From: Desulfococcus multivorans
GTDB lineage: Bacteria; Desulfobacterota; Desulfobacteria; Desulfobacterales; Desulfococcaceae
Assembly (NCBI RefSeq): GCF_001854245.1
Contig: NZ_CP015381.1
Location: 4,189,001-4,253,000, forward strand
Reading direction: 5' to 3'
Length of the DNA stretch: 64,000 nucleotides
The notes under the pieces are model-generated. The model ran no database searches. It was given only the letters and a program-made list of their open reading frames with translations, and was not told where the DNA came from. Positions within the stretch are counted from its first letter, which is position 1. Each line of letters starts with the position of its first letter. Below are positions 1 through 64,000 of the stretch, piece after piece. The position numbers and the translations under genes are program-made.

Positions 1-2587
1 GCTCATCCCACGCGAACTCTACGCCAAGATGGTCTCTGAACAACTCCCGGCAGCGCTCCAGGCTAGGAAGTTGATACTTCATTCTACGTTGCCCGCTGGA
101 TTGTCTCGTCTGGCGGACCTCCTTGCACATCCTCGTTAGCTTTATACCGAATTGCTTCTGGGTGATCCGGCCCCTGATAGTCTGCTGGCGGCAAAACTCC
201 AAGAATTCATCGTACAGCAACTCTTTTACTATCTCACTAGGCCACTCTGTACTGCCATCGTTGGAAGACACACACTCTTCGCAGAACTCGAACATCTTTG
301 ACGTGAGCTCGCACAGCTTCCCGGTTTGCAACCGCTCAAACCAAAATTTATCCGTAGGATCCATCGTGGCCAGCACTTGGTCGAACAACGCCCCAGTCTT
401 TGGGGAATCCCGAAGATTGACTTTCGACAAATCCACCTGCAACAACTCATAGAGCAGCGCCTCAACCCCGCCAGCGTCCATCTGCTTGTTTAAAGCCTTG
501 AAATATTCAAAATCACATCCGTGATCCCCGCTGACATCCAGCACGACAAACCGTCGTTCATCCCTCCCGGCAGGCACCACCCAGTCATAGTTGCTGGCCA
601 TGATCAACCGGATGTGATTTTCGATTTCAAACTGGTTGAAGCCCTTGGGCTCGATCCGCATTGTAGGCTCTGTAATCATCGCCCGGAGCATCCCCGTGGC
701 TGTCTTGCTGCCTGAGCACGCCGCCTCGTCCGCGAAGACGAGTAAGGCATTTTTCAGGTGGTCGTTGAACCGGCCTGTCAATGAGCCTTCGTTTGCGACC
801 TGACAGTAATGCCGCCCGAAGATCTTGCCAAACGTATTGACAAAGGTCCCTTTTCCGGTACCTTGACGCCCACGCAGGACCAGTGCTGTCCCCGGGCGCG
901 CCCCACCGGGATTCTGGACAGCATCCGCCATCCATGCCCATACGTAGTCATAAATCGCCTGATCTCCGTTTGCGATAACCTTAAAAATGTGTTCCTTGAA
1001 CAGCGAACAGTCACCGAGGATCGGTTCCACGGCCAGCCCCTTGTACAGATTGTACCAGCCCGGGTGATCCTTGTTGGGGTCCATGATGATACCCTCATAG
1101 GCGCGTCTTCCGGGCCACGTTACCCACACCTCGGAAATCGGACGCCACTTTTTTCCCAATCTTATGGTTTTATCCGCATAGAAGCTAACGAAGTCCGACT
1201 TTTTAGAAAAGGTCTCGTACGGCTGCCCGTTCACCGGGTTGATCCCTTCGGCCATGATAGCGAACTTCCCGTTCAGGTTCACGACCGCATGCTTCTCATT
1301 CAGAGCCTCTAGAGCTTGGATATTGTCTTCGGTATCGATGTCCTCGGTCTCTGTATCATCGACAGACGCGCCCCATTCCTCGCCCGTCACTGCCTTATAG
1401 ATGTCTTTCCACTTCGTGCGGTTGGGGTCCCCTTTGCAGGAGTTATGGAAGCAGTGATACCCGGGCAGCCCACCGTCCTCACCGACGATGATCGCAGCCT
1501 CGTTCCCTTTGTGGGACGGGTCAAAAAGGCAGACATCCAGGCAATACAAGGTCTTATCGTTTTTCTCCTTAACCGTGTATTTGATCTCTTTCTCGTTCAG
1601 GAATGCCGCGACATCCACAGGAGCGTACTTAAGCTTTTCCTTTTTAGGCCGACCTCTCTTCGATTTCGCGGCTTCAATTTCAGCCTCGACCTCCGTGACC
1701 CACAGCGACAGTTTATCGTAACCGTCAGCCGCGTATTCCATGTCCCCAACCTGATAAATGTAGGACATACGGTGGTGCGTGTCGTAGTCACTTGGGTCCC
1801 CCTTCATGGCCTTGGTGCCGTATAGCTTAAAGATCCGGCCAGGGTTGAACACAGTCTGATCGATGTCCTGTGATCCGTCGCCGTTCAGCTTGAACTTCAG
1901 GCAGGCCAGCACCCGCTTCACGAAATCAGACGCAGCTCTGACATTTTCGTTCTCATACCGATAGAGTAGGTGCGCACCATTGCCGGACACTCCGCGGAAC
2001 GGCTTAGCCAACCCGAGCTTAGCCAGGAAGGCCTCGATCTCGTCACCCTTCGCCAGCGCTCCTTGCAGTTGCTCTAACGACGATGCAGTCCCCGAGGGCC
2101 TCTTGGGGTCGACATCGATCGGCAGCCACTGGTAGGCTGTGACATCCAAATCGGACGTGGTTCCTCCGTCGTTCGAGGCTAATTTATTATGCATGCGCCC
2201 AATAACCATTGGGTTCAGCTTATGCAGCGTAAAGTATATACCAGCTTTTCCGTTATATTTCCCATCGTTGCACTGTGCTTCGATGTGCCTGGCAGCTGGC
2301 TTCACAGCCGCCTTAAACGCCGCGAAGCTATTGAAGTACCCTGCTATCGTCTTCCACGCCGATCCGGTCCAATAGTCTGATTTTCCTGTAACTCCGATGA
2401 TCCGAACCTCAACCACGTTGTCGACCCCGACCAACTGATTGTAAATGTCCTGGTCGAAAAGCGTTCGCTGGTTCTCGTGGAGCACCAGTTCCTCCTTTTT
2501 TACGGGGATGTAGTTCAGCAGATCCGCTTCAAAAATGTCCACACCAGCTTCATCATCGGTCGCCATATCAATATCACTATAAGACAT
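1..2587 (-). CDS. Phage/plasmid PrimPol-helicase replication protein (partial at the window edge)
   Basis: The frame is open from ATG 2587 to the window edge, so the C-terminus is missing; 862 codons are visible. Residues 100-260 look like an archaeo-eukaryotic-type primase-polymerase: a DVD acidic motif at 158-160, SGNGAH at 201-206 and a later acidic residue near 241-243. Cysteines and histidine at C353, H359, C379 and C384 look like the zinc motif often found after such domains. A helicase of the DUF5906/D5-like kind follows, with Walker A GRQGTGKGT at 573-581 and Walker B VFADEA around 618-622. Such fusions prime and unwind DNA for phage and plasmid replication; that role is inferred from the family. 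The start has AGGAG 10 bases upstream and lies 21 bases after the preceding gene, so the two are probably co-transcribed. Confidence 0.88.
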   Translation of the reverse strand, partial: MSYSDIDMATDDEAGVDIFEADLLNYIPVKKEELVLHENQRTLFDQDIYNQLVGVDNVVEVRIIGVTGKSDYWTGSAWKTIAGYFNSFAAFKAAVKPAARHIEAQCNDGKYNGKAGIYFTLHKLNPMVIGRMHNKLASNDGGTTSDLDVTAYQWLPIDVDPKRPSGTASSLEQLQGALAKGDEIEAFLAKLGLAKPFRGVSGNGAHLLYRYENENVRAASDFVKRVLACLKFKLNGDGSQDIDQTVFNPGRIFKLYGTKAMKGDPSDYDTHHRMSYIYQVGDMEYAADGYDKLSLWVTEVEAEIEAAKSKRGRPKKEKLKYAPVDVAAFLNEKEIKYTVKEKNDKTLYCLDVCLFDPSHKGNEAAIIVGEDGGLPGYHCFHNSCKGDPNRTKWKDIYKAVTGEEWGASVDDTETEDIDTEDNIQALEALNEKHAVVNLNGKFAIMAEGINPVNGQPYETFSKKSDFVSFYADKTIRLGKKWRPISEVWVTWPGRRAYEGIIMDPNKDHPGWYNLYKGLAVEPILGDCSLFKEHIFKVIANGDQAIYDYVWAWMADAVQNPGGARPGTALVLRGRQGTGKGTFVNTFGKIFGRHYCQVANEGSLTGRFNDHLKNALLVFADEAACSGSKTATGMLRAMITEPTMRIEPKGFNQFEIENHIRLIMASNYDWVVPAGRDERRFVVLDVSGDHGCDFEYFKALNKQMDAGGVEALLYELLQVDLSKVNLRDSPKTGALFDQVLATMDPTDKFWFERLQTGKLCELTSKMFEFCEECVSSNDGSTEWPSEIVKELLYDEFLEFCRQQTIRGRITQKQFGIKLTRMCKEVRQTRQSSGQRRMKYQLPSLERCRELFRDHLGVEFAWDE

Positions 2588-2608
2588 ATCTTTGTTCTCC
2601 TGTATTAT

Positions 2609-3373
2609 TTATAAAACCATGAAGCCGTCTTCACCCCCACTGCCGATGTACAAAAGCTTGCTCCCGTCTTCAAATTCTCTCTCCATTGCCCTGTACCTTC
2701 GCAACGCCTCGTTATTCTGTTTAATTTCTTGGCGCCACTGGTATAAGGCCGGAAATTTTTCCGCCAACTCCTGGTCGTTGAGTGGCCTCCCCGACGCATG
2801 CCTCGGTCCTTCGTAGTAACGCCAGGAGAGTACTTCACGCCCACGATCCATAAATTCTTCCCACCGTGGATGGGAAGGATCTACTATCTTATCGATTGTG
2901 TTACGGTCCCCGAAAACATTGAGACTGCACGGAAACAGCGTACGGTCCAGGCAGTATATATCGCCAATATGCAAAATCAGCTTCTTCTGCACCTCAGGGT
3001 CCTTGCTATTGACCTGAACACCGTATTTGCAGGCCAAGATGCCCCGTAGGATCTTCTTAGACTTGTTGACCGCGAACTTGTTCTCATTTTTGGTCTCAAC
3101 CACAAGGTAGTCGATGAACTCCAGACCGTTGTACTCGCCGTGGTATATATCATCGGATATGTCGGCGCTACGCCCGTTGAGCACACATACGACCGAAACT
3201 TTCAGTTTGATCTGGATGTTACCCTTTTGTGAGACGCTGAGGCCGTCGGGCAGACCGTTTTCTTCATCGAACCTACTGGTGAATACTTCGCACTCTGCAA
3301 TTGAAAGAGTGTTAGGGGGAACTAATTTAGGTTTGACAACCGTAACCGAATGTTTTATTGTAGTATAAGACAT
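2609..3373 (-). CDS. Hypothetical phage protein, 254 aa, upstream of the primase
   Basis: I do not recognise a named family. The protein is soluble and mixed alpha/beta with no signal or membrane segment. The N-terminal half is rich in beta-type segments and the C-terminal 80 residues are charged and helical, ending in an acidic, glycine-rich tail. Its place directly before a PrimPol-helicase suggests a replication accessory role, for example single-strand DNA binding like the DUF669-type proteins, but no motif shows this. The start ATG at 3373 has AGGAAA upstream. A strong hairpin (3407-3439) lies in the leader. Its stop is 21 bases from the primase start, which fits an operon. Confidence 0.7.
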   Translation of the reverse strand: MSYTTIKHSVTVVKPKLVPPNTLSIAECEVFTSRFDEENGLPDGLSVSQKGNIQIKLKVSVVCVLNGRSADISDDIYHGEYNGLEFIDYLVVETKNENKFAVNKSKKILRGILACKYGVQVNSKDPEVQKKLILHIGDIYCLDRTLFPCSLNVFGDRNTIDKIVDPSHPRWEEFMDRGREVLSWRYYEGPRHASGRPLNDQELAEKFPALYQWRQEIKQNNEALRRYRAMEREFEDGSKLLYIGSGGEDGFMVL

Positions 3374-3406
3374 AGATAAAATTTCCTGTATTAAATGTTA
3401 CTCGGT

Positions 3407-3448
3407 GCGCCTCCTTGGGATCTCAGCCCTCGGAGGCGCTTTCTTTTT
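3407..3448 (+). terminator. Hairpin A: GC stem plus T-run, in the leader of the 254-aa gene
   Basis: GCGCCTCC (3407-3414) pairs with GGAGGCGC (3432-3439), with an inner GGG/CCC pair in the loop and TTTCTTTTT directly after on the plus strand. On the plus strand this reads as an intrinsic terminator. On the minus strand it is a 5' leader hairpin of the downstream phage gene. A sibling with the same architecture lies at 3660-3703. Confidence 0.6.
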
Positions 3449-3499
3449 GGTTATGCAGGAGCGGCAGCATATCCCAGCACACCCCTGTCTTTTGTTCAT

Positions 3500-3640
3500 T
3501 TACGGCACAGATCGCTTCTCATCGACAGGTTTTGACCCAAGCCTAAAGCTCCTGCTTGAGGCCTCAGTACGATATTCTGGGACACAGACGGCTATACCGT
3601 TGACATAGTCATCTATTGTGGTATGATTTTGGTTAATCAT
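3500..3640 (-). CDS. Small phage protein, 46 aa
   Basis: This short reading frame runs from ATG 3640 to TAA 3500. AAAGGA sits seven bases before the ATG and the gene follows hairpin B directly. The translation starts MINQNHTTIDDYVNG and contains a VCVPEYR segment, with no recognisable domain. It lies in the minus-strand early-gene run between the 86-aa and 254-aa genes, which are in the same orientation. I call it a gene because of the ribosome binding site and the context. Function is unknown. A conserved homologue in related prophages would confirm it. Confidence 0.5.
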   Translation of the reverse strand: MINQNHTTIDDYVNGIAVCVPEYRTEASSRSFRLGSKPVDEKRSVP

Positions 3641-3659
3641 ATCAACATCCTTTCACTTG

Positions 3660-3703
3660 GCGTCTCATGGGCCTCTGCAACCCGGGAGGCGCTGTTCTTT
3701 TTT
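3660..3703 (+). terminator. Hairpin B: second GC stem plus T-run, in the leader of the 46-aa gene
   Basis: GCGTCTC (3660-3666) pairs with GAGGCGC (3686-3692), one G-T pair included, with inner GGG/CCC and a TGTTCTTTTTT tract after it on the plus strand. The layout repeats hairpin A. Both sit immediately 5' of a minus-strand gene. Confidence 0.55.
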
Positions 3704-3765
3704 GAGGGGCGAGAAAGGCGTACCTTCGATCTTACCCGCCCCACCTTGTTAATCCGCCTCGGCCC

Positions 3766-4026
3766 CTAAAATCCAAACGCCCTGCCGATCCAATACCCCC
3801 ACCAGCCCAGTTCGTACATCATCTGGACCAGCCACATAGGGTTACACTGATCGATCGTATCTGCCACCGAGATCATCCGCTTGCCCATCCAGCCTGAGTC
3901 TCTTCGGTGCCGTGGGCTGTACTTGACCACCCCCAGGACCTCGGGCCGCACCTGAATACCAGCCCTGAACCACTGGTTGATTTTAACTATTTCAGCGACC
4001 TTGGTGTTAACGGTATCCTCATTCAT
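3766..4026 (-). CDS. Hypothetical phage protein, 86 aa
   Basis: The start chosen is ATG 4026 (MNEDTVNTKVAEIVK), which has AGGAGG six bases upstream. A longer in-frame start at 4044 would overlap the previous gene. The protein has a tryptophan- and glycine-rich C-terminus (ELGWWGYWIGRAFGF) and no recognised domain. It lies two bases after the stop of the 131-aa gene, so translation is probably coupled. Role unknown; early phage gene by position. Confidence 0.6.
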   Translation of the reverse strand: MNEDTVNTKVAEIVKINQWFRAGIQVRPEVLGVVKYSPRHRRDSGWMGKRMISVADTIDQCNPMWLVQMMYELGWWGYWIGRAFGF

Positions 4027-4027
4027 T

Positions 4028-4423
4028 TCATTCCTCCTCATCATTAATCACCATCTCCAACACATCCACCCACAGCCGATGCATCGCCAGCAACAGCCGC
4101 TCAGGCATATCCACAAATGTTGCGATGTGCTTCATACAATCGATGTTGACAAACGTCTCCCCGCTCACGTCCCTGTACACTATGTCTAACAATTCGGCAG
4201 TGGCCATAATCAATTCATCATCCCTGCTTCCGTCGTCCGGCATCTTGGTATAAGCTTCCTGGTTGGCCACATCATAGAGCATCACCCGGCCGCCCCCGAA
4301 GTCCAGGCGCCGGAATTTCTTAACATTCTCCAGGTATGACCAAGCCACTATGCCTGGGTGGTATTCCAGGGGAGTGTCCTCCGCATAGCCGATGAGTCCC
4401 CAGTCCACATTGGCTCCCTCCAT
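4028..4423 (-). CDS. Hypothetical acidic phage protein, 131 aa
   Basis: Translation most likely starts at ATG 4423 (MEGANVDWGLIGYAED), which has AGGAGG upstream. The frame continues upstream only as an unconvincing low-complexity stretch. The protein is acidic, with no membrane segment and no family that I recognise. The start overlaps the stop of the HTH gene in a TGATG arrangement and the next gene follows two bases after the stop, so three small genes form one translationally coupled unit. Confidence 0.6.
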   Translation of the reverse strand: MEGANVDWGLIGYAEDTPLEYHPGIVAWSYLENVKKFRRLDFGGGRVMLYDVANQEAYTKMPDDGSRDDELIMATAELLDIVYRDVSGETFVNIDCMKHIATFVDMPERLLLAMHRLWVDVLEMVINDEEE

Positions 4424-4617
4424 CACATCACCTCCTGGTCCTTGATCATCGCCCGGATGTCCTGTGGTCCCATGTCTAGGAGGGTCTCCAGGGGGACCCC
4501 CGTAAGCTCCCGTACCCGCTTGGCCAACCGCACGGATATCCTCGCGCGACCGGTGCACCAGTGATGTACGCATTGACGGGTGATTTCCAGTTTGTCTGCA
4601 AATTCCTGCATGTTCAT
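4423..4617 (-). CDS. Cro/C1-type helix-turn-helix protein, 64 aa
   Basis: The protein begins MNMQEFADKLEITRQCVHHW, a compact helix-turn-helix of the Cro/C1 or XRE kind (recognition helix around residues 13-24), followed by a short helix and a tail. AAGGAGG lies eight bases before ATG 4617. It is the first gene of the minus-strand phage operon and sits directly downstream of the 186-bp tandem repeat, which could hold its promoter and operators. That regulatory link is inference. Confidence 0.75.
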   Translation of the reverse strand: MNMQEFADKLEITRQCVHHWCTGRARISVRLAKRVRELTGVPLETLLDMGPQDIRAMIKDQEVM

Positions 4618-4653
4618 GTTGTTTTCCTCCTTCGATTACTGCGATTTTAATCG

Positions 4654-5029
4654 ATAAAAGGGTCGCCGACCGGCCCGAATGGGCTGTAAAACCAATGCCC
4701 TATACTATATAGATGGACCATTGCCCGGAGAAGTTAAGCAATTTTTTTTAGCCATGATAATCAAAGAGTTATCTCTATGTTTGCCTCCTCAATTTAACTT
4801 GCTGTCAGCAGCGGCGTGAACATGCTGCAAGCATGACGGATAAAAGGGACACTGACCGGCCCGAATGGGCTGTAACAACCTATGCCCTGTACTAGAGATA
4901 TGAACGAAAGCCCGGAGAAGTTAAGCAATTTTTTTTTTAGCCATGATAATCAAAGAGTTATCTTTATGTTTGCCTCCTCAATTTAACTTGCTGTCAGCAG
5001 CGGCGTGAACATGCTGCAAGCATGACGGA
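4654..5029. repeat. Two tandem copies of a ~186-bp intergenic unit
   Basis: Copy 1 (4654-4839) and copy 2 (4840-5029) are nearly identical and share GACCGGCCCGAATGGGCTGTAA, a long T tract, CTCCTCAATTTAACTTGCTG and the perfect palindrome CATGCTGCAAGCATG near each end. Copy 2 differs by a few substitutions and extra T residues. No gene is visible inside. It lies between the Cro-like gene and an IS21 scar. The distal GCGGCGTGAA...TGACGGAT motif recurs at 61332-61387. Confidence 0.9.
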
Positions 5030-5650
5030 TTAAAATGAACGAGATTTAGAGGGTAATGACGACGATTCTGTGTGGTGCAGCAACCGGTCAAAGAGCGCCG
5101 ACGTGAGGGTGCTGTCGTTGTTGAAGATCTCGGGCCAGTCCTTGGCTGATAATCGGGAAGAGAAGATCGGCGCCGTGATTGTCGACGGGCAGGTACCCGA
5201 GTTCGTCAATAAGAAGGTCCGGCTTGACATACTTTTTCAGCTCGTCTTTCTGGCGGCCGGCGGTCCTGGCCGTGGTGAGCGTATTTTCGCCGATAAAGCA
5301 GAGTTTTAGAACTTTCAGGTTTTTAACGAGGGTGTTGTCGTCCGGATCCATGTTACATCCTCCGCAGGTACGGAGTAACGGTTGGTATCCACGATGGCCC
5401 TGAACTGGCTGGATGCCTGGATGGGGGGTGATGGCGGCGATGTCGTAGGGATGAAGGGGTATCTCGGCAAAAAGATCTACAGGCTTCTTTCCGGTTTCGC
5501 CGTGGACGCAGACATTGTCTACGCGCCCTTTTTCATTTCCCTTGCCGACCCCGCAGGGACAGATGGTAAAGCCGCAATGTTTCGCAAAATCGAGGTATCT
5601 GGGGTTGAAGACCGGCTGCCTGCCGACGATGCGTTTCAGGACGGCGGATT
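5030..5650 (-). pseudogene. IS21-type istA/istB remnants, multiply deleted
   Basis: On the minus strand short pieces of istA (NPRYLDFAKHCGF, PCGVGKGNEKGRV, which match the IstA C-terminal half) run into istB pieces. The IstB part keeps LLIDELGYLPV (ATPase Walker B region) and then, after a frameshift near 5150, KDWPEIFNNDSTLTSALFDRLLHHTE from the IstB C-terminus. Whole internal blocks are missing, including most of the DDE domain and the IstB Walker A. This is a dead scar of an IS21-family element. Confidence 0.8.
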
Positions 5651-6073
5651 TTAAAAACTGAGGCGGCGGCTGGTAGATCCTACGGGAACCGATCCGTACG
5701 AGCCCCAGTCCACCTGGGCGCATTCCCCCGGCGCGAAGGAAAGCTTGAGGAAGGGCGGGGTCCTTCGGGGCCGGATCTTTTGCACGTATTCCTTGACGAT
5801 GGTGTAGCCGCCGTCAAACCCCTCTTCCCGGATTTTTTGAAACACCTGGACCGCCGTATAGGGATGGGTTTCCACCAGACGGACGATATAGGATTTAAAG
5901 GGGTCCAGTTTGCTCCTGCGATGGACCGGCGTTCGCGGGCGGTATTGCTTTTCGGCAAGCCATTTCCGAACGGTCTGGTCGTCGAGGTCCAGCGCCTCGG
6001 CGATCTGGGCAGGGCTCAACCCCTGGTGCTCATGGTAGTGCTTGATCCGGACAAAAGCCTCATAATCGATCAT
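5651..6073 (-). pseudogene. istA: IstA transposase N-terminal fragment (IS21 family)
   Basis: ATG 6073 starts MIDYEAFVRIKHYHEHQGLS with the IstA helix-turn-helix (AQIAEALDLDDQTVRKWL) and reaches AQVDWGSYGSVPVG, the first aspartate of the DDE catalytic core, before joining unrelated sequence (STSRRLSF) at a deletion. Intact IstA is several hundred residues; about 130 remain. The start overlaps the stop of the preceding 127-aa gene in an ATGA arrangement, as expected for an element operon. The fragment cannot be catalytic because the later acidic residues are gone. Confidence 0.8.
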
Positions 6074-6453
6074 GCGGCGCCTCCCGCGGCTTTTTTGAGG
6101 ATCTCGCCAAGGGACAGGGGCTGCGCCGTTGTTTGCCTGGGGACATCGGGGTGATGCACATCCAGGGACAGCACCTGGTAGAGCGGTCTTTTCCAGGCGA
6201 TCAGCCCGATCCGGATCAGGTTGCACCTGGCGCTTTCAAGGGTACTCTGGTCCATGGAGAGCCGCTTCATGATGGACGCGTCGCCGTAGTAGATGAGCCC
6301 CATCCTGTCGCCGACAGTAACCAGGAACAGGGCCGCCGCGGGGTGGGAGCAGGCTTCGATATGGCGGTCACGGACCAGTCGGTGATCGAGCCAGCTGAAC
6401 TGCTTCGGCACCTTGCGGAGCCGTTCGGGCAGGATGGGGGATTTGGTTGTCAT
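6070..6453 (-). CDS. IS21-associated accessory protein, 127 aa
   Basis: Start ATG 6453 (MTTKSPILPERLRKVPKQF) has GGGGGAG upstream. The protein is compact and winged-helix-like in its residue pattern (KRLSMDQSTLESARCNLIRIGLIAWKRPLYQVL). It is coupled by ATGA overlap to istA, so I read it as the extra first gene that some IS21-type elements carry. Its exact role is unknown. Although intact, it belongs to a dead element. A diverged copy of the start of this gene lies near 9160-9268. Confidence 0.55.
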   Translation of the reverse strand: MTTKSPILPERLRKVPKQFSWLDHRLVRDRHIEACSHPAAALFLVTVGDRMGLIYYGDASIMKRLSMDQSTLESARCNLIRIGLIAWKRPLYQVLSLDVHHPDVPRQTTAQPLSLGEILKKAAGGAA

Positions 6454-6475
6454 GCCGATCTCCCCCGGCAGTACC

Positions 6476-6705
6476 GCAATGGCTGCGAAGGATGGTGAAG
6501 TCGAGGTCTGGGGAAGGAGAAGCCTATGGCCTTTTCGAACATACCGCGCCGGCATGCCGGGTCATCACAAAATCTATGAGACGGAATGGGGGACTTGGAG
6601 GGCCGGGCTGGATAGTATGTGGCTCCAGCCCGGCTTTTTTTGTGACGGTACGTTACTTCGGGTCAGTGCAGATTAGTCATGGTATCCTGGAGAAAATCAG
6701 ATTTG
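6476..6705. repeat. IS21-type end region, copy 1 of a duplicated segment
   Basis: This segment aligns with 9161-9405. Shared landmarks are the TTCGAACATACCGCG block, the GGAATGGG..A.TTGGAGGGC block, a GC hairpin with TATGTGGCTCC in its loop, then TTACTTCGGGT..AGTGCAGATT..TCATGGTATCCT. It lies 5' of the IS21 genes and probably holds their promoter and the element terminus. Confidence 0.7.
6602..6641 (+). terminator. Intrinsic terminator in IS21 end copy 1
   Basis: GCCGGGCTGG (6602-6611) pairs with CCAGCCCGGC (6625-6634), followed by seven T residues. It would stop transcription that approaches the element from outside on the plus strand. Confidence 0.7.
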
Positions 6706-6769
6706 GAACACTCCATGATAGGATCTTTATTCATCAGCGCCGGTGGCGTGGGCGGGGGCAACCGTAAGG

Positions 6770-7327
6770 CTACTCATTACCCCGATAGCCCTCTTTCTCT
6801 TGACACCAACGCCAATAAGGGAGCTTACTTCTGCTCGCTCGGTATTCATCGCGGAGTTCCATTTGCCGCTCAAATCCAAGCTGGCGTTGTTGAACGCTCC
6901 AGAATGCTGCCTCAATCTGCTGGGGAGTCTGAACATACTGAACGCTACGATGGCTATCCAGGCGCCAATACTGACGGCTAAGGGTTACCCTACGAGCCGT
7001 GGTTCTATTTGGCAGCATGCCGATTTGGAGAAAGACCTGTCTTAGGAGTGTTGCAGCAAAACCTGACAGGAGTTCGTCGATAGTCTTTGCAGCCTTTGCG
7101 GAAGCCTTTCCGTCGTCTAGATTATCTCTCACGGCGTCAAGCCAAGCCTGGTCCACTATCTGGACTGACTCTTTGATGCTTACGCGTATAACGGCGATTA
7201 GCTTCAAGACATACACCCGCCACTTCGTGAGCGAAGTTGCCTCCTTGAGATCAAGCCATGCCTCTTTACCAAGGAGTTGTTCGATTACTGTCTTCAGCGA
7301 GTAGAAATGTGAAATGTCAGCACGCAT
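6770..7327 (-). CDS. Hypothetical protein, 185 aa, possible integron cassette gene
   Basis: ATG 7327 has GGAG five bases upstream. The protein (MRADISHFYSLKTVIEQL...) is soluble and alpha-rich, with a tryptophan/arginine-rich C-terminus, and belongs to no family I can name. The leader between it and the previous gene folds like an attC site (7344-7424), whose GTGTTAT box lies 17 bases before this ATG. That is the usual distance in integron gene cassettes. The 3' attC that should follow near 6770 is not visible, probably lost at the IS21 junction. Confidence 0.6.
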   Translation of the reverse strand: MRADISHFYSLKTVIEQLLGKEAWLDLKEATSLTKWRVYVLKLIAVIRVSIKESVQIVDQAWLDAVRDNLDDGKASAKAAKTIDELLSGFAATLLRQVFLQIGMLPNRTTARRVTLSRQYWRLDSHRSVQYVQTPQQIEAAFWSVQQRQLGFERQMELRDEYRASRSKLPYWRWCQEKEGYRGNE

Positions 7328-7343
7328 AGATGCTCCAAAGGGG

Positions 7344-7424
7344 ATAACACCTCGGATGAACCGCTCCGGTGAGGACGCTGTACTCGGCGGCCTTACCGGA
7401 GTCGCGTTCGATCCGGTTGTTGTG
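7344..7424 (-). repeat. attC-like site between two cassette genes
   Basis: Outer boxes CACAAC (minus strand, near 7424) and GTGTTAT (7344-7350) enclose imperfect inverted repeats, including CTCCGGTGAGG (7364-7374) against CCTTACCGGAG (7391-7401). The stop codon of the upstream gene (7393) falls inside, as is usual for cassettes. The boxes deviate from strict RYYYAAC/GTTRRRY, so this is a moderate call. Confidence 0.5.
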
Positions 7425-7914
7425 TGATTTTCAGGTAGCGTTCAAAGATGGTCGGGGCCTCCTTCTCCTTGGAGGCGAACCAATCAAGGAGTTCGTGCAT
7501 CCTGTCTTCCTCGGCGAAGTACTCATCATCTTTCCGGCGATCGCTTGGTTCTCCAAGGCGATCAAGACTCCTCTGAAGTTGCCATGTCTTCGCATTGGTC
7601 TCCTCGATCACCTTTTCGACCTCGGCCATGTCAAGCGGGCCACGTTGGGCAACTTCCCCCTTGAATCTATCCAGTCGGGCAATCAAGTCATTCGTCCCCT
7701 TGACCTTGCCAACCGACTGGAGAGTTCTGTAGGTCGAGCAGAAGTGGAGGAAATCAACGAGCGCCGTGAAGACTGCAAGCCTGTAGGGGTGGAGCGCATT
7801 CTTGACCGTGATCTCGTTGGCGCGGTGCGCATGAATCGCTGCCCGCCGCGCGTATATCGCGGAGAGGATTGCGACTGCAAATGCTGCCAGCGCGATCAGA
7901 TCTGAGATTTGCAT
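7393..7914 (-). CDS. Membrane-anchored hypothetical protein, 173 aa, possible integron cassette gene
   Basis: ATG 7914 (MQISDLIALAAFAVAILSAI) has AGGAG six bases upstream; the longer frame from 7932 is less likely. One N-terminal transmembrane helix spans about residues 4-22, followed by an arginine-rich stop-transfer segment (YARRAAIHAHR) and a helical cytoplasmic domain. I do not recognise the family. It is flanked by attC-like structures at 7344-7424 and 7928-7997, which fits a mobile cassette. No integrase gene of an integron is visible, so this would be a cassette remnant without its integron. Confidence 0.6.
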   Translation of the reverse strand: MQISDLIALAAFAVAILSAIYARRAAIHAHRANEITVKNALHPYRLAVFTALVDFLHFCSTYRTLQSVGKVKGTNDLIARLDRFKGEVAQRGPLDMAEVEKVIEETNAKTWQLQRSLDRLGEPSDRRKDDEYFAEEDRMHELLDWFASKEKEAPTIFERYLKITQQPDRTRLR

Positions 7915-7927
7915 TTCGTTCTCCTCA

Positions 7928-7997
7928 CACAACGCTCAGTTTAACCGGCTGGCTTTGGAGCGCAACGGAATTGCCAGACCGAGTTGATGCGGTTGTG
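7928..7997 (-). repeat. attC-like site hosting a group II intron insertion
   Basis: Boxes CACAAC (7928-7933) and GTTGTG (7992-7997) enclose GCTCAGTTTAACCGGCTGGC against GCCAGACCGAGTTGATGC, an imperfect long stem typical of attC. The GTTGTG box lies 13 bases before the ATG of the 173-aa gene. A group II intron begins exactly in the other box. Confidence 0.5.
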
Positions 7998-8160
7998 TAC
8001 GCCCGGCTTGGGCGTGAACTTATGGGGTGAAAGTCCCCTATGTGTGAACCTTGTCGATATCGTGAGATATAGACATAAACATTAGCCGAAGGCAAGGGCG
8101 TTGTCGAGAGGCATCGTCTGAAGGAAGCACGAGTGCAACGCTATAAGCCGACGAACTATG
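7997..8160 (+). mobile_element. Group II intron 5' fragment (domain I), likely class C-attC
   Basis: From GTACGCCCGG the sequence shows the characteristic GCCC...GGGCG start and GGGGTGAAAGTCCCC hairpin, then GCCGAAGGCAAGGGC and GAGAGGCATCGTCTGAAGGAAGC, which I know as conserved 5' parts of bacterial group II introns. No reverse transcriptase gene and no domain V/VI follow; the intron is cut off near 8160. It is on the strand opposite to the cassette genes, as expected for introns that target attC bottom strands. Confidence 0.65.
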
Positions 8161-8308
8161 GGTGAAAATTCATTACCCGGCTGCGGAAATCCGACATCAT
8201 ATCTGCTGCAGCAACTTTGCCCACACGGGTTATGGCCAAGCCCCAGCCCAAAGACTTGGCGAAGGTCCGTGTCAGCCCACTCCCACCACCACGCCCGCCC
8301 GGGCCGAA

Positions 8309-8862
8309 ATGAGCGGTCTCCTGAAAAGCATTTTCCAGTTCAACGGCCACGACCTCACGGCCATCACTGGCGAAGACGGACAGCCGTGGTTCGTCGGAAA
8401 TGAGGTGGCGAAGATCTTGGGGTACGCAGACGCTAAGCAGGCTGTGCGGATGCACTTTAAGTATCCGAAAATGTTAAAAGGTGTTGAATCAACACCTTTG
8501 ACTTCCAGCCCCAGGGGGATCACTATCATCCCCGAATCCAACCTGTACCGCCTGATCACACGGTCCAAGTTGCCCTCCGCGGAGAAGTTCGAAGACTGGA
8601 TCACCGAGGTCGTTCTGCCTACCATCCGCAAAACCGGGGTTATACTACCGCCCCACAGATTGAGGACACCGAACACCCGAGGAAAACTCGGTACATCAAA
8701 ATGGTGAACCGGGAATACAAGGCCGCCCTCAAAAGTGCCGCCGCGGTACCTCTGAGCAACTCAAAGTACTTATGGTCGATCACCTGGACCCCCGATCCGG
8801 TCGTGATCCCATCGACCTACAAAAACGGCCACTCGGATTCCACCGACAGGCAGCACCAATGA
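8309..8862 (+). pseudogene. Bro-N phage antirepressor-like gene, frameshifted
   Basis: ATG 8309 opens a Bro-N domain: FNGHDLTAITGEDGQPWFVG, then EVAKILGYADAKQAVRMH and LYRLITRSKLPSAEKFEDWI, ending VLPTIRKTG. At the G run near 8634-8640 the frame shifts. The alternative frame continues with TTAPQIEDTEHPRKTRYIK to a stop at 8862, and this reads as the natural C-terminus. One base appears to be missing from the run. Bro-N proteins are phage anti-repressors or DNA-binding regulators. The ribosome binding site is weak. Either a decayed prophage gene or a sequencing error. Confidence 0.7.
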
Positions 8863-8959
8863 TGGGGCGGAACTACCGCGGCTCCAGCTCATAGAACGAC
8901 ACAGCAGCCAAGTTTTTCGGGCCGGACCGCTGACGACCAGCAGTACCACGGAAACACGT

Positions 8960-9405
8960 CCAGGACCGGCAACATTACGCCCATTTCGTCAGCCCCATCA
9001 CTTCGAAAGCCGCCGCCTGCCCATACAGCATCCTCCGCTGCCTGAGGTGCCCGTCACGCCACGATCTTTTTTTACGAAGGGTCGACGAGGGCCCACAAAG
9101 CCCATGTTCGATAACATCAGGCAACATCGTCTCCATCATCACCGGTTTCCCACGGCATAACCGCACTGGCTGCAGATGATGGCGACGATGAAGTAGAAGG
9201 ATACGGAAAGGAGATCTATGGCATTGTCGAACATACCGCGGCGGCATGCTGGGGCATCGCAAAATCAATGTGAAGGAATGGGCAAATTTGGAGGGCAGGG
9301 CCGGACCGGGTAATATGTGGCTCCGGCCCGGCCCTTTTCTTTTGTTTGAGGGTTGGTTACTTCGGGTTTAGTGCAGATTTGTCATGGTATCCTTGAAAAA
9401 GGCCA
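8960..9405 (-). mobile_element. Second IS21-type end with truncated accessory gene
   Basis: The 9161-9405 part matches 6476-6705. On the minus strand a short frame (8975-9268) begins MPPRYVRQCHRS, similar in layout to the pre-start region of the 127-aa accessory protein, and decays quickly. No istA or istB follows. This is a second truncated IS21-type copy. Confidence 0.6.
9298..9338 (+). terminator. Intrinsic terminator in IS21 end copy 2
   Basis: GGGCCGGACCGG (9298-9309) pairs with CCGGCCCGGCCC (9323-9334) with one mismatch, followed by TTTTCTTTT. It is the counterpart of the hairpin at 6602-6641. Confidence 0.65.
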
Positions 9406-9535
9406 GCGTCTGAATACTGAAGTTTTTGATCACAATGGTTGAATTTTGTCGTTCTGAAAAATACATCTGCCAGTCTTGATTTATCGAATCCTCTAGTGTA
9501 TGCCGCCTCCGGCGAAGTCTTTGAAGCTCCCGAAC

Positions 9536-12500
9536 TCATTGGTTCGCCTCCCCGTGAAGGCGCTCTAAAAACTCGGTCTCAACCGTCACGCCTGCCGCCA
9601 TGAGCGCCTCAAAAACAGCATTCCACGCTGATATATCGGAAAAAACCGCCGCTTTTTGTCCGACTGTGAGAACCCGGCGCCCAACGCCGAGCTCGTTCCA
9701 AAAACGATTGTTCGCTTTGTTCGCCCATTGTTCCGCCGTAACGGCGAGCGGCCCCTCAGCCGTCGATGGATCCAGGCATTCGAGGACATTCAGATACAGG
9801 TGGGCGATGGTCGGGCATGATGGCGCCTCGCCGGCGATCTCCGACAGCAGCGGTATGAACGGCGTCAGCTCAGGGTCGGATAAACCCTTTGTGTAAGACG
9901 GTCCATCACCGAACCCGTAGTACAACCGCATGTAAAATGCGCTGACAAGCTCTTTTAGGTTAATCTCCATGCCACCTCTCGACGACCGCAAATGGCTGCG
10001 CCAATGCCATGTCTCCTTGAGGCGTGGCCAGAAAGCCTCACGCACTGACAACAGATAGGCTCGATCCGCCGCATCTCCTTCAATAAAATGAAGATCACTC
10101 TGCACGATAAACGCCGCCGCAGCGTCGATGAAAGCTTCATCTGAAAAGGCTTTGAGCACGTCGACTACTAGTTCCTGGCACATTTCACCCGACCAGTGAC
10201 GGGCATGCGCCGCCGCATAGTCCATCAAGCCGCGCGTCCAGACACGCTCGATGTCGCTGTCGTCTTCTCCGTCCTCCCCCGACCTGTTCGTCTCCAGAAG
10301 CCAGTCACGATTGGCGCGCATCACCGCCTTCGACGTCGATCCGGCGCTTGGGCCAAGGCGTGTGAGAATCCGCAACCAGGTCGTCCCGGTCTTTTCATCG
10401 TAATAATAGTCCGGCCACTCCGATTCGCGCGGGGCGCGTTTTCCTGCGCCATCTGCTCCTCTTATTATCAGGGTCCGTTTTCGACGCCGCGTTCTCCGTG
10501 GCGGAGGCGTCGGCCAGTCCGGCTCCGCGCCACCTTTCCGCCATTGCCGCTCTGCTTCGATCCGAGAGGCAAGGCGCGACTCCAAATCAGCGCGGCGTTT
10601 GTCGTAAGTTGCTTTGTCCTCCCCATAATGCGCACGCCGTGGAATCATGCAGGCGAGAAGCGCGATTCGGCTAAGCGAGATCAAAAGTTTTTGATCGATC
10701 TTCTCCACGGCACCTCCATGACGAAGAAATGCCGGCGCAGCGCTCGAGGGATATGTGGCCACGGCCTGTAGGAGATCTTCCGTTTCCGCTTCATCTCCAG
10801 AAATTGCCGCAAGGTAAAGACGCCCGGCGATCGCCATCGAGTGAGCGTCGTACATGACATCATCGCGTGGTAGGGTTCTCGACCGACCCTGAAATTGCAG
10901 CGCTTGCTCGAAGATTGATTTAATCTCTTGCCGACGCCGCACTACGTCTTCCTGAGACCCAACTCGGGCGAGGAACGCCGCCGCAGAGACTCGCTCAAGC
11001 CAGGGATCGTTCGGATCATGCGACGCTTCCTTTTCGTTTGGGGCAGCGGCGGTAGTCTCGTCCAGAATCGCTTCCGCATCGGCGGCGCTAACATTGACGA
11101 CTTTGGTTTCGTCATCCATCGCAAAGCGGACCGCTAACGATCGGGTGAACGTCAAGTGCTCCGCATTCGCCTTTGCCGCCCCCTCTTCCAGCCATTTTTT
11201 CTGCCCGGGCGGCCATTTATAAATCCATCCCTTGCGTTCCTCGCCTGCCGCGTCCTTTTCCGTGACGAGTTCATAATTGTCCCGAGAGGCGAGGCGGAGT
11301 GCATGGGACGCCATGAATTGCGGCGACGCCCAGTCGACCGCATCGTCGGTCCACGGCCCAAGCCGGCTCACCGCCGCTTCAAACTGTGCCTGCAGTGCGC
11401 CTAGTTCTTCCTTGGACAGATTGAAGACAAGCTGAGGTATCACGTCATGCAGTGCGACGCTGCGTGACACGCGACCCGCCAAATCTTTCTCGACAGCTTG
11501 ATCGGCTGCCGGTCCCGACCGCCAGACGCGTCCCAGAACTCCTCCACCCATTCGATCGACCGCGTCAAGATTGGCGCGGCCGGCATCTATCGCCAACGTT
11601 TCCGGAGACGCTAGAACGTCTCGGAGAGGCGTTCCCTTTAGGGATGAATGAGACAGGACAAGATCGACAATGAGAAGCCAAAGCGCGCCAACGATCGGCC
11701 CCTCGGCGATGATGTCTCCGATCACAGCATCAAGCGTCTCGCCCCCGTCAAGTCTCCTATGCGCCCAGTGCTCCATCGCCGCTAACGCCTTGGTCAGCAT
11801 GGCCGACGGCGCGCGCCCGCGTGACCATCCATAACTGAACAGCGCCTCAATCCTGCGCGTCGTTCCCAGGAACTGAACCGAAAATTCCGGATAACCCTCC
11901 TCCGGCGCACACACGCTCTCGGTCAAGGTTTTGATGAACGCAACACCCGTCGCGGGCGCCGCTTCAAGGATTTCCGTGAACACACCGATGCCGCATCGGC
12001 CAAGCACGAAAGGACCGTCAACTCGAGACATCGCATAGGAGCGGCGACGCCCCGGCTTCCTACGCAATTCGTCTTCCTCCTCATCATCTTCGAGCGCGCG
12101 CAGAAAGGCGGCCGCGAATTCAGCAGGTGCTGCGCCCAACAACCGTCCAGGAAATTCGAGGATCTGGCTTATCGCTGCTTCCGGCCGCTTCGAGTTCTTG
12201 ACAGCGTTGAGATAACGTGCCGCTGCGCCAGGAGAGGTCGTCGCCCATAGCGCAAGGTAGAGTCGGGCCGTATCAAGCGCATCGCCCGTCACAGCGTATT
12301 TGATTTCCGGAAGAGGCTCACCATATCGCGGCAAAGGAAGGTCCCTCCGTTCAATAGCCGCAACCAGAATATCGGCGTAGCGATCGAGCAAGATCGGTGT
12401 CACTGTCTTTTCGCCGAACGCTGCAAAGACAAGCCATTTCTGGAAAAGATCGATCGCAGCCGACAACGGTGTCGCTCCCAACTGGCCAAACCGCTGCAAA

Positions 12501-14662
12501 CACCACAAGATCAGGTGTATCCATTCCGGCCCTTTCGGAATGGTCATCCCTTCCGGCGCAGCGACCCCTCCCAGCAGACCCTTATTGAACAGGGGGGCTG
12601 CCGACTGCGTATGCGACGCGACAAAACGTCTGATCAACTGCGCCGCACGGCGACCGTCATCTTCGAGCAGAAAAGCGTCGTATCGCCCGAGCAACGCGTC
12701 CGCGCGTTCGGACCGGACGAGCGCCAACAGGGCCAGCCCCGCCCATCCGGGCGCGGCGCCTTCCGCCTCCAGATGCCTGAGCAGTTTTGGCCACGCCTCG
12801 TCCTCGCTACGTTCGGCGAGCATTCGACACGCCAGCTCGAATCCGCGCGTCATCCAGAAGGGCGGCGGGGCACCCAGCCCAAGCCTGTCAATCGCGCCAG
12901 GATCATCAAATAGAACGCAGGCGACCGCCCAGTCTGTAAACAGATCATGCCGGAATCGGACTCGATCCGGATGGATCTCGACGAGCACTTCGTCCGCGAT
13001 CAATTCTGCAACAGCCTGCGCGTCCTGACCGGAGACATCGACAAGTCCAGCATTGTCGATGAGGCCGTTGGCGACAGCGTTGAGCACTCGCTTACGGGAG
13101 TGTATCTCGCCTCTCGTTCGCTCGCCCGTCCCCGCCGCGCCGGATGCCTGCCAGTCTCTCGCCAGCGCAGCTTCGCTGATCGCTTCCTTCTTATTGAGGC
13201 GCGTGCTGACCAACAGTCGCAATTTCAGCAAATTACGGGCGAGCAGTTTCGCCGGGTGGTCGGGCCTCAGCAGGGGCGCGAGCTGCGGGGCGGCCTTGGC
13301 GAGCGCCTCTGCTTCGTCATCGTCGAGCCCTTCCACGATGATGCGTCCGCGCGCAGACAAGTGCGCGAACATCTCTTCGCCAATCCAGAGGGCGCCCTCA
13401 TCCTCCCATCCGGGCCGCGCAGTGAACAGCACCGTCACGCCCGGACAACGCAGCGCCGCCCGCAAGAGGTCAATGACCGTTTTTCGTTGCGCGCTGTCGC
13501 GAAAACGGTCGAGGCCGTCAATGCAGAGATAGCCTCCGCCGTCGCAGGCGAGATCGCTCAGCAATTCGTCAGCCGTGGCATCGATGCCGAAAACGGCGCG
13601 CATCGCTGGCCAGCCGCCAGATGGCGTCCGGTCCGGAGCCAACACCAAAATGCGCGAGACCGCCTCGCGCGCCTCGATAGCGGTTCTCAGCAAGCCGGAT
13701 TTACCGACGCCACTGGGTCCCGATATTTCAACAACTCCGCCCTGTGTTTCCGCCGCCTGAAGCAGCCCCTCCAATTCGCGCCGGGGCTTTTCCCGTGCGA
13801 GCTGGCAACCCTTAACCGTCATACCGATGTCCTGGAGCGCATGGCGACTCAGTTCCTCGATATGGCGGCGCACGACGGCAAGCCCTGGCGCCGCGCCGAC
13901 GCTCACGCCGAGGTCGTTCAGCTTTCGAACCAATTCGTCCCGGTTCAGTTCACCGCCAATGGCGTCGGCGCGAAGAACGAGCCCGAATAACGAGTCATAG
14001 AGATCGGCGCCGCTTTTCTCAGATGCCAAATGCCGCGCACGCAGTCGGTCATGATGCTCCGCCATAGAGTTCGGACGTGCATAGTCGAAAGTCAGCACTG
14101 AAAATGACCGAAGGATGTCATAGAGAACGTCGTCCCCCGTTTCGTCCTTCGCCGCGAGGAGCGCTCTGAATGCGGCCACGAACGCCCGCATATCTTTGTT
14201 GCTGCGTCCAGGTGTCTCCAGAAGCCTTAAGAACGACGCCTCGTCGATCGTTTGCTGTGCCAGTTCCAGCGCTTCCTGCACGCCATTCTCGATCACGCCC
14301 GTCGTCCGCTCAATTGCGACGGCGAAGCGTCGATCCGGCTCGATCTTTCGCGCCTTGACGATCCCGTCCACGACAGACTGGAAATTGGCGTCGTTTTCCG
14401 TAAACGCCATCGATCGTTTGACCTGGACCTCAAGACACCGATCCTCGCCCTGAGGCGTCGCGCCCCGCACGATGACGTCATCAAGCGGATGGCCCTGGCC
14501 ACCTCTCTGGAACTCAAGCCGATCGACGACCGCGCCGGGCAGTCCGAGCGGCTCAGTGTTCGCCAGCAAGGCAAGCGCATAATACGTTCCGACTTTCGTC
14601 TCGAACTGGCCGCCTGCTGGTCCAGTAGATCGAGGACTGGAGTCTTTTTCAGCAGGACGCAT
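9536..14662 (-). CDS. Avs-like STAND NTPase with N-terminal PD-(D/E)xK-type nuclease domain, 1708 aa
   Basis: Start ATG 14662 (MRPAEKDSSPRS) is preferred over a TTG at 14686. Residues 15-90 look like the DUF4297/Cap4-type nuclease: GGQFETKVGTYYAL, D61-D62, then E78-V-Q80-V-K82, a D-(E/Q)xK catalytic pattern. A STAND-type NTPase follows, with Walker A GPSGVGKS at 315-322, Walker B YLCIDGLDRF at 378-387, a TARPGW sensor near 415 and an FRHDLFTDWAV motif in the winged-helix region. The remaining ~1100 residues are helical and repeat-like, fitting a target-sensing C-terminus. STAND NTPases with nuclease effectors (AVAST) cut DNA after sensing phage proteins; that role here is inferred. The gene stands alone, with a base composition richer in GC than the AT-rich DNA upstream. 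Confidence 0.8.
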   Translation of the reverse strand: MRPAEKDSSPRSTGPAGGQFETKVGTYYALALLANTEPLGLPGAVVDRLEFQRGGQGHPLDDVIVRGATPQGEDRCLEVQVKRSMAFTENDANFQSVVDGIVKARKIEPDRRFAVAIERTTGVIENGVQEALELAQQTIDEASFLRLLETPGRSNKDMRAFVAAFRALLAAKDETGDDVLYDILRSFSVLTFDYARPNSMAEHHDRLRARHLASEKSGADLYDSLFGLVLRADAIGGELNRDELVRKLNDLGVSVGAAPGLAVVRRHIEELSRHALQDIGMTVKGCQLAREKPRRELEGLLQAAETQGGVVEISGPSGVGKSGLLRTAIEAREAVSRILVLAPDRTPSGGWPAMRAVFGIDATADELLSDLACDGGGYLCIDGLDRFRDSAQRKTVIDLLRAALRCPGVTVLFTARPGWEDEGALWIGEEMFAHLSARGRIIVEGLDDDEAEALAKAAPQLAPLLRPDHPAKLLARNLLKLRLLVSTRLNKKEAISEAALARDWQASGAAGTGERTRGEIHSRKRVLNAVANGLIDNAGLVDVSGQDAQAVAELIADEVLVEIHPDRVRFRHDLFTDWAVACVLFDDPGAIDRLGLGAPPPFWMTRGFELACRMLAERSEDEAWPKLLRHLEAEGAAPGWAGLALLALVRSERADALLGRYDAFLLEDDGRRAAQLIRRFVASHTQSAAPLFNKGLLGGVAAPEGMTIPKGPEWIHLILWCLQRFGQLGATPLSAAIDLFQKWLVFAAFGEKTVTPILLDRYADILVAAIERRDLPLPRYGEPLPEIKYAVTGDALDTARLYLALWATTSPGAAARYLNAVKNSKRPEAAISQILEFPGRLLGAAPAEFAAAFLRALEDDEEEDELRRKPGRRRSYAMSRVDGPFVLGRCGIGVFTEILEAAPATGVAFIKTLTESVCAPEEGYPEFSVQFLGTTRRIEALFSYGWSRGRAPSAMLTKALAAMEHWAHRRLDGGETLDAVIGDIIAEGPIVGALWLLIVDLVLSHSSLKGTPLRDVLASPETLAIDAGRANLDAVDRMGGGVLGRVWRSGPAADQAVEKDLAGRVSRSVALHDVIPQLVFNLSKEELGALQAQFEAAVSRLGPWTDDAVDWASPQFMASHALRLASRDNYELVTEKDAAGEERKGWIYKWPPGQKKWLEEGAAKANAEHLTFTRSLAVRFAMDDETKVVNVSAADAEAILDETTAAAPNEKEASHDPNDPWLERVSAAAFLARVGSQEDVVRRRQEIKSIFEQALQFQGRSRTLPRDDVMYDAHSMAIAGRLYLAAISGDEAETEDLLQAVATYPSSAAPAFLRHGGAVEKIDQKLLISLSRIALLACMIPRRAHYGEDKATYDKRRADLESRLASRIEAERQWRKGGAEPDWPTPPPRRTRRRKRTLIIRGADGAGKRAPRESEWPDYYYDEKTGTTWLRILTRLGPSAGSTSKAVMRANRDWLLETNRSGEDGEDDSDIERVWTRGLMDYAAAHARHWSGEMCQELVVDVLKAFSDEAFIDAAAAFIVQSDLHFIEGDAADRAYLLSVREAFWPRLKETWHWRSHLRSSRGGMEINLKELVSAFYMRLYYGFGDGPSYTKGLSDPELTPFIPLLSEIAGEAPSCPTIAHLYLNVLECLDPSTAEGPLAVTAEQWANKANNRFWNELGVGRRVLTVGQKAAVFSDISAWNAVFEALMAAGVTVETEFLERLHGEANQ

Positions 14663-15349
14663 GGTGAGAGCACCAATTCCAAACAAAAAATTTCATTTTA
14701 AGATTGCCTCATAAGCATCTTTCGTTGAACCGTAGCAGTATCTATGCCCGAGCTTTCCGCAGTCGCTTTTCTTGATTCAGTGATAGTGAACCTAAGTAAA
14801 AACGGCAAACCGGCTGGTCTGCATCAGCTGTATTAAACTCAAAATAGTGACAGTAACGTCGTTTGGAGAGGTCAATGATAGGGGTGTATTCCGAGGATAA
14901 AATTTGAGACCGGCCTCCCTTTCACCGACCATTTTATAGTGTTTTATAAAAACATCATTTTGAAGATTGGTTGTCAACTACTGAACTTCATCCTATAGTT
15001 ACATATTCTGGGCTGGGAAACGCTGTTCTTTCCAATGTCCACTTTTGAGGAATTTGGAGAGTCAAAGCAACTCGCGGGAATGTCTGATAATGGTCATTTA
15101 CAGTCTATTGCACTGCATTAAATTTAGTTCTGCGTTAGAGTGCCAGGTTTCTCATACCATATATAATTCAATCTTCCGCTACTGGCCGATTAGGGACCTT
15201 CCCTCGCTTGGCCATTCCGTTTCAGACTATCCATGGTCGCGTTCGCGACCGAAGCTGGCTTAATGTAGATTGAGATTTGTATTGTTATGCAGCTAAATTT
15301 TTTCACGATACCAAGGTTGACATAACACAAAGATATCCCTTTAAAAATG
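14663..15349. other. AT-rich gene-free stretch upstream of the STAND gene
   Basis: I see no convincing coding region, RNA gene or repeat here. Short open frames lack ribosome binding sites and family features. It probably contains the promoter of the STAND gene and is the left flank of the IS66-type insertion; TAAAAATG at 15342-15349 is the target duplication. Confidence 0.6.
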
Positions 15350-15491
15350 GTAACTATTCAGCGTAAAATGAGAATATCTTATTCACTGAGTATGAGTTTA
15401 GCTCTTTGAAAATTTTTTCCTGAAAGCCAGAAAATACTGGCGTCAGAAATCAGGGTATAGTATGTAGTCCCCCATACTATGGAAGGACTGC

Positions 15492-16370
15492 ATGAACGTA
15501 ATTGTTTTTCGATATCGATCTCGCGATCTTACGCAACAAGATGTAGAAGATATACGCGGCACTATTTCACGGTATTACCACCGAGGCAGAAGCTACATCT
15601 CGCGGGTATTGTGCCGGGAGTGGGACTGGGTTCAACCCAACGGCAAATTCAAGGAATATGCCGCCCGTGATCTTCTCTTGCGCCTGGAAGAAAAAGGCCT
15701 TGTTGATCTACCACCCCGACTGCGGCCGAAAAACAATAACAAACGGCGCTCCTTTACCCAAACGCCCATTTTCAACGACACTCCCATGGCGGGCCTTGTC
15801 AAAGATTACTCCGGCCTGCATCTTCAACCCATCCAATCCGGCGAAGATTATCTCTGGGGATATCTGCTCCATCACCATCACTATCTGGGCGTTCCCAGGC
15901 TTGTCGGCGAGCACCTGAAGTATCTGGCCCGGCTCGATGGCCGGGTTGTCGCCTGCCTGGCATGGGCCAGTGCGGCCTTCAAGGTGAAAAGCCGGGATGA
16001 CTTCATCGGCTGGTCGACCGCCATAAGGCGGCAGCGGCTTCACCTTGTCGCCAACAATGCGCGTTTCCTGATTCCACCGTGGATTCGGGTCAAACACCTC
16101 GCTTCCAAGGTGTTGGCGCTCAATCTCCGGCGTTTGAGCGCGGACTGGCAGACGGCCTATCATCACCGGATCTACCTGGCGGAAACGTTCGTCGATATTT
16201 CCCGCTTTGAAGGCACCTGTTACAAGGCGGCCAACTGGCAATGCGTCGGAGAGACCAGCGGCAGCGCCAAAAGGGGCAATGCATATCGGTTCCACGGTCA
16301 AGCCAAGGCCGTTTATCTTTATCCCCTGGATCGACACTTCAGGAGACTGCTTGCCGATGACCAGGGATGA
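15492..16370 (+). CDS. druA: DruA/DUF4338 protein carried by an IS66-type element
   Basis: The 292-aa protein has the DUF4338 core: HHHHYLGVPRLVGEHLKYL, VACLAWASAAFKVKSRDDFI, NNARFLIPPWIRVKHLASKVL, RIYLAETFVDISRFEGTCYK and AANWQCVGETSG. DUF4338 is the DruA component of the Druantia anti-phage system, whose biochemical role is not settled for me. Here no druB-E genes are present. Instead the gene sits inside an insertion sequence and its end overlaps the transposase start by 14 bases, so it is co-expressed with transposition functions. GGAAGGA precedes ATG 15492. It could be a transposition accessory protein rather than a defence protein. Confidence 0.85.
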   Translation: MNVIVFRYRSRDLTQQDVEDIRGTISRYYHRGRSYISRVLCREWDWVQPNGKFKEYAARDLLLRLEEKGLVDLPPRLRPKNNNKRRSFTQTPIFNDTPMAGLVKDYSGLHLQPIQSGEDYLWGYLLHHHHYLGVPRLVGEHLKYLARLDGRVVACLAWASAAFKVKSRDDFIGWSTAIRRQRLHLVANNARFLIPPWIRVKHLASKVLALNLRRLSADWQTAYHHRIYLAETFVDISRFEGTCYKAANWQCVGETSGSAKRGNAYRFHGQAKAVYLYPLDRHFRRLLADDQG

Positions 16371-17727
16371 AGCCGCCGCCATCCTGGATTTACCCAGGGA
16401 ACAGGCCATCGATGCCATCCTGACCCTTGCCGACAAAGCGGAAAAATTCGACCGCCTTTGTGGAACGGTCAGCCCTACCTGCCCATCGGGGATGACGCCA
16501 CCGTACCTGAAAGAACCGGGGAAGAAGCGCAGAAAAAAGCCCGGTCGCAAAAAAGGCCATTCAGGCGTTGCCCGGAAACGACCTGAAAAGATCGACCATT
16601 ATAGAGAGCACACTCTGGAATCCTGTCCCGAATGCCGGTTGCCTCTGGGAAAGCCGATCAAAAATCACAAGCGCTATATCATGGACATCCCACCGGTGGC
16701 AGTTGAAGTCACCGAGCACACCGTCCATGGATATTGGTGCTCGAACTGCAAAAAAGCGGTTTATCCGAGGGTCACTGACGCTTTACCCAACGCCGTGCTC
16801 GGCATAAACCTCCTGGTCATGACGGCCTGGCTTCATTACTGGGTGGGCATGAGTGTTCGAAATGTCGCCAGGTTGTTGGCTGTTTTTTGTGCCTTTGACG
16901 TCAGCCCGGGCGGTTTGACCCAGGCCTGGAAGAACCTGAGCGTCATTCTGAAACCGCTATACGACGATATCGGCAAAAAAATCCAAAAATCGGCAGTGCT
17001 CCATGCTGACGAAACCGGGTGGAGAATCAGCGGCCTTACCCATTGGCTCTGGTGTTTTGCAACCGATCGATTCTGCTATTTTATCATCGACAAAAGTCGC
17101 GGCTCCCCGGTCATCAAAAAAGTGATCGGCAAATTATTCGAAGGAATTCTCATCTGTGACTTCTGGGGGGCCTATAACAAAATCGCCACCCTGGCGACCC
17201 AGAGGTGTTTCTATCACCTGTTCACCGAATTGGCGAAGGTGGACAAGTGCAACAAATCGGCCGATTGGAAATTGTTCAGGAAGAAACTCGGCCGCTTGCT
17301 GATGGATGCGGTGCGCCTGAGTGTAATGAAAGCCGAACTGGCGTCGCCAGTGTTCGATCGGCGCAAGATGAGACTTTACCTCCGGCTCGATCAACTGATT
17401 GCATCATCTCGCGAGGACAAGGATGTCAACAGGCTTATCAAGCGGTTGATCCGCCACAGAAATGAGTTCTTCACATTTTTGGAGTATAACGGCGTCAGCC
17501 CATACAACAACCATGCGGAACAGCAGATCAGAAAGCCCGTTTTGACGCGGAAAATCTCACAGCAGAATCGCTCAAACCAGGGTGCGGAAGCTCATGCGAT
17601 TTTTATGACCTTATTCAGATCTGCTGAACTTCAGGGGCTGAATCCCTTCGATACGGTGCTGCACGATGCAAAAAAAATGCTCGGTGCAGTACGAGAAGAA
17701 GACATTGCCCTCAAGCTGGCAGCATAA
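16357..17727 (+). CDS. IS66-family transposase (inner element), 456 aa
   Basis: ATG 16357 (MTRDEAAAILDLPREQ) has AGGAG 10 bases upstream and overlaps the druA stop. The protein has a basic linker (KKRRKKPGRKKGH), a zinc-type CPEC...CSNC pair, and the IS66 DDE core: VLHADETGWRI (first D), ICDFWGAYN (second D) and the C-terminal YNNHAEQQIRKPVLTRKIS region with the catalytic E. Length fits the single-transposase branch of IS66. The stop codon TAA lies at the first bases of the right inverted repeat. It appears intact. Confidence 0.9.
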   Translation: MTRDEAAAILDLPREQAIDAILTLADKAEKFDRLCGTVSPTCPSGMTPPYLKEPGKKRRKKPGRKKGHSGVARKRPEKIDHYREHTLESCPECRLPLGKPIKNHKRYIMDIPPVAVEVTEHTVHGYWCSNCKKAVYPRVTDALPNAVLGINLLVMTAWLHYWVGMSVRNVARLLAVFCAFDVSPGGLTQAWKNLSVILKPLYDDIGKKIQKSAVLHADETGWRISGLTHWLWCFATDRFCYFIIDKSRGSPVIKKVIGKLFEGILICDFWGAYNKIATLATQRCFYHLFTELAKVDKCNKSADWKLFRKKLGRLLMDAVRLSVMKAELASPVFDRRKMRLYLRLDQLIASSREDKDVNRLIKRLIRHRNEFFTFLEYNGVSPYNNHAEQQIRKPVLTRKISQQNRSNQGAEAHAIFMTLFRSAELQGLNPFDTVLHDAKKMLGAVREEDIALKLAA

Positions 17728-17744
17728 TTTTCAAAGAGCTAAAC

Positions 17745-19166
17745 TCATACTTCACTGACAACAAAGTCCGGCAATTTGCCGTCAAACAGTAACGCCAATG
17801 CTCGGCTTGAAGATACCCCTTGTTTTCGGCAAGTCGACAGGTATCCCCGGATACGGCAGAAGATTCTGGCGCCTTCAATCGATCGAAAGCAGCCGGATAT
17901 TTTCTGCTGAACCTTGGTCATGCGGATGTCGTTTTCTCCCAGGTTGTTGGTGAACGGGACAAAATCGATATCCATGAATCGGAGGACTTCATTTTGATAA
18001 TTGTCCAACCGTTCGAGCAGATTCCTGGACTTCGATTTTTTGATTCGACCCCGTTTGCCTTTTTCCTTTGGTCTGACGGGCTCGGGGCATTCAATTTCGC
18101 CCTGTTTTATCAGATCCTGGTATTGCCGGCGATATTTCTGGGACTCAGCGGCATCCAACGCTCCGCCGGCATCGATAACCTTGCGGTTGATCGTTTCGAG
18201 GAGGGTTTTCATGTTTTTGGCCCAGTTTTGGCCGTCCTGTTCCCACGCTCTTTGCAATTCCCTCAGGTGATGCGCATTGCAAAGCGCGTGGATGCAGTTA
18301 TAGGTAAAGTACGGCTTCCAGTGATCATGGCATAAAATCCCCTTGAACCTGGGCAGGATGCCCATATCGTCCATGGCATCAGCGCCCCTTTTTTCATGAG
18401 GATGGTAGCAGGTCCATCGATCATTGGATAAACCGTGCAGCCAGTAGCGTTTGCCGCCGATATTGATGCCGGTCTCGTCGGCATTCGCGACCCCGGCCTG
18501 GGCCAGTTCATTTTTGACCCGGTTTTCAAAGTCCTCCAGGAGCTGAAAGGCCTCGTTGTTGAAATTGAAGATGGAACCCTCGCTGAGGGGTATCTGCAGC
18601 TGGTCGGCGAAGTAATCCTGGATCCGGTTGTAGGGCAATAGCTGAAATTGTGACATGTAAACCGAGTGGGTCTTTATGCCGTTTCCATACTGGACCGCTT
18701 TGGTTACGTCTTTGGGGAAAGGCGCCACAAATCGGTTTCCCTTTTCGTCCATCACAATCTCAGCCTGATATTCGGTAACGAATCTCGAGATATCGATATC
18801 AAATACCTGGCGCGTTTCATACCCGATGTGGCGGTATATGCCCATAGGCAGCTTACGGCGGTCGACCTTGATCGTTTCGATCCTGTCAGGGGTCTCGACT
18901 TTCTTGAGAGTCGTGCCGACATGGCCCTCCTGGCCGCCGGCCTTTTTGTCGCTCTTTTGACGAGGCCTTCTTTGCCTGTTGGGATCGCTTGACGGCGGCT
19001 TGCTGCTGTTGGTGCTGTTCAGGTTCAGGCGATTGGCGAGCAGGGTGATGATCAGGATCAGAATCTCAAACATTGACCGTACGGCAGATGAAATCTGCTT
19101 GTCTTCACGAATCAGCGCCTGCGCTTTTTCGATTGCGGCCTGGATGTCAATATTTTCGATTTTCAT
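17745..19166 (-). CDS. IS66-family transposase (outer element), 473 aa
   Basis: ATG 19166 starts MKIENIDIQAAIEKAQAL. The protein has a NSSNSSKPPSSDPN-like signature (LNSTNSSKPPSSDPNRQRRP), an RNKxG-type linker and the IS66 DDE residues: GVANADETGINI, CHDHWKPYF and TNNLGENDIRMTKVQQKIS. The inner element inserted just before the original stop. The frame now ends ...FVVSEV and stops at a TGA supplied by the inner element's inverted repeat, only one residue longer than before. The enzyme is therefore probably still active. Confidence 0.9.
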   Translation of the reverse strand: MKIENIDIQAAIEKAQALIREDKQISSAVRSMFEILILIITLLANRLNLNSTNSSKPPSSDPNRQRRPRQKSDKKAGGQEGHVGTTLKKVETPDRIETIKVDRRKLPMGIYRHIGYETRQVFDIDISRFVTEYQAEIVMDEKGNRFVAPFPKDVTKAVQYGNGIKTHSVYMSQFQLLPYNRIQDYFADQLQIPLSEGSIFNFNNEAFQLLEDFENRVKNELAQAGVANADETGINIGGKRYWLHGLSNDRWTCYHPHEKRGADAMDDMGILPRFKGILCHDHWKPYFTYNCIHALCNAHHLRELQRAWEQDGQNWAKNMKTLLETINRKVIDAGGALDAAESQKYRRQYQDLIKQGEIECPEPVRPKEKGKRGRIKKSKSRNLLERLDNYQNEVLRFMDIDFVPFTNNLGENDIRMTKVQQKISGCFRSIEGARIFCRIRGYLSTCRKQGVSSSRALALLFDGKLPDFVVSEV

Positions 19167-19435
19167 TCAATCCTGTTCCTGTGTCATTCATTGCCCCTAC
19201 TATAGCACAGGTTTTGAAATCGAATTTTTTCGTCCTGTAACGAATGCTGTCGCATTTTTATTTTTTCTGTTTGCCCGGCGTTACACATGGGCCGAAAGAA
19301 GCCTTGAACAGCCTATAAGAAAGTCTGTATGCTCTTTGCTTGAAACGCACCAACAACGATCTGAATTTCAACAATTAGATCAAAAACCATGTCAAGTGTT
19401 TTTTTAAGTTTTTCTACATTTCGCTGAATAGTTAC

Positions 19436-20049
19436 TAAAAATGTATTTGTAAAAATCTTGGATATCTTGCCAATATTACCAATCCTTTCAAAGTGCTTGT
19501 ATGATCAAGATATCTGAACCGAGGACAGTTGCCAATAGTCCTCAGCCAGAATAAGTTCAACGCCAGCATACAGTATATGAGATTTTTTTCAATTGATATG
19601 GGCTCAGGATTTTGTAGCTATCGTGCATCAAATCAAAAGGTTCTTGGCTCATGTATTTATACAGTATCCTGGAATAAAAACAGAATCCAGAATAGTGTCG
19701 GTAAGCTTCAGTTTTTAGATTCCGCCGAAAGGCCCCATGGGGGCGTGATTTCTATACCCCTCAGATGCCCTGATTTGAATATTCCGGTCCATATCACAAA
19801 ACAGGAGCGGGGCACAAAAATTTAAACATATCTCAATAAGGTACCTTCTGCTGCGATGATTTTTTTATCGGCTGCCTACGTCTGGTAAATTCATCCGAAC
19901 CTACGAGGCCATTTTAGCTGAAATCGATTTCCGTAGTGAGATATTTAGCAAATTCAATTTTAATCCTGGTCATTATATCCTTATCTTTGTTCAGATTTAT
20001 CTGCCGAGGTTAAAACATTTAGCAACCCTATGAACGAAGGAGGCCCTCA
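19436..20049. other. AT-rich gene-free stretch right of the nested IS elements
   Basis: Apart from the target duplication at 19436-19443 I see no convincing gene or structured element. Together with 14663-15349 it forms one intergenic region split by the insertion. The last bases hold GAAGGAGG, the ribosome binding site of the integrase gene at 20050. Confidence 0.55.
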
Positions 20050-20886
20050 TGACTTTATTTGAAGGTGTTACACATTTTTTCAATTATCAGCGAATGAACG
20101 TGAAAAAAAAATACGCTGAGGAACTATGAATTCATCCTCAACAATTTCCAGGATTATTTCGGAGATATAAAGCTATCGTCCATAACGTCCGAAGACATTG
20201 TGGCATTCATGTCCAAGACGTCAGATGGGACGAAGCCTTCCACCAAAAAACTACGATTCACACTTCTGTCCGTTTTCTTCAACTTCATCAAGAATTCAGT
20301 CGATTCTGATTTCCAAAACCCTTGTGACAATCACGCGTTGCGCAAGCTTTTCAAAGCCGGAAAGATCACCCAGTTCAAAATTCTGGAAAAAGATGTGGTC
20401 AATGAAATCATATTCAGGACGCAGAACCCTCGGAATCGAATCATGCTCGAACTCATGGCTCGAGGCTGCATGAGGGTAGGTGAGGTTCTCCAACTCACTC
20501 CAATGGATATTGACGATCGCAAAGCCATCATTCGAGCCCCCAAAAGCGGCAGAGAAGCTGAGGCGGTTTTTCTACCGCAAAAATTAGCAGACCGACTCAA
20601 GGAATACATCCGAGAAAAGCAGATCGAAGCCGATGCCAGAATTTTCCCGATAACCTATTCGGCTGCCAGGTTGATTGTAAAAAAGGCTGGCGCTATGGTT
20701 GGCATCCATATCAGGCCTCATGACCTTCGGAGACACGCCGCCACATATGCATCTCGATCTGGTACGCCGCTTGAAATCGTATCAAAAGTCCTGCTGCGGC
20801 ATTCAAACCTGTCAACCACCCAGAGGTATCTCGGAAAAGTCAGTGATGTGGAGGCGATGCGATGGATTGATTATCTTCATGGATAG
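20050..20886 (+). pseudogene. Tyrosine recombinase with an A-run frameshift
   Basis: AAGGAGG precedes ATG 20050 (MTLFEGVTHFFNYQRMNVKK). At the run of nine A residues (20103-20111) the frame breaks. With one A fewer the next frame reads NTLRNYEFILNNFQDYF and continues without stop to 20886. The C-terminal domain keeps the catalytic arginine (GCMRVGEVL), HDLRRHAATY, a HSN motif (LLRHSNLSTTQRYLG) and the tyrosine of TQRYLG. It is XerC-like in length. A translation slip on the A run or a sequence error could make it functional; otherwise it is a pseudogene. A hairpin follows. Confidence 0.75.
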
Positions 20887-20896
20887 TTCGGAGATA

Positions 20897-20935
20897 GCCG
20901 GACCGTGGCACTATAGTCTCCGGTCCGGCGATTTT
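20897..20935 (+). terminator. Terminator after the frameshifted recombinase
   Basis: GCCGGACCG (20897-20905) pairs with CGGTCCGGC (20921-20929), followed by GATTTT. Eleven bases after the recombinase stop. Confidence 0.65.
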
Positions 20936-21297
20936 AACGTGTCAATTCCTGATTCAGTCAGATTGTTATCGGTATACTCCATTTTTCAGGCCCGTCCGAT
21001 ACACAACTCCGACGCCGGTGCACATCCATGTCGTTAGCCCTGACATACTCCTGCGTCATTCCACGATAAATATACCTTCCCACCCATCTCACTTTCCGCA
21101 CGCATCACCGGCAAATCCAGCACCGACAATAGTCCCCACTGTCAGAAACTGCCCCCCCACCCCCTCATTTCAAAAATCCTTCAAATTTTTGTTATAAGAT
21201 AATAGCACATAATATCCGTATAGAAACATAATCCCCCCAGTTTGACTCCCCAACCCACAAACAACCCGTTTTTAACTACGAACACAAGGAGATAACG
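20936..21297. other. Gene-free leader of the Rad52 operon
   Basis: About 360 bases without a supported gene. A pyrimidine-rich stretch and an AT-rich part (21180-21225) with TTGTTATAAGATAAT could hold the promoter of the plus-strand operon that starts at 21298. AAGGAG ends the stretch. Confidence 0.45.
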
Positions 21298-22008
21298 ATG
21301 AAAAGCCGAGAACTCCTCGAACAGCCCTTCGATCCCGCTCAGATCCGTCAACGCAAGGGTAATTTCGGCAGTACCCTTGACTACGTCGAGGGGCACACCG
21401 TCATCCAACGCCTGAACGACGCCCTGGACGGCAACTGGTCCTTCGAAATCACAACCCAGGACATCCTGGAAAAATCCGATGAGGTCGTGGTGATCGGCAG
21501 GCTCCAGGCCGGCGGCGTTACCAAGATGCAGTTCGGGTCGAGCGCCATCACGCGGAACAAAGACACCGGCGATATGGTGTCGCTCGCCGATGACTTCAAG
21601 GCTGCGGCGACCGACAGCCTGAAGAAATGCGCGACACTTCTGGGCGTGGGTCTGCATCTGTATCAGTCAAAACGATCGGAACGTTCGAACACGCACCGCG
21701 GCGACAACGTCACGCCGCTGTATCCGGAGGCCGGCGGAGCATCCTGTTCTCGCCAGCTCCCCTCCCGACAGACATCCCGTCAGCGCCTGACGGAAAGGCA
21801 GTTCAACTATATCCTGAGACTCGGCATGGACCGGGGGATCCCTCGCCAGGAACTCGACCAATATTGCATCCAGGCTTTTGGGGTCATCCCATCGGAGCTG
21901 TCACGGTCCGACGCGTCCCAGCTGATCGAGGTGCTGCGCAGCCGCCAGGACAACGCTTCCCCAGACGCAAACGACGATGATCTCCGCCGTACCCATCTCC
22001 ATTCCTGA
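21298..22008 (+). CDS. Rad52/22-family single-strand annealing protein
   Basis: ATG 21298 has AAGGAG six bases upstream. The N-terminal two thirds show the Rad52-type annealing fold signature: RKGNFGSTLDYVEGHTVIQR, NDALDGNWSFEI, then DDFKAAATDSLKKCATLLGVG and LHLYQ. The C-terminal third is a short helical tail (TERQFNYILRLGMDRGIP) similar to the helical extension found in some phage annealing proteins. Such proteins anneal complementary single strands in phage and conjugative-element recombination. It is the first gene of a plus-strand operon with Ycf46-like, DUF1257, DUF2997 and DUF3150 genes. Confidence 0.85.
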   Translation: MKSRELLEQPFDPAQIRQRKGNFGSTLDYVEGHTVIQRLNDALDGNWSFEITTQDILEKSDEVVVIGRLQAGGVTKMQFGSSAITRNKDTGDMVSLADDFKAAATDSLKKCATLLGVGLHLYQSKRSERSNTHRGDNVTPLYPEAGGASCSRQLPSRQTSRQRLTERQFNYILRLGMDRGIPRQELDQYCIQAFGVIPSELSRSDASQLIEVLRSRQDNASPDANDDDLRRTHLHS

Positions 22009-22039
22009 ACCCTTAGCCAATTGAAAGGAGTACAACACC

Positions 22040-23452
22040 ATGATCCGCAACTACCTGAAAGCGGGCTATCCCGCGCTCTGTCTTCTGACCCAGGAACCTC
22101 ACCGGGCCGAGCAGGTCATTCGCTGCGAAGGCTGGCGATTCGTCGCCTGGGACTGCGTCCGCGGCATCCGGGACCTCGAGGGCGGCGTCGTTATCGACGA
22201 TATCCGGGACCCTGTGGAAGCCATCCGGTGGCTCGACGCCGCCCCCGATGCCATTCTGATGGCCCACAATCTCCACTTGTTCTTCGAAATTCCCGAAGTA
22301 GTCCAGGCTATCCAGAACGGCGTGAATCGATGGAAGTCCATCGGATCGGCCCTGCTCATGATCAGCCCCTCGGTGCGGATCCCCCAGGAACTGGAGAAGT
22401 TTTTCCACCTGATCGATCTGCCTCTGCCCGACACCGCCGCCATGCTGGATATTCAGCGGGAGATAACCGGCGACCTTGACATCGCAACCAACGAGACCAC
22501 GGCCCGGCTCGCCCGGGGCCTCACGGAGTTCGAGGCGGAGACGGCGTTCGCCTACGCTCTTGTAAAGAAAGGCACCTTCGCGCCGTCCGTCATCTCCGAC
22601 GTCAAAGGCCAGATGATTCGGAAATCAGGGCTGATGCAGTTCTGGGAGCCCGCCGCCATCGAGGACGTGGGAGGGTTGTCGGCCTTGAAGGACTTCATCC
22701 AGCGACGAGCTGTGGCGTTTACGGAGAATGGCGCCGCATTTCCCCGTCCCAAGGGGATCCTTCTGGTCGGCATACCCGGAACCGGCAAGTCCCTGGCATC
22801 CAAGGCCACGGCGTCGATCCTGGGTTGGCCCCTGATCCGCCTCGACCTTGGCGCCCTCAAGAATTCCCTGGTGGGCGAGTCGGAACGGCGAATGCGCCAG
22901 GCCACACGGGTGATCGACGCCTTCGGCCATGCCGTCATATGGATGGACGAGGTGGAGAAGGCCTTTGCCGGTACCCGCTCCAGCGGCAAGAGCGACGGCG
23001 GGACCACAGCCGGGATGTTCGGTCATTTCCTGACGTGGATGGCTGAAACCACTGCATCGATTCTCGTCATGGCCACGGCCAACGACATCTCCAAGCTGCC
23101 GCCCGAGTTCATGCGCGCCGGGCGCTTCGATGCCACCTTCTTTGTCGATCTGCCCTGCCCGGACGAGCGCCGCCAGATCATCGAGATCATGAACCGGAAG
23201 TGGGGCAGCGACATTCCTCTGGCGTACACCGATCGCCTCAACGGCTATACCGGCGCAGAGATCGAGCAGCTCGCCAAAGATTCTCTTTATGACGGTTTGG
23301 ACGACGCGTTCAGGAATATGGTGCCCTTATCCCGGAGCATGAAGGAGGAGGTGAACGGCCTCCGAGAGTGGGCCAGGACCCGAGCGCGCATCGCCAATAC
23401 GCCGGAGGATCGAGGGGTCCAACGGAAGATCCGGAGAGAGGAGGTGGCATGA
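22040..23452 (+). CDS. Ycf46-like AAA+ ATPase, 470 aa
   Basis: AAGGAG lies nine bases before ATG 22040. Residues 1-200 form the degenerate N-domain typical of Ycf46-like proteins (LLTQEPHRAEQVIRCEGW, VIDDIRDPVEAIRWL). The AAA+ core follows: Walker A GIPGTGKS at 244-251, Walker B VIWMDEVEKAF with D303-E304, and a second region of homology ending FMRAGRFD with arginine fingers near 359 and 362, as in FtsH-type ATPases. No protease domain is present. Ycf46 proteins are poorly understood. The overlap of its stop with the next start (ATGA) ties it to the DUF1257 gene. Confidence 0.82.
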   Translation: MIRNYLKAGYPALCLLTQEPHRAEQVIRCEGWRFVAWDCVRGIRDLEGGVVIDDIRDPVEAIRWLDAAPDAILMAHNLHLFFEIPEVVQAIQNGVNRWKSIGSALLMISPSVRIPQELEKFFHLIDLPLPDTAAMLDIQREITGDLDIATNETTARLARGLTEFEAETAFAYALVKKGTFAPSVISDVKGQMIRKSGLMQFWEPAAIEDVGGLSALKDFIQRRAVAFTENGAAFPRPKGILLVGIPGTGKSLASKATASILGWPLIRLDLGALKNSLVGESERRMRQATRVIDAFGHAVIWMDEVEKAFAGTRSSGKSDGGTTAGMFGHFLTWMAETTASILVMATANDISKLPPEFMRAGRFDATFFVDLPCPDERRQIIEIMNRKWGSDIPLAYTDRLNGYTGAEIEQLAKDSLYDGLDDAFRNMVPLSRSMKEEVNGLREWARTRARIANTPEDRGVQRKIRREEVA

Positions 23453-23868
23453 GCCATATCGCCCGAATCGACCTGGTGATCTCATCGCTGTCGGACCTCG
23501 AAGGGGCGTGCAGGGACCTCGGATTTCAGTTCATGGCCGAGCAGAAAACCTACCGGTGGTACGGCCGCTGGGTGGGTGACGCCCCCATGCCCGACGGCAT
23601 CACCTCTGAAGATTTAGGTAAATGCGACCACGCCATCCGGGTGCCCGGCTGCGATTACGAGGTCGGCGTGGTCAAACGGGACGACCACTACATCCTGCTG
23701 TGGGACAACTGGTCCGCCGGCGGCCTTGCGGCGAAGATCGGCCCCAACGCCGGGATTCTGAAGCAGGCCTATTCCGTCCGCAGGGTGCGGTCGGAGGCGC
23801 GGCGCAAGGGCTACCGGATCCGGGAGCTTCGTATGAAACAGGGCGTCCGCATGGTCGTCACTGTCTGA
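23449..23868 (+). CDS. DUF1257 (Ycf35-like) protein, 139 aa
   Basis: ATG 23449 overlaps the ATPase stop by four bases, with GGAGAGAGGAGG upstream. MSHIARIDLVISSLSDLEGACRDLGF and the central HAIRVPGCDYEVGVVKRDDHYILLWDNW block match the Ycf35/DUF1257 pattern, a small protein of unknown function known from chloroplasts, cyanobacteria and mobile elements. A basic helical C-terminus (VRRVRSEARRKGYRI) may bind nucleic acid or the ATPase; that is a guess. Pairing with a Ycf46-like ATPase and DUF2997 supports the assignment. Confidence 0.78.
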   Translation: MSHIARIDLVISSLSDLEGACRDLGFQFMAEQKTYRWYGRWVGDAPMPDGITSEDLGKCDHAIRVPGCDYEVGVVKRDDHYILLWDNWSAGGLAAKIGPNAGILKQAYSVRRVRSEARRKGYRIRELRMKQGVRMVVTV

Positions 23869-23932
23869 TCCGCATCACACATCCCATCAAGCACCAACCC
23901 TGTTCATCACACCTGAAAATAAGGAACGTCAC

Positions 23933-24136
23933 ATGAAAGAGATCGTCATCGACATCTCCGACGACGGTGAAATCCGTCTGGAGACCCGGGGATTCAAAGG
24001 CAAGGCTTGTATCGCGGAGACCGAATTCCTCAAAAACCTGCTGGGTCATGAAATCCACCGGCAATTGGTGCCGGCCTATTATCAGCATGAACATCAAAAG
24101 AAAGCCCTACGGAAATATCTGCCGCTGTGCGGCTGA
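23933..24136 (+). CDS. DUF2997 protein, 67 aa
   Basis: AAGGAA precedes ATG 23933. MKEIVIDISDDGEIRLETRG followed by FKGKACIAETEFLKNLLG fits the small DUF2997 family (a beta-hairpin, then a GxxGxxC element and a helix), found next to DUF1257. Function unknown. The single conserved cysteine (C23) could be structural or metal binding. It is the fourth gene of the Rad52 operon. Confidence 0.72.
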   Translation: MKEIVIDISDDGEIRLETRGFKGKACIAETEFLKNLLGHEIHRQLVPAYYQHEHQKKALRKYLPLCG

Positions 24137-24154
24137 CGAAAGGAGAACACCCCC

Positions 24155-25033
24155 ATGGAAAATTCAGCGGTATTCGACCGTGCCTGCCTTATCCAACTCT
24201 CCACCTCCGTCTGGCAAGGCAGCCGCATGATCGATCCAAGCCTGATGCGACGGATCAACGACAACAGCGACTGGCTCCGGGGCCGAAAGTACCTGATCGA
24301 CCCCGAGCTCCTGGCACCTGTCCGTCTGGTTGCAGGACGGGCACGAAAGCTGCTGCAGAAACATGCCCTGCCGTTCCCGGTCCCGTCCGTCCACCTGATC
24401 CCCAAAGAGAGCCTCGACACGGTCGACGCCCAGCTGAGCGACCTCAAAACGGCATTCCAGGCCGAGGTGGTCAACTTCGAAAACCAATACGTCGATGCCC
24501 GACGCCAGGCCCGGGAAATCCTGGGCGAGCTGTTCGACGACGCCGACTACCCCGTGGACATCCTGCCCCGGTTCGGTTTTACCTGGCGCTTCCTTGCCGT
24601 CGAGGTACCTGGAAAAAGCACCCTGCTCTCACCCGAAATCTACGCACGCGAAAAACAGAAATTCCATGACATGATGGCGGAGACCCGGGAGCTCGCCCAG
24701 ACCGCCCTTCGCGAGGAGTTCGCCCAGGTGGTCGAGAGCCTGTCGCGCCGGTTGACCGCAGACGGGGGTCGACCGCGCATGCTGACCCCGAAGATGTTCG
24801 AACGGATGTCGGAGTTTTTGGACTCGCTCGACGCTCGGAACATATTCGAGGATGAGCGACTCCGGGATCTGATGGTACAGGCCCGGCAGTTGATCGGCAG
24901 CGCCGCCTCTGGAGACCCCGGCGACAACGCGTTCATCCGGCGCCGGGTCCAAAACGAGATGACGCGCCTGAAGAACGCCGTAGAAGAGGCCGTTGAGGAA
25001 CTGCCGCGCCGGCGGCTCCGCCTGGCCGTTTGA
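24155..25033 (+). CDS. DUF3150 protein, 292 aa
   Basis: GAAAGGAG precedes ATG 24155. The protein (ACLIQLSTSVWQGSRMIDP, then long amphipathic helices through residue 280) matches what I know of DUF3150, a family of phages and integrative elements usually next to MoxR- or Ycf46-like AAA ATPases. No catalytic motif is visible, and coiled-coil content is high in residues 80-130 and 170-280. It probably works with the upstream ATPase as a structural or adaptor partner. That is inference from neighbourhood only. Confidence 0.72.
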   Translation: MENSAVFDRACLIQLSTSVWQGSRMIDPSLMRRINDNSDWLRGRKYLIDPELLAPVRLVAGRARKLLQKHALPFPVPSVHLIPKESLDTVDAQLSDLKTAFQAEVVNFENQYVDARRQAREILGELFDDADYPVDILPRFGFTWRFLAVEVPGKSTLLSPEIYAREKQKFHDMMAETRELAQTALREEFAQVVESLSRRLTADGGRPRMLTPKMFERMSEFLDSLDARNIFEDERLRDLMVQARQLIGSAASGDPGDNAFIRRRVQNEMTRLKNAVEEAVEELPRRRLRLAV

Positions 25034-25049
25034 GGGGGAGGAGTCTGAT

Positions 25050-25244
25050 ATGAGCGCTGTTGTTGCAGAAATTGTCAAGGTAGCCCTGGATGCCGGCGGC
25101 CGGATCATGGTCCATGCGCAGGGCAGCCCGGCGAACGTCGTGGCCATCGGCGCCGCAGCCGCGCTGGTCAGCGTTTCCACGGGCGTGGGATACGGAATTT
25201 ACGTGGCGGCCAGGGAGTTGCAGCGGCGGATGGAAGCATCGTAG
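25050..25244 (+). CDS. Small membrane protein, 64 aa
   Basis: GGGGGAGGAG precedes ATG 25050, seventeen bases after the DUF3150 stop. MSAVVAEIVKVALDAGGRI leads into a single hydrophobic segment (VVAIGAAAALVSVSTGVGYGIYVAA, about residues 29-53) and a basic tail. Last gene of the operon. I do not recognise it; a membrane anchor or holin-like role is possible but unsupported. Confidence 0.6.
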   Translation: MSAVVAEIVKVALDAGGRIMVHAQGSPANVVAIGAAAALVSVSTGVGYGIYVAARELQRRMEAS

Positions 25245-25265
25245 GGGCCGCCAGTTGATAACCGC

Positions 25266-25298
25266 AGGCCCCGCGGGCGGTAGAGGTCCGTGGGGCCT
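25266..25298 (+). terminator. Hairpin after the Rad52 operon
   Basis: AGGCCCC (25266-25272) pairs with GGGGCCT (25292-25298). There is no clean T tract, so termination is only likely from position, 21 bases after the last gene. Confidence 0.4.
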
Positions 25299-25438
25299 TG
25301 GCCGGTGTCAAAAAAAGTCTAAATAAATCCTATGAAAAACAAATAGTTGCAATAAATTACATCCACCAACTTAAAAACCCCGAATATTCCTCCATTTATT
25401 AAATAATTCCGATTACCCCTAACTTATGGAGGACATGC

Positions 25439-25615
25439 ATGACAAACAAGCTCTACTCGATCAGCGAACTGGCGAAGGTTTACGGCGCCACAAAATGGTT
25501 TTGGAGGAGCCAGATCTGGGATGGGAAATTGCCGGTCGTAAAAGTGGGCCGTAAGCAGTTCATCGCTGCCGAAGATATCGACAAGTTCATTCATGACCAC
25601 AAGCAGGTTGCCTGA
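25439..25615 (+). CDS. Excisionase-type MerR-like HTH protein, 58 aa
   Basis: ATG 25439 (MTNKLYSISELAKVYGATKW) has GGAGG upstream. YSISELAKVYGATKWFWRSQ and KLPVVKVGRKQFIAAEDIDKF form the winged HTH_17/excisionase pattern in which the second part places the protein on DNA and reads a helix of 'AEDIDKFI'. It lies just before the tyrosine integrase, the usual place for a recombination directionality factor. Confidence 0.75.
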   Translation: MTNKLYSISELAKVYGATKWFWRSQIWDGKLPVVKVGRKQFIAAEDIDKFIHDHKQVA

Positions 25616-25741
25616 GCCAAGCGTTCAATCCCCTGCCGTAGTTTTTTTGTTGATTTGCGACATGCACAGGCTTTAGCATACGGGATGCCGCCTTTGAGCG
25701 GCATCCATCTTGTGCCCTTCAGGCGTTAGGATGGAGGTTAA

Positions 25742-26842
25742 ATGGGATCAGTCTATAAACAGAAAGGCAGTAAGAACTATTGGATCAAGTATTATCACAA
25801 TGGCAGAGCCGTTCGTGAAAGCGCTCAGAGCGACAAAAAAATTGTTGCTAAACGGCTTCTAGCCCGACGAGAGGCGGACATTGCCCAAGGCAAGGTGCCC
25901 AACATCCATTTGGACAAGGTCGGCTTCGAGCAGTTGGCGGAGAATTTTATTAACGATTACCGGGTCAATCAGCGGAAGTCAATCGGCAGGGCTGCACAGA
26001 GCGTCAGCCACTTGCGGCGATATTTTGGTACTTTTAAGGCACCCCAGATAACGACGTCAAAAATCAACGAGTACATTCTGCAGCGTATCGAGGGAGGCGC
26101 AGCTAACGCCACAATCAACCGGGAGTTGGCTGCTCTCAAGCGTATGTTGAATCTCGGGGCTCAACAGACACCCCCGCTGGTGGATCGTGTACCCCATATT
26201 CCGTCGCTAAAGGAAAACAACACCCGCAAGGGATTCTTCGAACATTCTGAATTCTTGGCTCTACGAGATGCGCTCCCGGAATATCTTAAAAATATGGTCA
26301 CCTTCGCCTACAACTCCGGATGGCGGTTCAACGAAATCACCGGTCTGAAGTGGAACAATGTCGATCTCGATGCAGGTATCGTCAGGCTGGAGGCCGGAGA
26401 AACGAAAAACGGAGAGGCCCGTACATTTTATCTTGGCCTTGAACTCCTTGAGGTCTTCAAAAGCCAGTGGCAGATCCGAAAGGCGCGTGAAGTTATTACT
26501 CCGTACGTATTTCCGAATGCCAACGGCGATGGTCGCATCAAGGATATCCGGGGATCCTGGTTTAAAGGCTGTAATAAGGCTGGTATCGGCAAAAGGCTCT
26601 TTCACGACTTCCGAAGAACAGCGGTCCGAAACATGGTTAGAGCCGGCATACCGGAAAGGGTAGCGATGATGGTCACTGGCCACAAGACCCGATCGGTCTT
26701 CGATCGATACAACATCGTCAGCGAGGCCGATCTCAAAATGGTATGTCAGAAACAGGCCGCTTACCAAAAATCTGCCACGGGCATAGTTTCAGGCATAGTG
26801 GCCCCCTTCCCCACAAAAAAAGGGGCTAACCGAAACGGCTAA
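25742..26842 (+). CDS. Tyrosine integrase at tRNA-Leu
   Basis: ATG 25742 (MGSVYKQKGSKNYWIKYYHN) has GGAGG upstream. The N-terminal arm-binding and SAM-like core-binding domains (to about residue 165) are followed by the catalytic domain with SGWRFNEITGLKW (arginine I), HDFRRTAVRNMVRAG (HxxR), GHKTRSVF and DRYNI (nucleophile tyrosine near 316). Its stop is 15 bases from the 3' end of tRNA-Leu, the usual place for an integrase that uses the tRNA as attachment site. This makes it the likely integrase of the element occupying the left part of the window. Confidence 0.9.
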   Translation: MGSVYKQKGSKNYWIKYYHNGRAVRESAQSDKKIVAKRLLARREADIAQGKVPNIHLDKVGFEQLAENFINDYRVNQRKSIGRAAQSVSHLRRYFGTFKAPQITTSKINEYILQRIEGGAANATINRELAALKRMLNLGAQQTPPLVDRVPHIPSLKENNTRKGFFEHSEFLALRDALPEYLKNMVTFAYNSGWRFNEITGLKWNNVDLDAGIVRLEAGETKNGEARTFYLGLELLEVFKSQWQIRKAREVITPYVFPNANGDGRIKDIRGSWFKGCNKAGIGKRLFHDFRRTAVRNMVRAGIPERVAMMVTGHKTRSVFDRYNIVSEADLKMVCQKQAAYQKSATGIVSGIVAPFPTKKGANRNG

Positions 26843-26847
26843 CCCCT
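26814..26847 (-). terminator. tRNA-Leu terminator overlapping the integrase end
   Basis: On the minus strand AGGGG-TTAG-CCG-TTT-CGG-TTAG-CCCCT is followed by at least six T residues (26814-26820 on the plus strand is A-rich). It lies directly downstream of tRNA-Leu and overlaps the integrase stop codon. Confidence 0.75.
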
Positions 26848-26856
26848 TGATTTCTA

Positions 26857-26943
26857 TGGTGCCGGGGGCGGGAATCGAACCCGCATGGGCTTGCGCCCGG
26901 AGGATTTTGAGTCCTCTGCGTCTACCTGTTTCACCACCCCGGC
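26857..26943 (-). tRNA. tRNA-Leu (anticodon CAA)
   Basis: The minus-strand sequence begins GCCGGGG and ends CCCCGGCACCA, an acceptor stem with encoded CCA. The anticodon arm is GAGGA-CTCAAAA-TCCTC, giving anticodon CAA. A long variable arm (CGGGCGCAAGCCCATG) and the T arm GCGGGTTCGATTCCCGC are present, typical of class II tRNA-Leu. It is the probable integration target of the neighbouring integrase. Confidence 0.95.
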
Positions 26944-26980
26944 GAAGACTTGATTCTTTTAGTTAAATTCTTGAGAATTG

Positions 26981-27643
26981 TCAACCCATTTGAGCGCGGT
27001 CTTGCGCGATTTCCAGGATCCTCGTGGCCGGGATCGCGCCGTCTCTCAGGATCCGGGGGTGGTCTCCGGTCACGTCGACCACGGTGGAGCCGATGCCGCC
27101 TGCGAGAGGGCCGGCGTCCAGGATGAGATCCACGGCCGCGGCGATCCTTGGATCCAGACGGGAGATGTCGTCGCAGGCGGGCGCCTCGGAGATATTGGCG
27201 CTGGTGCCGGTGATGGGGCCGCCCGTCGCTTCCAGCAGCGCCTTTGCCGCCGGGTGTGCGCAGAGCCGGATGCCGATCTTGCCGGAACCCGCGGTAAGCA
27301 GCGGACAGACCCCGGCAGACGCCTCGAACACCAGGGTGACACCGCCGGGCCAGATGCGCGTCATGATCCGGCGGGCGTAGGCCGGAACCCGCTCCGCGAA
27401 CCGTTCCACATCGCTCATTCGGTGAACCAGCACCAGGATCGGCTTGTCCTTGGGCCGCAATTTGATATCGAAGACCCGGCCGACCGCAGCCGGGTCGCGT
27501 GCGTCGGCCCCCAGGCCGTAGAGGCAGCGGGTGGGGAACACCACGACCCCGCCCGATCGGATGCGGGCGGCCGCCTCCCGGATCGATGCCCGAAAATACG
27601 GATTGGCGGGATCCGCCGCGTCGATGCGCCGGGTCTCAGACAA
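26981..27643 (-). CDS. tsaC: Threonylcarbamoyl-AMP synthase
   Basis: The protein has the YrdC/Sua5 core: GGVVVFPTRCLYGLGADA, VFDIKLRPKDKPILVLVH, WPGGVTLVFEA, IGIRLCAHP and PITGTSANISE. It makes L-threonylcarbamoyl-AMP from threonine, bicarbonate and ATP for the t6A37 tRNA modification. At 220 aa it lacks the extra Sua5 domain. The best start is TTG 27643, overlapping the purD-purE stop by eight bases, with no ATG near. It is the third gene of a minus-strand run with ddl and purDE. Confidence 0.9.
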   Translation of the reverse strand: MSETRRIDAADPANPYFRASIREAAARIRSGGVVVFPTRCLYGLGADARDPAAVGRVFDIKLRPKDKPILVLVHRMSDVERFAERVPAYARRIMTRIWPGGVTLVFEASAGVCPLLTAGSGKIGIRLCAHPAAKALLEATGGPITGTSANISEAPACDDISRLDPRIAAAVDLILDAGPLAGGIGSTVVDVTGDHPRILRDGAIPATRILEIAQDRAQMG

Positions 27644-29411
27644 ATTTCGCCAGTTTCTCCGCTTTTGCCGCCACCTCCCGGGCCATGTCCGCCTTGAACG
27701 CCGCCAGCAGCTCCGCCACGTCGGGATCCGTCAGGGCGATCATCTGGGCCGCCAGGATGCCGGCGTTCCGGGCACCGGGCTTGCCGATGGAGACCGTGGC
27801 CACGGGGATGCCCGGCGGCATCTGAACCGTCGACAGGAGTGCATCCATGCCTTGGAGGCACGAGGAATCGATGGGGACGCCGATGACCGGCAAGGTGGTG
27901 TGGGCCGCCAGAACCCCCGCCAAATGGGCGGCATGCCCCGCTCCCGCAATGATAACCTGCATTCCCCTCTCCTGGGCCTGCACGGCGAAGGTCATGGCCT
28001 TTTCGGGACTCCGATGGGCCGATGCAACGGTCATTTCGTAGGGAATGCCGAACTTCTTCAGCATGGCGGCAGCCTCATCCATCACCGCCAGGTCCGAATC
28101 GCTGCCCATGACGATCCCCACCCTGGGGGCGATGTCGAAACGCTTGAGCGCTTTCATGCCGATATCCTTTCGGAAGTGGACATCCTTCCAGGAGATCTTG
28201 CCTGCGGCCTTATAAGCCTTGGCGACGGCATCCTTGACCGTATCGCCCAATGCCGTAACGCCCAGCACCCGTCCGCCGGCGGTGGCGACGCCCCGCTTCT
28301 CATCGATGGCCGTCCCGGCATGGAAGACGAATACATCCCTCATCCGACGCACGCCGTCCAGCCCCGAGATGGGAAGTCCCTTCTTGTAGGATCCGGGATA
28401 TCCGCCCGAGGCCATAACGACGCAGACCGTGGCCCGTTCTTCGATGTCGAGGCGGCATTTGTCCAGGCGACCGTCGATCACAGCCTCCATCACCGGCACG
28501 ATGTCGCTTTTCATGCGCATGAGGAGGGGCTGGGCCTCGGGGTCTCCGAAGCGGGCGTTGAATTCGAGGACCCGGACCCGGTCCCGATCGATCATGAGAC
28601 CTGCGTAAAGGACCCCCTTGTAGGGGCGGCCCTCGGCGGCCATGGCCTCGACCGTCGGAACCATGATCTCCTTCATGATCTTCCGGTGCATGAAGCGGTC
28701 GATGATCGGAGCCGGGGAGTAAGCCCCCATGCCGCCGGTGTTGGGCCCCTTGTCATTGTCGTAGACCGGTTTGTGGTCCTGGGAAGAAGGCAGCGGCAGG
28801 ACGGTCTTGCCGTCGGTGAATGCCAGAAAGGAGGCCTCCTCGCCGGTCAGGCACTCCTCCACGACGGCCCTGGCCCCGGCGTCGCCGAAGGCCCGGTCGA
28901 CCATGACGCTTTTAAGGGCTTCCAGGGCCTCCTTTTCCGTGGCGCAGACGATGACGCCCTTACCGGCGGCCAGGCCGTCGGCCTTGACCACCACCGGCGT
29001 ACCGATCTTCCTGACGAAGGCCTCGGCTTTTTTGTAGCTGGTGAAGGTCTCGCCTTTGGCCGTGGGAATGCCGTAGCGCATCATCAGGTCCTTGGCGAAG
29101 GATTTGCTGGCCTCCAGTTCGGCAGCTCTCCGGGAAGCGCCGAAGATTCGGAGCCCGACCGCCTCGAACGCATCCACGATCCCCCGGGAGAGGGGATCTT
29201 CGGGTCCCACCACCGTCAGATCGATCCGCTCCGACTGGGCGAAGGAAAGGAGTTTGTCGATATCCCCCGCATCAATGGGAACGCACTCGGCCAAATCGGC
29301 AATGCCGCCGTTTCCGGGCGCACAATAAATCTTCCTGACCTTGGGGCTTTGGTGAATCTTCCAGACCAGGGCATGCTCTCTTCCGCCGCTGCCGATAACC
29401 AGGACTTTCAT
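27636..29411 (-). CDS. purDE: PurD-PurE fusion: GAR synthetase and N5-CAIR mutase
   Basis: ATG 29411 (MKVLVIGSGGREHALVWK) has GGAGG upstream. Residues 1 to about 425 are GAR synthetase (ATP-grasp): VVGPEDPLSRGIVDAF, VVKADGLAAGKGVIV and LEFNARFGDPEAQ. Residues 430-591 are the PurE domain: VGIVMGSDSDLAVM, ASAHRSPEKAM, AGAGHAAHLAGVLAAHT and GIPVATVSIGKPGARN. One polypeptide therefore joins the second step of purine synthesis with a later carboxylation step. Both active-site motifs look intact. Confidence 0.93.
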   Translation of the reverse strand: MKVLVIGSGGREHALVWKIHQSPKVRKIYCAPGNGGIADLAECVPIDAGDIDKLLSFAQSERIDLTVVGPEDPLSRGIVDAFEAVGLRIFGASRRAAELEASKSFAKDLMMRYGIPTAKGETFTSYKKAEAFVRKIGTPVVVKADGLAAGKGVIVCATEKEALEALKSVMVDRAFGDAGARAVVEECLTGEEASFLAFTDGKTVLPLPSSQDHKPVYDNDKGPNTGGMGAYSPAPIIDRFMHRKIMKEIMVPTVEAMAAEGRPYKGVLYAGLMIDRDRVRVLEFNARFGDPEAQPLLMRMKSDIVPVMEAVIDGRLDKCRLDIEERATVCVVMASGGYPGSYKKGLPISGLDGVRRMRDVFVFHAGTAIDEKRGVATAGGRVLGVTALGDTVKDAVAKAYKAAGKISWKDVHFRKDIGMKALKRFDIAPRVGIVMGSDSDLAVMDEAAAMLKKFGIPYEMTVASAHRSPEKAMTFAVQAQERGMQVIIAGAGHAAHLAGVLAAHTTLPVIGVPIDSSCLQGMDALLSTVQMPPGIPVATVSIGKPGARNAGILAAQMIALTDPDVAELLAAFKADMAREVAAKAEKLAKFV

Positions 29412-29471
29412 GTATACCTCCATCAGGGGGCTCCACACGCGGCGGATCCCGGAATGTCAGCCGTCGTCGAT

Positions 29472-30422
29472 TCAGGCTGTTTTGCGATGTTGATGATCTT
29501 CGATACTCAGGGCGACGAGCCTGTCGAGAAGCAGGCTGAAAGAGAGCCCCGCCGCTTCGGCGGCGCGGGGCAGCAGGCTGGTGGGGGTCATGCCGGGGAT
29601 CGTGTTTGTTTCCAGAACGTAGAATTCGCCGTCCTTCAGGATGAAGTCCGTCCGACTGTATCCCCTCAGAAACAGGGTCTCATGAGCGATCCGGGCGCAG
29701 TGCTGGACCTTTTGGGTCAAAGCCTCGTCAATGCGCGCCGGGCAGATCTCCTGGGTCGCGCCGGCCGTGTACTTGGCCTCGTAGTCAAAAAACTCGTATC
29801 CGTCGCCGGGCAGGATTTCGATGGGGGGGAAGGATTCCAGCCGGTCGTTTCCGATGACGCCCACGGTGATTTCGAGCCCTTTGATGAAGGCCTCCACCAT
29901 CACCGTTCGATCGTATCTAAACGCCTTTTCGATGGCGGCAGAAAGGGCGTCCCGGCTTTTCACGATGGACATGCCGATACTGGATCCACCGCTGACGGGC
30001 TTGACCACCAGGGGCAGCCCCAGCTGTTCGATGCAGGCATCGACATCGATGGCATCCCCGGCCCCCAGGCAGACGTAAGGCGCCACCCGAAGACCCGCCT
30101 TTTCATACAGCTGCTTGGCGGCGAGCTTGTTCATGGCCAGGGCGCTCCCCAGAACGCCCGCCCCCTGGTAGGGAATGTCGAGGAGATCGAGCATCCCCTG
30201 AACGGTGCCGTCTTCGCCGTAAGGACCGTGAAGGATGATGAGCGCCGCGTCAATGGTGGGAGCGTCGGCCATGAGCTTCTGAAGATCCGTTTTGGGATCA
30301 TATCTAAAAACGGTATATTTGTCCTTGTCAAGGGCCTCATACACCTGATTTCCGCTCTTCAGTGAAACGTCGCGCTCGGAGGAAATTCCCCCCGAGAGCA
30401 AAGCGATGGTCAGTTTCTTCAT
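29472..30422 (-). CDS. ddl: D-alanine--D-alanine ligase
   Basis: ATG 30422 starts MKKLTIALLSGGISSERDVS, the Ddl signature; HGPYGEDGTVQGMLDLL, LVVKPVSGGSSIGMS, FDYEAKYTAGATQEICPA and VLETNTIPGMTPTSLLP complete the ATP-grasp and dipeptide-binding motifs. The enzyme joins two D-alanines for peptidoglycan. The Y in YEAKY points to the D-Ala-D-Ala form. Its start overlaps the stop of the upstream membrane protein by ATGA. 316 aa is normal length. Confidence 0.93.
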   Translation of the reverse strand: MKKLTIALLSGGISSERDVSLKSGNQVYEALDKDKYTVFRYDPKTDLQKLMADAPTIDAALIILHGPYGEDGTVQGMLDLLDIPYQGAGVLGSALAMNKLAAKQLYEKAGLRVAPYVCLGAGDAIDVDACIEQLGLPLVVKPVSGGSSIGMSIVKSRDALSAAIEKAFRYDRTVMVEAFIKGLEITVGVIGNDRLESFPPIEILPGDGYEFFDYEAKYTAGATQEICPARIDEALTQKVQHCARIAHETLFLRGYSRTDFILKDGEFYVLETNTIPGMTPTSLLPRAAEAAGLSFSLLLDRLVALSIEDHQHRKTA

Positions 30423-30940
30423 GAACAGGAATACCCCTCTATGATATGTTTTTTGGAGGTTTCATATTCTTCCAGCGTGATCAGGTTTTTCTCGAAAAGG
30501 CTTGCGAGTTCGGTGAGTTCGCGGACCCGGGACGTGTCCGGCGCCGCCAGCTGCCGGGGGGAGACCGCGTCGTCATAGGCGATTGGGATGGCCCTGGCGC
30601 CGGGGCTTTCAACCTTCAACGAGGCGATGCCTCCCAGGAAACTGACCTCGACACTGTTGCCGTTCAGCAGGGGCAGCCGGAGCAGCTCGGAAAAATTCCG
30701 CTGTTCCTGTTTCATTCGTTTGTAAACGCGATAGCCGGAATAGGTGACCAATGCCGTGCCGCCGATGAAGATCCAGAGCATGTATTGCACCATGCCCCGG
30801 AAAAACAGCACCAGGCACCCCAGCAATGCTATGAAGACCGCATGCAGAATCAGAATCAGGTAGGCGGCGGCAACGCCTTTAAAGAGACCGACCTGTTCCT
30901 TCTGCGGACGATTTTTTTGCTTTTTCCCACGGGTTTTCAT
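30419..30940 (-). CDS. Membrane protein with SHOCT-like C-terminus, 173 aa
   Basis: A basic N-terminus (MKTRGKKQKNRPQK) precedes two transmembrane helices (about residues 20-48 and 50-68). The cytoplasmic tail ends TELASLFEKNLITLEEYETSK, like a SHOCT oligomerisation motif. No enzyme motif is visible. It is coupled to ddl by ATGA. AAGGATATATCATCC precedes the start. Function unknown. Confidence 0.7.
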   Translation of the reverse strand: MKTRGKKQKNRPQKEQVGLFKGVAAAYLILILHAVFIALLGCLVLFFRGMVQYMLWIFIGGTALVTYSGYRVYKRMKQEQRNFSELLRLPLLNGNSVEVSFLGGIASLKVESPGARAIPIAYDDAVSPRQLAAPDTSRVRELTELASLFEKNLITLEEYETSKKHIIEGYSCS

Positions 30941-30964
30941 GGATGATATATCCTTCGGAATAAA

Positions 30965-31367
30965 TCAATCTGGGTTGTTTTTCGGGGGGACATGCCGGGT
31001 GGTGATCTGATCCGCGACCTTCCCCAGATATTTCTGGGGCACTTCGAAAACCACGTTGGAGTTCCGCATGGCGTTCAACTTCATGATCAGAAAATTGAGC
31101 TTCTTCATGACGTGATATTTTTCCGCCGTATCCGCCATGCCGGCCAGCAGGTCCTCGGTTTTGAGGATTTCCTTTTTCAGTTCGATCTCCGGCGGAAGGC
31201 AGTCCGCGTTTTTCAAAATCTTGTGCGCCAGGCGGAGTTCTTCGGGGGATATGACCGTCGTTTTCAAAAACCAGCGGCTTGCCGGAACCCGGCAAATTAT
31301 CGAAATCTCCCTTGAGTTGGGCCGCCCGGATGCGTTCCTCGATAATCTTTTCAAAGCCAGTGAGCAT
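30965..31367 (-). pseudogene. DUF1992 (DnaJ-like) gene with a C-run frameshift
   Basis: ATG 31367 opens MLTGFEKIIEERIRAAQLKG, then DFDNLPGSGKPLVFEND, the DUF1992 signature. At the run of five C near 31254-31258 the frame breaks. The alternative frame continues PEELRLAHKILKNADCLPPE and KYHVMKKLNFLIMKLNAMRN to a stop at 30965, which is the normal family C-terminus. With four C the gene would be intact at about 133 aa. True decay or sequencing error. Confidence 0.8.
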
Positions 31368-31473
31368 AATCTGTTTTCCACCGAATTTAAAGACTCAAAT
31401 CGTCGGACGCGCCATGGGCGACGGCCGGATGAATTTAATAATTATATCATCCAAAACATTTTTTTCAAGAGCC

Positions 31474-31505
31474 AAAAAGCCGTCCGTAAAGACCCGGACG
31501 GCTTT
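31474..31505 (-). terminator. Terminator after the DUF3786 gene
   Basis: AAAAAGCCGTCCG (31474-31486) pairs with CGGACGGCTTT (31495-31505). On the minus strand AGCCGTCCG...CGGACGGCT is followed by TTTTT. Confidence 0.75.
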
Positions 31506-31558
31506 CCTTCCCCGCCGATTCAGTAGCGGCTCAGTCCAACAACCGGACGGATTCGGTC

Positions 31559-32365
31559 TCAGGAGAATCCGTGGCGCTGGGACAGCCGTTCAAACATCAG
31601 GGCCAACCCCGCGCCAAGCGAAAAAATCGACCCGATTTCAAGGTTGTCGGCTCCTTTTTCATCAAAAAAGGTGTTGAGACTCGAGGCCAAACCATCCTCG
31701 GGCTTCCAGTAACAGATCATCATGGGAAATTTGGGAAGCGGATGAAGCACCACGGAAATATCCGATTCGAACGCCTCCGCCACCTGACGCCCCCCGAAGA
31801 TGTGAACCATGTCGTCGAAAAGGTCGGTGTAATGATCGGCCACCTGCTTCATGGCCGCTTCACAGCGTTTCTGGAAGAGCGGGTATCGCTCCTGGCCTTC
31901 TTTCAGTTCACGAAACGACACCCAGCGGCCCGACGGCGTAATCCCTTTCCCGTTCAGGACATAATCGAGAAACGGAATCGCCACCCAGGGATTGACGTGG
32001 ATATCCGCCGACAGATTTCCTGCGGCATCCACGCTGAAGTCCTTGCCGAGCACCTTCAAGGTCAGACGTCCGTCGGAAAAACGCCCTCCCAGGCGCTCGG
32101 CGGCCGCCGAAAGGTCAATCCGGGCGACCTGCTTTTTCAGATCCGCCAGATAGGCGTCCCGGTTCTGTTCGATGCTGTTTTCATGTTCAGACTTTTCTGA
32201 AAAGCGCTCGATGGTCTCTCGATCGAGCTTAGGGCACTCCTCGATGCTTCTTCGCCCCAAGTAAACGGCGCCGGCAAAAGCCAGGCAGGTTTTCTCCATG
32301 CATTCCCTGCAATTGGATTTGTCAAGCACCTGAAATATCTCCATGGCGTTTTTGGGTTTGGGCAT
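31559..32365 (-). CDS. DUF3786 protein with cysteine-rich Fe-S-type motif
   Basis: ATG 32365 (MPKPKNAMEIFQVLDKSNC) has AAGGAGG upstream; the longer frame to 32506 lacks support. NCRECMEKTCLAFAGAVYLG and the later EECPKL give a C-x2-C-x4-C-x~16-C set, like the 4Fe-4S domain of the AcsC corrinoid protein. The rest (residues 90-268) is the DUF3786 domain, with DIHVNPWVAIPFLDYVLNG and FESDISVVLHPLPKFPMMICYW. Such genes are common in Desulfobacterota and probably serve in anaerobic one-carbon or corrinoid metabolism; that is inference. Confidence 0.8.
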   Translation of the reverse strand: MPKPKNAMEIFQVLDKSNCRECMEKTCLAFAGAVYLGRRSIEECPKLDRETIERFSEKSEHENSIEQNRDAYLADLKKQVARIDLSAAAERLGGRFSDGRLTLKVLGKDFSVDAAGNLSADIHVNPWVAIPFLDYVLNGKGITPSGRWVSFRELKEGQERYPLFQKRCEAAMKQVADHYTDLFDDMVHIFGGRQVAEAFESDISVVLHPLPKFPMMICYWKPEDGLASSLNTFFDEKGADNLEIGSIFSLGAGLALMFERLSQRHGFS

Positions 32366-32504
32366 TGAAACAACCTCCTTTCTCCCTCGGGTCGCGACCG
32401 CGAAGACTGTCCGCGGCCAAACCCGTCTGCCGTGCTCCAAGCGGATACTATATTCATTTATAAACAATATCAAGATAATAAACTTCATTTTGCGCGGTTC
32501 ACCC

Positions 32505-32548
32505 AAAAAACAGAAGCCCGGCGACCATCATCGCCGGGCTTCTGTTTT
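32505..32548 (-). terminator. Terminator after the Hsp20 operon (bidirectional)
   Basis: ACAGAAGCCCGGCGA (32510-32524) and TCGCCGGGCTTCTGT (32531-32545) form a 15-bp stem with a 6-base loop. A run of A on the left and T on the right allow termination in both directions. Confidence 0.9.
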
Positions 32549-32557
32549 GGCGACCCG

Positions 32558-32959
32558 TCAGCTGGTGATGCTGATCTTTCGCGGCGTCGCTTTTTCAACT
32601 TTCGGCAGAACCAGCCTTAAAACACCGTTCGTGAGTTTGGCTTCGATCCTGCTTTGATCGATGACCTCCGAAAGGGTGAACTGCCGATAAAACTTACCGA
32701 CGGCATATTCCTTGAGGATGTCCTGCTCATTCTCCCCTTTGCCGGATACGACTTCGGCCGAAAGGGTCAGAATGTTCTCTCTCAGGTCGACGTCCAGATT
32801 ATCCGTTGAAACCCCCGGCATATCCGCCAACAGGACAATCTCCTTGTCGGTTTCGAAGATATCCACCAGCGGGCTGAAAACCAGGCCCGGCCGAGTCTGT
32901 TCCGCTGGAACGTTGACCTCCTGTTTTTCTCTCACCTGGAGTTCTCTGGTTTCGCTCAT
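32558..32959 (-). CDS. Small heat-shock protein (Hsp20), 133 aa
   Basis: ATG 32959 has AGGAGG upstream. The alpha-crystallin domain runs from about residue 30 to the end: VDIFETDKEIVLLADMPGVS, LRENILTLSAEV, and KFYRQFTLSEVIDQSRIEAKL followed by TNGVLRLVLPKV, ending with the PRKISI motif that binds the groove of a neighbouring subunit. It holds unfolding proteins. It lies 15 bases after a second Hsp20 gene and ends in a terminator, forming a two-gene operon. Confidence 0.92.
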   Translation of the reverse strand: MSETRELQVREKQEVNVPAEQTRPGLVFSPLVDIFETDKEIVLLADMPGVSTDNLDVDLRENILTLSAEVVSGKGENEQDILKEYAVGKFYRQFTLSEVIDQSRIEAKLTNGVLRLVLPKVEKATPRKISITS

Positions 32960-32974
32960 CTTGTCCTCCTGTCG

Positions 32975-33436
32975 TTATTTGATGGAAATCTGTCGCGGTT
33001 TCGTGGCCTCGGATTTTGCGATGGTCACCGTCAGCACGCCGTTGGTCAGGCCGGCGCTGACCTTGTCCATGTCGGCCCCGTTTGGCAGGGTGACGATTCG
33101 AGAGAATTTCCCCGCCTCCCGTTCACGCCGATGATACCGGACATTGTCTCCTTCGGCCGGGATCCTGCGCTCGCCGGAGATGGTCACGCTGTTGCCGGCG
33201 GCCTGAATATCGAGATCATCGGCCGCCATTCCGGGAAGCTCCGACCGGATGTAGAAATGATCCTGATCTTCCGTCACGTTAACGGACGGGAATACACCGG
33301 CATGCAGCCCCGGCCATCCGGACCGGAAGAACTGATCGCCGAAGAGCCGATCCATTTCACGCTGCATCCGTTCCAATTCCGCAAACGGATTTCGCCAACC
33401 CAAGCCTGGAAAATCGAACAGTCTTCTTGCAGTCAT
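32975..33436 (-). CDS. Small heat-shock protein (Hsp20), 153 aa
   Basis: ATG 33436 (MTARRLFDFPGLGWRNPFAE) has AGGAGG upstream. The N-terminal arm carries MQREMDRLFGDQF. The alpha-crystallin domain includes VNVTEDQDHFYIRSELPGMA, RRIPAEGDNVRYHRREREAG and KFSRIVTLPNGADMDKVSAG with TNGVLTVTIAK. The C-terminus RQISIK carries the IxI motif. First gene of the Hsp20 pair; its sequence differs clearly from the second, so they probably form mixed oligomers. Confidence 0.92.
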   Translation of the reverse strand: MTARRLFDFPGLGWRNPFAELERMQREMDRLFGDQFFRSGWPGLHAGVFPSVNVTEDQDHFYIRSELPGMAADDLDIQAAGNSVTISGERRIPAEGDNVRYHRREREAGKFSRIVTLPNGADMDKVSAGLTNGVLTVTIAKSEATKPRQISIK

Positions 33437-33560
33437 GGTGCAATCCTCCTTTGTGTTGATCCTCTTGTTCGTGATCTTCAGGTCCACGATCACGTGCCTG
33501 AGAATGGGTTAACGCTTGGTTTTTCAGGCCTTGTGTTCAATACCCTCATTTTTTGTTTCT

Positions 33561-33588
33561 AAAATAATTATCACAAAAATTTTGTCAA
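33561..33588 (-). promoter_or_regulatory. Possible promoter of the Hsp20 operon
   Basis: On the minus strand TTGACA (33583-33588) and TATTTT (33561-33566) are 16 bases apart in an AT-rich leader, about 125 bases before the first Hsp20 start. No clear heat-shock sigma-32 type sequence or CIRCE element is visible. Confidence 0.4.
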
Positions 33589-33807
33589 TATAATTTTTTA
33601 CTTTATTATTACATTACTTTTTATATAAATTTATTCTAAGTAATAAAATGATATCTGCGTTATCGTCGTGATGTCGTCGTAAACGCCTTCCCGCAGACAT
33701 TCAAATCCTGTCGACAACCCTCAAACCGCAGGATAGAGAGTGCCGTTTCCCTGAATCATGAAAAGCCTTTTCAACTATATCAATAACAATTTAAATGCGA
33801 AACCGAT

Positions 33808-33891
33808 ATGGAAACGCCTAATCCCTGTATCACCTGTGGTGTCTGTTGCACCTATTTCAGAGCATCCTTATTTTTCAGAAGCTGTTATTGA
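33808..33891 (+). pseudogene. YkgJ-type cysteine cluster protein, N-terminal fragment
   Basis: ATG 33808 reads METPNPCITCGVCCTYFRAS, the typical start of YkgJ-family zinc/iron-chelating proteins (CxxCxxCC), then stops after 27 residues. The rest is missing, replaced by AT-rich DNA and the palindromic element starting at 33925. A broken gene. Confidence 0.6.
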
Positions 33892-33924
33892 TGTTATCTT
33901 AAAAACTGATTATAATATTTTATT

Positions 33925-34157
33925 AAACTTTCGACTTTCATAATGGCAACCGGAAAAAGGTGCCGGGAGGATACGGCCCGGGCCCCTTCAGCGGTGAGTT
34001 TTAGTGCCGCTTAAGCGCCGCGGAGGATCAGCGGCCCGGACTGTTTGAGCGCAGCGAGTTTCCGGGCCGCCCGGAGCAAGCTTTAGCGGCACTTGAACGA
34101 AACCGCGTGGGGCGCGGGCCGTATCCTCCCGACACCGGCCTATGAAAGTCGAAAGTT
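33925..34157. repeat. 233-bp nested palindromic element (MITE/REP-like)
   Basis: Outer arms AACTTTCGACTTTCATA (33925-33941) and its exact reverse complement (34141-34157) enclose further arms: GG(A)GGATACGGCCCG near 33965-33980 against CGGGCCGTATCCTCC near 34118-34132, AGTGCCGCT near 34001-34009 against AGCGGCACT near 34087-34095, and CGGCCCGGA/TTCCGGGCCG around a GAGCGCAGCGAG loop. No gene inside. The nesting is nearly complete along the whole length. Confidence 0.8.
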
Positions 34158-34199
34158 GAGTATTTTAAAAAAGGTATTACCGCCGAAAAGGAAAAACCG

Positions 34200-34484
34200 A
34201 TGACCGGACCCCAAAATCGATGGATTGTGCGGAATCGATCGGTGATCGGCCGTTCAGATATCAAGGCCCGCTTCATCCGTCATCAAACCAACATCCGAAA
34301 ATCCCCTGTCAAGGTCGATGTCAATGGTCGGTTCGAATTCCCGAAGCTTATCCATAATCCCTCCGGCCGGGAGATGGATCCACTCCGGGCGACTTTCGGC
34401 AAGCGCATTCACGGCACCGTCAAGCATATCCGCGTCGAAGGCGGCAATACCCATTCCGGCGCGTCGAACCATCGTTTTGCATGA
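34200..34484 (+). CDS. Uncertain small protein before the GIY-YIG gene, 94 aa
   Basis: ATG 34200 has AAGGA upstream and the stop overlaps the GIY-YIG start (ATGA), which favours a real gene. However the composition is unusual (basic, many arginines and asparagines) and I recognise no family. A minus-strand frame (34254-34472) reads a more ordinary acidic protein (AESRPEWIHLPAGGIMDKL), so the coding strand is not settled. Confidence 0.3.
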   Translation: MTGPQNRWIVRNRSVIGRSDIKARFIRHQTNIRKSPVKVDVNGRFEFPKLIHNPSGREMDPLRATFGKRIHGTVKHIRVEGGNTHSGASNHRFA

Positions 34485-34783
34485 GTCCCCGCCGGGATTG
34501 GAATGTCTATATGATTCGGTGCACGGACGGTTCCCTGTACACCGGCATCGCGACGGACGTCCAAAGACGATTCCGGGAACACCGAAGCGGTGGGGTGAGA
34601 GCAGCGAAATATTTTCGGGGACATCATCCCGAGGGGATTGTCTTCTCGCGAAAAGTGGGGTCCCGGCGGTCGGCCCTGATGGTGGAGGCGAAAATCAAAA
34701 AGGCCTCCAAGCAGGTGAAGGAGGCGTTGATCGCCGACCCTCCGCTGATCGATCCCTGGATGCCGACCGGCTGCAAAGGATGA
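34481..34783 (+). CDS. GIY-YIG nuclease-domain protein (YhbQ-like)
   Basis: MSPRRDWNVYMIRCTDGSLYTGIATDVQRR carries the GIY-YIG core (VYMIR...LYTGI), with the arginine and the later E of the metal site in VEAKIKKASKQVK. 100 aa is the size of the YhbQ/UPF0213 single-domain family. These are small nucleases of unclear physiological role, some linked to DNA repair. Stand-alone or coupled to the upstream small frame. Confidence 0.85.
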   Translation: MSPRRDWNVYMIRCTDGSLYTGIATDVQRRFREHRSGGVRAAKYFRGHHPEGIVFSRKVGSRRSALMVEAKIKKASKQVKEALIADPPLIDPWMPTGCKG

Positions 34784-35125
34784 ATCACTTTCGACCACAA
34801 TTCGTTTAAATAGGTTGCACCGGATTCTTATTTTAGTTTATGATCAAAACAAAGGCGATATGTGCGATGCCGAAAATTGGATATGCCCACGGTACAATCC
34901 GGATGCGACATCGGCACAACCGAAACCTTCCAAGATTTCAAACATGACCGTTATTACCGCCCGATTCGAGTTCTGCCGTCTGAACGGCTGAAAGACGCTG
35001 ATTGAACAAAACCCGTCACGGATAACATTTTTCGATCGAATTCTCATGATAAAGATCGCAGAACACAGCCGTATTGCAGCGACGGATTTACCGTCTCGGC
35101 AGACGGCGCTAATGGAGACGAAGTG
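34784..35125. other. Gene-free stretch before khpA
   Basis: No supported gene in about 340 bases. It contains an AT-rich part around 34805-34850 that could be a promoter and a short hairpin GCCGTCTGAACGGC (34976-34989). The end carries the GGAG of the khpA start. Confidence 0.45.
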
Positions 35126-35356
35126 ATGAAAGAACTGATTGAACGTATCGCAAAGAGCCTTGTGGATGATCCGGAACAGGTAACGGTAAAGGAAATCATT
35201 GGAAAACAAACGATCATACTGGAACTGAAAGTTGCCAAGGAAGACATTGGAAAGGTTATCGGGAAAAGCGGACAGACCGCCAATGCACTGAGAACTATTC
35301 TCAGTGCCGCTTCGGGAAAAGTGAACAAACACTATATTCTCGAAATTATCGGGTGA
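35126..35356 (+). CDS. khpA: KH-domain RNA-binding protein KhpA
   Basis: ATG 35126 follows GGAG. The 76-aa protein is a single type II KH domain: MKELIERIAKSLVDDPEQV, then IGKVIGKSGQTANALRTIL with the GxxG loop (GKSG), and a short C-terminal strand. KhpA proteins bind RNA, often with KhpB, and influence translation and envelope growth. It precedes a glycine-rich RRM gene by about 80 bases, which makes a small RNA-binding cluster. Confidence 0.88.
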   Translation: MKELIERIAKSLVDDPEQVTVKEIIGKQTIILELKVAKEDIGKVIGKSGQTANALRTILSAASGKVNKHYILEIIG

Positions 35357-35437
35357 GCCCACACGGCCCCGAGATCGGCGACAAACGCGCCCCTGCCGGG
35401 ATTGTCGCGTTGTCGCCCAAATTTAAGGAGAAATCTT

Positions 35438-35866
35438 ATGAAAATCTATGTTGGAAATCTGTCGTACGATGTTACCGAAGAGGATTTGAATCAGGCGTTT
35501 CAACCCTTTGGCCAGGTCGAATCCGTTGCCGTCATCAAAGACAAGATGAGCGGCCAATCCAAAGGGTTCGGTTTCGTGGAAATGGCCTCCAAAGCCGAAG
35601 GACAGGCTGCCATCGACGGCCTCAACGGCAAGGAATTCAAAGGTAGAACCCTCAATGTGAACGAGGCCAGACCCCGGAGTGACAATCGCGGCGGCTACGG
35701 CGGTGGCGGCGGTAAAGGCGGCGGCGGTGGCAGAGGCGGTTACGGCGGCGGTGGCGGTAGAGGCGGCGGCGGTGGCAGGGGTGGCTACGGCGGCGGTGGC
35801 GGCGGTGGCGGCGGCAGGGGTGGCTACGGCGGCGGCGGCAGAGGCGGTTACGGCGGGGACCGATAG
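35438..35866 (+). CDS. Glycine-rich RNA-recognition-motif protein, 142 aa
   Basis: AAGGAG precedes ATG 35438. An RRM fills residues 1-80: MKIYVGNLSYDVTEEDL (RNP2 IYVGNL) and KGFGFVEM (RNP1). The rest is a GGYGGGG/GGRGG tail of about 60 residues, as in bacterial cold-shock-type RNA-binding proteins (Rbp) and plant GR-RBPs. The tail is a low-complexity segment likely to self-associate. It probably binds mRNA under cold or stress; that is inferred. Confidence 0.9.
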   Translation: MKIYVGNLSYDVTEEDLNQAFQPFGQVESVAVIKDKMSGQSKGFGFVEMASKAEGQAAIDGLNGKEFKGRTLNVNEARPRSDNRGGYGGGGGKGGGGGRGGYGGGGGRGGGGGRGGYGGGGGGGGGRGGYGGGGRGGYGGDR

Positions 35867-35941
35867 GGATAGCACCCACTCCGAAAAAGAGTCGGCGCCT
35901 TTAAATCGGCAGGTCTCGTAAGTTCCCCAACAAAGGATTCA

Positions 35942-36145
35942 TCAACAGCATCGGTTTTCAAAGGGGATGTGGCAAGGACTTACGAATTCCCCGTTTTGAT
36001 CCATTATATAGCAGCAGCAGAGATCGGGTTTCTCCCGAAGGGCCTCCTCCGCGATGGGACACGCGCGGAGGGGTTCCGTACCGGCATCGATCTCGCCGTC
36101 CGGATCCCCTCTGCCGTTCGTGACGAAATGCAGGGTATCGTTCAT
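35942..36145 (-). CDS. Hypothetical cysteine-rich protein, 67 aa
   Basis: ATG 36145 (MNDTLHFVTNGRGDPDGEID) has GGAGG upstream. The C-terminal half has CP...CCC...SPC...RCC, six or more cysteines, which suggests metal binding. No family recognised. It follows the 96-aa gene on the minus strand by 27 bases, so they may be co-transcribed. Confidence 0.5.
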   Translation of the reverse strand: MNDTLHFVTNGRGDPDGEIDAGTEPLRACPIAEEALREKPDLCCCYIMDQNGEFVSPCHIPFENRCC

Positions 36146-36171
36146 GGTTCGGTCCTCCGTTCCAACCTCAC

Positions 36172-36462
36172 TCATAAGCTCATGTTTTCACAGAAAGGTT
36201 CGTTCCTGAAACGTTTGTCTTTGCACAGAACCTTTCTGTAGCGGGCGAGACCTTCCAGGCATTTTCCTCCGGCGCTCCTCACCTCGATACGGATCACGCG
36301 CCTGTCCCGCCCCGCTTCTCTGGGCTCAATGGTAATCCTGCCGATGTGGGTATCCGTATTGCGCTCGAATTCTCCGAGTACGGTATTCAACGCATCATTC
36401 AAGACCACCTGGGTCAGTGCGGTGATCAATTTGTCATCGCATTTGACGGCATTGTTTTTCAT
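36172..36462 (-). CDS. Hypothetical protein, 96 aa
   Basis: ATG 36462 (MKNNAVKCDDKLITALTQVV) is preferred to a TTG at 36477. Soluble, alpha/beta, with no recognised domain. The weak ribosome binding site lowers confidence. It is paired with the cysteine-rich 67-aa gene downstream. Confidence 0.5.
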   Translation of the reverse strand: MKNNAVKCDDKLITALTQVVLNDALNTVLGEFERNTDTHIGRITIEPREAGRDRRVIRIEVRSAGGKCLEGLARYRKVLCKDKRFRNEPFCENMSL

Positions 36463-36737
36463 GGGGTCTGATTCCAATCGAAACGTGTCAACGGCATTCT
36501 GAAAACGCCTTTAAGCATCATGTCAAAACCTGCACGTTTTGAGTCGTCACAGGTTCTGGTTCCAAATATCCGGGCTCCGTATCAAGTGTAAGCACATGAA
36601 TTTGCATGTCAACGTATCGACCCCCATAGTCCTCCGTTAAACGCCCCAAGTCTGGACCGCTCCAAGCTTTTGCTTGATGTATCAGCCGTTATCCGATAAA
36701 AGTAGAACGTCTCGAGCGGCGATATAAGGAGATCATC

Positions 36738-37244
36738 ATGCGCAGAATTACGAGAGAGGTTATATTTGAAACGGAAAAGGGTTGTTGGAACGGTGATCAA
36801 CGCCTGAAAACCGCAGGGCTTCTGCTGTCACACATCAAGGCGGCACACACCGATGACGGCCACATCACCGGCTGCAGGGCTACGATCGCTTTCAGGAAAA
36901 TCGACGAAACAGACCGGATCGAGCGATACAGGGTCTTTTTCCCCCCGCTCCTCGACGGGAAAAATATCCTCGCGGCACTCGAGAAAAATCTATGTCCCTT
37001 CTGCGAAATCGAGCGGGCGAAAGAGATGGCGGCGGCATGCCGCCGAAATGAAGACAGCGGCCGCGGACCGATTTATATCCCGGAGAATTCAGAAGATCGT
37101 TACGAAATCGACGCCGCCGGCCGACTGTCGAGACAGCGGGCCACGGCATCCGGCGGCCGGCGACCCCGAGAGTGGTTCGATTTCACCAAAGGGTTCTGGT
37201 TCACGGATCCGGACGCCGTTCCGGTTTCAAAACCCGACCGTTGA
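36738..37244 (+). CDS. Hypothetical protein with a CPFCE motif, 168 aa
   Basis: AAGGAG lies six bases before ATG 36738. Residues 1-75 look like a small alpha/beta domain. A CPFCE motif near residue 86 could bind metal or act as a redox site. The C-terminal 60 residues are basic and disordered. It lies 50 bases before a metal-dependent hydrolase in the same direction. No family assigned. Confidence 0.55.
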   Translation: MRRITREVIFETEKGCWNGDQRLKTAGLLLSHIKAAHTDDGHITGCRATIAFRKIDETDRIERYRVFFPPLLDGKNILAALEKNLCPFCEIERAKEMAAACRRNEDSGRGPIYIPENSEDRYEIDAAGRLSRQRATASGGRRPREWFDFTKGFWFTDPDAVPVSKPDR

Positions 37245-37296
37245 ATCGATATTCGCCAACCGGAACATGACGCCCAATACACAAAGGAGAATGATC

Positions 37297-37923
37297 ATGT
37301 TATCTGACGTCTTAAGCAAGATCAAATGGCTGGGTCACGATGGTTTCGAGATATCTTCAGACGACATTCGGCTCGTCGTCGATCCCTACCAGATCGAGGA
37401 CGGCGAACCCGCGGACATCATTCTGATCACTCACCCCCATTTCGACCACTGCTCGGTCGACGACATCGAAAAAATCCGGACACCCGCCACCGTCTTTGTC
37501 ACCGAGGCCGAATCCGCCAGAAAACTCACCGGCGACGTCCGGGTCGTCAAGCCCGGGGACCGGCTGACGGTCATGGGCATCGATATCGAAGCCGTTCCGG
37601 CTTACAACACCAACAAGGATTTTCACCCGAAGAAAAACAAGTGGCTGGGCTTTATCATCACCATCGACGGCGTCCGGATCTATCATGCCGGCGATACGGA
37701 CCTGATCCCGGAAATGAACGACCTCTCGGTGGACATCGCACTGCTGCCCGTATCCGGCACCTATGTCATGACCGCGGCCGAGGCTGTCGAGGCCGCCGGA
37801 AAGATCAAGCCCAAGGTGGCCATCCCCATGCACTACGACGCCATCGTCGGCACCCGCGACGACGCCGCGAAATTCAAGGCCGCCCTTTCAGGGGTCTGCG
37901 AGGTCGTCGTTCTGAACAAATAG
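37297..37923 (+). CDS. Metal-dependent hydrolase (UPF0173/MBL fold)
   Basis: ATG 37297 has AAAGGAG seven bases upstream. The 208-aa protein shows a metallo-beta-lactamase fold: WLGHDGFEI, ITHPHFDHCSVDDI (HxHxDH), IYHAGDTDLIPEM and IPMHYDAI. The signature fits the UPF0173/UlaG-like hydrolases, whose substrate is usually unknown. Full length and all metal ligands present. Confidence 0.88.
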   Translation: MLSDVLSKIKWLGHDGFEISSDDIRLVVDPYQIEDGEPADIILITHPHFDHCSVDDIEKIRTPATVFVTEAESARKLTGDVRVVKPGDRLTVMGIDIEAVPAYNTNKDFHPKKNKWLGFIITIDGVRIYHAGDTDLIPEMNDLSVDIALLPVSGTYVMTAAEAVEAAGKIKPKVAIPMHYDAIVGTRDDAAKFKAALSGVCEVVVLNK

Positions 37924-38082
37924 GCACGCCGGCCCAGGATGCCGCGCACGGCAGACCGGATATTGACTCACGAGAGCGGCTTTCATAATAATGCCTTGCG
38001 AACATCGACATTCGAGCCGATCTCAAGCGGCATTCGGCTTAAAGCAATTTGAAAATTCTCATCAAAACGTTGGAGGGCTCCC

Positions 38083-38706
38083 ATGCGAGATGAGCACGAC
38101 CCCAAGAATCATGGCGGCCGGGGGCTGACCCGCCGCGGCTTCCTCAAAACCATGGGCACCGGCGCGGCGGTCGCCGTTGCCTCCGATTCTCTCGTCGGCT
38201 TCGGCACCGCAGCCGGGGCCGCCACGCCGGAAACAACCGTCGCCGTCAGCTTCACGGTCAACGGCATTCGCCGCGACATGGTCGTTGAGCCGCGGTGGAC
38301 GCTCCTTCACATCCTCCGGGAAAAGCTCGGCATCACCGGAACCAAGCCCGGCTGCGAACGAGGCGAATGCGGCGCGTGCACCGTCCTTGTCGACGGCGTC
38401 GCCCGGTATGCCTGCCTGACCCTTGCGGCGGAGGTCGACGGCCGGGAGATCACGACGGTCGAAGGCCTCATGGACGGCGAACGTCTCGGGCCTGTCCAGC
38501 AGGCATTTGTCGAACATGACGCGTTCCAGTGCGGCTATTGCACATCCGGTCAGATCATGGCCGCCGAAGGACTGCTGCGCGCCAATCCCGCTCCCGGGAA
38601 GGACGACATCCGCGCGGCCATGAGCGGGAATCTCTGTCGCTGCGGCGCCTATCCCCACATCACGGCAGCCGTGTTGCGGGCTGCGGAACTCAAGCGGAAA
38701 AAATGA
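38083..38706 (+). CDS. 2Fe-2S subunit of a xanthine-oxidase-family enzyme (PaoA-like)
   Basis: GGAGGG precedes ATG 38083. A Tat signal (LTRRGFLKTMGTGAAVAVAS) at residues 15-34 indicates export of the folded complex. CERGECGACTVLVDG (plant-type cluster) and the second cluster FQCGYCTSGQ...NLCRCGAYPHI are complete. E. coli PaoA, the small subunit of a periplasmic aldehyde oxidoreductase, has the same plan. It transfers electrons from the molybdenum site to FAD. First gene of a three-gene operon; order is small, large, medium subunit. Confidence 0.88.
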   Translation: MRDEHDPKNHGGRGLTRRGFLKTMGTGAAVAVASDSLVGFGTAAGAATPETTVAVSFTVNGIRRDMVVEPRWTLLHILREKLGITGTKPGCERGECGACTVLVDGVARYACLTLAAEVDGREITTVEGLMDGERLGPVQQAFVEHDAFQCGYCTSGQIMAAEGLLRANPAPGKDDIRAAMSGNLCRCGAYPHITAAVLRAAELKRKK

Positions 38707-38714
38707 GGTGAACC

Positions 38715-41045
38715 TTGGCTGATGAAGACAAACGCATTTTCGAAGCCCCGGAATCGCCGGTGCCCGAAACGCCCCGCCCCGGAGAACAGCCCGCCCCCTG
38801 GGGCAAGACCCGCGTTGTCGGGGCGCCTCTCCCCCGGGTCGACGCTTATGAACGGGTGAGCGGTTCTGCCGTCTACCCTTCGGACGTGAAACTCCCCAAC
38901 ATGCTGCACGGGGCCATTCTGCGATGCCCCCACCCCCACGCCCGGGTGGTTCGGATCGACACCACGCGGGCAAATCGCATGCCCGGCATACATGCCGTCA
39001 TGGACGGCAGTTCTTCCGGCGCCGAGCTCCTGTGGACCTATACCGGGTCGGGAACAACCCTGCAGACGAAAATATTCGACCCTGTCTGCCGTTTCGAGGG
39101 TGAAACCGTGGCTGCCGTGGCTGCAGAAAGCCCTTACCAGGCCCGGGATGCCCTTCGCGCCATCGACGTCACCTATGAGGTGCTGCCCTTCATCTCCGAC
39201 GAGCGGACCGCCCTGGCGGCTTCAGCTCACCCGATCCATCCCGGCGGCAACCAGGTGGGTCAGACCGAGACGTACGCCAGAGGAGATCTGGACAAGGGAT
39301 TTGCCGAAGCCGACGTGGTACTCGAACAACATTACCGGACCGCCTGCGAGATCCACACTCCCCTGGAGCCCCACGGTTGCGTCGCCAACTGGGATGGCGA
39401 CCGGTTGACCCTATGGGAGTCGACCCAGGGCGTCTATGCCGTTCAGAAGACGGTGGCCGAAACCCTGGGCATGCCCTTGTCCAAGGTCCGCGTCATCGGC
39501 CATTACATGGGCGGCGGGTTCGGCAGCAAGCTCCAGCCCGGGAAATACACCGTCATCGCCGCCCTCCTCGCCCGGATGACCGGACGACCGGTCAGGCTGT
39601 TCCTGAGCCGGGAAGAGACCTTTCTGGCCGTGGGCAACCGCCCGGCCAACACCATGACCCTCAAGGCCGGCGTCAAAAAGGACGGCACCCTGACGGCCCT
39701 TGACTTCACCTGCATCGGATCGGGGGGCGCCTATCCCTTCGGCGGCGCCCTCGTCGTCGATTGGCTGATCCGAGACCTCTATGCCTGTCCCCATGTCCGG
39801 ACCACCGCTACCGACGTCTACATCAACGCCGGTCCGGCCCGGGCATTTCGCGCCCCCGGCCACCCCCAGGGGGCCTGGGCGCTCGAGCAGATGATGGATG
39901 CGCTGGCCGAGGCCATTCAAATGGACCCCGTGGCGTTCCGCCTCAGGAACATTCCGCAGGTCAGCCAGGCCAGAAAAGGCAACCCGCCTTACGGCACGCC
40001 GGGATTCGAGGAGTGCCTGAAACGGGGGGCTGAGGCCTTCGGCTGGGACGAAGCCCGGAAGTCGGCCGGGGATTCGGGGCCCATCCGCAGGGGAATCGGC
40101 ATGGCCGCGGGCTTATGGTCCTCCGGCGACGGCAGGCCGCCGTCAACCATCATCCTCAAGCTCTTTGCCGACGGCAGCGTCAATCTGAACATGGGCGCCA
40201 GCGACATCGGGACCGGCACCAAGACGGTGATGGCCCTGGTGGTGGCCGAAGAGCTGGGGGTGCGGCCCGACGCCGTCCAGATCGAACACGCCGACACGGG
40301 CACCACCCAGTTCGCGACGCCCAGCGGCGGGAGCAAGACCGTTCCCACGGAAGCGCCGGCGGTCCGCGCCGCCGCCGTGAGCGTGAAACAGCAGCTTCTG
40401 GAGATGGCCGCCCGGAACCTCAAGGTCGACGCCGCCGAACTCCGCTATATTCCGGGCGCCGTCGTCAGCCGGAACGACCCGTCCAAACGCATCGCCATAG
40501 ACCGGATCTCCGGTGTCAGGATGGCCGGGGGGGTCGTGGGGGTGGGATACCGCGATCCCAACCCGCCCAACCGCGTCATCAACCCCTTCGCGGCGCAGTT
40601 CTGCGAGGTGGCGGTCGACACCCGCACCGGCGAGGTCCGGATCCTCCGGTTCCTCGGCGCCCATGACAGCGGCCGGGTCATGAACCGGCTCACCTACGAC
40701 AACCAGGTTTTCGGGGGCATCACCATGGGGATCGGCCTGGCCATGACCGAAGCCCGCATTCTGGACGGGAACCAGACCGGAAAGATCGTCAACGGCAATC
40801 TGCATACCTACAAGGTTCCCACGGCCATGGACGTGCCCGACGACATGGTCTCCCTCCCCATCGAGATCCCCGACGACGAAGCCAACACCACCGACGCCAA
40901 GGGCCTGGGGGAACCGGTCACCATTCCCACGGCACCGGCCGTCGCCAACGCCATATACAACGCCACGGGCCTCAGAATCACCGAAACCCCCATGGACCCG
41001 GTCCGGCTCTGCGGTCTTCTGGCGGCCCAGCGAAAGGAGGCATAG
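38715..41045 (+). CDS. Molybdopterin-binding subunit of the aldehyde/xanthine oxidoreductase family
   Basis: Start is TTG 38715 with GAGGTGAACC upstream, eight bases after the previous gene. The 776-aa protein has the large-subunit motifs: VSGSAVYPSDVKLPNM, VRVIGHYMGGGFGSKLQPGK (Mo-pterin site), FRAPGHPQGAWALEQMMD, and near the end KGLGEPVTIPTAPAVANAI, with the GLGEP glutamate that acts as catalytic base. Substrate cannot be read. It lies with a Tat-exported partner, so the enzyme is likely periplasmic and probably oxidises aldehydes. Confidence 0.88.
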   Translation: MADEDKRIFEAPESPVPETPRPGEQPAPWGKTRVVGAPLPRVDAYERVSGSAVYPSDVKLPNMLHGAILRCPHPHARVVRIDTTRANRMPGIHAVMDGSSSGAELLWTYTGSGTTLQTKIFDPVCRFEGETVAAVAAESPYQARDALRAIDVTYEVLPFISDERTALAASAHPIHPGGNQVGQTETYARGDLDKGFAEADVVLEQHYRTACEIHTPLEPHGCVANWDGDRLTLWESTQGVYAVQKTVAETLGMPLSKVRVIGHYMGGGFGSKLQPGKYTVIAALLARMTGRPVRLFLSREETFLAVGNRPANTMTLKAGVKKDGTLTALDFTCIGSGGAYPFGGALVVDWLIRDLYACPHVRTTATDVYINAGPARAFRAPGHPQGAWALEQMMDALAEAIQMDPVAFRLRNIPQVSQARKGNPPYGTPGFEECLKRGAEAFGWDEARKSAGDSGPIRRGIGMAAGLWSSGDGRPPSTIILKLFADGSVNLNMGASDIGTGTKTVMALVVAEELGVRPDAVQIEHADTGTTQFATPSGGSKTVPTEAPAVRAAAVSVKQQLLEMAARNLKVDAAELRYIPGAVVSRNDPSKRIAIDRISGVRMAGGVVGVGYRDPNPPNRVINPFAAQFCEVAVDTRTGEVRILRFLGAHDSGRVMNRLTYDNQVFGGITMGIGLAMTEARILDGNQTGKIVNGNLHTYKVPTAMDVPDDMVSLPIEIPDDEANTTDAKGLGEPVTIPTAPAVANAIYNATGLRITETPMDPVRLCGLLAAQRKEA

Positions 41046-41048
41046 CCC

Positions 41049-42020
41049 ATGATGCCCAGTTTCTCCTATGTCCGGGCCGGAACCCTGGACAAGGCCGTCG
41101 AGGCCCTCGCCCGGGACGGGGCCTGCCTTCACGCCGGCGGCACCGATCTCGTCGGGTGTCTCCGCGACGGCATTCTGGATCCTGCCGTCGTCGTCAGCAT
41201 CTCACGCCTGAAAGAGCTCGCCGGCATCCGTCAAACGGCGGAGGGGGGCCTTGAAATCGGCGCCATGACGACCATCCATGCGGTTTCCCAGAGCCCCGCC
41301 GTCCAATCGGGTTACCCGGCACTGGCAATGGCTGCGGCGGCGGTGGGAAGCCCTCAGTTGCGCCACCAGGGAACCATTGGCGGCAACCTCTGCCAGAAGC
41401 CCCGCTGCTGGTATTACCGCGGAGATTTTCCCTGCCTGAGGAAAGGGGGCGATCTCTGCTACGCCGTGGACGGAGAGAATGCCCACCACTGCATCCTGGG
41501 CGGCGAGAACTGCTACATCGTCCACCCCTCGGACACCGCTCCCGCCCTCGCTGCGCTGGGGGCGATCGCCGTCATCGCAGGCCCGGACGGACGGCGGAGC
41601 GTCCCGGTGGCGGCATTTCACGTACCGCCCTCGGACGATTACATGAAGGAGACGGTGCTGGGTCCGGGAGAAATCCTCACGGGGATCCGTCTCCCCCCGC
41701 CGCCGGACGGTCTGCGAAGCCTCTATCGAAAGGTGCGGGCGCGCCGCGCCTGGGACTTCGCCCTGGCCGGAGCGGCCGTCGCGCTGCAGAGCAGAAACGG
41801 CCGGACAGCCCAGTGCCGGATCTTTCTGAGCGGCGCGGCGCCCGTTCCGTATCGCGCCGCCGAGGCGGAGGCGATCCTCGTGGGAAAGGCGCTTGATGAA
41901 CAAACCATCGCCGAAGCGGCCCGGGCGGCGGTGAAGGATGCCGCGCCCATGAGTGGAAACGGCTACAAGGTCCCCATGTTCATCGGCGTCATCGAATCAG
42001 TCCTTGGAGAAATGGCCTGA
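41049..42020 (+). CDS. FAD-binding subunit of the same oxidoreductase (PaoB-like)
   Basis: ATG 41049 follows the large subunit by three bases with GAAAGGAGG upstream. LHAGGTDLVGCLRDG, PQLRHQGTIGGNLCQKPRCW and VRARRAWDFALAGAAVAL are the FAD-domain motifs. The insertion from Q120 to about P170 contains four cysteines (CWYYRGDFPC, LCYAVDG, HCILGGENC), the arrangement that holds an additional 4Fe-4S cluster in PaoB. That supports a PaoABC-type enzyme over an ordinary xanthine dehydrogenase. Confidence 0.88.
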   Translation: MMPSFSYVRAGTLDKAVEALARDGACLHAGGTDLVGCLRDGILDPAVVVSISRLKELAGIRQTAEGGLEIGAMTTIHAVSQSPAVQSGYPALAMAAAAVGSPQLRHQGTIGGNLCQKPRCWYYRGDFPCLRKGGDLCYAVDGENAHHCILGGENCYIVHPSDTAPALAALGAIAVIAGPDGRRSVPVAAFHVPPSDDYMKETVLGPGEILTGIRLPPPPDGLRSLYRKVRARRAWDFALAGAAVALQSRNGRTAQCRIFLSGAAPVPYRAAEAEAILVGKALDEQTIAEAARAAVKDAAPMSGNGYKVPMFIGVIESVLGEMA

Positions 42021-42040
42021 CGCAACGATAAGGAGATGTC

Positions 42041-42448
42041 GTGAGAGTATTGTTCTGGTTCTGCGAAAAATTCGCCTGGAAGCCAACCCTCAAGACCCTC
42101 GAGGACGCTCCCGACGCGAGCCCCGACGAGCGAAAGCGGGCTGTGGTGGCCTTTATCCATGTCGAACCCCGGGACGTGACGGAGGACAGCTCGGCTGAAA
42201 CCAAGCTCGTGAAAAACGCCAAATGGGCGGCGCGGAAATGGGAGGTTCAGGAAATCGTCCTGCATTCCTTTACCCATCTGGGGGAGGCCAAGGCCGAGCC
42301 CGAGCAGGCCGGGGCCCTCATCGACCGGGCCCGCGAACGGCTGCAAAACGCCGGGTACACCACCGTCAAAACCCCCTATGGATACTTCAACGATCTGTCC
42401 ATCGAGGCGCCGGGGCATCCCCTGGCCCGGATTTTCAAGGAATTTTAA
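42041..42448 (+). CDS. Stand-alone threonyl-tRNA-synthetase editing-domain protein
   Basis: GTG 42041 has AAGGAG seven bases upstream. MRVLFWFCEKFAWKPTLKTL, FIHVEPRDV, ETKLVKNAKWAARKWEVQEI, VLHSFTHLGEAKAEP and YGYFNDLSIEAPGHPLARIF match the archaeal-type ThrRS editing domain (D-aminoacyl-tRNA deacylase-like fold). As a 135-aa single domain it may deacylate mischarged tRNA in trans; that is inference. It follows the Pao-like operon by 20 bases and may be read from it. Confidence 0.8.
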   Translation: MRVLFWFCEKFAWKPTLKTLEDAPDASPDERKRAVVAFIHVEPRDVTEDSSAETKLVKNAKWAARKWEVQEIVLHSFTHLGEAKAEPEQAGALIDRARERLQNAGYTTVKTPYGYFNDLSIEAPGHPLARIFKEF

Positions 42449-42457
42449 AGCACTGCC

Positions 42458-43132
42458 ATGCGAAAAACCAGACAGAAATATTACGACTTCTTCTCGAAAT
42501 GGTATGACGGATTCATCGCCTTGCACGCCACCGACAAGCAGGGTGTCCTGCGGGAGATCCTGGCGGAACACACCGACGCCGGACCCGGCGACATCGTTCT
42601 CGACATCTGCACGGGCACGGGTGCGGCCCTGCCGCCCCTGACCCGACGGGTCGAAGGCAAAGGACTTGCAATAGGACTGGATTTTTCCTCGGGTATGCTC
42701 CGGGCCGCCGGGAGGAAGACGACAAGGTTCCCTCAAGTGTGTCTGGTTCAGGCTGACTGCGAACGGCTGCCCTTCAGGTCCGGGGTCTTCGCGGCCGTCA
42801 CCTGCTCCCACGCCTTCTATGAACTGAAAGGCGACACCCAGACCCGCACCCTGGCGGAGATCCGCCGATGCCTCAAACCGGGAAGACCCTTTTTGATGAT
42901 GGAACACGAGGTGCCTGAAAACCGATTCGTACGCCTCCTCTTCCATATCCGGCTGCTCTCCATGGGCCGGAAGCGCGCCCTTCAGATCCTGAGACACGAA
43001 CAGACTTTTCTGGAACGGCATTTCGATCGGGTAATCAAAGTCGCCACTGCCACCGGCAGATCGAAAATCTATATCTGCACCGGATCAACACAGGGAGAGG
43101 CTCGGTTCGACCCGCCGGGAGCTCCGGTTTAA
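42458..43132 (+). CDS. SAM-dependent methyltransferase (class I), 224 aa
   Basis: MRKTRQKYYDFFSKWYDGFI starts a UbiE/methyltransferase-11-like protein. Motif I is VLDICTGTGAALPPL, with GLDFSSGML (motif post-I), ADCERLPFRSGVF and LKPGRPFLMMEHEVP following. Substrate unknown. It begins 10 bases after the editing-domain gene, so it shares the operon. Confidence 0.85.
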   Translation: MRKTRQKYYDFFSKWYDGFIALHATDKQGVLREILAEHTDAGPGDIVLDICTGTGAALPPLTRRVEGKGLAIGLDFSSGMLRAAGRKTTRFPQVCLVQADCERLPFRSGVFAAVTCSHAFYELKGDTQTRTLAEIRRCLKPGRPFLMMEHEVPENRFVRLLFHIRLLSMGRKRALQILRHEQTFLERHFDRVIKVATATGRSKIYICTGSTQGEARFDPPGAPV

Positions 43133-43148
43133 CAGGATACGTTTCGGA

Positions 43149-43655
43149 TCAATAGACCGGCACCATGGCGTAACCGCGTTTCTGGTAGCCAATGGATGAA
43201 ATCCAGCCGTTGGGAACCTGCATCAGCCCCTTCGGCAGCGACGCGGAATCCACCCCGAAGTAATTTGCGGCAAACATGCAGACCTCCAGTCGAATCCCGT
43301 CCCCGGCCATGTCCTGGAGAACCTGGTCGAAGGCTTCGAGCGACTTCTGATCCTCCGCGAAAAAGCCGTCCCTGTTTCTGGCAAGAAGCTTTACCGCGCT
43401 CGCCATGAACACGACCGCGAAATCGGGCTTGCCGGATACCGACCGGATTGCCGCATCCTTGTAGGTGTCGTGGATCAGCTTGAGGTGGACCAGGGCCGAC
43501 ACGGGGTTACCGTCCCTGAAGTCGAACATCGTGCTGACGGATGAGACGTCTTTCAACGCATCGTAGTCTTCGGCCGCGACGGATAATACCGGCGCCCAGA
43601 ACAACGCCAGGGAACACAGCAGAACGGTTATGTATCGTTTCGATCTTTTCCGCAT
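43149..43655 (-). CDS. Secreted DsrE-family protein, 168 aa
   Basis: ATG 43655 (MRKRSKRYITVLLCSLALFW) has AAAGGAGG upstream. A signal peptide (residues 1-28, cut near VAA-ED) precedes a DsrE/F-like domain: ALVHLKLIHDTYKDA, DFAVVFMASAVKLLARN, IRLEVCMFAANYFGVDSASL and PNGWISSIGYQKRGYAMVP. Exported DsrE-like proteins are common in sulfur-metabolising bacteria, with sulfur-relay or binding roles inferred; the cysteine in EVCMFAA fits. It converges with the methyltransferase gene. Confidence 0.75.
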   Translation of the reverse strand: MRKRSKRYITVLLCSLALFWAPVLSVAAEDYDALKDVSSVSTMFDFRDGNPVSALVHLKLIHDTYKDAAIRSVSGKPDFAVVFMASAVKLLARNRDGFFAEDQKSLEAFDQVLQDMAGDGIRLEVCMFAANYFGVDSASLPKGLMQVPNGWISSIGYQKRGYAMVPVY

Positions 43656-43748
43656 TTGGATACCTCCTTTTCTTTTCGAGTCGTTGCTGGATAGCGGCGA
43701 ACAGATGACACCGTCCTGCCGCAACGGAAAATTCGATCGGCCCGGAAA

Positions 43749-44406
43749 TCAGCTCAGGGTCGCCAGTGCTGTTGCGACACGATCGCGCTGTCCCGGCGTC
43801 ATCAGCTTTTCGTAGACGACCTGGAACCGGGGATGCCCGACCCCCGAAAAGATATATTGCCAGCGATAGGCCCGGAGAACCCCGGTTTTGATGCGGTCGA
43901 TCTCTTCCGTGCGGAAGGATCGGCCGCAGACGTTCAGGAAATACGCTGCATCGGCCAGGCTCTGCTGCTGCAGGATGCCTTCCATGTCGCCGACAAGAGC
44001 GATCAACTCGTCAACGGCCCGGTCCCGTTCCCCGGTGGTCAGCTTGCTGTTCTCCCGGGGCCACTCCAACTCGTCCATGATGGCGTGGGTGGTCTCTTCC
44101 TTCCAGTGAGTTTCCCAGCCAATGGCCGCGCGTGATCTCGAGAACTTTCGCCGTGATGAATCGTTCCACGAAGCCGAACATATTGGCATAGGTCCGCCCC
44201 TGGATCTGACTGAGAAGCCGCTTTTCATCGTCGTTCAAGAAATCGAATTCAGCCACCTTGGAGATGCCGTCGGGAAGAAACTTCTGTGAAAAATCAAAAC
44301 GCCGGCCCCGAATCACGTCCCGGTCGATATCCCAACGGACACGCTTGGACACTTCGATGCACTTGGCATAACGATCCACATCGATCGGATAGGTTGACAC
44401 ATCCAT
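43749..44406 (-). pseudogene. Ferritin-like family gene with a frameshift
   Basis: ATG 44406 (MDVSTYPIDVDRYAKCIEVS) has AAGGAAGG upstream. The frame reads LNDDEKRLLSQIQGRTYANM, then FGFVERFITAKVLEITR, and breaks near 44130-44140. The next frame continues ETHWKEETTHAIMDELEW through LQQQSLADAAYFLNVCGRSF to AYRWQYIFSGVGHPRFQVVY and a stop at 43749. The whole looks like a ferritin-like helical protein of about 219 residues. The shift corresponds to one extra (or two missing) bases. Confidence 0.6.
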
Positions 44407-44808
44407 CTCTTCACCTTCCTTTATTGACGGTTATGTAGGGTGAGCAGCAGCGACTCTTTTCAAGCCGCTGTCTTCAGTAGGACATGCTGAGTGAAACCGA
44501 TCTTGAAACCGGCACGCGACGGTCGGGCCAACGTCACTCCCGTACAGCGATAGGAGACGGCATGACGACGAATGTTCAGGGGGAGAGTCTTTGCAGGAAA
44601 ATCAACCGGAGGCGCTGTTCAATCTGGAAGCGGCCGTTTTATTTATGAAACGATACTTATTCTGAAAAACTAAATCTGATGGACTCGATTGTCAACACTC
44701 GGGCCGGGCAACTTTTATCTCCCGCCCCGACACATCACGGGAAGCGGCGTCAGGTATGGCCCCCCCATGCCGTAACCCCTCAGACCGGCCGAACACGAGG
44801 AAAGGCTC
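44407..44808. other. Gene-free stretch of about 400 bases
   Basis: No supported gene, RNA or repeat. AAGGAAGG at 44410-44418 belongs to the frameshifted ferritin-like gene. The right part is GC rich, with scattered short palindromes only. Confidence 0.5.
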
Positions 44809-46554
44809 TCATTCAGGCCGGGGTTTCAGGATATAAACGTCCGCGTGGATGCCGTTTTCCCGGAGGATGGTCCGGGATCCGACGGCGGGGTATTGGGCAA
44901 GGGCATGCAGAATCGGCTCCACCACCTTGCCGGAGAGATAGATCATTTGATTGGCATCATCGGCCTTCCCGGTCATGACGGCAAGGGAGATGACCCACTT
45001 GATCAGATCGCCGGTCCTGGCGGCGGCTCGATCGAGCCGGAGGTAGGCGGCCTGGTTGTTGGGGTCGGTGAGGCTTTTGTCAACAGCGCCGAAGAAGGGT
45101 GAATCCGAAAGATTTTTGCCAACGGATTTTTGTGCCAGAAGGTCTTTGAGAAACCCTCGGCTGGAGGCTGTCACCAGAAAACCGTCCCGGATCGCATAGG
45201 CGGGGCTGATGTCTTCGCCGAAGGGAAGGGGTACGTAACGAATGAATCCGCCTTCGTCGGTCTCGGTCTTCATCGCCACCCCGAAATTGCGAACAACGGC
45301 TTCCATCAGTCGGTGGATAACCTCGGGCTGTCCAACCTCGGCCAGAAGGGCCAGTTCGGGAACAGGGAACATGGCGCCGATTCGGATGTCTTGAATGATG
45401 ACGGCCACCTGGCGGCCGAAAGCGTTGACGGCATCCTCGAAGTCGACCCCGGTTCTAGCCTCGAATTCATTCCGGAATTCCGCTGTCTCCTCTGCATCGA
45501 GACGCGAAAAATCCAGAACGGATGCCAGGATCTGATCCAGATTGTTTTGCCAACCGTAGTAAAGAACCGTTTCAGGCACCCAGGGAAGGGTACTGTTGGT
45601 TTCCGGCGCCCCCCCCAGCAACCGCGCCGCCTCCGGCGACAGCTCGGTGGGGTTGTATCGAATCCGCCATCGGTGATGGAGCACCTGTCCATTGTCGGTC
45701 ATGACGGCGCCGATAACGGGTCCGGCCTGATTGAACCCCTTCCAGAGCTTCTCGGCTTCAGCCGTATCGGCATCACCGGTGTTTTGACGGTTTGCCGCAC
45801 CCAACCCTATATCCAAAACAGCATGGAGATCGATGTAGACAAAGCACCGACCCTCGGCCGGCGCCGAAAGCTCCGTGCGCAGCGCGGCATAATCGTCGGA
45901 CGCGCTCAACGGCCGGAAAGCGTCCGCCTCCCGGTGCCCCAGGCAGCGGACAATAGGCTTCGGATCCATAGCCACCAGCCCCAGGCCGCGATGGACGGCG
46001 ACGAAAAGGGGCCGGCCGTCTCCCGTATCGACCCTGTCCATAAGAACACCTTCCGTGTTTTGGGGCGTTATGGTCACGTCTCCGGAGAACATCTTCCCAA
46101 CCCACTGGATCATCTCAGCCGGCTTTTTCGGCCGCAGCACCATGACGGCGGATTCATGCCAGAGCCTTTCCGAAGGTACGCGCAGGGATGCCGGGTCCGG
46201 CCGCATGACGGCCATGACCGCAAGGTCTCCGAAGAGGATGTCGAACCAGGGACTGTCGACGCTCGCCTTGAGCAGGGATTGAAGCCGACTCACCCGCTCG
46301 ATTTCTTCAGGATCGGCGTTGAAGGCGCCCATGCACGCCGGCAGGTCGATTCCTGAAAAAGCCTGACCCAGGGGACCGGCCCTGAACGCATCCACGCTTT
46401 CCTTCAGGTGGACCGCCTCGATCATCACCAGGGTATCCTCGGGCAACAGCTCCGCCGGCTGAATATCGGGGGCCGTCGGTCGATTCAAATACCAGACGAC
46501 ACCGCCTCCGGCAGCAACGGCCAGCAAAACAACGATCACGATGGTTTTTTTCAT
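44809..46554 (-). CDS. Large membrane-anchored protein of unknown function, 581 aa
   Basis: ATG 46554 (MKKTIVIVVLLAVAAGGGVV) has GGAG upstream. One N-terminal signal-anchor helix (4-23) is followed by a large periplasmic region with repeated beta-rich units, similar in style to DUF3352 proteins: LLPEDTLVMIEAVHLKESVD at the start and RCFVYIDLHAVLDIGL and YLRLDRAAARTGDLIKW later. No enzyme motif. I would call it a DUF3352-like envelope protein at low certainty. Confidence 0.6.
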   Translation of the reverse strand: MKKTIVIVVLLAVAAGGGVVWYLNRPTAPDIQPAELLPEDTLVMIEAVHLKESVDAFRAGPLGQAFSGIDLPACMGAFNADPEEIERVSRLQSLLKASVDSPWFDILFGDLAVMAVMRPDPASLRVPSERLWHESAVMVLRPKKPAEMIQWVGKMFSGDVTITPQNTEGVLMDRVDTGDGRPLFVAVHRGLGLVAMDPKPIVRCLGHREADAFRPLSASDDYAALRTELSAPAEGRCFVYIDLHAVLDIGLGAANRQNTGDADTAEAEKLWKGFNQAGPVIGAVMTDNGQVLHHRWRIRYNPTELSPEAARLLGGAPETNSTLPWVPETVLYYGWQNNLDQILASVLDFSRLDAEETAEFRNEFEARTGVDFEDAVNAFGRQVAVIIQDIRIGAMFPVPELALLAEVGQPEVIHRLMEAVVRNFGVAMKTETDEGGFIRYVPLPFGEDISPAYAIRDGFLVTASSRGFLKDLLAQKSVGKNLSDSPFFGAVDKSLTDPNNQAAYLRLDRAAARTGDLIKWVISLAVMTGKADDANQMIYLSGKVVEPILHALAQYPAVGSRTILRENGIHADVYILKPRPE

Positions 46555-46676
46555 TCAAGCGCTCCATATGGGATTTTCATCGGGGTGGTACCTGAGGCAT
46601 TATGCGCATACGACATCGACTGCCGCTCACGAAGGCATGGATAGATGGACATCCGGGGATGGGGTGATTGCAGTGA

Positions 46677-46889
46677 CTACTGGGTTTGATTTTCGGCCGT
46701 CTTCGCTTCCCTGAGCCTGTTTTCCCAATAGGTCCTGAAATCGGCCGCATATTTCCGGACCCAATCGAAAACGGCTTCGTTGCCCAGGTCTCTCATCGCC
46801 TTTTCCGATTCAATCCACTTGTGCTTGAGGATCTCATCGACCTGCAGATGAAGGATCATTTCCCGACTCAATTGTTGCATATTGTTCAT
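46677..46889 (-). CDS. Hypothetical protein, 70 aa
   Basis: ATG 46889 (MNNMQQLSREMILHLQVDEI) heads a mostly helical protein (LQVDEILKHKWIESEKAMRDL, VRKYAADFRTYWENRL). No recognised domain and only a weak ribosome binding site. The composition is that of a real small protein, and a short gap separates it from the 581-aa gene downstream on the same strand. Confidence 0.5.
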   Translation of the reverse strand: MNNMQQLSREMILHLQVDEILKHKWIESEKAMRDLGNEAVFDWVRKYAADFRTYWENRLREAKTAENQTQ

Positions 46890-47041
46890 TGTGGTTTTCC
46901 GCCTGCAATTCTGGTGTCGTTTCGCTACACTTTTCCATCGGTTATATTAATGGGTTGCGGTTCCGATGTCAATGGCCGGGGAAAAAAATCATTGTGCATC
47001 GACGGGCAGCAGCCCCGGAATCCGTTTACATCGACGGCCGG

Positions 47042-48157
47042 CTATGCCTCCCCCTTTTTCTCCCGTTCCTCCAGCACACAGTATATCCCCCGGCCTTTCA
47101 TCGCCGGCCTGAAGCAGAGGTTGTCCGACCGGCATGCCGCCATGGCGGTGTCTCCGGACCGCCAGCGCCGGATCAACTCCGGCTCGCGAATCAGCGGCCG
47201 GCTCATGGCAATGTAATCGGTCTGGGATGAGGCGACCAGTTGCTCCGCCGTCGCCAGGGACCGGATGCCGCCCACCAGAATCAGGGGCGTCCTGATATGA
47301 GCCTTGTAATCCCCGGCGGCATCCCGGTAAAAGACCTGCCGGTCGGGGGTGTCGAAGTTGCCGGGCCTGACCGGGGTGTATCTGCCCGAATAGCGGGTGC
47401 CGCCGCTGAGTTCGACGGCATCGATTCCTGCCTGTTCGAGCATCCGGCAAACCGCCGTCATGTCCTGTCGGCTGAAGCCGCCCTCGACAAAATCCTCCGA
47501 ATTCAGCTTGATGAGCACCGGAAAGGTCTTGCCGACGGCTGCGCGAACGCGATCCAGGATCTCGAGCACGATGCGGGCGCGGTTTTCGATGTCGCCGCCG
47601 TAAAGGTCCTGACGCCGGTTGTAAAAGGGCGACAGAAACTGGCTGAGCAGGTATCCGTGGGCCGCATGGAGCTGAACCCCGTCAAACCCGGCCTTTTGCG
47701 CTCTTGCGGCTCCTGCGGCAAAATCGTCGACGACGGCGGCAATGTCCGCTTCGGTCATTTCCAGGCAGACGGGGAATTTTTCCCCCTGAAGCACCGAAGG
47801 CCCCATCGCCGGAAGTCCCGACAACTCAGCGGCGGCATGGATGCCGGCGTGAGCCAGCTGAACGACAATCCTGCCGTTTCGGGCGTGAACCGCCGAGGCC
47901 ATCCGGGTAAGCCCCGGCAGCATGCCGTCGTCGTGAATTCCCATCTGTTTCGGTCCGGCCAGCCCTTCCCGGCTGACATAGGTATGACCGGTGATGATCA
48001 GGCCGACGCCCCCGTCGGCCAGACGGGTCATCAGATCGATCAGGCGAGGGGTGCAGGCCCCGTCGTCATCGGCCATTCCCTCCCAGGTGGCCGAGCGCAC
48101 AAAACGGTTTTCCAGGGTCAATGACCCCAGGCGTGTTGTTTCAAAAAGACCGGACAT
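47042..48157 (-). CDS. NADH:flavin oxidoreductase of the Old Yellow Enzyme family
   Basis: ATG 48157 (MSGLFETTRLGSLTLENRFV) has GGGAGAGCC upstream. The 371-aa protein shows the TIM-barrel FMN motifs: RSATWEGMADDDGACTPRL, VQLAHAGIHA, GFDGVQLHAAHGYLLSQFLS, PFYNRRQDLYGGDIENRARI, RFPVLIKLNSEDF and LVGGIRSLATAEQLV with DYIAMSRPLIREPEL. The usual fused C-terminal Fe-S/FAD half of dienoyl-CoA-reductase-type members is missing, though a short cysteine pair near the end (CRSDNLCF) remains. Substrate unknown. Confidence 0.88.
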   Translation of the reverse strand: MSGLFETTRLGSLTLENRFVRSATWEGMADDDGACTPRLIDLMTRLADGGVGLIITGHTYVSREGLAGPKQMGIHDDGMLPGLTRMASAVHARNGRIVVQLAHAGIHAAAELSGLPAMGPSVLQGEKFPVCLEMTEADIAAVVDDFAAGAARAQKAGFDGVQLHAAHGYLLSQFLSPFYNRRQDLYGGDIENRARIVLEILDRVRAAVGKTFPVLIKLNSEDFVEGGFSRQDMTAVCRMLEQAGIDAVELSGGTRYSGRYTPVRPGNFDTPDRQVFYRDAAGDYKAHIRTPLILVGGIRSLATAEQLVASSQTDYIAMSRPLIREPELIRRWRSGDTAMAACRSDNLCFRPAMKGRGIYCVLEEREKKGEA

Positions 48158-48436
48158 GGCTCTCCCTTTCCGGAATAGTAACGGTCTCGATCTGCTGCAA
48201 GCCGTTAAATCCAAGACATGCATGAAATTATGAACCGGCGCAAAAAATACTCGAAACACTCATCTTTTCAGTGTATTATATGTTCGATTAAAAACCATAA
48301 TCCCGTCAAGAAAGAATATTTCGAGTAATACGGATTATCTACAAAAAACTGAAGATTCGCAAGAAAAAAATCAATACGCGAACCCGCAGAAGAAATTGGA
48401 AAGATCAACCGATGCTTTCTGCGTCAAATATTCATT

Positions 48437-49075
48437 ATGATGTTAACGACCGCCACAAAGAAGAAAGAAAAGGATATGACGGAGCCCCATAGGGAGTTGC
48501 CGGACCACCCTGAAGACTGGGTGGATCAATATGGAGATGCGCTATACCGGTTTGCCGTAGCCCGCGTCAAGGACCCTTCGATCGCCGAAGAGCTGGTGCA
48601 GGAGGCCCTTGTCTCAGCCCTTGGGTCACGCAAATCCTACAAGGGGATGTCTTCGAGAAAAACGTGGCTCACGGCCATCCTGAAATACAAGATCGTCGAT
48701 CACTTCCGCAGAAGCCGGCGGGAATCCGCAAACGAGAATCTCGACCGGATCGACGCGCACGACACATCTGGAGACGATCTCTTCAATGAGAAGGGGGGAT
48801 GGTCGCTCCTGCCGCCCAGGTGGCAGACCGATCCCGGAAAGATTCAGGAGCAGCGGGAATTTCTGGATATCTTCTACCAATGCCTGGGCGAGCTTCCCGA
48901 ACGGTTGGCCAGGGTCTTCATGCTCCGTGAGATGGACGGCGCCGAGACCGGAGAGATCTGTCAGGAAATGAAGGTTACCCCGACCAATTCATGGACCTTG
49001 CTTTACCGCGCCCGCATGGGGTTGAAGCGGTGCCTTGAAGCCCGGTGGCCGGGTGTCCGCACGGAAAGGGGATGA
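48437..49075 (+). CDS. ECF-type RNA polymerase sigma factor
   Basis: The frame from ATG 48437 (or from ATG 48476, MTEPHREL) encodes a sigma-70 region 2: YGDALYRFAVARVKDPSIAE, ELVQEALVSAL, KTWLTAILKYKIVDHFRRS. Region 4 ends it: LPERLARVFMLREMDGAETG followed by EICQEMKVTPTNSWTLLYRA. The arrangement is ECF-like. The promoter set is unknown. It is followed by an anti-sigma-like gene after one base, so the two are co-expressed. Confidence 0.85.
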   Translation: MMLTTATKKKEKDMTEPHRELPDHPEDWVDQYGDALYRFAVARVKDPSIAEELVQEALVSALGSRKSYKGMSSRKTWLTAILKYKIVDHFRRSRRESANENLDRIDAHDTSGDDLFNEKGGWSLLPPRWQTDPGKIQEQREFLDIFYQCLGELPERLARVFMLREMDGAETGEICQEMKVTPTNSWTLLYRARMGLKRCLEARWPGVRTERG

Positions 49076-49076
49076 G

Positions 49077-49382
49077 ATGACGGAAAAAATCCAATGGATG
49101 CCGAGCTGTCGCGATGTGAGCCGCATGGCCTCCGAGGCCATGGAGAGCAGGCTTCCTTTATCCCGAAGGATGGCGATGTGGGCCCACCTGATGATGTGCC
49201 GATATTGCCGCCGCTTCAGACATCAGCTCTATTTTCTGAGGAGCTTGAGCCGCATCGATGAGGAGGCCGTACCCCATTCCGTGGAGGAGCCGGCCGCCCC
49301 AGGGCTCAGCCCGGAGGCGCGCGATCGGTTGAAAAAAGCCGTTCAGCAAAGGGTTGGGAAAGGGATTCCCACAGCAAAGTAG
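49077..49382 (+). CDS. Putative zinc-finger anti-sigma factor, 101 aa
   Basis: ATG 49077 is one base after the sigma stop, with AAAGGGGATGAG upstream. CRDVSRMASEAMESRLPLSR and MWAHLMMCRYCRRFRHQLYF match the zf-HC2/anti-sigma domain (CxnHxxxCxxC: C10, H37, C41 and C44 positions approximate). No membrane helix, so it would be a soluble regulator that holds the sigma factor. Confidence 0.75.
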   Translation: MTEKIQWMPSCRDVSRMASEAMESRLPLSRRMAMWAHLMMCRYCRRFRHQLYFLRSLSRIDEEAVPHSVEEPAAPGLSPEARDRLKKAVQQRVGKGIPTAK

Positions 49383-49531
49383 ACGCCCCGGACCCGCCAT
49401 CCCTGTTGCATGATAGTGCCGAAGCGGCAGCACCATGAAGTCGCCAACACCATCATCAGCAGCGCCGCCATCCACACTCAGCCCCAGGAGGCCGGGTGGG
49501 GACGGCGGCTTCTATATTATTCAAGATCTCC

Positions 49532-50275
49532 TCACGGGTCACTTTTTTTGGTGGCCGACTCCTCTTCCGCAGTCCTCCGGAACCGCCTTCGGTAAAGCGC
49601 AAGAAGCTTCCTGACGGTGATGGGAAACAGGCCGAGAATGGCGAAGGACATCAAAAGCCCCGGCGAGAGAATGCCGGAGAGGGAGTCGATCCGGGCCAGC
49701 TCCCTGCCTGCGTTGACATAGACAATGGTCCCGGCCAGCATGCCGACCTGGGATACCCAGAAAAAGGTGAACAACCGCATGCGGGTGAGCCCCATCAGCA
49801 GGTTGATGACAAAAAAAGGAAAAATCGGCACCAGGCGAAGGGAGAAAAGGTAGAAGGCGCCTTCTTTCTCGATACCGGCGTTGATCGTTTTCAGCTTGTC
49901 GCCGAATTTGTTCTGAACCCAATCGCGCAGAAGAAAACGGGAGACGGCACAGGCCAGGGTGGCGCCGATGGTGCTGGCAAACGAGACCGCAACCGTCCCG
50001 ACCGCCAGACCGAAAAGGCCGCCGCCGGCCAGGGTCAGCACCGCCGCCCCCGGCAGCGACAAAGCAGTGACCGCGATGTAAATGCCGACGTATGCGCCAA
50101 TCACCGCAAGCCGGTGTGACTGATAGAGCGCGTGAAACCGCTCCTGGGATGATTTGATATACTCGAGAGAGAGGTATTCTCCCAGGTCGAAATATCGGAA
50201 GACGAAAATGCCCAGCAGGAGAAGGCCCACCAGAACGGCCTTGCCTTGCCAGGTGTTTCTTTTTCTCTGAGTCAT
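49532..50275 (-). CDS. TVP38/TMEM64-family (VTT) membrane protein
   Basis: ATG 50275 (MTQRKRNTWQGKAVLVGLLL) starts a protein with about six transmembrane helices. The VTT-domain core reads LSLPGAAVLTLAGGGLFGLAV, GATLACAVSRFLLRDWVQNK, LYLFSLRLVPIFPFFVINL and GLTRMRLFTFFWVSQVGMLA, with the GGGLFG and RLVPIFPF signatures. These are DedA-like membrane proteins implicated in lipid scrambling or transport. 247 aa is normal. Confidence 0.85.
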   Translation of the reverse strand: MTQRKRNTWQGKAVLVGLLLLGIFVFRYFDLGEYLSLEYIKSSQERFHALYQSHRLAVIGAYVGIYIAVTALSLPGAAVLTLAGGGLFGLAVGTVAVSFASTIGATLACAVSRFLLRDWVQNKFGDKLKTINAGIEKEGAFYLFSLRLVPIFPFFVINLLMGLTRMRLFTFFWVSQVGMLAGTIVYVNAGRELARIDSLSGILSPGLLMSFAILGLFPITVRKLLALYRRRFRRTAEEESATKKSDP

Positions 50276-50355
50276 TGCTGTGGACCCTTTCTTCGGCGGT
50301 TATGTTGCACACAGATCCGCGACCCAATGGGAATAGCCTATGCTGTCCGGCGAAA

Positions 50356-50586
50356 CTACCGGTATGCGTCTCGATTGGGTGGCGCAGGACAACCGTTTCG
50401 TGAAATCGACTCCGAACGGCCTTCCACCAGCACAACATCCCCTTTTCGGATGACACGGTAGAGGTTCGGCATGTTGTTGATGATCCGTTTATCGTAAGGC
50501 AGAGAAGGGGTGTCCATCCGTCGGAGAAGCGTTCGGATCAGAGATCCCAACCGGTTTCCGGGCCTGTTGTCGACAGTGATGGACAT
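50356..50586 (-). pseudogene. YiiX/YebB-like NlpC/P60 hydrolase, N-terminal fragment
   Basis: ATG 50586 opens MSITVDNRPGNRLGS, and MPNLYRVIRKGDVVLVEGRSE matches the beginning of YiiX/YebB-like cysteine hydrolases, where the catalytic cysteine and histidine lie further on. The frame is cut off after 76 residues and the junction lies next to the VTT gene upstream region. A broken gene. Confidence 0.5.
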
Positions 50587-50648
50587 GATCGCTCCTGATC
50601 CATGAGGTTACGGGGCTTGAACGGCTTTGACGCACGCCCGTGATGAAA

Positions 50649-50672
50649 CTGCCCCCTGCCCGCAGGGGGCAG
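50649..50672 (-). terminator. Hairpin after the 139-aa secreted protein
   Basis: CTGCCCCCTG (50649-50658) pairs perfectly with CAGGGGGCAG (50663-50672). The following T tract is short (TTTCATC on the minus strand), so termination is only moderately supported. Confidence 0.5.
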
Positions 50673-50692
50673 AGCGTTTGGGGACTGACGGC

Positions 50693-51112
50693 TCACAAAG
50701 GCGCCTTCAGGGCACCGACCATATTTTTCATGTCTTTCGGGTTGTTGGTGGGGTGCAGCACCACCATGATCATCGACCATTTGCCGAAGGGCGCTTCATT
50801 CAGGGGCGCGCTGTAGTTGCCGTTGCCCCATGGGTCCGTCCGGAACATGTAGGGAGCTTCACCGGCGCCCGCTTCACGCTTTTCGGGTTTCATGTTGACA
50901 AACCATACGGTATATACGGCGCCGGGTTTGAGTCCTCGGGCCTGAAGGCTGATATGGCGCTCATCGATCAACACGGTCCCGGTAGCTTCAGGATGTTCGG
51001 GCGTCGGTTCGAGAACGACCGTTCGGCCGCCCCCGGAAGCCCAGCCTGAGGTAAAAAGAAGGATACTGAGTATGCAGACAAGGATACTCCGCAAGATTCG
51101 ATTCGTTTTCAT
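50693..51112 (-). CDS. Secreted hypothetical protein, 139 aa
   Basis: ATG 51112 (MKTNRILRSILVCILSILLF) gives a signal peptide to about residue 26 (cut near SGWASG). The mature part is beta-rich: TVVLEPTPEHPEATGTVLID, LKPGAVYTVWFVNMKPEKRE and FGKWSMIMVVLHPTNNPKDM. It could be an immunoglobulin-fold or CHRD-like envelope protein. No clear family match. Confidence 0.65.
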   Translation of the reverse strand: MKTNRILRSILVCILSILLFTSGWASGGGRTVVLEPTPEHPEATGTVLIDERHISLQARGLKPGAVYTVWFVNMKPEKREAGAGEAPYMFRTDPWGNGNYSAPLNEAPFGKWSMIMVVLHPTNNPKDMKNMVGALKAPL

Positions 51113-51713
51113 GGCGATCTCCTCTGCATTAAGGTCCGTTTCTTTCGACCTTCTTCAGGTCGGTTTGGGTTGTGACGAAGAACGGTGCCTGGTGCCTGCA
51201 TATCCCGCCCTCCAGTTGACCCTTTCGTCGGTTGACGCCGCGATTCCTTGCGAGGATTTTTCACAATGACCTGGGTTTGGGATTTGTAAGCAGGTCACGA
51301 AGGCCAACAAGGTCCGGATCGACCGGGGTAAAATAAATGTCGTTGGCAGTCCGGATTGATGCGCTTGTTGGCAAGGATCGATTGTTTAGTGATTTATAGT
51401 GAGATTTGTCTTTTTGGATGTTTTTAGAAGAGGAGCATCTTCAGGGAAAAAGTAATGAACCTATCGTCGTGTAAAATCTAGAGTGCTTCAAGAATCACAT
51501 CAAGAATAACCATGACAGACAAAATACAGGCCAATAGCGCTACATCGTAGTCTGTTGTCAAACTGTGAAAATTTATTTTTTGAGAACAATGCCCTTGCAG
51601 ATAACCGGAAACCTGATCTCCCTGATTACGGCCACTTTCGGATGATAAAATGCCAACAAACAAATACGGCAACCCGAAGGTTGCCGCGACAAGTCTCTTA
51701 AAGCAAGGTTCAG
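51113..51713. other. Gene-poor stretch of 600 bases
   Basis: I see no supported gene. A minus-strand frame at 51478-51729 (83 aa, hydrophobic C-terminal helix) overlaps the end of the metalloprotease gene and has no good ribosome binding site, so I leave it out. The stretch includes a GC-neutral hairpin AACCTTCGGGTTGCC near 51670-51685. Confidence 0.45.
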
Positions 51714-54341
51714 TTATTTCCTCTTGCATCCTACTGTCCTGGTCAAGTCCAAACCGGTTATCTGCACGCCCTCTAAAGTCTTACCGATCAGGACAGCCTC
51801 AGTGTCGCCACAGACGATGCCGGTATCAGGGATATTGAAACGTAGAATCAGGTCATGGATTCTGTCCTTGTTGACATCCCGCCACTTGTAGCGCAGCGGC
51901 TCAGCTTCTTCAGGTCCGAAACGCACGCTTGTCACGTCGATGTCCCGCGGGTTGAAGCCTGTAGACCGATCGGAAAAAACGGCTACCCAGACGGCGCCAT
52001 GGGAGCGTGGATTGATAACGTTCCGTTTACTCCCCGGTTTGATGTCAATGGGAACGATAATTTCATTGGGCACAATACTTTCGTTGACATTCAGTGTGAC
52101 CTGGACAGATTGCGGATCCTCCATCTCTCCTGTGCCCGCATCTATACCAACAAGAACATGGGTTGTGTATACGCCCGGGGGAAGCTCACAGCTGTCGACG
52201 ATGAAGGTCAGCGGTCCTGGGGGATACTCGTCGATGCCGAGCGCGATATCCGGAGAGGGGATGGTCCTGAGCCAGGACACCTCTGAGCGCTTCACCTTCC
52301 AGAAGTGGGGCGTGGTGCCAAGTATATCCACTTGGATATTCTGCGGGTCCGGGCTGTTCGACCCTTGCGTGGCTGAGAACGATACCGTGCTCTCGCTCAG
52401 GCGTAGCTGCGAATCTCCCTCGGGAAAATAGACATCGTGAACATAGATCCCGGTGTGTCCGCTCCAATAGGCGAGATTCAGGTCTACCACCTCAAGCCAT
52501 GTATAGCGTGTATCTCCTGAAGGGTGACGCAGCTCAATAAGAGCGATGTTGTACAAGATATGACCTTGTTCAGGATCGCGAGGAGGCTCTGGTTCAGGGA
52601 ATGGTTTACTGCCCAGCGAAAAGATACCGCGTGAATCGGTAGTGCCGAAGATGTCGGGCGCGTTGTCGATGTATTGGCTGTATGGTCCAGAACGTCCGTC
52701 GCCCGCTTGCGCTTGGTACACTGCAACAGAGGCGCCTTCCAAAGGCCGATCTTGTACGTCGAGAAGTCGAATGTCTGTCTGCGCAGGAATTTCATGGAGG
52801 TAAGCGCCAAAGACGCGGTGAGTGCGATCTCCCATACGCCAATACTTGTTGAGGTAATATGTGGAGTGATCTGAAAGAACGGAGTACGGGGAAGCCGAGC
52901 GCATCAGATCATATATCCGGCTGTTAACGTGAACTATGTCAAATTGGAGCTTAGGGAGTAACGGTGTGCCGGCGATTCGATTGCCGCTGGAATCCAGCAC
53001 GTCGACATCAATATCTTGCACATCCATCCCATAGTGATCAACCAACCCGAACATCTGGTGTCCGAGCTCGTGGATAACCCACCAAGGGACGCCAAGCCAA
53101 CTTTCAGGGGCCCCTAAATATTCTTCTGTAGAGAACCCCCACTGACCATCGGACGTCGTCTCGAACGGGGCGTGTGAAAAATTCAGGTTAAACAGCGTTC
53201 CGTCCGGTACAACCTCGACTTTGTCCAGCCGAACTCTTGTAAATACGCCTCTCGAAGCAAGTGGATACCTGGAGTAATCAAACATCCAGTTCATCTGTTC
53301 AGGTATTTGTCGCGCCCAATCTTCCCAGGAGTATGTGCCCAAGGCATTCTCACGTTGGTTGAACTCGTCATAGACGCTTTGCTCGACCCAAAATGCGAGG
53401 GGCAGCGCGTCGGTAGCATCTTCAACACCGTTGTTAGCGTCGGACAACTCCTCCAGAAGGTTGCGGGGATCCGCCTGAAAGGCAATATAATGGCGGCTCG
53501 TTTCCCATTCCCAAACGAACTCCACGGTCCTGACGCCTTGGGGCGGGATGCTGTCCAACACGCCGCCTGCCTTCACTGCGCCGTCGACTACCCACTCATA
53601 CTCGAAGGACCCGGAGTCCAGGGCCCCCTTATTGACGATGTGCGCCGTGAATATGACCGCTTCACCTATGTCGGGCCAAGGCTTGGCCGAATCCCACTCA
53701 TAGCGCGGATATCGACTGATGTAGGTCACATTCAAATCCACACCTTCAGAGACGTCCACCTCTGTCCACAGTTCCAATTCGGGGATGTGTACGTAGTTGT
53801 CACCAACAGTGCGGGTGACTGTGAAGCGCCAAATACGCTTGTCGATCGACTCTGGAAGAATCACGGAGTCCCAGTCGCCTGCAACGTCGAAGCGATCGGG
53901 AACGACCAGCTCATATGAGTCGGTCTGATTATCCAGATCGAATTCGTTGTCGGCAGCTTCAAGGCGCCAGCTGTTGCTGTCGATCGCGGGGTAGCCAGGT
54001 TGTCCGAGCAATACCCTGATCCTTCTGACAGACTGAGTGGTGAGGAAGGCGGCCTGTATAAAGGCGGGATTGATATTCGCGGATCGAAATACCGTGTTCG
54101 AGTTGTTGTCAAATGCGCTGGCGGGTTCGCCGATGTCCCATTCCGTAGCCGTCAATGTCGCCGCGTCCCGCACGTTGATTTTGCGCAGTATCGGCGCGTC
54201 GGCCGATTCATCCGCTGTGGCGGCTGGGCTTATTGCACAACCATGCCCGATCTGCGAGTTATCGTCCGGACAAATCGACAACACCACATCGGGGCTGAAG
54301 GAAAGGCAGAATAATACAAGAAACCCCATCACGAGATTCAT
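51714..54341 (-). CDS. Large secreted metalloprotease-like protein, 875 aa
   Basis: ATG 54341 (MNLVMGFLVLFCLSFSPDVV) has GGAGG seven bases upstream and gives a signal peptide to about residue 23. Residues 50-195 resemble a discoidin-type binding domain (SAFDNNSNTVFRSANINPAF). Residues 200-300 look like a CARDB or Ig-like module. A metalloprotease signature VIHELGHQMFGLVDHYG lies at 422-437 (HExxH, then D/H). A beta-rich stretch with SATQGSNSPDPQNIQV precedes a terminal domain starting VPIDIKPGSKRN that is typical of large secreted bacterial proteins. Substrate unknown. The gene is bracketed by gene-poor DNA and differs in style from its neighbours. Confidence 0.72.
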   Translation of the reverse strand: MNLVMGFLVLFCLSFSPDVVLSICPDDNSQIGHGCAISPAATADESADAPILRKINVRDAATLTATEWDIGEPASAFDNNSNTVFRSANINPAFIQAAFLTTQSVRRIRVLLGQPGYPAIDSNSWRLEAADNEFDLDNQTDSYELVVPDRFDVAGDWDSVILPESIDKRIWRFTVTRTVGDNYVHIPELELWTEVDVSEGVDLNVTYISRYPRYEWDSAKPWPDIGEAVIFTAHIVNKGALDSGSFEYEWVVDGAVKAGGVLDSIPPQGVRTVEFVWEWETSRHYIAFQADPRNLLEELSDANNGVEDATDALPLAFWVEQSVYDEFNQRENALGTYSWEDWARQIPEQMNWMFDYSRYPLASRGVFTRVRLDKVEVVPDGTLFNLNFSHAPFETTSDGQWGFSTEEYLGAPESWLGVPWWVIHELGHQMFGLVDHYGMDVQDIDVDVLDSSGNRIAGTPLLPKLQFDIVHVNSRIYDLMRSASPYSVLSDHSTYYLNKYWRMGDRTHRVFGAYLHEIPAQTDIRLLDVQDRPLEGASVAVYQAQAGDGRSGPYSQYIDNAPDIFGTTDSRGIFSLGSKPFPEPEPPRDPEQGHILYNIALIELRHPSGDTRYTWLEVVDLNLAYWSGHTGIYVHDVYFPEGDSQLRLSESTVSFSATQGSNSPDPQNIQVDILGTTPHFWKVKRSEVSWLRTIPSPDIALGIDEYPPGPLTFIVDSCELPPGVYTTHVLVGIDAGTGEMEDPQSVQVTLNVNESIVPNEIIVPIDIKPGSKRNVINPRSHGAVWVAVFSDRSTGFNPRDIDVTSVRFGPEEAEPLRYKWRDVNKDRIHDLILRFNIPDTGIVCGDTEAVLIGKTLEGVQITGLDLTRTVGCKRK

Positions 54342-54640
54342 GATTATACCTCCGCCATAGGGATAAAAGAATAATTTTTGCAAAAATTTTTATTAGAAAA
54401 AAGGAAGAGTTGTCAATAGCAACACCACCGACATATTAGAAGACTCTCTTTTTAACGACATCGATAGGCAATCTTGCTCATACGTTTGCGTGCTGTTAGC
54501 GATAGCTGTCAAGACATATGTCGCATTTTTTTGAAAAAGACTTGCATAGAGGTTGTTTGCCCGTCTGAATTCTGCTATCTTTTTTTATCTCTCGGCACCA
54601 TGGTCAAGCACTTTCTTACAGGTCTTCCTCATTTAAAACA
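54342..54640. other. AT-rich gene-free stretch upstream of the metalloprotease
   Basis: About 300 bases of AT-rich DNA between the metalloprotease gene and the helicase gene. No gene or clear structure is seen. Confidence 0.45.
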
Positions 54641-57600
54641 TCACCCACCGCGCCTGTTTTCTTCAAACATATCCACCGGCATTGGATACCGCAGACGCCA
54701 AACCATCTTGATCGGTCTTTCGCTCTCATAGCTCACCCGCTCCGCCGGCCCAAGGAACATAAAGGGCACGGTACAGCCGTTACGTTTCTTCTGGTCGCGG
54801 GCAAAGATGAGAATGGTGTAACCCCGTGGCTGGTGGTTAACCAGGTTCTGCCCGGTATTCGATTGCCGGCTGGTTTGCGATTGAGACTCCCAATGCAGCA
54901 GTTCCCGGCTGATGGGATAGTCAGCATACATGGTGCTTGGGGAGAATTCCTTTTCGGTCTTCTGAAAGGTGATCAACAGGGCATAGACCTTTTTGTCCGG
55001 GAAATGAAGAACGCCGACGCCCGTCTGTCCCGCACGGCTCAAGTCTGCCATACCAAGAGCCGCCTTTATGTCCTTGAAACCATACCGTGCATGCAGTTCG
55101 AGCAAACAGGCAAACGGCAATTCCGGCTTGATGCCGCCTGCCGCGGTCTCCTCCTTGGCCCAGTCAAGGATTTCTACCAGATCGTTGAGAATGGTGGGAT
55201 TCCGGCTCAGCCGGTGAAACGATTCCGCCAGGGAATGAATACCGAGGCGCGGTCCAGTCTCGGCCCACAGCCGGTAATGGATGAAAAGAATGGCGTCTCC
55301 AGCCGTCTGCAAAGCGGCATTTATCTGCCCTTGCGCCAATAATCGGATGACGTCTTTCAACCGTTTGATCTCGTCCGGACCGTTGATGAAGGTTGCCCGC
55401 ACCAAGGCCTTTTTCAAAACAGCAAGATCCGGATCGGCCGGAACCGGTGTCAATTGCGCCTTTGCCTTCCAGCCGCTCCAGCTTTCGGCTACCAGCAACC
55501 GCTCGGGTTCATAATCATGATAGCGCACGAAATTGCCGAAGGTGGGTTTCCGGCCTGTCTCCACAGTGAAAGTCTGTAAGCGCTCTGGAACCTGGGCGGC
55601 AAGATTGCGCAGATTGGCCCGGATATTCTCCAGCACATATTGCCGGGACTGCCGATCGAGCTGGATCGAACAGCCGGCCGGAAGATGAGGGAAATCGCTT
55701 TCGACCTCGCGGTCAATGGCATAACGGTGTCTTGGCAGCAGTGCCTTGAGCTTGCTGTCCATACGATAATGCCGGTGCACCTGGCCGACAAAATCGAGTA
55801 CTGTAAGACATTCCTTGCCGGGTGCATGCCGCAGCCCCCGGCCAAGCTGCTGGAGGAAAACAGTCAGACTTTCAGTGGGTCGCAGGAACAGAACCACGTT
55901 CAAAGTCGGCAGGTCCACGCCTTCACTCAGCTTGTCAACGGTAAACAGAAAGGCAAGACGGCCGGATTTCAGGTTATCGAGCAAAACGGCACAGTCGGCG
56001 CTGCCCACGTCGGAGACAAAGGCGGCTGACGGGATGCCCCGTTTTCTGAACATCTCGGCCATGAATCGCGCGTGTTTGATGGAGACGCAGAAACCCACCC
56101 CTTTGACCGTTTCCAGGTCCGATTCGTATCGTTCAAGGGCAGCCAGCACGACATCGAGACGCTGCCTGGCCTGGATGTGGGAGCCGGTATAAACCTTTTC
56201 CAACGCATTTTCGTCATAGCGGCCGTATCTCCAGAAACGGTCTTCACTGATCGCCACCGGATCGGCCACCCCGAAGTAATGGAATGGGCAGAGCAGTTTC
56301 TCCTCCAGGGCCTCGGGAAGCCGTATTTCAGCGGCAAACCGATTACCGAAGTCGGCAGCGACATTGCCGCCGTCCATCCGCTCCGGGGTTGCCGTCAAAC
56401 CCAGCAATATCTCCGGGGAAAAATGTTCGAAGAGCGGTCGGTAACTTGCAGCGGTGCCGTGATGTACCTCGTCAATGACGATATAGTCGTAGAAATCGCG
56501 GCCGACCTGTTCCCATAACCGGCGGCTCGTGAGCATCCCCACCGAACAGAACAGGTGGTCCAACCGTTCCGGCCGATAGGGGCCGGACAGCAGTTCGCCG
56601 AAGTTGTGGTCCCGGACCACGTTGCGGAAGGTTGCCAGGGCCTGCTGAAGGATTTCCTGGCGGTGAGCAATGAACAGCAGGCGGGCCTGCTGCTTTTTGA
56701 ATTCCCTGAACCGTTTGTAATCAAAAGCCGCGATCACCGTCTTGCCGGTACCGGTAGCGGCGATCACCAGGTTCCGATATTGGCTGCGGATGACACGCTC
56801 CCTTTCCAGGGCTTCCAGAATGCGTTCCTGAAAAGGGTGAGGGCGTAGATCAAAAAAGACGGCGGCTTGTTGGGTGCCGATGTTGCGGGCCTGGGCAATC
56901 GCCTGGCGGAAGGGGTTGGGGTTGCCGGGATCGAAAGGGATGAATTCACGGCTGTTCCAATAGGTCTCAAACTCGGCACTGAACTTTTCAAGGATATGGA
57001 TCATATCCTGAGCGGTTACCTTCAGGTTCCATTCCAGGCCGCTGGTCATCGCTGCATGGGCCATGTTGGCCGAACCGATATAGCCGGTGGAAAAACCGGA
57101 GAGCCGCTTGAAATGATAGGCCTTGGCATGGAGTCTGGTCCGGTTGGTGTCATAGGAAATCCGCACCCGAACATTGGGCATGGCCGCCAGCCATTCCACT
57201 GCCGGCGCGTCGGAGGCGCCCATATAGGAGGTCGTGATGATCCGGACCGGCACACCGCGTTCCCGCAGATCCTCGAATCCCGGCATCAGCAATCGCAGGC
57301 CGGACCATTTGATAAATGAGATCAGGATATCGACCTCGTCGGCAGAGCGCATCTCCTCCAACAGCTCATGCACCAGCTGCGGCTCCCTGGAGGAACCGGT
57401 AAAGAGGCTGCTTTCAACAATGGAGGTCTGGGGTCGAGGGATACCGGGCCGACCATAATGCGGTGGTGTGACTTCAAGGAGCAGAGACTTAGGGGCGACA
57501 ACCAGTTTATGATTATGCAGATGGCCTATTCCAGCCTTATCCGCCAACATCCCGATGATGCGGTTGCAAAGCGCCAATCGCTTCCCGGGGTCAGCCTCGC

Positions 57601-57775
57601 AGCGCAGGGCCTGTTCAAGAATCTTTGCCACAAAGGCGGCGTAGCGCGCCGGTTGTTCCTCGCTGTCGATCTTCTCAAGAACGGCTCGCAACTCGGGGTT
57701 TGCGGCCAGGATTTTCTGCAGGGCACTATCCAGCAGGGCATCGTAAAGGCCTGGGGCAGGCGGCGTATGCGTCAT
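54641..57775 (-). CDS. PLD-domain superfamily-2 helicase with DUF3427, 1044 aa
   Basis: ATG 57775 (MTHTPPAPGLYDALLDSALQ) has GGAG upstream and follows the Nudix stop by one base. Residues 120-280 form a PLD domain with RLHAKAYHFKR (HxK, H216/K218) and GSANMAHAAM. Helicase motifs follow: ATGTGKT 340-346, DEVHHG 435-440, LGLTATPERMDG, VGFCVSIKHARFM, LFTVDKLSEGVDLP and QQLGRGLRHAPGKE. The C-terminal third is the DUF3427 domain. Such fusions are found with Nudix partners and in defence islands. Probable DNA helicase/nuclease-type protein; defence role inferred from context. Confidence 0.85.
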   Translation of the reverse strand: MTHTPPAPGLYDALLDSALQKILAANPELRAVLEKIDSEEQPARYAAFVAKILEQALRCEADPGKRLALCNRIIGMLADKAGIGHLHNHKLVVAPKSLLLEVTPPHYGRPGIPRPQTSIVESSLFTGSSREPQLVHELLEEMRSADEVDILISFIKWSGLRLLMPGFEDLRERGVPVRIITTSYMGASDAPAVEWLAAMPNVRVRISYDTNRTRLHAKAYHFKRLSGFSTGYIGSANMAHAAMTSGLEWNLKVTAQDMIHILEKFSAEFETYWNSREFIPFDPGNPNPFRQAIAQARNIGTQQAAVFFDLRPHPFQERILEALERERVIRSQYRNLVIAATGTGKTVIAAFDYKRFREFKKQQARLLFIAHRQEILQQALATFRNVVRDHNFGELLSGPYRPERLDHLFCSVGMLTSRRLWEQVGRDFYDYIVIDEVHHGTAASYRPLFEHFSPEILLGLTATPERMDGGNVAADFGNRFAAEIRLPEALEEKLLCPFHYFGVADPVAISEDRFWRYGRYDENALEKVYTGSHIQARQRLDVVLAALERYESDLETVKGVGFCVSIKHARFMAEMFRKRGIPSAAFVSDVGSADCAVLLDNLKSGRLAFLFTVDKLSEGVDLPTLNVVLFLRPTESLTVFLQQLGRGLRHAPGKECLTVLDFVGQVHRHYRMDSKLKALLPRHRYAIDREVESDFPHLPAGCSIQLDRQSRQYVLENIRANLRNLAAQVPERLQTFTVETGRKPTFGNFVRYHDYEPERLLVAESWSGWKAKAQLTPVPADPDLAVLKKALVRATFINGPDEIKRLKDVIRLLAQGQINAALQTAGDAILFIHYRLWAETGPRLGIHSLAESFHRLSRNPTILNDLVEILDWAKEETAAGGIKPELPFACLLELHARYGFKDIKAALGMADLSRAGQTGVGVLHFPDKKVYALLITFQKTEKEFSPSTMYADYPISRELLHWESQSQTSRQSNTGQNLVNHQPRGYTILIFARDQKKRNGCTVPFMFLGPAERVSYESERPIKMVWRLRYPMPVDMFEENRRGG

Positions 57776-57776
57776 T

Positions 57777-58184
57777 TCATCTCCGCAGCCGGCAATATTC
57801 GGCCAGTACGGGCATGTCGGCCTCAGCCCAGTCCAGGGTGTGGAGCTGATCCAGAGGGAGCCATTGCAGGGCGGCATGTTCGAGCGGCACCGGCTCTTCC
57901 TTCCTCAGGTAACAGATAAACGGGTACAGGGTCACCGTTACGGAAGGATACCGATGTGTAGACGGCTTGAGGGGGCCGGCAATGACAACGTTCACACCCA
58001 TCTCTTCGTCTATTTCCCGGATAAGACACGCTTCCGGAGATTCGCCCTGACGGATCTTTCCGCCGGGAAATTCCCATTTCAACGGAAGACTCATGGTGTC
58101 GCTGCGCTGAGCGGCAAGCACAAGCTCGTCACGCTCGATGATAGCACACGTCACGTGAATATGTTGTCCGGTCACTTTAGGCAT
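57777..58184 (-). CDS. Nudix hydrolase (MutT-like), 135 aa
   Basis: ATG 58184 (MPKVTGQHIHVTCAIIERDE) has AGGTGGGGA upstream. The Nudix box GKIRQGESPEACLIREIDEEMGV lies at 42-64 and matches G-x5-E-x7-R-E-U-x-E-E-x-G-U. LAAQRSDTMSLPLKWEFPGG and the later AALQWLPLDQLHTLDW are MutT-typical, suggesting (d)NTP or 8-oxo-dGTP hydrolysis. It is the first of a two-gene unit with the PLD helicase. Confidence 0.85.
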   Translation of the reverse strand: MPKVTGQHIHVTCAIIERDELVLAAQRSDTMSLPLKWEFPGGKIRQGESPEACLIREIDEEMGVNVVIAGPLKPSTHRYPSVTVTLYPFICYLRKEEPVPLEHAALQWLPLDQLHTLDWAEADMPVLAEYCRLRR

Positions 58185-58515
58185 TCCCCACCTGAACATG
58201 CTGCTGCGGCCGTGGTGCTTCAGCTTCAAAAAAGTCATAGTCCCGGAAAGTCTGCAATCCGGCGGCTTCTCGCACGGTCAGGCCGCGACAATACATTTCG
58301 CCAATACCGTTATGGTACTGTTACAAAATCATACCGCAAGTCGGACCGCTTTTCCAGGGTCAAGCCCTACGAATCCTGAAAAACATTGACCGAAACGGCC
58401 GGGGACCTGTTCGATCCGGTTCGACAGTTCAAGCCGTCCGATGATATCGCCGGCATGCACACGTTCAAACGGCTCATCAGGAATCTTCGTTGGATAGATA
58501 TGGCAGGGATAGTCG

Positions 58516-58668
58516 TCACCTCCGATCGCAGCAGCAGCTCGCAGTTCGGGGCGTTGAACGAAAGTCGGTGAAGATTTTGAAATCACCCCCGGCGTCATAC
58601 CAGATCACAATGCAGCGGTCGTTCAGCAGGTCGATCAGTTTCTTATGAAGAAAGGCGGTGAATTTCAT
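58516..58668 (-). pseudogene. PglZ-like gene remnant (BREX), N-terminal 50 residues
   Basis: ATG 58668 reads MKFTAFLHKKLIDLLNDRCI then VIWYDAGGDFKIFTDF, the pattern with which PglZ-type BREX proteins begin. The frame then breaks near 58550 and a neighbouring frame gives NAPNCELLL, as in a longer homologue. Nothing further of the gene follows. GAGGACGC precedes the ATG. A dead remnant; recognition rests on about 50 residues. Confidence 0.5.
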
Positions 58669-58745
58669 GGAGCGTCCTCAAAAACAGCGGGCAGCCGGCC
58701 GCAAACGTCAAAAATGCCCAAATAATATAAGCAGGTAAAAACGTT

Positions 58746-59360
58746 TCATCGAATCACCGTTCCTCCGCAAATGGTCAGAATTGTATTGATAAAAGACTTC
58801 AGTTCCGTGCATTGGTTGATCGCCGTCGATAAATCGTTTTCACGAAGAATTCGTGCCGCATCGCGGGGCTTGACATAGCGGTCTCTGCATTTGCCGATCT
58901 CGAAAATATCCCGGATTCGATGTGCCGGCGGATTATGATGATTCACCGTCTCGGGGTTGCCGCCGGGTGCAGCCCTGTTGTGCTTCGCCAATTTTTGAAT
59001 TGTGGGCCAGTAAGGCAAGAGCCATGCCTCGAAATCATATTGAGCGGCATGGGGATGAAAACGCGGTTCATTTCCCACCCATTGCCTCATTTTGGTTTTG
59101 GCGTCTTGTGCATTGGTGAAATCGGGAGGGGTTGTGCCGGTGTAGACATCCGTCAGTGCAATCACATGGTCCGCGGGTTTTCTTCCTCCCAAAAGGTTTT
59201 CCACAACCCGTCTTAATTTATCTTCTTTAGGGATTCGGCCGTCGTAGGGAAAAACATCCAACTTGGGATTGTCGCCGGTCAGACGGTTTTTCAAAAAATT
59301 CCGGAGATACGGAATAAACGCCTTTTCGGTTTTGCCCTCGACGATGATGGATATTTTCAT
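58746..59360 (-). CDS. DUF4276 protein (TOPRIM-like), partner of the AAA ATPase
   Basis: ATG 59360 overlaps the ATPase stop (ATGA). MKISIIVEGKTEKAFIPYLR has the EGxTE motif of TOPRIM-like and OLD-type nuclease domains, followed by VIALTDVYTGTTPPDF (DVY acidic pair) and FHPHAAQYDFEAWLLPYW. This is the DUF4276 signature. AAA ATPase/DUF4276 pairs resemble AbiL, PARIS and OLD-like defence pairs; the toxin or nuclease role here is inferred. 204 aa, apparently complete. Confidence 0.82.
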   Translation of the reverse strand: MKISIIVEGKTEKAFIPYLRNFLKNRLTGDNPKLDVFPYDGRIPKEDKLRRVVENLLGGRKPADHVIALTDVYTGTTPPDFTNAQDAKTKMRQWVGNEPRFHPHAAQYDFEAWLLPYWPTIQKLAKHNRAAPGGNPETVNHHNPPAHRIRDIFEIGKCRDRYVKPRDAARILRENDLSTAINQCTELKSFINTILTICGGTVIR

Positions 59361-60505
59361 GACCGGCCCCCCATCCGCCCCATTCGCCATACTTCGTCAA
59401 GACTGTACTCGGCCAGCCATTGGTCAAGATCCATTGAATCGGCCCATGTCGCTGTCGCACAGCCATCATCATCAACATCCATGACCACCACCTCATCCGG
59501 ATTCAAAAACCGGATAAAACGGTCGGAATGGGTGGCCACGATCAACTGGGTTCTCTTGGACGCCTCCCGCATCAAATCGGCGAGCAGGCTCAATAATTCC
59601 GGGTGCAGGCTGACTTCCGGCTCGTCTATCATGGTGATCGTTGACAGGTTCGGGCTTTGAAGCAATGATACAAGCCAAAGGAAACGAAGCGTGCCTTCCG
59701 AAAGTTCATTCATGTAGATCGGCTTGTTGAATTGTTTGTCTTTCCAGGTCATCGCCAGCATGCCCGCCGCCACTGGCGGAAAGCTCAGTTCTTCGAAATC
59801 CTGAAAAGCCGCTCTAAGAGAATCTATAATAATTTCAAATCGTTCTCTGTCGACTTCACGCAGGTAATAAAGATAAGGTACCAGATCGCCACCGTCGGGT
59901 CCGGGCAATGTCGCCGGCTTCATGGGCTGGGGCATTTTAACCGGTGCTCGGGGCCCCACATCCAGCACGTGATACTGTGTGGCCGTCGCCAGAATACGCC
60001 GCAGCTCCTCCGGTTGCCGAAACATTTTCGGAACCTGCGAGAGTGATGTTTCCAAGGGGTTGTGTTCCCAATCGGGACGGACGAGACGGTTTTCCTCTGT
60101 TTCGTAGTATCGGATATCACCGTCCGACGATTCGATGTGTCGAAAAGGATTATTGAAGCCTTGCCGCTTCTGAGACAACAATTCCCTGGAGATGGAATAC
60201 CCTGTACCCTTTGGTGCAAGCCGCAGTTCATATTCAAGCGGCTCGTGACCGGGAACCGTCATATCCACAAGGAATGACAGATCTTCACTCTTGCCGCGGG
60301 TCAGAAGGTTCGCGATACCGCCGAATTGCGACAACATGCTGTTTAGATTGCTTGATGCCGAAGCGGACAGGATGGATAAGGCATCAAGAAAAGATGTCTT
60401 ACCGACCCCGTTTGCGCCGATCAACACCATAAACGGCCGCACCGGCAGGTCGACTTTCAGCAACCGCCTGAAACCGCCTATTTTAATCCGGTTAATTTTG
60501 TACAT
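59357..60505 (-). CDS. AAA (SMC/OLD-like, AAA_21) ATPase, 382 aa
   Basis: ATG 60505 (MYKINRIKIGGFRRLLKVDL) has AGGAGGA upstream. GANGVGKT (30-37) is Walker A. The long middle part contains helical and beta insertions. ELSEGTLRFLWLVSLL (signature), TITMIDEPEVSLHPELLSL (Walker B/D-loop) and LIVATHSDRFI (H-motif) complete an ABC-type ATPase, as in OLD and AAA_21 proteins. It is coupled to the DUF4276 gene and lies 15 bases after the pglX remnant, in the same direction. Confidence 0.85.
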   Translation of the reverse strand: MYKINRIKIGGFRRLLKVDLPVRPFMVLIGANGVGKTSFLDALSILSASASSNLNSMLSQFGGIANLLTRGKSEDLSFLVDMTVPGHEPLEYELRLAPKGTGYSISRELLSQKRQGFNNPFRHIESSDGDIRYYETEENRLVRPDWEHNPLETSLSQVPKMFRQPEELRRILATATQYHVLDVGPRAPVKMPQPMKPATLPGPDGGDLVPYLYYLREVDRERFEIIIDSLRAAFQDFEELSFPPVAAGMLAMTWKDKQFNKPIYMNELSEGTLRFLWLVSLLQSPNLSTITMIDEPEVSLHPELLSLLADLMREASKRTQLIVATHSDRFIRFLNPDEVVVMDVDDDGCATATWADSMDLDQWLAEYSLDEVWRMGRMGGRS

Positions 60506-60520
60506 TATATTCCTCCTGTA

Positions 60521-61278
60521 TCAGGATTTTTCCTTCTTATTGCGACGACTGCGGCCGCCTTTCTTCTTGGAAGCGGGCTTTTCCACCTCGCATAGCTCCT
60601 CAAGCCCATGTGCGATAGCGATGAAACGGTCCTTTTTACAGACGTCCCGCACCTGGTCGGGCCATATCGTGTAGGCGAGATGCGTCCGGTCATCGGCGCT
60701 CTTTTCCAATTTGTCCCAAACCTTTTTGGTGTCGTTCGCCCATGATCTCAGGTTGAAAAGACCGGTTAGCGGTGCGGCGTTGATGATCACGCCGTCGTTG
60801 AGGTCAGGTTTGCAGGGAGACGCCGCGATCCGAACCAGCTCCTCGGGCAGACACGAAGCTCACCGAGGAATGTCTGTGTTTCATTCAGCCGGTCGCGCAA
60901 CCGGGTCGCCTCTCGACCGGAAGCGGCTTTCAATTCTTCTTCGACATGGGCGAGGCCGCGCTTGATCTCGCTGATCTTGGGCTTGACGTGCTTGTTGACT
61001 GCGGCGTAGAGGGTCTGGTCGGTCAAACGGTGATGACAAATCCAGATGGTATAGGACCCCGAGGCCGTCGACAGCGGCCAGTAAATCGGGGCCTTGTGGC
61101 GGCCTTTGGAATAACGCTTCAAGTGATCCTGAAAGAACTTTGCGGGTTTGCGGAAATAGTCTCGAAGCTCGGAGACGCCGAGGATATCGCAGATTTCCAT
61201 CTCCATCTCGTAGGCTTTGTCCTTCCAGAGAATTTCTAAGACCTTGCGCACGCGACGGACGATATCGTCTCGGTGGGG
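60521..61278 (-). pseudogene. PglX (BREX methyltransferase) C-terminal remnant, frameshifted
   Basis: The minus strand from about 61278 reads DDIVRRVRKVLEILWKDKAY, FRKPAKFFQDHLKRYSKGRH, APIYWPLSTASGSYTIWICH and HRLTDQTLYAAVNK, which is the C-terminal part of BREX-type PglX. Near 60840-60860 the frame shifts by one; the next frame continues EELVRIAASPCKPDLNDGV and INAAPLTGLFNLRSWANDTK to its end at 60521, the known PglX C-terminus. The N-terminal methyltransferase domain is missing, truncated near 61278. Confidence 0.75.
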
Positions 61279-61331
61279 CTATGCACCATTGAACAATAAC
61301 ATTCATGAAAACATTAAGTCAAGTTGTTACC

Positions 61332-61387
61332 TGCGGCGTGAAAACGCTGAAAATGTGACGGATTGAAAATGCACAAGATTCAGAGGT
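61332..61387 (+). repeat. Diverged copy of the 5-kb GCGGCGTGAA...GAGATT motif
   Basis: GCGGCGTGAA, GCTGAAAATG/TGACGGATT, AAAATG and AGATTCAGAGG line up with 4999-5053 at the end of the IS21 scar. It is probably an IS21-type end fragment left at the edge of the BREX remnant. Confidence 0.5.
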
Positions 61388-61515
61388 TGAGGGCGGAGTG
61401 CCGGCCCAAATTCGGACGCCGGCAGAGGACCGTCACCCGCTGGCAGCCGGCTGCCACCCGCTCCGTTCTCCTCCGAAGCGATGCCCCCGGCTCTCTCCGC
61501 TCCTTACCTACCGGC

Positions 61516-61794
61516 CTAACGGCTGGGCTCACCCAGCTGACCTGGAAGGCAGACAAGCCGGAAGCCGATGAAGCTGTTCCGGAGGTCGGGATCGTCCCAA
61601 CTGCGGTTTGCCGTCCGGCAGTAGGCGGCATCCAAGTTCCACGAGCCGCCGCGCAGGACCCGGGACGACCCTTCTTCCACGTCCATACACCATTCCCAAA
61701 CGTTCCCCGCCATGTCATGGCAGCCATCGGGGCAGACGCCGTTTGAAAAACACCCTGCCGCCGTCTTCAGACAATCCCTACAAGAAGAAACCAA
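61516..61794 (-). pseudogene. Sulfatase-modifying-factor (SUMF1/FGE)-type C-terminal fragment
   Basis: GCHDMAGNVWEWCMDVEE, SSRVLRGGSWNLDAAYCR and DLRNSFIGFRLVCLPG are the C-terminal signature of SUMF1/PvdO/EgtB-type proteins. Only about 75 residues of the family remain and no start is visible upstream. It is interrupted by an IS66 fragment. Confidence 0.7.
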
Positions 61795-61970
61795 AGCGCA
61801 AAGCCGTCCAGAAGCGAGCCGGCGCCAAAAAAGGGCACAAAGGGCATATCCAGAAACGTATGATGCCCACTGAAATTGTCATTCTTAAGCCGGAACGTTG
61901 CCCCTGCGGCAAAAAGATCAGCCAGGTCGAACTGCGAGAAAACATCTTGCGAAAACACATCCAAATTTGA
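61760..61970 (+). pseudogene. IS66 transposase N-terminal fragment
   Basis: PPSSDNPYKKKPKRKAVQKR leads into AGAKKGHKGHIQKRMMPTEI and RCPCGKKISQVE, the conserved N-terminal linker and zinc part of IS66 transposases. The frame ends at 61970; the DDE domain is missing. A dead piece next to the SUMF1-type fragment. Confidence 0.6.
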
Positions 61971-62122
61971 TAAATATAGCTCAGCATTTTGAATCTTTTC
62001 TTGTTGAGTTTGGTCGCTCTAACCGGGATAAGGTTCAAAATGCATTTTTTTTGCTCAGATGTCACTCAATTTTTTGAAAAAGTTACGACTGACGAGAGGA
62101 ATAACAAGATGAAGGAAACCCC

Positions 62123-62509
62123 ATGAAGGAAATCCACGAAATATACGTCAAAACCCATTTTTCCGCCGCGCATTGTCTGGAAGGCTATCCCGGCGACTGT
62201 GCACGGCTCCACGGACACAACTGGATCATCGAGGTCCATGTCCGCTGTGAAAGGCTCAACGAGATCGGCATCGGCATCGATTTCCGCGATATCAAGACAG
62301 CGGTCAAGGAAGTCCTTCAGGGGCTCGACCATTTCAATTTGAACGAACTGCCGGCCTTCAAGTCGGTCAACCCCACGTCGGAGAACATCGCCCGATTTCT
62401 TTATAAAGAGCTGAGCTGGATATTGAATGCCGATGGGATCAAGGTTTCGAAAGTCAAGGTTTGTGAGACTCCCGGAGCTGGGGCCTATTACTGGGAGGAG
62501 GAGGATTGA
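62123..62509 (+). CDS. queD: 6-carboxy-5,6,7,8-tetrahydropterin synthase
   Basis: ATG 62123 (MKEIHEIYVKTHFSAAHCLE) has AAGGAAACCCC upstream. HFSAAH, the cysteine of GDCARLHGHNW, and the HGH zinc histidines are all present, as is the later FNLNELPAFKSVNPTSENIA. QueD turns dihydroneopterin triphosphate into carboxytetrahydropterin in the preQ0 pathway. First gene of queD-queE-queC; no preQ1 riboswitch is visible upstream. Confidence 0.93.
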   Translation: MKEIHEIYVKTHFSAAHCLEGYPGDCARLHGHNWIIEVHVRCERLNEIGIGIDFRDIKTAVKEVLQGLDHFNLNELPAFKSVNPTSENIARFLYKELSWILNADGIKVSKVKVCETPGAGAYYWEEED

Positions 62510-63144
62510 CCCTCACCGTCAACGAAATTTTTTTCAGCATCCAGGGCGAATCCTCGTTTGCAGGCCGCCCGTGTGTCTTTATCCGTCTCACCGGTTGTAA
62601 TCTGCGGTGCGCTTATTGCGATACGCGATATGCCTATTACGACGGCGTGGCCCTTGATATTCCGGATATCCTTCAACGAGTGGCCGATTACCAGTGCCCA
62701 TTGGTCGAGGTGACCGGCGGTGAGCCCTTAATCCAGGCGGAGACGCCGCTTTTAATCGGAGAACTCATCGAAAGGGACTTTACCGTACTATTAGAGACGA
62801 ACGGAACGCAGGATATCAGCCGGATCGACGACCGATGTATCCGGATCGTCGACGTCAAATGTCCCACTAGCGGCGAGGCCGACAAAAACGATCTCGACAA
62901 CTTCGATCGTCTATCGTCGCACGACGAAATCAAATTCGTCATTGGAAACCGGGAGGATTACGAATTTGCAAGGACGATTGCCGGTAGGCTTTCGGGCCGG
63001 CCCAACCCGGTACACTTCTCGCCGGTCTTCGGTCGGCTTGCACCGGACCAAATGGCGGCATGGATACTGGAGGACCGCCTCAATGTCCGTCTCCAACCGC
63101 AACTCCACAAAATCATCTGGAACCCCGAACAGCGGGGTGTATGA
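62506..63144 (+). CDS. queE: 7-carboxy-7-deazaguanine synthase (radical SAM)
   Basis: The start is TTG 62506, overlapping the queD stop, with GAGGAGGAGGA upstream. GCNLRCAYCDTRYA carries the Cx3Cx2C radical-SAM cluster motif. VEVTGGEPLIQ (SAM site) and the DVKCPTSGEA segment follow. The enzyme contracts the pterin ring to 7-carboxy-7-deazaguanine. 212 aa is typical. Coupled to queD and queC. Confidence 0.92.
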   Translation: MTLTVNEIFFSIQGESSFAGRPCVFIRLTGCNLRCAYCDTRYAYYDGVALDIPDILQRVADYQCPLVEVTGGEPLIQAETPLLIGELIERDFTVLLETNGTQDISRIDDRCIRIVDVKCPTSGEADKNDLDNFDRLSSHDEIKFVIGNREDYEFARTIAGRLSGRPNPVHFSPVFGRLAPDQMAAWILEDRLNVRLQPQLHKIIWNPEQRGV

Positions 63145-63156
63145 AAGGCAGTTCGC

Positions 63157-63852
63157 ATGGAAACACCCCGTAAGGCCATCGTCCTTTCCAGCGGCGGCCT
63201 CGACTCTACGACGGTCATGGCCATTGCCAAATCAGAGGGATACGACATCTACAGCCTCAGTTTCAGTTACGGACAGCGCCATTCTGCGGAACTGGACGCC
63301 GCAAATCGCGTGGCCGACACCATCGGCGTAAAAAAGCATTTAGTGATCAACGTGGATATGAGGCTCATCGGCGGATCGGCCCTGACCGACGACATTGCCG
63401 TGCCCAAAGACAGAAATGAGAGCGACATGGCCGGTGAGATCCCGGTAACCTATGTTCCGGCCCGGAATACCATCTTCCTATCCTACGCCCTCGGCTGGGC
63501 CGAGGTGGTCGGGGCCTCCGACATCTTCATCGGCGTCAATGCCGTCGACTACAGCGGATATCCGGACTGCCGACCCGAGTTTATCGCAGCCTTCGAAGCA
63601 CTGGCCAATCTCGCCACCAAAGCGGGCGTGGAGGGGCATAAGATCCGAATCCGGTCGCCACTCATCCACCTGACCAAGGCCGAAATCATCCGGAAAGGCA
63701 CAAAACTGGGTGTGGATTATAGCCTCACCTTGAGCTGCTATGACCCTTCGCCTGAAGGAAAGGCCTGCGGGCGATGTGACAGTTGTCTCTTACGGAAAAA
63801 AGGCTTTCTGGCGGCTGGCGTTGACGATCCGACGGCCTATATGGCGTCGTAG
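63157..63852 (+). CDS. queC: 7-cyano-7-deazaguanine (preQ0) synthase
   Basis: ATG 63157 ([20 protein letters not shown]) has the PP-loop [43 protein letters not shown] and a zinc set [17 protein letters not shown] complete QueC. It makes preQ0 from carboxydeazaguanine with ammonia and ATP. Thirteen bases after queE. The set is queuosine or other deazapurine synthesis; queF or folE is not in the window. Confidence 0.93.
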
Positions 63853-64000
63853 AGAGGATGATATTAACCCGGCAATTAAAAAACCGAACATACTGCATAG
63901 TGAATTTTAGGATCCTTGAAGTACTTCATCACTCGATTCGGCAGTTTTTGAAGCTTCCGCAAGTGTGATATCGCTTTTTTCTTCAACTGCTTTTTAGTTC
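63853..64000. other. Gene-free end of the window
   Basis: About 150 bases after queC, with no terminator or gene that I can support. Confidence 0.5.

What the first reader, a model, noticed from the sequence alone, without database searches (positions are those of the whole stretch)
54641..58184. PLD helicase-DUF3427 plus Nudix: candidate two-gene defence unit
The Nudix stop and helicase start are one base apart, beside a decayed BREX locus. A nucleotide hydrolase with a nuclease-like helicase would suit phage defence through nucleotide or DNA damage sensing. I know the helicase type from defence neighbourhoods but not a proven function.
Basis: partly seen in the sequence, partly recalled or inferred. 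Interest (0 to 1): 0.6.

Follow-up and report, generated by a model that had tools for sequence, protein, structure and literature searches.

The report
SauUSI-type restriction enzyme with Nudix partner
Two adjacent bacterial genes encode a relative of a known enzyme that shreds DNA carrying chemically modified cytosines and a small enzyme that probably destroys modified DNA building blocks, which may be how a cell with such a cutter avoids cutting itself.

Summary
The two genes are real, intact and one base apart. The 'PLD helicase-DUF3427' is a relative of SauUSI, the ATP-dependent Type IV restriction enzyme that cuts DNA with 5-methyl- or 5-hydroxymethylcytosine (best PDB sequence and fold match 7CLG; catalytic residues and the base-reading Asp/Trp kept). 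The Nudix protein's best fold match, 3GWY, is an assayed enzyme that hydrolyses 5-methyl-dCTP and the 5-hydroxymethyl form equally well. The pairing recurs: 37 of 71 evaluable helicases in a query-centred set and 11 of 15 in a survey of the host's phylum, but 0 of 14 in a second phylum; 0 of 37 control restriction loci had it. It includes S. aureus SauUSI, whose neighbour is the solved 'MutT' 5X1X. In a few loci a MazG-like pyrophosphohydrolase stands there too or instead. I propose that the Nudix clears 5-modified dCTP so that host DNA does not become a target of its own cutter (inferred, not shown). The adjacency was mentioned in passing in print; the searches listed found no explanation. 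The damage-sensing idea has no support here. No biochemistry was possible.

The parts
54641..57775 (-). SauUSI-like ATP-dependent modification-dependent (Type IV) restriction enzyme, 1044 aa: N-terminal extension (roughly 95 residues more than SauUSI), PLD nuclease (H216, K218, S235, N237), SF2 ATPase (K345, D435/E436, R646/R649), helical coupler, DUF3427/SRA-like reader (D952, W962)
   Evidence: Pfam, PADLOC mREase_IV 657 bits, PDB 7CLG, residue conservation in 76 homologues
57777..58184 (-). Nudix pyrophosphohydrolase of the NudG/MutT2/3GWY kind, 135 aa; stop one base before the helicase ATG
   Evidence: Pfam NUDIX, PADLOC PDC-S07 154 bits, PDB matches, NudG-type Asp, AlphaFold2 pLDDT 91
58177..58317 (-). 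Probable C-terminal remnant of a C5-cytosine DNA methyltransferase (46 aa) whose reading frame overlaps the Nudix start codon
   Evidence: Reading frames; PF00145 positions 274-309, E 0.0027, 17.6 bits, under the 22-bit cut-off
60787..61251 (-). C-terminal remnant of BREX methyltransferase PglX (context, not part of the unit)
59357..60505 (-). AAA_21 ATPase, PADLOC HEC-01A (context)
58746..59390 (-). DUF4276 protein, PADLOC HEC-01B (context)

Best explanation
The large protein is a SauUSI-type Type IV restriction enzyme: its C-terminal SRA-like domain binds DNA carrying 5-methyl- or 5-hydroxymethylcytosine, ATP-driven translocation follows, and the dimeric PLD nuclease shreds the DNA. The Nudix partner is a pyrophosphohydrolase that converts 5-modified dCTP (5-methyl- and 5-hydroxymethyl-dCTP) to the monophosphate. 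Such triphosphates can arise when phage-encoded kinases phosphorylate 5-modified dCMP during infection, or after restricted phage DNA is broken down. If they entered the host chromosome they would write the very mark the enzyme cuts, so making the Nudix together with the nuclease protects the host from its own restriction enzyme. Shown by sequence, fold and conservation: family of both proteins, intact active sites, repeated adjacency, co-divergence. Pure inference: the self-protection step.
For: (1) SauUSI kinship: PADLOC mREase_IV over residues 114-1037; 7CLG best in phmmer (E 8.3e-83) and Foldseek (3.6e-41); VIA-align Z 19.1 with rmsd 13.3 over 697 residues, the only listed match that spans 132-1041 (other helicases reach Z 18.7 over the ATPase alone); PLD, Walker, DExH and motif VI residues invariant in 76 of 76 homologues; equivalents of SauUSI D858 and W868 kept in 73 and 72 of 76 (pocket roles from passages of PMC7913695). 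(2) Nudix: Foldseek rank 1 is 3GWY, with 2RRK (E. coli Orf135/NudG) and 5ZRO (MutT2 bound to 5mdCTP) in the top 7 and E. coli MutT at rank 25; 3GWY is also the second-best PDB sequence match. 3GWY (Q5LBB1) was assayed: kcat/Km 4.8e6 for 5-Me-dCTP and 4.4e6 for 5-MeOH-dCTP (taken to be 5-hydroxymethyl), 50-fold less for 5-OH-dCTP, much less for canonical NTPs (passages, PMC5158307): the same two marks that SauUSI reads. NudG also prefers 5-methyl-dCTP. Asp at the NudG D118 position in 40 of 40 distinct linked Nudix where E. coli MutT has Asn. (3) Linkage: 37 of 71 evaluable distinct helicases; 11 of 15 in the phylum survey against 0 of 29 HsdR and 0 of 8 McrC loci (Fisher 2e-8 against all 37); includes S. 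aureus SauUSI's neighbour, identical over 130 of 130 residues to PDB 5X1X. In all 32 upstream pairs of the tree set an in-frame helicase start lies -14 to +9 nt from the Nudix stop, at -4 in 16 (the nearest start was chosen, which favours small values). (4) Order changes but adjacency stays: 32 upstream, 5 downstream. (5) Second fold: a MazG-like protein (PF12643) directly after the helicase in L098 and L110 and two genes before it in L036; in L116 directly after it by my own profile only. L116 and L036 lack the Nudix. PMC10742078 names Orf135 and the mammalian RS21-C6/DCTPP1 as 5-methyl-dCTP hydrolases, and phage kinases for 5-methyl- and 5-hydroxymethyl-dCMP (passages); that the mammalian ones are of the MazG kind is stated for DCTPP1 in an abstract (PMC4491611, listing).
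Against: McrBC, also m5C-dependent, has none (0 of 8). The NudG-type Asp is general in this Nudix family, linked or not, and the linked Nudix are not one clade. SauUSI alone restricts when cloned in E. coli (passage, PMC3874153), though E. coli has its own nudG. DUF3427-bearing genomes are not depleted of C5-methyltransferase genes: 5 of 18 against 105 of 377. Some loci carry a C5-methyltransferase or Vsr beside the pair. NCBIfam equivalog cut-offs for NudG and MutT are not reached. Identity to 3GWY is only 34-37%.
Confidence: 0.5

Rival explanations
1. Same chemistry, other target: the Nudix starves the phage. By destroying the phage's 5-modified dCTP it forces ordinary cytosine into progeny DNA, which then falls to conventional restriction or BREX, while the SauUSI-like enzyme kills phages that stay modified: a pincer.
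For: The nearest characterised Nudix act on 5-methyl- and 5-hydroxymethyl-dCTP; phage kinases make the precursors; the window lies among other defence genes. A 2025 review raises nucleotide-pool monitoring of 5hmdCTP as a possible way of phage detection (passage, PMC12707154).
Against: Does not by itself explain why the Nudix goes with SauUSI-type enzymes and was not found at 29 Type I loci, which would profit as much. A small constitutive Nudix may be too weak against a phage pool (inference).
Confidence: 0.2
2. Generic housekeeper: an ordinary MutT/NudG-type sanitiser (oxidised or other dNTPs) that travels with the restriction gene because it helps survival after DNA shredding or phage attack, with no link to cytosine marks.
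For: Relatives at 50-64% identity stand away from any SauUSI-type gene in the same phylum, several among housekeeping genes; PADLOC's PDC-S07 label is reported in 99% of Enterobacter genomes (passage, PMC12851794); Vsr, a repair gene, is also a neighbour.
Against: 0 of 37 control loci (McrC, HsdR) carry one; start-stop overlap and MazG-like replacement point to a specific need; the nearest assayed relative is specific for 5-modified (d)CTP.
Confidence: 0.17
3. Piece of a restriction-modification system: the unit once had a C5-cytosine methyltransferase (and Vsr) that marked self, and the enzyme spares or reads that mark; the Nudix cleans up methylated nucleotides from turnover of the host's own methylated DNA.
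For: C5-methyltransferase C-terminal remnant whose frame overlaps the Nudix start in the window; L009 order C5-methyltransferase, DUF4928, Vsr, Nudix, helicase; truncated C5-methyltransferase before the L050 helicase; Vsr before the pair in L026, L045 (in two frames) and L056.
Against: My C5-methyltransferase profile found it beside 2 helicases only, plus the window remnant seen by eye (a seed-limited search that missed the remnant); L009's DUF4928 may be that methyltransferase's own nuclease (recalled); the own genome has no PF00145 match.
Confidence: 0.1

Closest known systems
SauUSI of Staphylococcus aureus (Type IV, PDB 7CLG)
   Same: PLD nuclease, SF2 ATPase, coupler, DUF3427/SRA-like reader in one chain; catalytic and base-reading residues kept; Nudix gene immediately upstream
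   Different: 27.9% identity over 61% of the window protein (tblastn to an S. aureus plasmid copy); roughly 95 more residues at the N-terminus; best PADLOC model is the other mREase_IV model; specificity untested
3GWY (Q5LBB1, Bacteroides fragilis), E. coli NudG (Orf135) and mycobacterial MutT2
   Same: Nudix fold and box; Asp at NudG 118 (NudG checked); top fold matches; 3GWY and NudG are assayed 5-methyl-dCTP hydrolases
   Different: 29-37% identity; NudG stands alone in the E. coli chromosome; activity of the window protein unknown; neighbours of the 3GWY gene not examined
S. aureus 'MutT' 5X1X
   Same: SauUSI's neighbour in S. aureus; best PDB sequence match of the window Nudix
   Different: No function attached to it in the passages I read; different phylum
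PADLOC PDC-S07 (phage defence candidate)
   Same: The Nudix matches it at 154 bits
   Different: The label also fits a Nudix without a SauUSI-type neighbour (L155) and is near-universal in Enterobacter
SauUSI-MutT neighbours in Streptococcus (PMC7641849 Fig. 9 legend; PMC12813430, PDC-S07 with RM type IV)
   Same: The same adjacency, seen in passing
   Different: One genus or species; no mechanism and no link to 5-modified dCTP in what I read of them

Membership tests
SauUSI-type Type IV restriction enzymes | PLD nuclease domain with HxK and the S/N of the second motif | tested here: met
   Pfam PLDc_2; H216, K218, S235, N237 invariant in 76 of 76
SauUSI-type Type IV restriction enzymes | SF2 ATPase with Walker A, DExH and motif VI arginines | tested here: met
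SauUSI-type Type IV restriction enzymes | C-terminal DUF3427/SRA-like reader with base-contact Asp and stacking Trp | tested here: met
   DUF3427 E 1.5e-21; D952 and W962 align with SauUSI D858 and W868
SauUSI-type Type IV restriction enzymes | Whole-chain fold like 7CLG | tested here: met
   Top Foldseek and VIA-align match, 132-1041; model only moderate (pLDDT 73, pTM 0.45) and rmsd large, so domain order is met, arrangement not settled
SauUSI-type Type IV restriction enzymes | Cuts DNA with m5C/hm5C, ATP-dependent, no cognate methyltransferase | not testable with these tools
   No PF00145 match in the own genome, but a probable C5-methyltransferase remnant upstream
NudG/MutT2/3GWY-like 5-modified-dCTP pyrophosphatases | Complete Nudix box and fold | tested here: met
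NudG/MutT2/3GWY-like 5-modified-dCTP pyrophosphatases | Asp at NudG position 118 (MutT: Asn) | tested here: met
   not specific, most unlinked relatives have it too
NudG/MutT2/3GWY-like 5-modified-dCTP pyrophosphatases | Scores over the NCBIfam equivalog cut-off of NudG | tested here: not met
   NudG model 79.4 of 156 bits; MutT 70.3 of 97.9: so not filed as NudG or MutT itself
NudG/MutT2/3GWY-like 5-modified-dCTP pyrophosphatases | Hydrolyses 5-methyl- or 5-hydroxymethyl-dCTP | not testable with these tools
   -
BREX | BREX core proteins among the two genes | tested here: not met
   Best matches are mREase_IV and PDC-S07; no BREX family within the E-value limit for either
CglI/NgoAVII-type R-M | Separate nuclease (R) and ATPase (H) subunits (definition from PMC7913695 passage) | tested here: not met
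   Both domains are in one chain

The most novel reading that the evidence does not exclude
Modification-dependent restriction carries an autoimmunity problem at the level of nucleotides, and evolution has solved it by attaching a dedicated modified-dCTP pyrophosphohydrolase, of either the Nudix or the MazG kind, to SauUSI-type enzymes across phyla, SauUSI of S. aureus included. It would be the Type IV counterpart of the protective methyltransferase in R-M systems: self is kept unmarked by cleaning the pool, not by marking the DNA.
Probability: 0.38. Interest if true: 0.78.

Novelty: new variant of a known kind. Interest (0 to 1): 0.58.

Why it matters
SauUSI is described as a major barrier to foreign DNA in S. 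aureus and studied as a one-protein system; both it (7CLG) and its Nudix neighbour (5X1X) have solved structures, and nothing I read connects them functionally. The nearest assayed relative of the Nudix destroys exactly the two dCTP forms that would write SauUSI's target mark. If the Nudix is protection by pool hygiene, it answers how cells tolerate nucleases that read a base mark which phages can spread as free nucleotides, and gives a function to many 'MutT' genes. It is testable with two purified proteins and a laboratory E. coli strain.

Tried and rejected
Depletion of C5-methyltransferase genes in DUF3427 genomes: null, 5 of 18 (one of the 5, G072, a weak match) against 105 of 377, p = 1. 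Nudix beside another m5C-dependent enzyme, McrBC: 0 of 8 loci, against a general rule. The NudG-type Asp as a marker of linked Nudix: rejected, most unlinked relatives have it. A single clade of linked Nudix: not what the tree shows, 9 label changes, at least 3 forced by well supported branches; three changes may still be one gain and two losses. Viral contig scans with P0001 and the L. plantarum protein: none found. 'PglZ N-terminal remnant' near 58516-58668: recalled resemblance, no Pfam match, so not claimed.

Rows left out and limits of the counts. Phylum survey: 18 of 395 genomes matched DUF3427; three with partial frames (G131, G171, G369) were left out of the 15; the Nudix of G394 is cut by a contig end. 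Second phylum: 19 of 288 genomes matched; 18 loci were fetched (all but G395) and 14 counted; left out were L225 (cut upstream), L236 (fragment), L237 (cut downstream) and L238 (under the cut-off, no HxK seen); none of these four shows a Nudix either; L224 has one 3 kb away; G395, known from L036, has MazG-like and no Nudix. Tree: two duplicate helicases dropped, five without flanks. Broken helicases L018, L092 and L110 have a Nudix beside them but are not in the counts. Controls: 29 HsdR loci, from the 30 top-ranked returned (66 of 118 genomes matched), and 8 of 9 McrC matches; at least five of the HsdR loci have under 500 nt upstream because of contig ends. The Nudix profile was built from linked Nudix; it also finds E. 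coli mutT and nudG, but three other Nudix loci of the own genome (L102, L104, L108) are absent from its filtered list, so distant Nudix can be missed in targets and controls alike.

After the filing check I re-read PMC5158307 for 3GWY. Its assay result was new to me and favourable; I raised the main odds from 0.45 to 0.50 and the novel case from 0.35 to 0.38, lowered the housekeeper rival from 0.20 to 0.17, and raised interest from 0.55 to 0.58. The second-phylum count was mended from 15 to 14. PMC11514479 lists PDC-S07 in two S. thermophilus strains; which systems it tested is shown in bold type that the text does not keep, so I cannot tell if PDC-S07 was tried.
Full report
What is there. On the minus strand the window carries a 135-aa Nudix gene (57777-58184) and, one base further, a 1044-aa gene (54641-57775). 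Both frames are open and their motifs complete. Pfam gives NUDIX for the first and PLDc_2, ResIII, Helicase_C and DUF3427 for the second. The host is probably a member of the Thermodesulfobacteriota; this is inferred from the record titles of the nearest relatives, not told.

What the large protein is. PADLOC matches it over 114-1037 to a Type IV methyl-directed restriction enzyme model at 657 bits. The best solved relative by sequence is 7CLG, SauUSI (E 8.3e-83), and the predicted model finds 7CLG first as well (Foldseek E 3.6e-41; VIA-align Z 19.1, rmsd 13.3 over 697 residues, 132-1041). Other helicases come within one Z unit through the ATPase alone, but in the list only SauUSI spans the whole chain. 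The model is moderate (pLDDT 73, pTM 0.45), so domains agree while their arrangement is not settled. The papers say what SauUSI does: it needs ATP, cuts DNA holding m5C or hm5C in S-mC-N-G-S, reads the base with an SRA fold, and shreds DNA (passages of PMC7913695 and PMC3874153). In an alignment of 76 homologues the PLD, Walker, DExH and motif VI residues never vary, and the equivalents of SauUSI D858 and W868 are kept in 73 and 72. Roughly 95 N-terminal residues have no counterpart in the SauUSI alignment and stay unexplained.

What the small protein is. It belongs to a MutT-like Nudix group (PADLOC PDC-S07, 154 bits). By sequence its best PDB matches are 5X1X and 3GWY; by fold 3GWY, BdRppH, 2RRK (Orf135/NudG) and MutT2 with 5mdCTP come above E. 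coli MutT (within ranks 1-12 against 25; model pLDDT 91). 3GWY has been assayed: it hydrolyses 5-Me-dCTP and 5-MeOH-dCTP (which I take to be 5-hydroxymethyl-dCTP) with kcat/Km of 4.8e6 and 4.4e6 without telling them apart, 5-OH-dCTP 50-fold less well and canonical NTPs much less (passages of PMC5158307). NudG's reported best substrate there is 5-methyl-dCTP. At the position of NudG D118 and MutT N119 the window protein has Asp, as do all 40 distinct linked Nudix, but so do most unlinked relatives. It does not reach NCBIfam's cut-offs for NudG or MutT, so I call it NudG/MutT2/3GWY-like and no more.

Is the pair real elsewhere? A Nudix profile was run over the open frames of 100 loci; apart from second matches of the same kind in L086 and L092 its hits lie directly beside a helicase. 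Of 76 distinct full-length helicases, 32 have the Nudix upstream, 5 downstream, 34 none (5 of them judged on the upstream side only), 5 cannot be judged. This set was gathered by similarity to the window protein and by plasmid and phage matches, so it is not even-handed. The fairer sample is the DUF3427 search of 395 genomes of the phylum: 18 matched, 15 with full-length frames, and 11 of these have the Nudix beside them. In the phylum of G395 (the genome of L036, titled Verrucomicrobia) 19 of 288 genomes matched and 0 of 14 loci with both flanks had one; one Verrucomicrobial locus from elsewhere, L049, does. Controls from the host's phylum, 8 McrC and 29 HsdR loci with several kilobases of flank (less at contig ends), had none. 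Where the Nudix is upstream, an in-frame helicase start lies -14 to +9 nt from its stop in 32 of 32, at -4 in 16 (nearest start taken). Distances of the two proteins rise together (Mantel r 0.885, 35 pairs, 0 of 2000 permutations as high; 0.86 for 27 pairs of the window clade), which fits transfer or descent as a unit.

It includes SauUSI. On an S. aureus record the Nudix (WP_000755954) ends where a SauUSI frame begins and is identical over 130 of 130 residues to 5X1X; that record's helicase frames are broken and it is annotated without them. L. plantarum, L. curvatus and Hymenobacter canadensis plasmids show full-length SauUSI-type genes with the same neighbour. Four of six fecal phage-labelled contigs have it just downstream.

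Independent hints on function. The linked Nudix do not form one clade: G285 and G294 proteins group with E. coli NudG and unlinked genes, away from the window and S. aureus groups (few columns, many open forks). The arrangement flips. And in four loci a MazG-like protein takes part: directly after the helicase in L098 and L110 (PF12643) and in L116 (my profile only), and before an HNH_2 gene and the helicase in L036 (PF12643); L116 and L036 have no Nudix. No MazG-like gene was found in the 18 second-phylum loci or the 37 controls. PMC10742078 names Orf135 and the mammalian RS21-C6/DCTPP1 as enzymes highly specific for 5-methyl-dCTP, and phage kinases that phosphorylate 5-methyl- and 5-hydroxymethyl-dCMP (passage); an abstract calls DCTPP1 MazG-like (PMC4491611, listing). 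The title of PMC3855555 (listing) reports a mycobacterial MazG clearing 5-OH-dCTP. Two unrelated kinds of enzyme with a shared talent for modified dCTP beside one m5C-reading nuclease is, with the 3GWY assay, the strongest clue to function.

Mechanism proposed. Phages that modify cytosine make 5-modified dCTP; restricted DNA also returns 5-modified nucleotides. Incorporation into the chromosome would create targets for the resident nuclease. A co-made pyrophosphatase keeps the pool clean. The chemistry has support by kinship only; the purpose is inference. The same chemistry could instead starve the phage. A generic sanitiser is a live rival, since Nudix proteins 50-64% identical to the window's stand away from SauUSI-type genes, several of them among housekeeping genes, and PDC-S07 is reported in 99% of Enterobacter genomes (passage, PMC12851794).

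Results that do not fit. About half of the helicases do without it; one phylum almost wholly. McrBC has none. Genomes with DUF3427 are as likely to hold a C5-methyltransferase as others. A C5-methyltransferase or Vsr lies beside some pairs or helicases (L009, L026, L045, L056, L050, the window remnant), which suggests that some of these units live with host-made m5C, or sit next to a separate Type II system (L009 has DUF4928 between). This must be settled by cleavage assays.

What is known. The adjacency is mentioned in a figure legend for Streptococcus (PMC7641849, section 11 read), and S. suis PDC-S07 and RM type IV were co-localised in 23 of 23 (passages, PMC12813430); neither gives a mechanism, and nudix, SauUSI and mutT do not occur in the main text of the latter. 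Searches for SauUSI, DUF3427, nudix with type IV restriction, nudix with 5-methyl-dCTP and modification-dependent restriction, PDC-S07, 5-methyl-dCMP with salvage, SauUSI with mutT, and pool with autoimmunity showed no paper proposing this role, but I opened only 14 papers, mostly as passages; 20 of 52 SauUSI papers were listed, the two papers were not opened, the library is open-access only, and the original SauUSI paper was not held.

Verdict. Observation confirmed; interpretation partly right and now sharper. The helicase is a new member of a known family; the two-gene unit is a scarcely noticed variant whose partner gives a clean, testable idea.

Noticed in passing
window 58177-58317 (-): Probable C-terminal remnant of a C5-cytosine DNA methyltransferase whose frame overlaps the Nudix start codon; suggests a former methyltransferase-Nudix-helicase order.
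   Followed up: partly
window 58746-60505 (-): HEC-01A/B pair (AAA_21 ATPase and DUF4276) beside the BREX PglX remnant; both frames open.
   Followed up: no
own genome G000:C1:720141-720674 (L276): A PglZ-family gene with a 689-aa open frame far from the window, about 9 kb from an HsdR-like match at 729 kb: a possible second defence locus.
   Followed up: no
L036, L016, L017, L046, L048, L087, L049, L037, L042: A roughly 300-aa HNH_2-type protein (a reader-like N-terminal region is my impression) is a recurring neighbour of SauUSI-like genes, with or without a Nudix.
   Followed up: partly
L160 3669-7626 (genome G099): MazG-like, SLFN group 3 helicase, HNH_2 and a PDC-S07-type Nudix in a row with no SauUSI-like gene in the stretch: perhaps another modification-dependent nuclease with two dNTP pyrophosphohydrolases.
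   Followed up: partly
L155 3614-7299 (genome G202): A Nudix 55% identical to the window's overlaps by 4 bases a 1083-aa UvrD helicase with a PHP-like N-terminus (recalled, EndoQ-like).
   Followed up: no
L009, L026, L027, L045, L056, L075: Vsr mismatch endonuclease genes or pieces beside the SauUSI-like gene, mostly with the Nudix.
   Followed up: partly
L092 5508-12509 (S. aureus record NZ_CP077890): Two inverted copies of the Nudix with broken SauUSI-type frames on one short linear record; may be an assembly artefact.
   Followed up: no
PADLOC PDC-S07: The label fits Nudix genes with and without a SauUSI neighbour and is reported in 99% of Enterobacter genomes, so it probably overcounts defence.
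   Followed up: partly
L050 5288-5980: Truncated C5-methyltransferase overlapping the start of a SauUSI-like gene that has no Nudix.
   Followed up: no
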